This document shows positions 1-25,084 of a stretch of DNA of 25,084 nt, piece after piece. How positions within the stretch are numbered: position 1 is the first letter of the stretch; every line of letters begins with the position of its first letter. The stretch comes from a virus. The notes beneath the pieces are model-generated. The model worked only from the letters and a program-made list of their open reading frames with translations, was not told the DNA's origin and searched no databases. The DNA lies in IMG/VR virus record IMGVR_UViG_3300025132_000271, positions 1 through 25,084 of that record, one strand, 5' to 3'. The translations under genes were made by a program, and so were the position numbers.

Positions 1-1
1 T

Positions 2-754
2 TTAACAATCATCGATGATAAAAAGCTTCAGTTTGGCACTAACACAGACGCTTATATCTCTTATAGAGAAACGTCAGATGATTTTATGGTTATCTCTGGA
101 TCCTCAAAGGGAATTGTATTATCAGGCTCTACTATTCAAATTGCTGGAACTCTCGAAGGCGCCTCGCCGCTTAAAATTGGCGGCGAACTACAATTTGTCG
201 GCACCGGAGCAAACACTGGAATTAATTTAGGTCCAAATAAAGAAGCCAAACTTTTTTATGAGAGTACAGGAACAAACGCCTTAGTAATCTCTGGTTCTCA
301 TAACGGAACACACATGTCTGGATCCTTGGTAACAATTGATGGAAAATTAGGTGTTGGCGTCTATGGTGCCGATGTCACTGATGGCATCACATTGCCTAAT
401 ACTAATACGCAGGCTGGCCAAATCAAAGCTAGCTCCTACCTGTCATATTCTTCTCGACGATATAAAAAAGATATTAAAAAATTAGAAAATCCCTTAGAAA
501 TAATTAATTCTCTTGAAGGTGTCTCTTATGAATGGAAAAATTCGGGAGCAAAAGATTTTGGATTTATCGCAGAAGATGTTGGTCAAATTCTTCCTGGTAT
601 TGTACAGTGGGAAGACAACGGAAAGGATGCTACTGGCATAGACTATAGTAGAATCGTGCCTTATCTAGTTGAAGCTGTGAAAGAGCAGCAGATCCAAATA
701 GAAAAGTTAAATCAACAACTTATAAATAGATCTGAAGATACTGAAAAGAAATAA
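2..754 (+). CDS. Tail fibre protein with C-terminal peptidase S74 chaperone domain (5' partial)
   Basis: The frame is open from base 2, so the gene begins upstream of the window; the first in-frame ATG, at 86, is probably internal. The visible N-terminal part is rich in Gly/Ser/Thr with recurring SGS segments, as in beta-structured fibre shafts. The last ~100 residues match the peptidase S74 / intramolecular chaperone domain: the SSRRYKKDI start (Ser at 449, Lys five residues later at 464, the spacing of the family's Ser-Lys dyad), then GFIAEDVG, then GIDYSRIVPYLVEAVKEQQ and a short terminal coiled coil. In this family the domain trimerises the fibre and then cuts itself off. The usual SDxR start is SSRR here. 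It lies just upstream of a second S74 protein, which suggests paired fibre or receptor-binding components. Confidence 0.85.
   Translation, partial: LTIIDDKKLQFGTNTDAYISYRETSDDFMVISGSSKGIVLSGSTIQIAGTLEGASPLKIGGELQFVGTGANTGINLGPNKEAKLFYESTGTNALVISGSHNGTHMSGSLVTIDGKLGVGVYGADVTDGITLPNTNTQAGQIKASSYLSYSSRRYKKDIKKLENPLEIINSLEGVSYEWKNSGAKDFGFIAEDVGQILPGIVQWEDNGKDATGIDYSRIVPYLVEAVKEQQIQIEKLNQQLINRSEDTEKK
721..728 (+). promoter_or_regulatory. Exact T4-type late promoter octamer TATAAATA (may be coincidental)
   Basis: This matches the T4 late -10 octamer. It sits inside the last codons of the upstream fibre gene, about 145 bases before the next start codon. A related CATAAATA lies at 844-851, nearer the fibre start. 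In AT-rich DNA such octamers arise by chance, so this is only a candidate. Confidence 0.2.
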
Positions 755-806
755 AAAAATATCTTTGCAGTGTAACGTTTTTTATATACCAAACCTTTTT
801 TTAAAA

Positions 807-818
807 AGTATTTATAGT
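807..818 (+). promoter_or_regulatory. Weak variant of the recurring TACTATTTA intergenic motif
   Basis: AGTATTTATAGT shares the TATTTA core with the stronger copies at 3036, 12258, 16426, 19146 and 24173. It lies about 55 bases upstream of the start of the repetitive fibre gene. The match is partial, so the call is tentative. Confidence 0.25.
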
Positions 819-819
819 G

Positions 820-839
820 CCTGGATATTTGTATTCAGG
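820..839 (+). other. Leader hairpin upstream of the fibre gene
   Basis: CCTGGATA pairs with TATTCAGG around a TTTG loop, giving eight pairs with one G-U. No T-tract follows, so it is not a terminator. It lies in the presumed 5' leader between the TATTTATA element and the ribosome binding site, and could stabilise the transcript of a strongly expressed gene. Confidence 0.35.
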
Positions 840-873
840 TAATCATAAATAACATTTATAGGAGGGTTTATTT

Positions 874-2961
874 ATGGCGAATTTCATTAAAATGTCAGGT
901 TCAGTTCTGTCTGGTTCAGAGGCCGGATCTGGATACGCACTCGGTGTTTCCGAGTTTCAAATGCTTGATGCTCTAACTGCAGGTACAGTTACTGCAAGCA
1001 AATTAGTCGTTGTTGATTCCAACAAGGACATCAAAGAGTTCCGTAATCTTCGCGCGGTTCAACTTTCTGCTTCTACCAATATCGTTATTGGTGCAGCAGA
1101 CATTAGCGAAGCAGACTTGGAGCAAATTGACGGCTTAACAGCTGGTACAGTTGCTGCAAGCAAAGCAGTCGTTGTTGACGCTAACAAAGACGCTTCTGGT
1201 TTCCGTAATGTTACAGCCACTGGTGCTTTCATCATCGGTAGTGCCAACATGGACGAGACTGATCTTGAGAAGCTTGACGGCATCACAAACGGTGCTGGTG
1301 CAGCGAACAAGGCACTTGTTTTAGATGCAAACGCTGATGTTGCTAGTGGTCTTCGCAGACTTGCTGCTGCACAGTCACTTGTTGCCGGCACTACAATTTC
1401 TGGTGCTGCTGGTATTTCTGGTGCTTCTCTTGATTGTGATGGTGATTTAACAGCTGGAACAATCACAATGACTGGCTACTCTGTCGACGCTGACGGTGAC
1501 CTTAGCGCCAAGTCATTAGTTTCAACAAGCACAGTTAGTGGTGCTGCTGGTGTTTCTGGTGCTTCTCTTGCTGCTGACGGTAACGCTGTCCTCGGCGGTT
1601 CGGTTACAGCAGGAAGTTCTTTCATCATTGGCTCTGCTGATCTTAACGAGGTTGATATGGAGAAGCTCGACGGTATTACAAACGGTACTGTTGCTGCTAG
1701 CAAGGCAGTTGTTGTGGACGCGGACAAGGATGCTTCTGGCTTCCGTAATGTCACTGCAACAGGCGCGATCACTGCTGGAACTTCTTTCATCATTGGTTCT
1801 GCCGATCTTAATGAGACTGATCTTGAGAAGCTTGATGGTATCACAGATGGTACTGCCGCGGCAAGCAAAGCTTTGGTTTTGGATGCCAACAAAGATGCTT
1901 CTGGTATGCGCGATCTCTCGATGAGAAACGTTTCTGCTTCTGCAGATGTTCAGCTCGCAGGTGCAAGCAACATCACAGGCCCTGGTCTTTCATTATCAGT
2001 TGCAGACTTAGAGCAGCTTGATGACCTTACAGCTGGTACTGTTACTGCAAGCAAAGCAGTCGTTGTTGACTCCAACAAAGACATCGCTAGCTTCCGTCAC
2101 CTTACTGCAGCAGGCGCAATTACTGCTGGAACTTCTTTCATCATTGGCTCTGCCGATCTTAATGAGGCTGATCTTGAGAAGCTTGATGGTATCACAGACG
2201 GTACTGGTGCAGCGAACAAAGCTTTGGTTTTGAGTGCTGCCTCAAAAATTAATAGTGGGCTTTCCGAGCTTACAGCATCAAGTGCTCTTATTTCGTCAGG
2301 AGTAATCCAAAGCGCAGGCGCTGCAGGTTTCGCAGGCGGATACGGCAGCACTGGTGTTTCCATCAATGCTGATGGTGACCTTTTTGTTAACGGCAATAGT
2401 ACTCTTGATGGTACTTTAACAGTTGCTGGTGCTTACGGTAGCACAGGTGTTAGCATTTCTGCTGCTGGTAACCTCGATATGGATGGTAACTTAGCAGTTG
2501 GTGAAGATGATGATGGCTCTGATGTCAAATTCTTCGGTGACACAGCCGGTAGATACTTCCAGTGGGATGCATCCGCAGACGCAGTTGGAATTGGTAAGAA
2601 TCCAGGCTCTGGCTACGCAATTGATGTTGCAACAGGACATGGTGACGTTCGTGCAGACGCATTTGTCACTTATTCTGATCGTACTCTCAAAACAAATATC
2701 CAGACAATGGATACTGCGTTAGAGAAAGTTATGAAGCTTGAGGCTGTTACCTACGACAAAGTTGCCACAGGTAAAAGCGAGATTGGCTTTATTGCTCAGG
2801 ATGTCGCAAAGGTTGTTCCTGAGATTTGTGCTCTCGATGAAAACGGCGAAGGCCGCGGAATCGATTACTCAAGAATGTCGGCATTGCTTGCTGGCGCTCT
2901 TAAAGCACAGCAGGAGCAGATTGCTCAGCTCAAAGAGATTGTTGCTAAACTACAGAAGTAA
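874..2961 (+). CDS. Repetitive tail fibre protein with C-terminal peptidase S74 chaperone domain
   Basis: The 695-residue product starts at an ATG behind a near-ideal ribosome binding site (AGGAGGG, 860-866). Residues ~25-420 contain seven degenerate modules of the form (D)LE-LDGIT-GT-AASKAVVVDANKDASGFRNV, each about 50-70 residues and separated by SFIIGSADLNE-like segments. Similar modules occur in virion fibres of aquatic phages. Residues ~600-695 are a peptidase S74 domain: S601DRTLK606 supplies the Ser-Lys dyad, followed by GFIAQDVAKVVPE and GIDYSRM, then a coiled coil (KAQQEQIAQLKEIVAKLQK). By family knowledge the ~10-kDa domain assists trimerisation and is then cleaved off near residue 600. 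Arginine is often CGT/CGC here, whereas neighbours prefer AGA, which suggests high expression. It is followed by a terminator at 3000. Confidence 0.9.
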   Translation: MANFIKMSGSVLSGSEAGSGYALGVSEFQMLDALTAGTVTASKLVVVDSNKDIKEFRNLRAVQLSASTNIVIGAADISEADLEQIDGLTAGTVAASKAVVVDANKDASGFRNVTATGAFIIGSANMDETDLEKLDGITNGAGAANKALVLDANADVASGLRRLAAAQSLVAGTTISGAAGISGASLDCDGDLTAGTITMTGYSVDADGDLSAKSLVSTSTVSGAAGVSGASLAADGNAVLGGSVTAGSSFIIGSADLNEVDMEKLDGITNGTVAASKAVVVDADKDASGFRNVTATGAITAGTSFIIGSADLNETDLEKLDGITDGTAAASKALVLDANKDASGMRDLSMRNVSASADVQLAGASNITGPGLSLSVADLEQLDDLTAGTVTASKAVVVDSNKDIASFRHLTAAGAITAGTSFIIGSADLNEADLEKLDGITDGTGAANKALVLSAASKINSGLSELTASSALISSGVIQSAGAAGFAGGYGSTGVSINADGDLFVNGNSTLDGTLTVAGAYGSTGVSISAAGNLDMDGNLAVGEDDDGSDVKFFGDTAGRYFQWDASADAVGIGKNPGSGYAIDVATGHGDVRADAFVTYSDRTLKTNIQTMDTALEKVMKLEAVTYDKVATGKSEIGFIAQDVAKVVPEICALDENGEGRGIDYSRMSALLAGALKAQQEQIAQLKEIVAKLQK
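1771..1854 (+). repeat. Internal direct repeat in fibre gene, copy 1
   Basis: This 84-base segment encodes the TAGTSFIIGSADLNE to KLDGITDGT part of a module. It matches 2122-2205 with three differences, closer than the other modules, pointing to a recent module duplication or conversion. Confidence 0.85.
2122..2205 (+). repeat. Internal direct repeat in fibre gene, copy 2
   Basis: Partner of 1771-1854, with three mismatches in 84 bases by eye. The two copies are about 350 bases apart and in frame, so recombination between them would remove whole modules without breaking the reading frame. Confidence 0.85.
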
Positions 2962-2999
2962 TTCTGTTTTAATTTCGGTTAATTTACATTAGTCGATCA

Positions 3000-3034
3000 G
3001 GCCCCATCTATATTATAGGTGGGGCCTTGCTTTT
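3000..3034 (+). terminator. Rho-independent terminator after the fibre gene
   Basis: GGCCCCATCTAT pairs with ATAGGTGGGGCC around a three-base loop (12 pairs, one T-G), followed by TTGCTTTT. It separates the fibre unit from the packaging operon. Confidence 0.9.
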
Positions 3035-3035
3035 G

Positions 3036-3047
3036 TACTATTTACTA
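3036..3047 (+). promoter_or_regulatory. Recurring motif TACTATTTACTA (putative late promoter)
   Basis: This is identical to the copy at 24173-24184. It lies directly after the terminator and only four bases before the ATG at 3052. No -35-like hexamer at the usual spacing was seen, which would fit a T4-late type of promoter. Promoter function is inferred from recurrence and position. Confidence 0.5.
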
Positions 3048-3051
3048 AGCA

Positions 3052-3633
3052 ATGTTAAAATCACGTAAATTTAGAAAAATCATACTTAAATCTGAAGTTG
3101 CACTAATCGAAGAAGAAGAGTTTGAAGATAAGTTTAATATGTTTGGGTCAGAGTTTGATCAGGATTTTCAACAGGAAATAGCTTTTCTTAAAGAAAAAGA
3201 AAAACCAAAATCTAAAGATAAAATAGAACAAACAATAGAAGATGAAGAAAATGAAATACCGCAAAAAGTTTCATATGAATTTTTAAAAAGTCTCCATAGA
3301 GAACTAGCTAGAATACTACATCCAGATCTTAACAAGGGTGCAGATGACAATGAATTTAAAAAAATGCAAAATGCTTATGAATCTGGCAATGCAGCTATCT
3401 TAGTATCGATGGCTGCTGATTATAACATTGAAATTGACTTTAAAGAAGAAGACTTAGATAAAATAGAGCAGCAAATTGAATTAAAGAATCAAAAGATCAA
3501 GAAAGGAAAATCTAGTTGCCGATGGGTCTGGTGCTCATCAGATAAAAATGATGTTATTAGAAGTATGATAAGAAGCTCTTTAGGAATTGATGAAGAAGAG
3601 TTTCAAGAATGGTTAACAAAAAATAATAAATAG
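3052..3633 (+). CDS. J-domain-like (DnaJ-type) phage protein
   Basis: The 193-residue product has a basic N-terminus (MLKSRKFRKIILKSE), a Glu/Lys-rich charged stretch (~20-70), then a J-domain-like core at ~74-125: YEFLKSLHRELARILHPD with the HPD tripeptide at 90-92, followed by EFKKMQNAYESGNAAIL resembling helix III. J-domains use HPD to stimulate the ATPase of Hsp70 (DnaK). A short helical tail ends in a Trp/Cys segment (CRWVWC). It heads the packaging operon, so a role recruiting the host chaperone to terminase or head assembly is plausible but inferred. No ribosome binding site precedes the ATG, which lies four bases after the TACTATTTACTA motif; translation may be leaderless. The other in-frame ATG, at 3139, also lacks one. 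Confidence 0.7.
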   Translation: MLKSRKFRKIILKSEVALIEEEEFEDKFNMFGSEFDQDFQQEIAFLKEKEKPKSKDKIEQTIEDEENEIPQKVSYEFLKSLHRELARILHPDLNKGADDNEFKKMQNAYESGNAAILVSMAADYNIEIDFKEEDLDKIEQQIELKNQKIKKGKSSCRWVWCSSDKNDVIRSMIRSSLGIDEEEFQEWLTKNNK

Positions 3634-3641
3634 GATATAAT

Positions 3642-4031
3642 ATGTCAATGGATAAAGACTGGGATCACATAGCAAGAATCGAAAAGGCTATAAATCAAAA
3701 ATATGGCAAAGAAGCGATTATAAATCCTGCCTCGGAATGGTCCGAGGAAAAAGAAAAAGATTATATTGAGCAACTCAAAGAAATGAGCGACAAGCAGTAT
3801 ACTCTAGACGAGCAACAAGAGAAGGTTGAAGCTGATGGGTTTTTAATCAATAAAAAACTACTTACTAGAGAAACTACAATTTTAAATTGTGCAGTTTGTA
3901 AAAAAAGATTAAAAACAGCTAAAGACGATATATACAATAGTAAGTTTGAATGCTGTCATAAATGCTACATAAAATATGTTGAAGATAGAGAAGAACGCTG
4001 GCTAAACGGCTGGAGACCAGGAGATAATTAA
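3642..4031 (+). CDS. Small zinc-ribbon-like protein, function unknown
   Basis: The 129-residue hydrophilic protein has a helical, charged N-terminal half and a C-terminal Cys cluster: NCAVC (83/86), then about 18 residues, then CCHKC (104-108). Two CxxC pairs of this kind usually bind one zinc. AGGA at 3632-3635 favours the ATG at 3642 over the in-frame ATG at 3648. It lies between the J-domain protein and the gene preceding terminase, eight bases after the former, with its stop directly adjoining the next start. A nucleic-acid-binding role in packaging is possible; the family was not recognised. Confidence 0.75.
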   Translation: MSMDKDWDHIARIEKAINQKYGKEAIINPASEWSEEKEKDYIEQLKEMSDKQYTLDEQQEKVEADGFLINKKLLTRETTILNCAVCKKRLKTAKDDIYNSKFECCHKCYIKYVEDREERWLNGWRPGDN

Positions 4032-4529
4032 ATGTCACAGAAAGATTTAGATGTTGTTAGGGGAATCATGCAGGCAGCTGCAGATTCATACGATGGTGCC
4101 CTTGATGAAAAAGGTGAACCAATCAAGATTGGTCTCAAAAGAGATGAAGGTCATCCGGTGCTAGACACTAGAGTGATGGATGGATTCAAATGTCAAGTTG
4201 ACGGTGCGAAACTGATTGTTAAATACCAGTCGGATATCCGCCTTAAAGATGTCTACAGTGGAAATTTTGAAAATGAACTTGAGCAAACATTTAAGGACAT
4301 TGCTAAACACCTTAGAAAACAGTACAAAAAAATCACAGGAAATGCCTTAACTTTAAAAGCTGACGGCGAGTGTGACGCATTGGTTCAGTCTACCAGTCGT
4401 GTAAGAGTTTTTGTTTTGGCTACCAAGATATACACTATCGGAAACTTGAAAGATGTTGAGAATCGTCTTGAACCAAGCGAAGATAGCCTAGATCAAAACT
4501 TCAAGAAGTTCCTAACTCAGAAAGGTTAA
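4032..4529 (+). CDS. Unknown protein immediately upstream of terminase
   Basis: The 165-residue soluble protein starts at the base after the preceding stop, behind AGGAG (4019-4023), and its own stop abuts the terminase ATG, so the three genes are probably translationally coupled. It appears alpha/beta: a helical start (MSQKDLDVVRGIMQAAADS), a central strand-rich part (FKCQVDGAKLIVKYQSDIR), a Lys-rich helix (ELEQTFKDIAKHLRKQYKKI) and a C-terminal helical tail. I recognise no domain. Its position is that expected of a small terminase subunit, but there is no clear helix-turn-helix and the fold does not look like T4 gp16, so this stays a hypothesis. Confidence 0.8.
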   Translation: MSQKDLDVVRGIMQAAADSYDGALDEKGEPIKIGLKRDEGHPVLDTRVMDGFKCQVDGAKLIVKYQSDIRLKDVYSGNFENELEQTFKDIAKHLRKQYKKITGNALTLKADGECDALVQSTSRVRVFVLATKIYTIGNLKDVENRLEPSEDSLDQNFKKFLTQKG

Positions 4530-6104
4530 ATGTCTTATAAATTAACCAGAGAACAGATTTTAAAAGAAATCGTAAAGTCTGGTAAAGACCCTGCATATTT
4601 TATTAATAATTACGCTAGGATTTCACATCCACAGCACGGTCTGATACCATTTAACACATATGATTTTCAAACAGACCTAGTAGGTAGCTTTAACGATTAT
4701 CGTTTCAATGTAATTTTAAAAGCCCGCCAGCTAGGCATATCAACAATTACGGCAGCTTACGTTGCGTGGATGATGCTTTTTCACAAGGAAAAGAACGTTC
4801 TTGTTATCGCCACACAGTTCAAGACAGCATCTAATCTTGTTAAAAAAGTAAAAGCGATACATAAGAATCTTCCAAGCTGGCTTCGGATTGCTGAGATCTC
4901 AATTGATAATAGAACTTCATTTGAACTAACTAACGGATCTCAAATCAAAGCAACATCAACTTCTGCTGACGCCGGTCGTTCTGAAGCTCTTTCCTTGCTT
5001 GTAATTGACGAGGCCGCTCATATTGACGGATTAGGAGAGCTTTGGACAGGCTTGTATCCAACACTTTCAACTGGTGGCCGCTGCATTGCTCTCTCAACCC
5101 CCAATGGTGTTGGAAACTGGTTTCATCAGACCTGTATTGACGCAGAGCAAGAAAACAATGATTTCTTCTTGACAACTCTTAAGTGGGATGTTCATCCTGA
5201 TAGAGATGAAGAGTGGTTCGAGAAAGAAACCAAGAATATGTCACGGCGCCAGATAGCACAGGAGCTTGAGTGTAACTTCAATATGTCTGGCGAGACTGTG
5301 TTTCACACGGATGATATGAAAATTATTGAAGAAGGCGTAAAAGAACCTGAATACAAAACAGGATTTGACCGCAACTTCTGGGTTTGGGAAAAGTACCAAC
5401 CGGGAGCGACATATCTTCTATCGGCAGATGTTGCCCGAGGCGATGGAAAAGACTACTCTTCTTTCCATATATTCAAAGTTGAAACAATGGAGATCGTAGG
5501 AGAGTACCAAGGAAAAGCAACACCAGATTTATTTGCGAATATGTTAAACGAAGTTGGAAAAGAATATGGAAACTGTATGGTTGTTGTTGAGAACAACACA
5601 GTAGGGTGGACAGTTCTTGATAAGTTACAAGAATTTTCCTACCCAAATATTTTTTATTCTTACAAGTCCAGCCACGAATATGTTGATCCTTTGATAGGTG
5701 AAAGAAGCAATTCTGCTGTAATGGGCTTTTCAATGACTTCAAAAACACGCCCATTAGTTATTGCCAAATTAGAAGAATTCGTTAGAAATAAACTAGTTAC
5801 GATATATTCAACGAGAACTTACAATGAGATGAAAACATTTGTTTGGCACAGTGGCAGACCACAGGCTATGCGAGGATACAATGATGACCTTGTTATGGCG
5901 TTTGCGATTGGATGTTGGGTTAAAGACATAGCGTTTGAGGTAAATCAGAGAGATATGGAATATAAAAAAGCTTTCTTAAATTGCATGAAAAAATCTGATA
6001 CAATCATAAACACTAGAATCCGTGGACAACACGGATATAAAGAAATCATTAGAGATGATGAAAAAAGAAAATATCTAGATCACGTATGGCTTCTTAAAGG
6101 ATAA
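4530..6104 (+). CDS. terL: Terminase large subunit (T4 gp17-like ATPase/nuclease)
   Basis: The 524-residue product is the packaging motor that docks on the portal, pumps DNA into the prohead by ATP hydrolysis and cuts the concatemer. The N-terminal ATPase shows the deviant Walker A segment ILKARQLGIST (62-72), Walker B LLVIDE (156-161, D160/E161) and the coupling segment ALSTPNGVGNWFHQ (187-200). The C-terminal RNase-H-like nuclease shows acidic residues in LLSADVARGDGKDYSS (D300), VVVENN (E354) and YNDDLVMAFA (D452/D453). It is somewhat shorter than T4 gp17 (610). AAAGG at 4521-4525 precedes the ATG, and the portal gene follows after six bases. Confidence 0.96.
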   Translation: MSYKLTREQILKEIVKSGKDPAYFINNYARISHPQHGLIPFNTYDFQTDLVGSFNDYRFNVILKARQLGISTITAAYVAWMMLFHKEKNVLVIATQFKTASNLVKKVKAIHKNLPSWLRIAEISIDNRTSFELTNGSQIKATSTSADAGRSEALSLLVIDEAAHIDGLGELWTGLYPTLSTGGRCIALSTPNGVGNWFHQTCIDAEQENNDFFLTTLKWDVHPDRDEEWFEKETKNMSRRQIAQELECNFNMSGETVFHTDDMKIIEEGVKEPEYKTGFDRNFWVWEKYQPGATYLLSADVARGDGKDYSSFHIFKVETMEIVGEYQGKATPDLFANMLNEVGKEYGNCMVVVENNTVGWTVLDKLQEFSYPNIFYSYKSSHEYVDPLIGERSNSAVMGFSMTSKTRPLVIAKLEEFVRNKLVTIYSTRTYNEMKTFVWHSGRPQAMRGYNDDLVMAFAIGCWVKDIAFEVNQRDMEYKKAFLNCMKKSDTIINTRIRGQHGYKEIIRDDEKRKYLDHVWLLKG

Positions 6105-6110
6105 ATATAA

Positions 6111-8063
6111 ATGGCTAATAGAAATTCAAATCCAAACAATTCTCAACACGAGCTTTTTAGAAAACTTACTAAATTGTTCTCTGGGCCTATAACAAATTAT
6201 AAGCAACAGAACCAGAGAAGCCACAGAAGAATACAGTTAGATAAATATGCTACTAAGTTTAAATCGAGCAGTGGTCAGACATTTAAGAAGTCAGAGTATA
6301 ATAATAGAGGAAATTACACTGCAAATTATCTTTCAAATCAAAATCGCGCTGAGAGATATATTGATTTTGACCAAATGGAGTTTATGCCTGAGATTGCCTC
6401 TGCTATGGATATTTATGCTGACGAGATCACAACATCTACGGAAATGACTCCTCTTTTAAAAATCAAAACACACGATGAAGAGATAAAATTAGAATTAGAT
6501 AATCTATTTCACAACATTTTAAACGTTGAATTCAATATATTTGGCTGGGCCCGCTCGCTTTGTAAATTTGGAGATTTCTTTCTTTATTTGGATATTGATG
6601 AGGGAGACGGAATTAAATATGCGATTGGTCTTCCTGCGAGTGAAGTAGAAAGATTAGAAGGCGAAGATGAAAATAATCCAAATTATGTTCAGTATCAGTG
6701 GAACTCAGCTGGCCTAACATTAGAAAACTGGCAGATGGCACATTTTAGAATTCTTGGAAACGATAAGTATGCTCCTTACGGTACTTCGGTACTGGAGCCA
6801 GCCCGTCGTATTTGGCGCCAATTAACCTTGTTAGAAGATGCAATGATGGCCTACCGTATTGTAAGATCACCAGAAAGAAGAGTTTTTTACGTTGACGTAG
6901 GTAATATTCCACCACAAGATGTTGAACAATACGTTCAGCGTGTAATGACGCAGATGAAAAGAAATCAAATTGTTGATGATTCAACAGGTCGCGTCGACCT
7001 TCGTTATAATCCAATGTCCGTAGAGGAAGATTATTTTATTCCTGTTAGAGGCGGCGAATCAACAAAGGTTGAGAGCCTTGCCGGCGGACAGTTTACTGGC
7101 GATATTGATGATGTCAAGTATTTGAGAGAGAAATTGTTTGCCGCGCTTAAAGTGCCTCCTTCCTACTTAACAAACGCCGAAGGGGCATCGGAAGATAAAA
7201 CTACTTTAGCTCAAAAAGATATTCGCTTTGCAAGAACAGTCCAAAGGTTGCAACGAGCAATTGTTGCTGAGCTTGAAAAGATTGCAGTTGTTCATCTTTT
7301 CACTAGAGGCTATCGCGGCAAAGACCTGACGTCTTTTAAGATTAGCCTAAATAACCCATCTAAGTTAGCACAGTTACAAGAGCTTGAGCATTGGAGAACA
7401 AAGTTTGATGTTGCTTCTGCCGCAACAGAAGGTTTCTTTAGTAAACGTTGGATTGCTCACAACATTTTCAATGTTTCCGAGGAAGAGCTAGCACGAATTC
7501 AAAAAGAAATGTATCACGACAAAAGATATGCCGCATCTCTTGAGAAAGCAGCAGAAGAAATTACTGCCGCAGGCGAAGATGCTGGTGGCTTAGGCGGTGA
7601 CCTAGGCGGCGGCGGAGGCGCTCTTGGAGGCAACCTCGGCGGTGATCTTGGGGGTGACTTAGGAGGAGATCTTGAAGGTGATTTAGGCGGAGATACAGAC
7701 ACTCCAACAGATGATACACCTGCTCCTGAAGATGCTGCTCCAGCAGGCGACGATTCGGCACTCCTAGCTGCTCCTGGAAAAAGAGATGTTAGAGAGTATG
7801 AGAAATCATCATATATTCCGGTTAAAAATGACGAAAGAAAGAAAAAAGGACCATATAGAAGACACATTAGATCCAGCACTGCGTCAGAAGATAAAGGTTC
7901 TTCTATGAGAAAAATGTTCCCCGGCATAGAAATTAATAAGTTATCTTATGGGGTAACTGAAAGTATTGATTCTAATTATAATGATGAAGAGAAGAAATTA
8001 TTTGAAGTAAATGCTGATATAAAGAACTTAATAACTCTTTTGGAGTCTAAAAATGAAGCTTAA
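6111..8063 (+). CDS. 20: Portal vertex protein (T4 gp20-like) with Gly-rich C-terminal extension
   Basis: The 650-residue portal forms the dodecameric ring through which DNA enters and which joins head to tail. T4-portal signatures include the basic N-terminus, FMPEIASAMDIYADEITTSTE (91-111), the central VRSPERRVFYVDVGNIPP segment, KVPPSYL, and LAQKDIRFARTVQRLQRAIV. T4 gp20 has 524 residues. The excess is a C-terminal tail: a glycine stretch of GGDL/GGNL units (~492-528), a Pro/Asp/Ala linker, a Lys/Arg-rich patch, and a final helical segment ending LITLLESKNEA. The tail resembles a flexible tether and may contact scaffold or neck; its role is unknown. The gene overlaps the next by 11 bases. 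Confidence 0.95.
   Translation: MANRNSNPNNSQHELFRKLTKLFSGPITNYKQQNQRSHRRIQLDKYATKFKSSSGQTFKKSEYNNRGNYTANYLSNQNRAERYIDFDQMEFMPEIASAMDIYADEITTSTEMTPLLKIKTHDEEIKLELDNLFHNILNVEFNIFGWARSLCKFGDFFLYLDIDEGDGIKYAIGLPASEVERLEGEDENNPNYVQYQWNSAGLTLENWQMAHFRILGNDKYAPYGTSVLEPARRIWRQLTLLEDAMMAYRIVRSPERRVFYVDVGNIPPQDVEQYVQRVMTQMKRNQIVDDSTGRVDLRYNPMSVEEDYFIPVRGGESTKVESLAGGQFTGDIDDVKYLREKLFAALKVPPSYLTNAEGASEDKTTLAQKDIRFARTVQRLQRAIVAELEKIAVVHLFTRGYRGKDLTSFKISLNNPSKLAQLQELEHWRTKFDVASAATEGFFSKRWIAHNIFNVSEEELARIQKEMYHDKRYAASLEKAAEEITAAGEDAGGLGGDLGGGGGALGGNLGGDLGGDLGGDLEGDLGGDTDTPTDDTPAPEDAAPAGDDSALLAAPGKRDVREYEKSSYIPVKNDERKKKGPYRRHIRSSTASEDKGSSMRKMFPGIEINKLSYGVTESIDSNYNDEEKKLFEVNADIKNLITLLESKNEA
7584..7694 (+). 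repeat. Glycine-rich GGDL/GGNL repeat in the portal C-terminus
   Basis: This low-complexity stretch encodes about nine GG-containing units (GGLGGDL, GGNL, GGDL, EGDL and similar). Codon choice varies between units, so it is conserved at protein level rather than being a fresh DNA slippage product. Confidence 0.8.
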
Positions 8064-8877
8064 ACATAACAAAAAAAGAAATACTGCGTTTTTATTTGAA
8101 ATATTAGTAAGAGAATTAACACTAGCATCAATTAAAACAAATGAAAATCGCAAAAAACAAATTATTAATATTTTGAAAGAGTTTTTTCACAAGACTAGTG
8201 TGCTTGATAAAGAGCTAGATCTCTACAAAACTTTAACAAAAACTTCCGAACTAGATTCTGTGATCGCTGAAAAAGTTTTATCTGAAGCAAAAAACAGGCA
8301 CAGTAGGTTAGATAAAAAGAAAATCTTTGATACGCAAACGAAGCTTATAAAAAAGATTAATTCACACCTCGGTCAAGATGTTTTTGAGACATTCATACCT
8401 GATTATAAAAACTTTGCTACCACATATCAAGTTTTTTATGAGAATGTCAACGTTACGAAACAAGTAAAACTTGAACAACAAATTCTAAAAAGACTTCAGT
8501 CAACAGAGAAAGTAATAAAAGAACAGAAATATAAGCCTGTTAGCAAATTAGCATTCAAAACTTTCTATGATAAATTTAATGAAACATATGGCAACAATTT
8601 ATTGAATGAGCAAAAAGAATTAATTAAGCACTATGTTTCATCTTATGAGAAAGATGATTTAGAGTTTAAGGTATTCTTGAACGAAGAGATCGGCAGACTA
8701 AAAACTAGTCTTTTAAATGCCACCAAAGATAATACTAATAATACTGTGGTAGAGAAAAGAGATCAGATTATTAGTGTTTTAGAATCTTTTTCAAAAAAAC
8801 AGGTAAGTAAAGATGTACTAGAGAAAATTTTAAAAGTGCAGCAATTAACAGAAGAGATGATTAAAGATGGCAATTAA
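8053..8877 (+). CDS. Helical Lys-rich protein between portal and protease, possible prohead core component
   Basis: The 274-residue product starts 11 bases inside the portal gene behind GGAG at 8042-8045. It appears almost wholly alpha-helical and rich in Lys/Glu/Leu, with a basic start (MKLKHNKKRNTAFLFEILVREL) and no membrane segment or cysteine. In T4 the genes between portal (20) and protease (21) encode prohead core proteins (67, 68), so a core role is suggested by position only; sequence similarity to those proteins was not evident. It overlaps the next gene by 11 bases. Confidence 0.8.
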   Translation: MKLKHNKKRNTAFLFEILVRELTLASIKTNENRKKQIINILKEFFHKTSVLDKELDLYKTLTKTSELDSVIAEKVLSEAKNRHSRLDKKKIFDTQTKLIKKINSHLGQDVFETFIPDYKNFATTYQVFYENVNVTKQVKLEQQILKRLQSTEKVIKEQKYKPVSKLAFKTFYDKFNETYGNNLLNEQKELIKHYVSSYEKDDLEFKVFLNEEIGRLKTSLLNATKDNTNNTVVEKRDQIISVLESFSKKQVSKDVLEKILKVQQLTEEMIKDGN

Positions 8878-9439
8878 TATTAAAATAAGTCAAGATAAGC
8901 CTGAGCCTATAAAGGTTATTATTAAGCCTAACAAGGTTGAGGAAACAATTCAACTTCAAGCGCGCAAGAGTCTTGGAGGCGATATTATGATCTATGATCA
9001 CGACGATATTGATATTGTCATCATGCCTGGAAAAAAGAAAATTTTAACTTTTGCAAAAGAATATTATGGCGATCACGTTTTTGAAGCACAGAATAGATTT
9101 TTTAAATTTCTAATGAAACGTGGCGTTATTGATTACGACTCCGTGCAAGGTGGAAATGTTTTTAGTTCTATGGAAGCCAAAATCCAAGAATCAAAAGAGT
9201 ACAATGAAGTTCAGCACACATTGTTAGCAGTTTCGAGATTTATGGATGATGAACGTCCTCTAATGGAGTTCGAGAAAGCATTCGATGATCAAGAAGAAGC
9301 TAGACTTAACGAGCCGCCTCCGGGCGAGTATACGGAATGGGATCCGGAAAAATACCATTCAGAGAAGAAGGGCTCTATCAACAGAGGCCAGATGCCTTTT
9401 GGTATGAGCACGGCCGCAGTCTATCGCTTAGAGGAATAA
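8867..9439 (+). CDS. Unknown protein of the head gene cluster
   Basis: This 190-residue soluble protein is acidic in its C-terminal half. The N-terminal third has short strands (INIKISQDKPEPIKVIIKP, GGDIMIYDHDDIDIVIMPGKKKI), the middle is helical (KEYYGDHVFEAQNRFFKFLMKRG), and the tail is Pro/Glu-rich and probably flexible. No catalytic motif is recognised. It overlaps the upstream gene by 11 bases and its TAA overlaps the next ATG as TAATG, so it is part of a translationally coupled string from portal to protease. A role in head assembly is inferred from location only. Confidence 0.8.
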   Translation: MAINIKISQDKPEPIKVIIKPNKVEETIQLQARKSLGGDIMIYDHDDIDIVIMPGKKKILTFAKEYYGDHVFEAQNRFFKFLMKRGVIDYDSVQGGNVFSSMEAKIQESKEYNEVQHTLLAVSRFMDDERPLMEFEKAFDDQEEARLNEPPPGEYTEWDPEKYHSEKKGSINRGQMPFGMSTAAVYRLEE

Positions 9440-9744
9440 TGGAAACTTTACATTTTATTCTTTGCGCTTACGGAATGACATTTATTTTAATCTATGGATC
9501 AATATTTAATAAGATCCGACCAACTAAAGGTAAGTTAGGAGAATTATTCCATTGTCCTCTTTGTTTGGGCTTTTGGGTTGGCATAGTTTTATGGGCTTTA
9601 AATGGGTGTACGGAACTATTTAGTTTTGATTACAATTTAGTCACAGCATTTTTATGCGGCTGCTTGTCTGCCGGAACTTCGTACTTTCTTAGTACATTGT
9701 TGAAAGACTTTGGAATAAACTTAAATTTAAGGACAGAAAAATGA
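9439..9744 (+). CDS. Small membrane protein with CPxCxGFW motif (DUF1360-like)
   Basis: The start chosen is the ATG at 9439, overlapping the upstream stop (TAATG) and preceded by AGAGG at 9430-9434; the frame stays open upstream to 9337, but that part duplicates coding sequence of the previous gene. The 101-residue product has probable membrane helices at ~4-24, ~41-57 and ~66-87, and the motif CPLCLGFWVG at 39-48, which I associate with the DUF1360 family of small bacterial and phage membrane proteins. An integral membrane protein is unusual inside a head-assembly cluster; it might tether assembly to the inner membrane or act on the host envelope. Biochemical function is unknown. Confidence 0.75.
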   Translation: METLHFILCAYGMTFILIYGSIFNKIRPTKGKLGELFHCPLCLGFWVGIVLWALNGCTELFSFDYNLVTAFLCGCLSAGTSYFLSTLLKDFGINLNLRTEK

Positions 9745-9806
9745 AAAGACGCAATTTAGCAGAAACTAGAAGATGCTGCGCAGGTAGCACAATCACGCGA
9801 GGGTGA
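9741..9806 (+). CDS. Tiny 21-residue basic ORF (tentative)
   Basis: The ORF encodes MKRRNLAETRRCCAGSTITRG. Its ATG overlaps the upstream stop (ATGA), and AGGA at 9730-9733 gives good spacing, so it could be translated by coupling. Its end runs into the hairpin at 9797-9813. It may be a leader peptide or merely a coupling device for the following gene. There is no domain to recognise. Confidence 0.35.
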   Translation: MKRRNLAETRRCCAGSTITRG

Positions 9807-9813
9807 GCCTCGC
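9797..9813 (+). other. Hairpin just upstream of the 36-residue ORF
   Basis: GCGAGG pairs with CCTCGC around GTGAG. It contains the stop of the 21-residue ORF and ends just before the AGGGA ribosome binding site (815-819). No T-tract follows, so a translational or RNA-processing role fits better than termination. Confidence 0.5.
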
Positions 9814-9825
9814 TAGGGAATAAAA

Positions 9826-9936
9826 ATGAAAAAGAAAAAACAAGGTAAAAAAATGACCTTTGGCGCCAGCGGTAAAATAGGAAATGTTTGCCCGAAAGTT
9901 CCAGGTAATTTTGGCATGACCAAAGGAAAAAAATAA
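9826..9936 (+). CDS. Short 36-residue basic protein upstream of the prohead protease
   Basis: The ORF encodes a very basic peptide (MKKKKQGKKMTFGASGKIGN ... GMTKGKK). AGGGA at 9815-9819 lies six bases before the ATG, and the TAA adjoins the protease ATG, so the two are probably translationally coupled. Size and charge recall small core or DNA-binding peptides of proheads, and T4 also has a small gene (67) near its protease, but similarity cannot be judged at this length. Confidence 0.6.
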   Translation: MKKKKQGKKMTFGASGKIGNVCPKVPGNFGMTKGKK

Positions 9937-10581
9937 ATGACTGCAAAACTACTACAAGAATACTTTGAACTTTGCCCCGATGGCCAGTGCGCTTTTGACG
10001 TCTTAACAGAATCAGAGCGTAAGCGCGTTGCTAACGACGGAGCAGTTTATCTTGTAGGCGTTTGTCAAAGAGCCGGAACAAAAAACGGTAATGGTAGAAT
10101 TTACAGAAAAGAAACTCTTCAGAGAGAAGTGGAAAATTATCAGAAGGCAATTAGAGAGAGAAGATCGCTTGGAGAACTTGATCACCCGGATGATAGTGTA
10201 ATCAACCTTAAAAATGCTGCCCATTTAGTCTCAAAGATGTGGTGGGATGGCGATAATGTAATGGGTAAAATTGAAGTACTAGATACTCCTTCTGGTAGAA
10301 TCCTCAAGGATTTGATCAAAGCAGGCGTTAAGCTTGGTATTTCTTCACGAGGCCTCGGCACTGTAAAAGAAGCCCAAGGCGTTGTAATGGTAGAAGATGA
10401 TTTTCAGTTGATTTGCTTTGATATTGTGTCAGAGCCCTCAACACCCGGTGCCTATTTAGCGCCAAAAGCCGGCGTATCAGTATCAACTCCACAAATGGAT
10501 GCTGGGATCAACGCTTATTTAAATGAGAATAAAGAAAAAACAAACTTGGATAATCTTATTCAAGATATTTTAAAGGATTAA
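9937..10581 (+). CDS. 21: Prohead core protease (T4 gp21-like, peptidase U9 type)
   Basis: The 214-residue serine protease digests scaffold and trims capsid proteins during prohead maturation. The N-terminal half carries GNGRIYRKETLQREV and the histidine segment LGELDHPDD (H83). The nucleophile lies in KLGISSRGLG (S136 or S137), and EDDFQLICFDIVSEPSTPGAYL follows, as in T4-type prohead proteases. Length matches T4 gp21 (212). AAGGA lies nine bases before the ATG. The last 12 codons are duplicated downstream at 10959-10997, on the far side of the next gene. Confidence 0.93.
   Translation: MTAKLLQEYFELCPDGQCAFDVLTESERKRVANDGAVYLVGVCQRAGTKNGNGRIYRKETLQREVENYQKAIRERRSLGELDHPDDSVINLKNAAHLVSKMWWDGDNVMGKIEVLDTPSGRILKDLIKAGVKLGISSRGLGTVKEAQGVVMVEDDFQLICFDIVSEPSTPGAYLAPKAGVSVSTPQMDAGINAYLNENKEKTNLDNLIQDILKD
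10543..10579 (+). repeat. Direct repeat copy 1 (3' end of protease gene)
   Basis: This 37-base segment encodes NLDNLIQDILKD at the protease C-terminus. It matches 10959-10995 with two mismatches (549/965 and 575/991). Both copies are followed within a few bases by ATTATGAAAA, the start of the next gene. Confidence 0.95.
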
Positions 10582-10585
10582 TATT

Positions 10586-10960
10586 ATGAAAATTACAAAA
10601 GAACATTTAAGGCAAATCATTAAAGAAGAAGTTGAGGCTGCTCTTAGCGAAGAAGATACAATTTCTGAGATATTTGGTATGAAAAACAAGAAAGCGGCCC
10701 GGGCCATTGAAAGAATGAAAAATAAGATTGGCGATGCCGAAGAAGAGCTTGTTTATATGAAAGGCCGAGTAGAAAAAGTCAAATATCAGACGATGCTAAA
10801 TAGACTAGCAGATGAGATAGGTTTTTTTCGCAAACAGACTGAACTGAGCGCATTTGAAGGAATGAATGACAATCAGAAAACAGAAGCGAAACTTCTTATC
10901 GATAAAGCGCACAGGCTCTTTGATAAGATTAAAAGTATTCGAGATGAGGCGCCAGAATAA
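10586..10960 (+). CDS. Small helical protein inserted after the protease, possible head-targeted cargo
   Basis: The 124-residue, highly charged, helical protein has an AAGGA eight bases before the ATG. The N-terminus MKITKEHLRQIIKEEVEAAL is an amphipathic Lys/Glu helix of a type I have seen at the starts of unrelated small proteins of aquatic phages; it may be a capsid-targeting segment (inference). The rest is coiled-coil-like (RAIERMKNKIGDAEEELVYM). The gene lies exactly between two copies of the protease 3' end, so it looks like an added unit whose insertion left the protease reading frame intact. Function unknown. Confidence 0.75.
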   Translation: MKITKEHLRQIIKEEVEAALSEEDTISEIFGMKNKKAARAIERMKNKIGDAEEELVYMKGRVEKVKYQTMLNRLADEIGFFRKQTELSAFEGMNDNQKTEAKLLIDKAHRLFDKIKSIRDEAPE

Positions 10961-10995
10961 CTTGAATAATCTTATTCAAGATATTTTAAAAGATT
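10959..10995 (+). repeat. Direct repeat copy 2 (relic of protease 3' end)
   Basis: This copy still reads as NLNNLIQDILKD followed by TGA (10995-10997), but in a frame not joined to any gene, so it is a non-functional duplicate of the protease C-terminus. It also provides the leader of the next gene; the AAGGA of copy 1 is AAAGA here, a weaker ribosome binding site. Confidence 0.95.
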
Positions 10996-10999
10996 GATT

Positions 11000-11410
11000 A
11001 TGAAAAAAAATGAATTAAAAACAATGCTTAAACCTCTTATTAAAGAGTGTATTAAAGAATGCATCTTTGAAGAGGGCGTTCTGTCTGGAATTATTACAGA
11101 AGTTGCTAAGGGAATGGCTAATCAACGAATTGTTGCCGAGGGTTTAACCATTGAAAGCAAATCAAATACTCCTGATCCAAAAGAACTTGAGAGAAAAGCA
11201 GAAGCTTTGGAAGTTCAAAGACAAGAGAAAATCAAAAGATTAAATGAAAAAATGTCTTTTGGTGGAGTAGATGTATTTGAGGGCACGAAAGAAATTATCC
11301 CTGAAGGAAACCAGCACAGTGCTTTAGCTGGTACAGATCCTAGTGATTCTGGAGTCGATATATCAGGGATTATGAAAATTGCTAATGGCAAATGGAAACA
11401 TTTAATTTAA
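11000..11410 (+). CDS. Small head-cluster protein with amphipathic N-terminus, function unknown
   Basis: The start is the ATG at 11000; a TTG at 10994 is in frame but lies in the copied protease end. The 136-residue protein begins KKNELKTMLKPLIKECIKEC and continues FEEGVLSGIITEV, then has a charged helix (ELERKAEALEVQRQEKIKRL) and a flexible Gly/Ser/Asp-rich tail. The N-terminus resembles that of the preceding gene in pattern (L--(L/I)IKE-) and may serve the same purpose. Before the insertion of the 10586 gene it would have followed the protease directly. No domain is recognised. Confidence 0.75.
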   Translation: MKKNELKTMLKPLIKECIKECIFEEGVLSGIITEVAKGMANQRIVAEGLTIESKSNTPDPKELERKAEALEVQRQEKIKRLNEKMSFGGVDVFEGTKEIIPEGNQHSALAGTDPSDSGVDISGIMKIANGKWKHLI

Positions 11411-11420
11411 AGGATTAAAA

Positions 11421-11654
11421 ATGGCTGAGAAAACTGTTAATGTAGTGGTAAACGTAAGGCAAACAAAAGGTGATCCTTATCGCCTAATTAAAAAGTTTAC
11501 TAAAAAAGTTAAAAAAGAACGCATACTTGAGGACTATTTATCTAGACGATATTATGAGAAGCCCTCAGCGAAGAGAAGAAGAGAGAAAGCGAAAAAGCTT
11601 CGTAACGCTCAAAAAGCCGAGGCAGCAAGAAACAAAAAACTAGACATAAGGTAG
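11421..11654 (+). CDS. rpsU: Phage-encoded ribosomal protein bS21
   Basis: The 77-residue basic protein aligns along its length with bacterial bS21 (71 residues in E. coli). The strand MAEKTVNVVVNVRQ is followed by RLIKKFTKKVKKERILEDYL and the diagnostic RRYYEKPSAKRRREK, matching E. coli RREFYEKPTTERKRAK, then a Lys/Arg/Ala helix. bS21 binds the 30S platform near the anti-Shine-Dalgarno end of 16S rRNA and helps initiation. Phage bS21 genes are known from aquatic phages and are thought to exchange into host ribosomes to favour phage mRNAs. AAAGGA precedes the ATG, and the gene sits within the head operon, so it would be made late. Confidence 0.88.
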   Translation: MAEKTVNVVVNVRQTKGDPYRLIKKFTKKVKKERILEDYLSRRYYEKPSAKRRREKAKKLRNAQKAEAARNKKLDIR

Positions 11655-11663
11655 GTAACTAAA

Positions 11664-12227
11664 ATGGCAGTAGATCCAAAAACAAATCAACCAATATACC
11701 CTGGAGTTCCTGGGGTAGGCTTAAATCATGCGGGCTCATATCAGGCGTCAGGCGCCCCCTATCTTACAGCGTCGCTGCTGATTGCAACGAATACTAAAGG
11801 ATCAGTGGCTAGATTTGATTTTCCACGAGTTGCAAAATCTGTAACTGTTAAAGTAATTACCGCAGACCAAGTTGGAGGCGAGGGCCTGCTAAGTGATTCT
11901 GTTGTAGTTTTTTTCGGTGAGCCAAGAGATACGGGCGGAACTATGAGAATTGGTAAAGATGTATATTCCACCAATGGTACAAACGCTCCACTACAGTTTA
12001 CACAAAGACATGGCTATACTTTAAGATTAGTTAGTGGCTCTGCAAATGGAATGATATCCGGCGAAGAAAAAACATTTAATGTTAAGACTGATCATGTTAA
12101 TATCGCTGTTAACGGAATCGGTGGCCATGCCACGGGATCTTTTCAAATATACGCAGAATTAACAAATATCCCCGCAGGTCGAATGCCTAACGATTATATT
12201 TCTGGCTCTGGTGTGAATACACTATAA
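11664..12227 (+). CDS. Beta-rich putative virion protein
   Basis: This 187-residue protein is rich in Gly/Ser/Thr/Val with predicted strands throughout (SVTVKVITADQV, DSVVVFFGEP, YTLRLVSGSA, HVNIAVNGIGG, GSFQIYAELTNIP). It lacks catalytic motifs, cysteines and membrane segments. It follows bS21 after nine bases and ends the long packaging operon just before the scaffold promoter region. The composition suits a capsid-surface or other virion component; no named family is recognised. Confidence 0.75.
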   Translation: MAVDPKTNQPIYPGVPGVGLNHAGSYQASGAPYLTASLLIATNTKGSVARFDFPRVAKSVTVKVITADQVGGEGLLSDSVVVFFGEPRDTGGTMRIGKDVYSTNGTNAPLQFTQRHGYTLRLVSGSANGMISGEEKTFNVKTDHVNIAVNGIGGHATGSFQIYAELTNIPAGRMPNDYISGSGVNTL

Positions 12228-12257
12228 AAAGTACTTTTGTCATTTAGGTGATATATA

Positions 12258-12269
12258 TACTATTTATTC
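12258..12269 (+). promoter_or_regulatory. Recurring motif TACTATTTATTC (putative late promoter)
   Basis: It lies 28 bases before the scaffold ATG, upstream of AAGGAG (12285-12290). The flanking ATATATACTATTTATT is one base from a T4-late-like TATAAATACTATTTATT. Promoter function is inferred. Confidence 0.55.
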
Positions 12270-12297
12270 TAGAAACTTAAGCTTAAGGAGTTTACAA

Positions 12298-13554
12298 ATG
12301 TCAAATTTGCTTGATCAGGCTATTATAGATGCCGAGGCACTTAAAGAAGTAGCTAAGAAAAACGCAGAAGCTACAATTCTGGAGAAATTTTCAGACCAAA
12401 TTAAAGAAGCTGTTGAGCAGATTCTTGACGAACAGCCCGAAGACGAGGGCGCAGAAGAAATGGAGGCTGCAGAATTAGAAGGTGGTGATGTTTTAGATCA
12501 GCTTGAGCCTGCTTCGGCCGAAGGTGTTGAAATGTGCGCCTGTCCAGATATAAAAGACAATGTTAGTGTAACAGTTGATCTTCCGTCTTTAGAGGCAGAA
12601 TTAGACGGTATGCCTTCTCCGGAAGAATCTGAGAAAGTTGCTGATGCAGATATGGCCGGCGCCGCAGAAGACGATCTAGAGCTTCCTTCCCTTGAAGATT
12701 CCCTTGAAGAGGAATTTGAAATTGATGAGAGTTCTTTACAAGAATTTGTCTTTGAGTCTGCTGAGCCAAGCACAGAGCTAAACTTAGAAGAAGAACTTCT
12801 TGAAGAATTAATGGGAATGCTTGAGGAAGATGCGCCTGCAGCAGATGACGCTGTAATGGGCGCCTTTGACGAAAAAGCAGAGGCAGAAGAGCGCGCCGCC
12901 TCAACGCCACAAGACGCACCTTACGAATTAGAGGAATCTGTCGATACCGAGGAAGAGGTTGTTGAAGAAGCCTTAACAGTTGATATTGATCCTCTTAATT
13001 CCTTGCAGTCCGGTCACGGCCCAGCACCCAACGCTGTTTTTGAGTTAGCAGAAGAGCAATTGCTAGCAATGCTTCAAGACTCCGAGAACAAAGAAAAGCA
13101 CGAGGCAATGCAAAAAGCCTTGAAAGATTTACAAGAGTCAAACGGTAGACTTGCGACAGATTTAGAAAAGCTATCGTCTGATAAGAAAGAATTAATTAAG
13201 ATTGTTAGTAAGGTAAAGAATAGACTAGAAGAGTCAAACCTTACTAATGCTAAACTATTATATACAAACAAAGTTTTGATGAGCGACTCCCTGAATGAGC
13301 GACAAAGAAATAAAATTGTCGAAGCTTTATCAAACTCTGAAAGTGTTGAAGAAGCAAAAGTAATTTACGAAACACTTCAAAGCGCAACGGGCAGCACCAT
13401 TGAAAATAAGAAGCCAGAATCGTTGAGCGAAGCAATGAATAAAACTACTTCAACACTAATACTTTCTCATCGTAAACGCGATAGAGAAAAAACAACTCAA
13501 GATGATTCATCTTTAACAAGGTGGAAAATCTTGGCTGGCTTAAATAATAAATAA
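12298..13554 (+). CDS. 22: Prohead scaffold/core protein (T4 gp22-like)
   Basis: The 418-residue protein forms the internal core around which the capsid shell assembles and is then degraded by the protease. The N-terminus MSNLLDQAIIDAEALKEVAK is helical. Residues ~40-235 are extremely rich in Glu/Asp/Ala. A coiled coil (~246-330) leads to LLYTNKVLMSDSLNERQRNKIVEAL, typical of T4-type scaffolds, and the end is basic (HRKRDREK ... TRWKILAGL). It is longer than T4 gp22 (269), mostly in the acidic domain. AAGGAG at 12285-12290 is well placed. It shares a unit with the capsid gene 17 bases downstream. Confidence 0.88.
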   Translation: MSNLLDQAIIDAEALKEVAKKNAEATILEKFSDQIKEAVEQILDEQPEDEGAEEMEAAELEGGDVLDQLEPASAEGVEMCACPDIKDNVSVTVDLPSLEAELDGMPSPEESEKVADADMAGAAEDDLELPSLEDSLEEEFEIDESSLQEFVFESAEPSTELNLEEELLEELMGMLEEDAPAADDAVMGAFDEKAEAEERAASTPQDAPYELEESVDTEEEVVEEALTVDIDPLNSLQSGHGPAPNAVFELAEEQLLAMLQDSENKEKHEAMQKALKDLQESNGRLATDLEKLSSDKKELIKIVSKVKNRLEESNLTNAKLLYTNKVLMSDSLNERQRNKIVEALSNSESVEEAKVIYETLQSATGSTIENKKPESLSEAMNKTTSTLILSHRKRDREKTTQDDSSLTRWKILAGLNNK

Positions 13555-13571
13555 TATAAGGAGATTTTAAC

Positions 13572-15383
13572 ATGTCAGTTTTAGAAAAATTAACAGAAGG
13601 CATCGTTGAGAGATCGCTTAAGAACGAAGGTGCTGCTCTTTTAGAAAAGTGGGAGCGCACAGGACTTCTTGAGGGTCTTGAGAACGATCATACAAAGAAT
13701 GGAATGGCTCGCTTGCTCGAAAACCAAGCAGCACAGCTCCTCAAAGAGGCTTCCTCAATGGCAGCCGGCGACGTCCAGGGTTTTGCATCCGTTGCTTTCC
13801 CTCTCGTCCGCAGAGTTTTCGGTGGTCTTATCGCAAACGATCTCGTTTCGGTTCAACCAATGAGCCTCCCTTCGGGACTCATCTTCTTCCTTGACTTTAC
13901 TTACACAGACGGCCGCGCCGGCATCACAGCTGGTCAGTCCATCTACGGTGGTGGAGTCGTTGCTAGTCAGTTGACTGGTGGTGTCAGCGACATCTCTGAA
14001 GAGGGCGGTGGTTTCTACAACCTTCAGAGTGGTTATACTTCGCCGACAGGCTCGGTTGCAGCTGCAGCCACAATGGCCTCCGGTCCTACAGCCAAGTCCG
14101 CAGGAATTGCTCCAGTTTCCGGTGCAGTTACTATTGCACAGATCAACAGCACAGCTGTGATGACTGCAGCTCAGAGGCAGTCACAGCTCAAGGGTCTTCG
14201 TTATGATCCTGATCTTCTTGCAGATAGCACAAACTCGTTCTTACAGGTCACAATGAGTGTTCCTGGTGGCTCGACGGACACCGCTGGCCCACTTAATCGT
14301 AAGAACTTGATTGCAATTGATCTTAATGGCGTGACTGGTTTCAACGGTGGCTTGAACACTGCTGCGAACACTAGTGTTAGCCTTGTTCGTCGTTTGACAA
14401 CACTTCAGAAAGACTCTGCAGGCGTGGAGAAGTTGGTTCTTACACTTAAGGCAGCTAGCTTTCCCAAGGGCTCTGGTTCTATTGCTCTTACTTACCCTGT
14501 TGCTGATGAGTTTGAGCAGGCTGGCCCAGTTGGTGCTGTTGTTGGTGACGTGTTCCCCCTTGAGGGCGCAGGCGCAGCTGCTGCATCGTTTGATGGCAAT
14601 GAGCGTGGTCAGATTCCTGAGATCGACATCAAGGTCGACTCGATTGCTGTTACCGCAATGACTAAAAAGCTCAAGGCTAAGTGGACTCCGGAATTAGGTC
14701 AAGACCTTAACGCTTACCACAACCTTGACGCAGAGGTCGAGCTTACTCAGATTCTTTCTGAGCAGATCGCTCTTGAGATTGACCGTGAGATCGTTAACGA
14801 CCTTATCCAGGAAGCAACTGCTGGTACTTACTACTGGTCCCGCAGCCCTGGTCTTTTTGTTGATCGTTTGACCGGCGCCGAAGTTGGTGCTAGCGCAGCT
14901 GCTCCAGACTTCACCGGCACTGTCAGCGAGTGGTACGAGACTCTTGTCGAGACCATTAATGACGTTTCCGCTCAGATCCACAGAAAGACTCTCCGTGGTG
15001 GTGCTAACTTCTTGGTTACTTCTCCAGAAGTTGCAAACATCCTTGAGTTTACTGCTGGTTTCCGTGCTAACGTCACTGCTGATGCAGATCGTGGTACAGT
15101 TGGCGCAGTCAACGTTGGTTCAATTTCGAAGAAGTTTGACCTCTACGTTGATCCTTACTTCCCCCGTAACGTTGTTTTGGTTGGTCGTAAGGGCGGCAGC
15201 TTCCTTGAGAGTGGTTATGTGTACGCTCCGTATGTGCCTCTCCAGGTTACCCCGACAATCTTCGGTACTGAAGACTTCGTGCCCCGTAAGGGCGTGATGA
15301 CTCGCTACGCGAAGAAGATGGTCCGTCCAGATATGTACGGTCTTGTCGTTTGTCGCGGACTTCTTGGTGAGTCTGGCGCTTAA
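13572..15383 (+). CDS. 23: Major capsid protein (T4 gp23-like)
   Basis: The 603-residue precursor has an HK97-type fold by family. The N-terminal ~59 residues form the removable delta region: GMARLLENQAAQLLKE/ASS contains an L-x-E site where the protease probably cuts after E59 (T4 gp23 is cut after residue 65). It continues with FPLVRRVFGGLIANDLVSVQPMSLPSGLIFFLDF, an expanded Gly/Ala/Thr-rich middle (~135-350), KAKWTPELGQDLNAYHNLDAE, and the C-terminal GTEDFVPRKGVMTRYAKKM. T4 gp23 has 521 residues. AAGGAG precedes the ATG. Codons are unlike most neighbours (many CGT/CTT/GGT, few AGA/TTA), as expected for the most abundant product. A strong terminator follows. Confidence 0.96.
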   Translation: MSVLEKLTEGIVERSLKNEGAALLEKWERTGLLEGLENDHTKNGMARLLENQAAQLLKEASSMAAGDVQGFASVAFPLVRRVFGGLIANDLVSVQPMSLPSGLIFFLDFTYTDGRAGITAGQSIYGGGVVASQLTGGVSDISEEGGGFYNLQSGYTSPTGSVAAAATMASGPTAKSAGIAPVSGAVTIAQINSTAVMTAAQRQSQLKGLRYDPDLLADSTNSFLQVTMSVPGGSTDTAGPLNRKNLIAIDLNGVTGFNGGLNTAANTSVSLVRRLTTLQKDSAGVEKLVLTLKAASFPKGSGSIALTYPVADEFEQAGPVGAVVGDVFPLEGAGAAAASFDGNERGQIPEIDIKVDSIAVTAMTKKLKAKWTPELGQDLNAYHNLDAEVELTQILSEQIALEIDREIVNDLIQEATAGTYYWSRSPGLFVDRLTGAEVGASAAAPDFTGTVSEWYETLVETINDVSAQIHRKTLRGGANFLVTSPEVANILEFTAGFRANVTADADRGTVGAVNVGSISKKFDLYVDPYFPRNVVLVGRKGGSFLESGYVYAPYVPLQVTPTIFGTEDFVPRKGVMTRYAKKMVRPDMYGLVVCRGLLGESGA

Positions 15384-15407
15384 TAACAAATAGCGTAATT
15401 CGAGATG

Positions 15408-15438
15408 CCCCGTCTAGTTTTCTAGACGGGGTTTTTTT
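15408..15438 (+). terminator. Strong rho-independent terminator after the capsid gene
   Basis: A perfect ten-pair stem CCCCGTCTAG / CTAGACGGGG with a TTTT loop is followed by seven T residues. Confidence 0.97.
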
Positions 15439-15466
15439 ATTTAAAATACTGACGAGCATGTAAGAT

Positions 15467-15480
15467 TACTACTTATAGTA
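15467..15480 (+). promoter_or_regulatory. Variant motif TACTACTTATAGTA (putative promoter, hairpin-capable)
   Basis: It is related to the TACTATTTAYTA set and is an inverted repeat (TACTA, CTTA loop, TAGTA). It lies after the capsid terminator and about 46 bases before the next start, which requires a new promoter if transcription really stops upstream. Confidence 0.4.
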
Positions 15481-15481
15481 C

Positions 15482-15495
15482 GGGCCGAAAGGCTT
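15482..15495 (+). other. Small leader hairpin with GAAA tetraloop
   Basis: GGGCC pairs with GGCTT (three Watson-Crick and two G-T pairs) around a GAAA loop, a GNRA-type tetraloop. It lies in the presumed 5' leader of the gene at 15527. Confidence 0.35.
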
Positions 15496-15513
15496 TATGA
15501 CATGATTACAAAT

Positions 15514-15519
15514 GGAGGG
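15514..15519 (+). promoter_or_regulatory. Ribosome binding site GGAGGG that fixes the start at 15527
   Basis: An in-frame ATG at 15512 overlaps this site and so cannot use it. The ATG at 15527 lies seven bases downstream and is the start that fits. Confidence 0.85.
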
Positions 15520-15526
15520 TCATAAA

Positions 15527-16030
15527 ATGGCAAAAAGAATAGGACTTAATAGAGTTCACGAGTTAATTGAGAACCTAAAAAGAGAAATTAAACTAAATGG
15601 AGCTACTTTTACGGGTGGAGACAGAGGAGTAAAACACATTGCGACTGGCGGCGCAGGTACAACTACGTTAAATGTAGAAGATTCGGGAAAACTTATTTTG
15701 GTTGATGGGAGTGTATCGGGAAATCATACAATTAATTTACCCGCACCAACTTTATCAAGCGGCTTGGAATTCATTCTGATTCTTAAAAATGATAGCCATG
15801 GTAGTACTGAAATCTTGCTAGACTCTTTAGTATCGGGAGGTATTAAAGGGATGTTAAAGGTATTAGCAGCCAGTGGAATTGCAAATGTTCTTAACCATGC
15901 AAATCAAAAATTAGGTTTTGGTGACGCAGCTAAGATTGGTAGCAGAATTCATCTTATTTCGGATGGAAGCGTTTATCACGTATTGGACGCTACTTCTGAC
16001 GTTACACATATTACAGCGTTTACTGCTTAA
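15527..16030 (+). CDS. Putative virion (head or fibre-type) protein
   Basis: The 167-residue protein begins with a short basic helix (MAKRIGLNRVHELIENLKRE) and continues as a Gly/Ser/Thr-rich, strand-rich domain (TTTLNVEDSGKLILVDG, NHTINLPAP, EFILILKND, RIHLISDGSVYHVLDA). A start helix followed by a beta domain is common among small trimeric virion proteins. It stands between two terminators as its own unit right after the capsid gene, so it is probably strongly and separately expressed; a capsid decoration protein is one possibility. No named family is recognised. The start at 15527 is set by GGAGGG. Confidence 0.8.
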   Translation: MAKRIGLNRVHELIENLKREIKLNGATFTGGDRGVKHIATGGAGTTTLNVEDSGKLILVDGSVSGNHTINLPAPTLSSGLEFILILKNDSHGSTEILLDSLVSGGIKGMLKVLAASGIANVLNHANQKLGFGDAAKIGSRIHLISDGSVYHVLDATSDVTHITAFTA

Positions 16031-16051
16031 AATTAATGTTCAAAATTCAAA

Positions 16052-16116
16052 AAAATCTCAAAAGTTGAGGTGGCCAAATTTTTTTTTCGCCCAATTTTTG
16101 AGATTTTGTTTTTTTT
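16052..16116 (+). terminator. Long-stem terminator after the 15527 gene
   Basis: AAAATCTCAAAAGTTG (16052-16067) pairs with CAATTTTTGAGATTTT (16092-16107), 16 pairs with one G-T, followed by eight T residues at 16109-16116. The loop can pair further (GGTG with CGCC). Confidence 0.85.
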
Positions 16117-16125
16117 GCTTTATTT

Positions 16126-16137
16126 TACTAATTATTA
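16126..16137 (+). promoter_or_regulatory. Variant motif TACTAATTATTA (putative promoter)
   Basis: It differs by one base from the TACTATTTATTA copy at 19146. It lies between the terminator and the AAGGAG site of the gene at 16157, as expected of a promoter. Confidence 0.4.
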
Positions 16138-16156
16138 ATTGATAAGGAGACCTATC

Positions 16157-16411
16157 ATGGGTAGAAAGAAAAAAAGAATGAAGTTGGCGCTTAGACAAGC
16201 CCTTGGAAATAAAACAGAAGTTGCGGCGGAAGAACTGGCGCCAGCACCTCAAGTTACTCCTGAGCCAGAGCCTGTTCCCGAACCAAAAGCAGCACCAAAG
16301 GTAAAAAAAACAGTTGCGGCAGAAAGAAGTGCACCGGCACCTGCAAAAAAAGCTGTAAAAAAGAAAGTTCCTTCAAGATCGTCGGCCAAGAAAACAACTA
16401 AAAAGTCTTAA
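16157..16411 (+). CDS. Histone H1-like Lys/Ala/Pro-rich basic protein
   Basis: The ATG at 16157 is chosen because AAGGAG (16144-16149) fits it; an in-frame TTG at 16139 would precede that site. The 84-residue product starts MGRKKKRMKLALRQALGNKT, has a Pro/Glu segment (PEPEPVPEPKAAPK), and ends in alternating Lys/Ala/Ser tracts (PAKKAVKKKVPSRSSAKKTT) like bacterial histone-H1-type tails. Such tails bind DNA or RNA without sequence preference. In a late structural cluster it may be packaged with DNA or help condense it; this is inference from composition. It has its own terminator and promoter-like motif upstream. Confidence 0.75.
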   Translation: MGRKKKRMKLALRQALGNKTEVAAEELAPAPQVTPEPEPVPEPKAAPKVKKTVAAERSAPAPAKKAVKKKVPSRSSAKKTTKKS

Positions 16412-16425
16412 TACTGTTTTTGGCA

Positions 16426-16441
16426 TACTATTTACATAGTA
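16426..16441 (+). promoter_or_regulatory. Recurring motif TACTATTTACAT, in a perfect inverted repeat
   Basis: TACTAT and ATAGTA flank a TTAC loop. The motif lies 20-35 bases before the gp13-like start, upstream of GGAG at 16448-16451. Confidence 0.5.
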
Positions 16442-16460
16442 AGCTTTGGAGATCAAATGA

Positions 16461-17729
16461 ATGGCTGTACCTACACTAACACCAACACAAACAACACCGG
16501 CAATTGTTTTGCCGGAAACGGGATCTCTAACAACAGCAGCCGCTGCAGCTAGTTATCCATATGGCATTTACGTAGGCAACACAGACTTTGTTTCCGGCGC
16601 CGTCGATCAAGTTAATTACACTTACAGAAAATTAGGTGGCGATGTTCTTGATATTGAACTTACACAGAAGAATATTTTTGCTGCGTATGAAGAAGCAGTT
16701 CTAGAATACTCTTATTTGGTTAATATCCATCAGGCAAAAAATGCTTTAGCATCCGGTCTAGGCGCCCTCACGGGTACTTTTGATCATGATGGTGAGATCA
16801 AAGAGGCCTCCGTTGCGCAGGTAAGCGCTAGTTTAAGATATCCAAAATTTGATTTTGGCTATGTGCGACGCGTCTCAGACAAAACAATTACTGAAACTGG
16901 CCTCGGCGGTACGGAACCAATATATTCTGCATCGCTGCCTGTTGTTAACGGTAAACAAGATTATGATTTACAAAAGATAATTAACTCGTCTTCTGTAAAC
17001 GATACAAGCTCCTCATTCTACGGCAAAATTGGTGAAAATAGAGTAACAATCCGGCGCGTATTTTATAAAACTCCGCATGCGATGTGGAGATTTTTTGGAT
17101 ATTATGGTGGAATTAATGCTATTGGTAACCTTTCTACATATGGTATGTACGCTGATGACTCTACTTTTGAAGTTATACCGCCATGGCAAAATAAGCTGCA
17201 GTCAATGGCTTACGAAGATGCAATCTATACGAGAAATTCTCATTACTCCTACGAGATTAAGAACAATAAATTAAGAATTTTCCCCCGCCCGGGCGACCAT
17301 TCACCAGATAGTTTTTGGGTTGAGTTTACTGTTAAGACGGACCCTTGGTCAGAGGCCTCTGGAAGCTTAGATACTGGCATGCGCGGCGCTAATAATATGA
17401 ATACGCTGCCATTTGCGAATATTCCCTATAAAAATATCAACTCTATAGGTAAACAATGGATCAGAAGGTTTGCTTTAGCTATAGCAAAAGAGATGCTAGC
17501 TCAAATCAGAGGAAAATTCACTACAATCCCTATTCCTGGCCAGTCCGTCACTTTAAATGCTACAGATCTAGCTTCGCAAGCAAAAGATGAGCAAGAAAAA
17601 CTAAGAGAAGAGCTAAAAACTGTGTTATCAGAGATGACCTACGCCAAAATTGCCGAAGAAGAGACAAATTTGGTCAAATCAGCTACTGAAATTCTTAAAA
17701 CTATACCCTATGGCGTATATGTGGGGTAA
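16461..17729 (+). CDS. 13: Neck protein (T4 gp13-like)
   Basis: gp13 closes the filled head and forms the upper neck ring that receives the tail. The 422-residue protein resembles T4 gp13 (309) at three points: YRKLGGDVLDIELTQKNIF near residues 55-75 (T4 RRLGAPIINVELTPDQIY), QWIRRFALAIAKEMLAQIRGKF near 335-355 (T4 RWVKDYATALAKELNGQI), and the closing PYGVYVG (T4 PFGILVG). The extra length comes from an Ala/Thr-rich N-terminus and middle insertions. The N-terminus also carries PYGIYVG at 33-39, echoing the C-terminus. GGAG lies nine bases before the ATG. It starts a unit with gp14- and gp15-like genes. Confidence 0.85.
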   Translation: MAVPTLTPTQTTPAIVLPETGSLTTAAAAASYPYGIYVGNTDFVSGAVDQVNYTYRKLGGDVLDIELTQKNIFAAYEEAVLEYSYLVNIHQAKNALASGLGALTGTFDHDGEIKEASVAQVSASLRYPKFDFGYVRRVSDKTITETGLGGTEPIYSASLPVVNGKQDYDLQKIINSSSVNDTSSSFYGKIGENRVTIRRVFYKTPHAMWRFFGYYGGINAIGNLSTYGMYADDSTFEVIPPWQNKLQSMAYEDAIYTRNSHYSYEIKNNKLRIFPRPGDHSPDSFWVEFTVKTDPWSEASGSLDTGMRGANNMNTLPFANIPYKNINSIGKQWIRRFALAIAKEMLAQIRGKFTTIPIPGQSVTLNATDLASQAKDEQEKLREELKTVLSEMTYAKIAEEETNLVKSATEILKTIPYGVYVG

Positions 17730-17733
17730 TTAA

Positions 17734-18222
17734 ATGGCTGATAATAAATGGGAACAACCAACAGCGCCTCCGCCGCCACTTTTTCTAAATAAAAAAGAAA
17801 GAGACCTCGTAAAACAGGTAAATGATGAACTTGTTGAGAGAATCATTGGCCAACAAATCCTCTATTATGCTATTGACATAAGAAATACAAATTTTCATCC
17901 ATTGTACGGCGAGGCAGTAGAAAAAACATTTTTGCCGCCAGTTAGAGTATTTGCTTTGATTGATTGGGAAGGTTTAAAAACTGAAACAGATAAATATGGC
18001 CTGGATGTTGTCACATCAGTGACTGTGCATTTTCATAAAAGAAGAATAACTGAGGATCAGAATATATTTGTTCGCGAAGGTGATTTTATTTTGTATGGTG
18101 ATTTTTTCTATGAAGTGCTGACTTTAAATGAAGAGACACAGTTATTTGGACAAGCAGACCAGAGATTTGAAATTTCTGCTAAATGCGTAAGAGCTAGAAA
18201 GGGGTTATTCGATGCCACCTGA
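17734..18222 (+). CDS. 14: Neck protein (T4 gp14-like)
   Basis: The 162-residue protein matches the core pattern of T4 gp14 (256 residues): ILYYAIDI, HPLYGEAVEKTFLPPVRVFALID, EGLKTETDKYGLDVVTSVTVHF, then VREGDFILYGDFFYEVLTL and LFGQADQRFEISAKCVRARKG (T4 has a comparable EGDLIYFP ... FEINWVEP ... QLGQNAIRKITA order). It forms the neck with gp13 on the portal. The start has a Pro-rich lead (TAPPPPLF). It is shorter than T4 gp14, lacking N- and C-terminal extensions. It begins four bases after gp13 and overlaps the next gene by 11 bases. Confidence 0.8.
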   Translation: MADNKWEQPTAPPPPLFLNKKERDLVKQVNDELVERIIGQQILYYAIDIRNTNFHPLYGEAVEKTFLPPVRVFALIDWEGLKTETDKYGLDVVTSVTVHFHKRRITEDQNIFVREGDFILYGDFFYEVLTLNEETQLFGQADQRFEISAKCVRARKGLFDAT

Positions 18223-19120
18223 TATTAAAGATATTGATTACAAGTATACTAAAGTAGATGATCCATCTGTCATTGAAGAGCAGGTGTTTCTACCGTCGAC
18301 TTTAGAAAATATTGATTACGCTATATATGATTTTTTTCAAGATTTAAATATTAGCACAACAACAAACGAAGGGTTCAAGCCTGTTCCTTTGTCATGGGTC
18401 GGCGCCGAACGTGCTTATAATAGAAAGGATAGAAACTGGACTGATGACGAAAGTTTTATTATGAAAAGTGATCTACAAGGCGCCGTGATTTATCCTGCAA
18501 TTACAATCGAGAGAAAGGGTATCATAAAAGATCGTACTAAAAGAGGGGGCTTGTATTCTCCTTTAGATCGAGCAAGACAGATAGGAAAATCTGACATTGT
18601 TATAGCAAGAAGAATAGTTCAAGATGACACAAACAGATTTGCTACTGCGGATGCTTTTAGAAAAAGCAAAAATGCAAAAGATAAAAATTTCAAGAGAAAA
18701 AATAAAAAAGTAGTATACGAAACAATTACTATGCCTGTGCCCACATATATAGAAATCACTTACGAGATCGAGTGTTTTACTGAATATCAGCAGCAAATGA
18801 ATGATATTAACAGCTACTTAATCGATGCTACAAACAATTCAAATTACTTTTCTGTGAGTAGAAATAATCACTCATATGAATGCTTTCTTGATTCTTCTAT
18901 AACAGTTGACAACACTATTAGCGATTTAGGAGAGGATGAGAGAACTTTTCATACTGCCCTGGTAATAAAAACTCTAGGCTATATCAATGGCGCTGGCCCT
19001 AACGAAAGTCTTCCAAAGATAACAAAAACTCAAAATGTAGTCGAGGTTAAGATTGGACGTGAGCGCGTTGTTTTAAATATAGATAATGATACGACTGACG
19101 ATAGTTTTTATAAATCTTAA
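18212..19120 (+). CDS. 15: Probable tail terminator / sheath stabiliser (T4 gp15-like)
   Basis: In T4, gp15 caps the finished tube and sheath and makes the tail competent for joining the head. This 302-residue protein sits where gp15 belongs (13-14-15 order, just before the sheath). It contains ETITMPVPTYIEITYEIECFTEYQQQMNDI, comparable in pattern to T4 gp15 PSPIKMIYELSIFTRYEDDMF, and a following FHTALVIKTLGYI strand. T4 gp15 has 272 residues. The assignment rests on order and this one segment. AAAGGGG at 18198-18204 lies seven bases before the ATG. Confidence 0.7.
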   Translation: MPPDIKDIDYKYTKVDDPSVIEEQVFLPSTLENIDYAIYDFFQDLNISTTTNEGFKPVPLSWVGAERAYNRKDRNWTDDESFIMKSDLQGAVIYPAITIERKGIIKDRTKRGGLYSPLDRARQIGKSDIVIARRIVQDDTNRFATADAFRKSKNAKDKNFKRKNKKVVYETITMPVPTYIEITYEIECFTEYQQQMNDINSYLIDATNNSNYFSVSRNNHSYECFLDSSITVDNTISDLGEDERTFHTALVIKTLGYINGAGPNESLPKITKTQNVVEVKIGRERVVLNIDNDTTDDSFYKS

Positions 19121-19144
19121 TGATTTTACCTTTTGAAGATTTAT
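19110..19144 (+). other. Inverted repeat at the end of the gp15-like gene (possible weak terminator)
   Basis: ATAAATCTT (19110-19118) and AAGATTTAT (19136-19144) form a perfect nine-pair AT-rich stem. No clean T-tract follows. It abuts the TACTATTTATTA motif and separates the neck and sheath units. Confidence 0.4.
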
Positions 19145-19145
19145 T

Positions 19146-19157
19146 TACTATTTATTA
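19146..19157 (+). promoter_or_regulatory. Recurring motif TACTATTTATTA (putative late promoter for sheath)
   Basis: It lies 41 bases upstream of the sheath ATG, with AAGGAG at 19185-19190. The surrounding CTAT-TTATT-ATAG can form a short hairpin. Promoter function is inferred from recurrence. Confidence 0.55.
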
Positions 19158-19198
19158 TAGCAATCTTACATAATTAAATTGTAAAAGGAGATTATATA

Positions 19199-22100
19199 AT
19201 GTCAGCAGATAAGTATCGCTTTGTGTCCCCCGGAGTTTTTATTACCGAGGTCGACCAATCACAAGTTACCACACCGGGCTCAAATGATGATGGCCCAATA
19301 ATTATTGGACGTTCTGCCCAAGGGCCGGCCTATAAACCAACTCGCGTAGAATCCTACAGTCAATTTGTACAGACTTTTGGCGATACGGTTGCCGGCGGTC
19401 AAGCAGGTGATGTTTGGAGATCTGGAAACTTCACTACTCCAATGTATGCAACATACGCAGCTAAAGCTTATCTAGCAAATAATAGTCCCGTTACATTTAT
19501 GCGCCTTCTTGGTGCCCAAGACACAAATGCTAGCCAAACAGATCCTGCAGCTGGCGCCGCAGGCTGGGGCATTGGAGATCTTTCTTCCGCTGGACAAAAC
19601 GGCGCCTATGGCTTGTTTGTTCTACCTGACGTTGCTGAAACAGCGGCAACTGCAAATATAACGATTAATAACAGAGCGTTGATTCGTGAAGCTGATGTTA
19701 TTTCCGTAACTGCCTCTAATGGTAGAATACAGGTGCTTACTGTTGATTTAGGCTTGTCTTCTTCTGCTGCTACTGAAGGAAAAATCGGTACTCAAAACAC
19801 AGGATCCAATGATCAGTCAGTGCAAGAAGCTTTTATTAACTCAATCAATAGATTTAGCTCTACTTATCGCTTTAGCGCTGCTTCTAGTTCTGTAGTTGGG
19901 GTACCAGCAATCAAAATTACACAAACTATTGCTGGTACAGCCGGCAACAAAAAAATTACAGTGGCTGGCTCGAACAAGCTTCAAGGTATGACCGGCTCTG
20001 CTTTTACCGGCGGCGCATCCCCAGCAAGCACCGGCTCGCTCGCAGCTATTTTCTACTGCACTGGCGCCGCTCCTGTATTAAGTGGATCGTCCACAACTGG
20101 ATTAGCCACCACAGCAAACAATGCTTTGTTAGCACAGGCTGCATCAGGTCCGGAATTCAAAATTCTTATTTCTGGATCGAATTCCAAAGCCCAGACCAAG
20201 ACATTTAATTTTGATACTAGCAGCCCAAGATTTATTCGCAAAGTTTTTAATACGAGCCCGGTAAAAACAAATGATTACACGCAATTATCAACTTCTCGTG
20301 AAGGGTACTGGTTGGGCGAGACATATGAAAAAGCTGTAAGCGCTTTAGGCTCCGGTAACGCACAAGCAATAATTCTAGGCTTAAACTCTGGATCAACTAA
20401 CTTGGGTGATTTCTATGGTTTGGCCGGCGACGGAGGCCCAACAGCTGCAGCAACTGGTTGGTTCCATTCGCAGGACACAAATACTCCAGCGAGCAGCTTT
20501 ACACTCTCTGGCTCAACAGCTGCATTATTTAAACTCCATGGATTGACTTCTAATGGATCCGAGACACAGAATCGAGTCAAGGTTACGATTAGAGATATTC
20601 GTTTCCCAACGGCGCAAGAACAAAGCGTTGATCCGTATCCAAGCTTTACAGTTCAGTTAAGAAGCATCAGAGATACTGATTTATTACCTGTGGTACTTGA
20701 GACTTTCTCAAATTGTAATTTGAATCCAAATTCTCAAAATTACATTGGACGTTTAATTGGTGACAAATATGAGAAGTATAATACCACCACACAACGTCTA
20801 GACGAGTACGGAGATTATGACAATATGTCTAAGTACGTTCGCGTCGAAGTTGATAATGACGTCGCCGCAGGCGCCGCTGAGCCCTCATTGGCTCCGTTTG
20901 GTGTTCTTGGGCCACTTAGGTTTAAATCACAGGTAATTACCAGTGGTAGTGCTCTCGCAACAGATAATTCATCAGTTATTACGGGATCAGCTATTTATGG
21001 ACAAGTTGATACCCTCAACAAGACTTTAATGCCAGAATATAACGGTACTTTGACCTTGAACTTCCCATCAATATCGCTAATTGTTTCATCAAGCGACATG
21101 GGCTTCTCAAAACACCGCGATGCCTACTTTGGTGTTAATCTTTTGACGGCTGGCTCAACAAATAGATTTGATGATAGCACAATTGATCTCTTGCGCGCCA
21201 AGCCAAGAGCATTTAGCAGCTTTGTTAACGGAAATGCAACAACGCACCAGTATGCATTTAGTCTAGATAATATTAAAGTTTCCGGCCAAGTTGGAAACAG
21301 TATTACTGAGGGGTCCACTGCTCACCATCAAGCTGGATCGAGAGCGGATGGTACTTCTTACACAGCGGTAAGCGGCGCCGCCTCGCTTGTTAACGATCGT
21401 AGAATTAACAAGTTCACAACAGTTATGTTTGGTGGCCTCGACGGCTTTGATGTAAGAGAAGGCGATCCTTTGCGTAATACTGTTCTGGATGGAACAAACG
21501 CAGTGCAGGGCACGACAGACCTAACAAATTATGCTAGAGCTTCTGTTAATAGGGCGATTAATATTATCTCAGATGCAGAGACAACTCAATATGATTTGGC
21601 TGCAATTCCAGGCGTTACGGTACCAGCTCTTACAGATAAATTGATTGAAAAATGTGAAGAGCGTGGTGATGCATTGGCAATTATTGATGTTGAGCATGAT
21701 TACAAGCCTATTCACGAGGGCCTTCCCGGAACATATCCAATATTACCAAATATTGATAGCGCCGTTAGCTCAATGCGCAGTAGGACTACAAATTCTAGTT
21801 ATGGATGTGCATTCTACCCATTTGTGCAGACACGCGATGTGCCTTCTGGCCAGATGCTTTACATTCCCGCTTCTGTTATCGGTATGGGTACTCTAGGATC
21901 CTCAGCCGCAACATCAGAGCTTTGGTTCGCACCAGCAGGATTCAACCGTGGCGGCCTTTCCCAGGGCGCTGGTGGACTTGCTGTAACGAATGTAAGAACA
22001 AAGCTTACATCACAGCAGAGAGACGATCTCTACGATGTTCGCATTAACCCAATTGCCTCGTTCCCGACTGAGGGTATCGTGGTCTTCGGACAGAAAACTC

Positions 22101-22441
22101 TACAATTGCAGCGTTCTGCTTTAGATAGAATTAACGTCCGTCGCTTAATGATCTTCCTTAAGAAGAAGATTTCTCAGATTGCCAACACAATTCTGTTTGA
22201 CCAGAATGTGCAGACAACTTGGGATCGATTTGTGGGTGAGGCGACACCACTGCTAGAAGATGTACAGTCTAGATTTGGTCTGGAAGATTTCAGATTAATT
22301 TTGGATGATACAACAACAACACCCGATTTGAGAGACAGAAACGTGCTATACGCGAAAGTGTTTTTGAAGCCAGCTAAAGCAATTGAATTTATTGCGATTG
22401 ACTTCTTTATTACTAATAGTGGTGCTAGTTTCGAAGATTAA
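19199..22441 (+). CDS. 18: Contractile tail sheath protein (T4 gp18-like), enlarged
   Basis: The sheath subunit contracts around the tube to drive it through the host envelope. The start YRFVSPGVFITEVDQSQV and GPIIIGRSAQGPAYKPTRVESYSQFVQTFG are typical sheath N-termini. The C-terminal domain has FNRGGLSQGAGGLAVTNVRTKLTSQQRDDLYDVRINPIASF, VVFGQKTLQ, RINVRRLMIFLKKKISQIA and AIEFIAIDFFI. At 1080 residues it is far longer than T4 gp18 (659). The surplus lies between ~130 and ~700 and is rich in Ser/Thr/Gly/Ala, consistent with extra outward-facing domains. AAGGAG lies eight bases before the ATG. Confidence 0.95.
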   Translation: MSADKYRFVSPGVFITEVDQSQVTTPGSNDDGPIIIGRSAQGPAYKPTRVESYSQFVQTFGDTVAGGQAGDVWRSGNFTTPMYATYAAKAYLANNSPVTFMRLLGAQDTNASQTDPAAGAAGWGIGDLSSAGQNGAYGLFVLPDVAETAATANITINNRALIREADVISVTASNGRIQVLTVDLGLSSSAATEGKIGTQNTGSNDQSVQEAFINSINRFSSTYRFSAASSSVVGVPAIKITQTIAGTAGNKKITVAGSNKLQGMTGSAFTGGASPASTGSLAAIFYCTGAAPVLSGSSTTGLATTANNALLAQAASGPEFKILISGSNSKAQTKTFNFDTSSPRFIRKVFNTSPVKTNDYTQLSTSREGYWLGETYEKAVSALGSGNAQAIILGLNSGSTNLGDFYGLAGDGGPTAAATGWFHSQDTNTPASSFTLSGSTAALFKLHGLTSNGSETQNRVKVTIRDIRFPTAQEQSVDPYPSFTVQLRSIRDTDLLPVVLETFSNCNLNPNSQNYIGRLIGDKYEKYNTTTQRLDEYGDYDNMSKYVRVEVDNDVAAGAAEPSLAPFGVLGPLRFKSQVITSGSALATDNSSVITGSAIYGQVDTLNKTLMPEYNGTLTLNFPSISLIVSSSDMGFSKHRDAYFGVNLLTAGSTNRFDDSTIDLLRAKPRAFSSFVNGNATTHQYAFSLDNIKVSGQVGNSITEGSTAHHQAGSRADGTSYTAVSGAASLVNDRRINKFTTVMFGGLDGFDVREGDPLRNTVLDGTNAVQGTTDLTNYARASVNRAINIISDAETTQYDLAAIPGVTVPALTDKLIEKCEERGDALAIIDVEHDYKPIHEGLPGTYPILPNIDSAVSSMRSRTTNSSYGCAFYPFVQTRDVPSGQMLYIPASVIGMGTLGSSAATSELWFAPAGFNRGGLSQGAGGLAVTNVRTKLTSQQRDDLYDVRINPIASFPTEGIVVFGQKTLQLQRSALDRINVRRLMIFLKKKISQIANTILFDQNVQTTWDRFVGEATPLLEDVQSRFGLEDFRLILDDTTTTPDLRDRNVLYAKVFLKPAKAIEFIAIDFFITNSGASFED

Positions 22442-22495
22442 AATAAATTAACAACTAATTACAAATGATGTATAATCATACAGGAGACAAGACAA

Positions 22496-23089
22496 ATGCC
22501 ATCGAATTTTTGGAATAATCCAACTGTAGAGCCGAAAAGAGCTTTTAGATTTTTACTTTCAATTTCTACCTTCGCGGAAGGAAATTGGCTAGTTAAGACA
22601 GCAGATAGACCTAAAGCTAGTGTATCCTCTGTACCACACCAGTACTTAAACCATACTTTTAACTATCCCGGTCGTTTAGTTTGGAATCCTGTTTCCATTA
22701 CGATGGTTGACCCCGGCGATTCTTTTGTTGATACAACAAAAACTGTTAGAGATTTTTACGAGATTGCTGGATATAGAAATCCTGCTGCTGGTGATGGCCA
22801 ACAAAGAGCTGCTTCTGCTTTAATTAAGCAAAAAGCAACAGGTGGCTCTTTGGGCAAAGTCTTTATTAGAACTTTAAATTCATCTGCCGGCACAGGCGCA
22901 ACCGATCTTGGTGCTTCGACTTATCAAGACGAATGGACTCTGCATAATGCTTTTGTCCAGGGTGATATTGATTTCGGATCTTTAGATTACGGCAGCGAAG
23001 AGTTGTTAACTATCACTTTCAGTCTCCAGTACGACTGGGCAACTCTTGATAAGGCCGGCACGTCTGGTCACAAAGATAGAAAAAAATAA
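22496..23089 (+). CDS. 19: Tail tube protein (T4 gp19-like)
   Basis: Stacked rings of this protein form the inner tube. The 197-residue product (T4 gp19 163) has the usual pattern: FWNNPTVEPKRAFRFLLSI, VKTADRPKASVSS, HTFNYPGRLVWNPVSITMVDP, DEWTLHNAFVQGDIDFGSLDYGSEELLTITFSLQYDWA, ending in a short basic tail. AGGAGA at 22482-22487 lies eight bases before the ATG. It follows the sheath after 54 bases and precedes the gp26-like gene by 15, so the three probably share a transcript. Confidence 0.93.
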   Translation: MPSNFWNNPTVEPKRAFRFLLSISTFAEGNWLVKTADRPKASVSSVPHQYLNHTFNYPGRLVWNPVSITMVDPGDSFVDTTKTVRDFYEIAGYRNPAAGDGQQRAASALIKQKATGGSLGKVFIRTLNSSAGTGATDLGASTYQDEWTLHNAFVQGDIDFGSLDYGSEELLTITFSLQYDWATLDKAGTSGHKDRKK

Positions 23090-23104
23090 CTTAATGAGGA
23101 TTAA

Positions 23105-23962
23105 ATGACAACTAGAGATAATAGCGCTCGCTTTGCAGCGCCAACTCCAAATGTCCAACCTGAGCCTGAAGAAGAAAACCAAAATGCAGCTTCCGTTCCT
23201 GGAGGTCTGCATTTTGTTGCTCCAACTGAACTAGTTGAGCTTCCCTCTAAGGGTCTTCTTTATCCGGAAGGACATCCACTTCACAACCAAGAAGAAATTG
23301 AAATTAAATTAATGACAGCCAAAGAAGAAGATATTTTGGTTAACAAATCACTTTTGAAAAAAGGTGTTGCGTTGGACAGAATGTTACAGGCAATTATTGT
23401 CAACAAGAGAATTAAATTAGATGATCTTTTGGTGAGTGACAAAAATGCAATTATAATCGCGGCTAGAGTTTCAGCGTATGGTGCTGACTATAAAGCTAGT
23501 GTGAATTGTCCAAGCTGTGGATTAGCTAGTAATTATGAGTTTGATTTAGAAGACAAAGAATTGAAATACCTTTACGAACATAATAGAGAAGATGTTCGTA
23601 CCGCTGAAAGTGGTAATTTCTTAGTTACCCTTCCGAAAACCAATGTAGAGGTGGAGTTTAGGCTTCTGCTAGGCAGAGATGAGAAGAGGCTCTTAGAGTC
23701 CAATAAGAAGAACAAGGGTGTTATTCCGCTGACACAGCAATTCAAAACATTCATTGTTTCAGCTAATGGATCTCCTGACAGAGAACTCATTTCACGTTTT
23801 GTCGATGTTATGCCGGCATATGATTCTAAGTTTCTAAGACTTGCATATGCAGATGTACTTCCAGCTGTTAATTTAGAACAGTATTTTGAATGTTCCGAGT
23901 GTGACCATTCCCAAGAGATGGAGGTGCCCTTTACTGTGGAATTTTTTTGGCCTAGATCATAA
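23105..23962 (+). CDS. 26: gp26-like baseplate hub / tail-assembly protein with zinc-ribbon pairs (zero-frame product)
   Basis: The 285-residue product resembles T4-type baseplate hub (gp26-like) proteins: a Pro/Glu-rich lead, then LVELPSKGLLYPEGHPL (44-60), IEIKLMTAKEEDIL, and two CxxC pairs (CPSC 135-138; CSEC 263-266) that may bind zinc. It ends EVPFTVEFFWPRS. The stop interrupts what looks like a longer protein: the +1 frame continues directly as DHNYQKAVYEQAF and on to 24134. Position between tube and tape-measure candidate is that of tail-assembly chaperones in other tailed phages. AGGA lies four bases before the ATG. Family call moderate; gene certain. Confidence 0.8.
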   Translation: MTTRDNSARFAAPTPNVQPEPEEENQNAASVPGGLHFVAPTELVELPSKGLLYPEGHPLHNQEEIEIKLMTAKEEDILVNKSLLKKGVALDRMLQAIIVNKRIKLDDLLVSDKNAIIIAARVSAYGADYKASVNCPSCGLASNYEFDLEDKELKYLYEHNREDVRTAESGNFLVTLPKTNVEVEFRLLLGRDEKRLLESNKKNKGVIPLTQQFKTFIVSANGSPDRELISRFVDVMPAYDSKFLRLAYADVLPAVNLEQYFECSECDHSQEMEVPFTVEFFWPRS

Positions 23963-24134
23963 CTACCAGAAAGCAGTATACGAACAAGCCTTCGCCTTAA
24001 AATATCACGGTAATTGGAGCTTTATTGAAGTCTATAGTTTACCTGTTGGTCTTCGAAACTGGTTCATTGAGAGGCTAAAACAGCAAAAAGAATTCGAAGA
24101 AGAAGAAATGGAAAAAGCCAAGAAGGGGCGGTAA
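23886..24134 (+). CDS. C-terminal extension of the gp26-like protein, probably read by +1 frameshift
   Basis: Within this ORF only the part from about 23955 looks like real protein: DHNYQKAVYEQAF, KYHGNWSFIEVYSLPVGLRN, then a Lys/Glu helix. The first 23 codons from the only in-frame ATG (23886) merely overlap the zinc-ribbon end of the preceding gene out of frame, and that ATG has no good ribosome binding site. No other usual start codon precedes the conserved-looking part. The simplest reading is a +1 shift near TTTTTTTGGCCT, giving a 342-residue fusion. A separate protein started at 23886, or a homopolymer sequencing error, remain alternatives. Confidence 0.6.
   Translation: MNVPSVTIPKRWRCPLLWNFFGLDHNYQKAVYEQAFALKYHGNWSFIEVYSLPVGLRNWFIERLKQQKEFEEEEMEKAKKGR
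23942..23956 (+). other. Candidate +1 frameshift site
   Basis: The run of seven T (942-948) is read TTT TTT T in the zero frame. A Phe tRNA on 945-947 could move +1 onto 946-948 with full re-pairing, giving FFGLDHNYQ. A shift after CCT (951-953), skipping A954, would give FFWPDHNYQ. An internal GGAGGT (23920-23925) lies 15-25 bases upstream, a placement that can stimulate shifting in bacteria. Confidence 0.5.
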
Positions 24135-24172
24135 ACTAGCTAAATCTTGGTGGTCTTTTATTTTCATTGCTA

Positions 24173-24188
24173 TACTATTTACTAGTAT
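24173..24188 (+). promoter_or_regulatory. Recurring motif TACTATTTACTA in an inverted repeat (putative late promoter)
   Basis: The 12-base motif is identical to 3036-3047. With one flanking base it forms ATACTA-TTTAC-TAGTAT. It lies 19 bases before the ATG at 24204. Confidence 0.5.
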
Positions 24189-24203
24189 CTAGAGGATGTA
24201 ACT

Positions 24204-24512
24204 ATGGAACCTATTGTAATTGACTTAGAAGAGTATAAAATTCTAAAAGAAATGACTTATCGTGCTTTCGGAATGAAAATGAAAAATATTCTAGGGGCAA
24301 TGTTTGGCAACCAGAAAGCTTCGTTGACTGTCAAAGGTTCAAAGAGAGAAGTAGATAGTTTTTTGACCGCTCTTGCTAGCGAAAAAAAATATATGACTGC
24401 TTATCTTGCTCATGGCTTAAGCGATCCTCGTACTCTTAGCAATAAGGCTAAACTAAGCAATTCTGTTAAGAAATTCGAAAGAGAAACCGGCATTAAATGG
24501 CCTTTTAAATAG
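24204..24512 (+). CDS. Small protein between tail-assembly and tape-measure genes, unknown
   Basis: The 102-residue soluble protein has an acidic start (MEPIVIDLEEYKILKEMTYRAF), a Lys-rich middle (TVKGSKREVDSFLTALASEKKYMTAYLAHGL) and a basic end (KKFERETGIKWPFK). AGAGGA at 24190-24195 precedes the ATG. It has its own promoter-like motif and ends 11 bases before the tape-measure candidate, so both probably belong to one unit. No domain is recognised; a tail-assembly role is inferred only from place. Confidence 0.8.
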   Translation: MEPIVIDLEEYKILKEMTYRAFGMKMKNILGAMFGNQKASLTVKGSKREVDSFLTALASEKKYMTAYLAHGLSDPRTLSNKAKLSNSVKKFERETGIKWPFK

Positions 24513-24523
24513 AGGGTTAATGA

Positions 24524-25084
24524 ATGGCAGAAACAACAGAAGAAATTCTAGCTAAAAATGAAGCGTTAGCAAAACTAGTTGCAACTCGCGAGAAAGATCT
24601 AGAAATATTAAAGAAACTAGATGCGATAGGCAAAAGCCGCACAACAGCTTTGCAAAGAGAAGTAGAATTTTACGCTGAACAGACTAAACTCTATAGAGAA
24701 AGCGCCGTCGCCGTTCAGGCTCTTGTCGAAGCAGAAAAACAAATGCTTGAAGCTTCAAATGGTGTTCTTCAAGAAGAGGAACTTCGAGTAAACATACAAG
24801 AGAAATTAAAGTCTCAGCTAGCAGAACTCACAAGTAAGACTACAGAGCAAACCAAAGCAGAAAAAGAAAAAATAGCTCAGCTGCATCTTTCAATTGAAGC
24901 ACTTGCTGACACGTCAGCCAGCGTTGATGATGTTGTTGATGGATTAGGCAGATTGGGTGATGGCTCTTCCCACTTATATAAAGCCAAGGACGCTGCAGAT
25001 AAGCTTGGTGATCAGTTCAATGAAACCGCAAGCAATCTATTAAGCATCAACAATAATTGGAATGAAGGTAGCTTGACTGGCCGA
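24524..25084 (+). CDS. Tape-measure-like coiled-coil tail protein (3' partial)
   Basis: The frame is open for 187 codons to the window end. The start ATG at 24524 has AGAGGG (24511-24516) seven bases upstream. The visible part begins MAETTEEILAKNEALAKLVA and is almost entirely long helix and coiled coil rich in Glu/Lys/Ala/Gln up to about residue 130, then DTSASVDDVVDGLGRLGDGS and further helical segments. Tape-measure proteins are long helical rods inside the tail tube that set tail length. This position, after the tube and assembly genes, is where one is expected. Only part is visible, so a baseplate hub or other helical tail protein is also possible. Confidence 0.65.
   Translation, partial: MAETTEEILAKNEALAKLVATREKDLEILKKLDAIGKSRTTALQREVEFYAEQTKLYRESAVAVQALVEAEKQMLEASNGVLQEEELRVNIQEKLKSQLAELTSKTTEQTKAEKEKIAQLHLSIEALADTSASVDDVVDGLGRLGDGSSHLYKAKDAADKLGDQFNETASNLLSINNNWNEGSLTGR

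What the first reader, a model, noticed from the sequence alone, without database searches (positions are those of the whole stretch)
23920..24134. Apparent +1 frameshift in the gp26-like gene, at the classical tail-chaperone position
Seen: the zero frame ends EFFWPRS-stop at 23962, while the +1 frame continues without a plausible start as DHNYQKAVYEQAF...KYHGNWSFIEVYSLPVGLRN to 24134. The junction has seven T residues, a CCT_AGA step, and GGAGGT 15-25 bases upstream. Known: in many tailed phages the genes between tube and tape measure make a short product and a frameshifted longer one (lambda G/GT; Xu, Hendrix and Duda described the wide conservation), mostly by -1 shifts. Inference: this T4-like phage may use a +1 shift to make 285- and 342-residue forms, linking gp26-type proteins to G/GT chaperones. 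The main rival is an indel in the T run, since six T would give one continuous ORF.
Basis: partly seen in the sequence, partly recalled or inferred. Interest (0 to 1): 0.8.

Follow-up and report, generated by a model that had tools for sequence, protein, structure and literature searches.

The report
+1 ribosomal frameshift in tail chaperone
In a large group of T4-related phages, ribosomes appear to skip one base at a run of Ts near the end of a tail-assembly chaperone gene, so that one gene yields a short and a long chaperone; the arrangement is conserved in about a hundred relatives and is not a sequencing error.

Summary
The gp26-like ORF (23105-23962, Pfam T4_baseplate) ends EFFWPRS-stop. 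The conserved continuation (GLDHNYQ...to 24134) lies in the +1 frame. All 80 viral contigs found with the 3' part (51-92% identity) repeat this layout: a 0-frame stop 12 or 15 nt after the slip codon, never one continuous ORF. The slip sequence is TTT-TTT-TGG (64), TTC-TTT-TGG (16) or TTT-CTT-TGG (1). The next +1 codons are synonymous Gly-Leu in 80 of 81, so the slip is at UUU_U, before CCT_AGA. Short-run variants rule out an indel and disfavour a -2 shift and RNA-polymerase slippage. An SD-like GGAGGT, 18 or 24-25 nt upstream, is selected. Homologues in cyanophages, KVP40 and jumbo phages reach a homologous 3' part by a -1 shift at T_TTT_TTY; T4 encodes two genes (26, 51). The model's best PDB match is the HK97 tail assembly chaperone. 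That T4-like phages carry such chaperones was published (Vladimirov 2022, not readable here). What appears new is the wide conservation of +1 shifting and the change of direction at one homologous Phe-Phe site. No protein or frameshift assay was possible.

The parts
23105..23962 (+). gp26-like gene, short form (285 aa; TAC-N / 'G' part), Pfam T4_baseplate
   Evidence: ORF; PF12322 E 3e-13, 50.3 bits against cut-off 24.5; phrog_150 baseplate hub E 3e-17
23920..23926 (+). SD-like GGAGGTG 18 nt upstream of the slip codon
   Evidence: a 6-nt or longer anti-SD match is present in 80/81 loci against 32% in synonymous shuffles and 6.5% elsewhere in the same genes
23942..23950 (+). slip sequence TTT TTT TGG (F280 F281 W282); P-site UUU 23945-23947 re-pairs to UUU 23946-23948
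   Evidence: invariant core with TTC TTT TGG and TTT CTT TGG variants
23960..23962 (+). 0-frame stop TAA ending the short form, 15 nt after the slip codon
   Evidence: stop 12 or 15 nt after the slip codon in 81/81
23949..24134 (+). +1-frame 'T' part: 61 residues plus stop, giving a 342-residue long form
   Evidence: three-helix domain in the AlphaFold model, residues 285-341
22496..23089 (+). tail tube protein (upstream neighbour)
   Evidence: phrog_4542 tail tube E 8e-18
24204..24512 (+). small conserved ORF (102 aa) between the chaperone and the tape-measure candidate
   Evidence: counterparts of 104-106 aa in two relatives
24524..25084 (+). start of the tape-measure candidate (runs off the window)
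   Evidence: 665- and 841-aa ORFs at this position in two relatives; annotated tape measure in immuto and LIS04

Best explanation
The gp26-like gene is a tail assembly chaperone gene of G/GT kind that makes two proteins by programmed +1 ribosomal frameshifting. Most ribosomes stop at 23962 and make the 285-residue short form. A fraction pauses with tRNA-Phe on UUU (23945-23947) and UGG in the A site; the tRNA re-pairs one base forward on UUU (23946-23948), and translation goes on in the +1 frame (GGC CTA GAT...), adding a three-helix domain behind a flexible linker (342-residue long form). By analogy with lambda gpG/gpGT, the short part would coat the tape measure and the added domain would recruit tail-tube subunits. 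Shown by comparison: frame relation, site, coding selection, SD-like element, homology of the added domain across phages. Inferred: that the fusion is made, at what ratio, and what it binds.
For: 81/81 loci with the same stop and +1 ORF. Slip variants UUU_UGG, CUU_UGG and, in more distant phages, UUU_C and UUU_UUC all allow forward re-pairing. Gly-Leu codons right after the slip vary synonymously in the +1 frame while the 0-frame residue changes among P/S/T/A/V. dN/dS about 0.08 in the added part. SD-like element under selection. No start codon ahead of the added domain in 34/81. Independent occurrence in Mel-JY01, immuto, RM378, SP-15, GXN1 and 18 phage-like loci in MAG contigs. Position between tube and tape measure. 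Added domain homologous to the -1-accessed parts of cyanophages and jumbo phages (hhalign 96.5% and 96.6%, column-shuffled controls at most 2.3%). Best PDB match of the model is HK97 tail assembly chaperone 2OB9, Z 5.8 against 2.6 for the next entry.
Against: No proteomic or reporter evidence. No conserved RNA structure. The SD-like element lies 18 or 24-25 nt upstream, not the 3 nt known for prfB, so its role is unclear. In LIS04 and LR756508 the exact slip site is not evident. A structural Z under 8 is not proof of common descent.
Confidence: 0.9

Rival explanations
1. Sequencing or assembly error in the T homopolymer: the gene is really one continuous ORF.
For: Homopolymer indels are common; six T would join the frames.
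Against: None of 80 other contigs has the joined ORF; 16 have TTCTTTTGG and one TTTCTTTGG, without a seven-T run; the 0-frame stop distance is fixed at 12 or 15 nt.
Confidence: 0.01
2. The +1 frame is reached by a -2 ribosomal shift, as described for phage Mu, giving FFFGL.
For: -2 and +1 reach the same frame; with seven T a -2 slip can re-pair on UUU.
Against: TTC TTT TGG (16 loci), TTC TTT CGG, TTC TTT CAT and TTC TTT CGT would need pairing on UCU, while +1 re-pairing is possible in all of these.
Confidence: 0.04
3. RNA polymerase slippage on the T run makes mixed mRNAs.
For: Homopolymer T runs can slip.
Against: The run is only four T in 16 loci and three in L083 and immuto; seven is already short for this (own knowledge); a selected SD-like element is a translational signal.
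Confidence: 0.02
4. The 3' part is a separate protein started internally, with the conserved GGAGGT as its Shine-Dalgarno.
For: GGAGGT is conserved upstream; the window has a TTG at 23886 and a CTG about 8 nt after GGAGGT in the +1 frame.
Against: 34/81 loci have no ATG/GTG/TTG before the conserved domain; the CTG is CTA or ATT in near relatives; spacing varies (18 or 24-25 nt); conservation runs through the junction.
Confidence: 0.03

Closest known systems
Lambda gpG/gpGT and related siphophage/P2-type tail assembly chaperones (Xu, Hendrix and Duda; Atkins 2016 review PMC5009743)
   Same: Chaperone gene between tube and tape measure; short form plus frameshifted long form; stop shortly after the slip; top structural match is the HK97 tail assembly chaperone 2OB9.
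   Different: +1 at UUU_U rather than -1; different sequence family (T4_baseplate); longer N-terminal protein.
T4-like tail assembly chaperones gp26/gp51 (Vladimirov, Gautam and Davidson 2022, Virology 566:9-15)
   Same: Same Pfam family; gp51 has a C-terminal extension homologous to the shifted part (clear against cyanophage parts 96.6%, weak directly against this clade 8.9%, score above shuffles).
   Different: T4 encodes short and long forms as two genes; here one gene with a +1 shift.
-1 polyT shift in gp26-like genes of cyanophages, KVP40, HTVC008M and Rak2-like jumbo phages
   Same: Homologous short protein, homologous added domain, shift at the same C-terminal Phe-Phe codons.
   Different: T_TTT_TTC or T_TTT_TTT heptamer and -1 direction.
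HSTV-2 (haloarchaeal myovirus) tail chaperone, likely +1 (PMC5009743)
   Same: +1 direction in a tail chaperone.
   Different: Not compared here; sequence relation unknown.
prfB CUU_UGA +1 frameshift
   Same: Forward P-site re-pairing; L083 and immuto use CUU_U.
   Different: No stop codon in the A site (UGG instead); SD-like element 18-25 nt, not 3 nt, upstream.

Membership tests
G/GT-type tail assembly chaperone made by programmed frameshift | gene lies between tail tube and tape measure | tested here: met
   tube upstream; tape-measure candidates one small ORF downstream
G/GT-type tail assembly chaperone made by programmed frameshift | short ORF plus conserved out-of-frame extension without its own start | tested here: met
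   81/81 loci, 34/81 without any start before the domain
G/GT-type tail assembly chaperone made by programmed frameshift | slippery sequence allowing tRNA re-pairing | tested here: met
   UUU_U, CUU_U, UUU_C; two distant phages unclear
G/GT-type tail assembly chaperone made by programmed frameshift | fold of the N-terminal chaperone domain | tested here: inconclusive
   HK97 2OB9 is the best PDB chain, Z 5.8, rmsd 4.0, 83 residues aligned of 107, next entry Z 2.6; Z is below 8
Lambda G/GT in the narrow sense (-1 shift) | -1 direction as in lambda | tested here: not met
   +1 frame; -1 does not define the wider kind, since HSTV-2 is thought to be +1 (PMC5009743)
G/GT-type tail assembly chaperone made by programmed frameshift | both products made in a fixed ratio, absent from virions, bind tape measure and tube protein | not testable with these tools
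   needs mass spectrometry or reporters
Pfam PF12322 T4_baseplate | score above the curated cut-off | tested here: met
   50.3 bits against 24.5
Pfam PF20546 DUF6760 (shifted part) | score above the curated cut-off | tested here: not met
   15.1 bits for the window, best relative 24.3 (E 3e-5) against cut-off 27: a distant resemblance only
prfB-type +1 frameshift | stop codon in the A site and SD about 3 nt upstream | tested here: not met
   UGG in the A site; SD-like element 18 or 24-25 nt upstream

The most novel reading that the evidence does not exclude
One homologous chaperone gene family keeps the same C-terminal Phe-Phe codon pair as its slip site but has switched shift direction (-1 and +1) between phage lineages, with T4 replacing the shift by gene duplication; and the same short/long logic reaches bacterial contractile injection systems, where DUF6760 overlaps a T4_baseplate-like gene in the -1 frame at a near-invariant GGGGGAATC.
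Probability: 0.35. Interest if true: 0.82.

Novelty: new variant of a known kind. Interest (0 to 1): 0.62.

Why it matters
A 2016 review still named T4 as the exception to conserved G-T frameshifting. T4-like chaperones have since been identified, but a conserved +1 shift in this family does not appear in the papers I could read. It gives a natural series (-1, +1, two genes) for one homologous protein pair, a simple +1 signal (UUU_UGG without stop codon or RNA structure) with an unusually placed SD-like element to test, and a rule for annotating long chaperones that current records miss.

Tried and rejected
RNA structure around the site: no conserved pairs and mean z about -0.4. CCT_AGA as slip site: rejected because Gly-Leu codons upstream of it are already selected in the +1 frame. 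Close tblastn relatives of the 0-frame protein in named phages: only 12 records at <60% identity, but useful as distant tests. Direct profile comparison of this clade's added part with the T4 gp51 C-terminus is weak (8.9%); the link goes through the cyanophage parts. Foldseek alone gave no significant PDB match. DUF6760 search in a third phylum sample: only the phage-like locus itself. Two papers not held: Vladimirov 2022 and the haloarchaeal virus paper PMC3592136.

Full report
Observation. The window carries a T4-like tail module: sheath, tube (22496-23089), gp26-like gene (23105-23962), a small ORF and a coiled-coil tape-measure candidate. The gp26-like gene scores 50.3 bits against Pfam T4_baseplate (cut-off 24.5). 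Its 0 frame ends EFFWPRS-TAA at 23962 and the +1 frame runs to 24134. Seven T lie at 23942-23948 and GGAGGTG at 23920-23926. All described features are present.

Conservation. A scan of viral contigs for the 3' part returned 80 loci of 51-92% identity. In every one, as in the window, a 0-frame ORF (274 or more open codons in all but L042, whose contig starts inside it) ends 12 or 15 nt after the slip codon and the 3' part lies in the +1 frame. None has a single continuous ORF. Slip contexts are TTT TTT TGG (64), TTC TTT TGG (16) and TTT CTT TGG (1). The two +1 codons that follow are Gly-Leu in 80 of 81 with synonymous changes (GGT, GGC, GGA, GGG; CTA, CTC, CTG, TTA), while the overlapping 0-frame residue after Trp changes among P, S, T, A and V. 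So +1 reading starts at or before GG, which places the slip at UUU_U and not at CCT_AGA.

Coding test. In 56 non-redundant loci the 3' part shows entropy 0.68, 0.39, 1.34 by +1 codon position, median NG86 dN/dS about 0.08 (pairs with usable dS), and 2 or more stops in the 0 frame and 1 or more in the -1 frame in every locus.

Direction. TTC TTT TGG speaks against a -2 slip (it would pair on UCU) and, with L083 and immuto (CUU_UGG), removes the long T run that polymerase slippage or a homopolymer error needs. More distant relatives support the same rule: Mel-JY01 and RM378 have TTT TTT TGG, SP-15 TTT TTT CAC, GXN1 TTC TTT CGT. Among 18 phage-like loci in GTDB contigs 14 have TTT TTT TGG, L137 has TTT TTT TTC, L141 TTC TTT CGG, and L143/L144 TTC TTT CAT. 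In all of these P-site UUU or CUU can re-pair on UUU or UUC one base on. LIS04 and LR756508 have a +1 extension whose slip point is not evident.

Signals. An anti-SD match of 6 nt or more lies upstream in 80 of 81 loci, 18, 19, 24 or 25 nt before the slip codon, against 32% in synonymous shuffles (maximum 44%) and 6.5% elsewhere in the same genes. The same GGAGGT at 18-25 nt recurs in several distant loci (L126, L128-L130, L132, L135, L140, L143). The loci are related, so these percentages are not independent trials. The spacing differs from prfB, so I call it a candidate stimulator of unknown mode. No conserved RNA structure was found.

Relatives that shift the other way. S-PM2, HTVC008M and KVP40 have one gp26 gene whose -1 frame carries a similar extension at T_TTT_TTC or T_TTT_TTT. 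All 80 viral contigs returned for the S-PM2 extension (the best of more than 580) have it in the -1 frame with T_TTT_TTC. Nine jumbo phages (XacN1, CM1, Phosso, PA5oct, Atu_ph07, XaC1, 121Q, CBB, GAP32) do likewise. Profile comparison joins the extensions: +1 clade with cyanophage set 96.5%, with jumbo set 96.6%; cyanophage set with T4 gp51 C-termini 96.6%; column-shuffled controls stay at or below 8%. PHROG 634 (baseplate hub assembly catalyst, the gp51 group) matches the S-PM2 extension at E 5e-31. T4 gp26 and gp51 are both PF12322, and gp51 alone has the extension. This agrees with Vladimirov, Gautam and Davidson 2022, which I could not read; PMC10885494 and PMC12846349 report from it that some T4-like phages carry one short and one long gene and that polyT -1 signals occur in T4-like chaperone genes. 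These points are therefore not claimed as new.

Structure. AlphaFold2 on the 342-residue long form (51 rows; mean pLDDT 81, pTM 0.69) gives a three-helix domain at 285-341 joined by a low-confidence linker 271-283 that spans the frameshift point. The best PDB chain on the second look is HK97 tail assembly chaperone 2OB9 (Z 5.8, rmsd 4.0, 83 residues, model 30-125), the next entry Z 2.6; Foldseek alone listed it third without significance. This supports, but does not prove, kinship with G-type chaperones.

Verdict. A +1 programmed frameshift is by far the best explanation (0.9). The proposed division of labour of the two forms is inferred from lambda. New variant of a known kind: the kind (frameshifted tail chaperones) and the T4-like members are known, and a +1 case has been suggested for HSTV-2 (PMC5009743); the breadth of the +1 clade, its UUU_U/UUU_C/CUU_U rule and the direction change at a homologous Phe-Phe site were not found in the papers held here.

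Noticed in passing
L227-L237, L242, L245 (bacterial genomes, Actinomycetota and Bacteroidota): DUF6760 genes overlap a T4_baseplate-like ORF (C-terminus ...GGRLGES) in the -1 frame, with near-invariant GGGGGAATC in 11 loci (GGGGCGATC in L233, L236); L233, L236 and L245 have no ATG/GTG/TTG before the domain. Possibly a -1 shift in bacterial contractile injection systems, but most have a GTG or ATG overlapping the stop, so coupled initiation is not excluded.
   Followed up: partly
L007 (LR756511, huge phage): Here the counterpart of the shifted part seems to be a separate gene with its own ATG overlapping the upstream stop (TAATG), a third way to supply the domain.
   Followed up: no
L102, L098, L105, L002, L004: Public annotations call the shifted parts separate hypothetical genes or leave them out; none of the records read shows a joined CDS here.
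   Followed up: partly
window 24204-24512: A small ORF ending ...TGIKWPFK lies between the chaperone and the tape-measure candidate and is conserved in relatives (G001, G004); function unknown.
   Followed up: no
window 2-754 and 874-2961: Two ORFs end in similar regions (SYSSRRYKKDIKKLENPLEII..., TYSDRTLKTNIQTMDTALEKV...) that look like the C-terminal self-cleaving chaperone of tail spikes and fibres; the second carries many repeats of the kind TAGTVAASKAVVVDANKDASGFRN (own reading, not searched).
   Followed up: no
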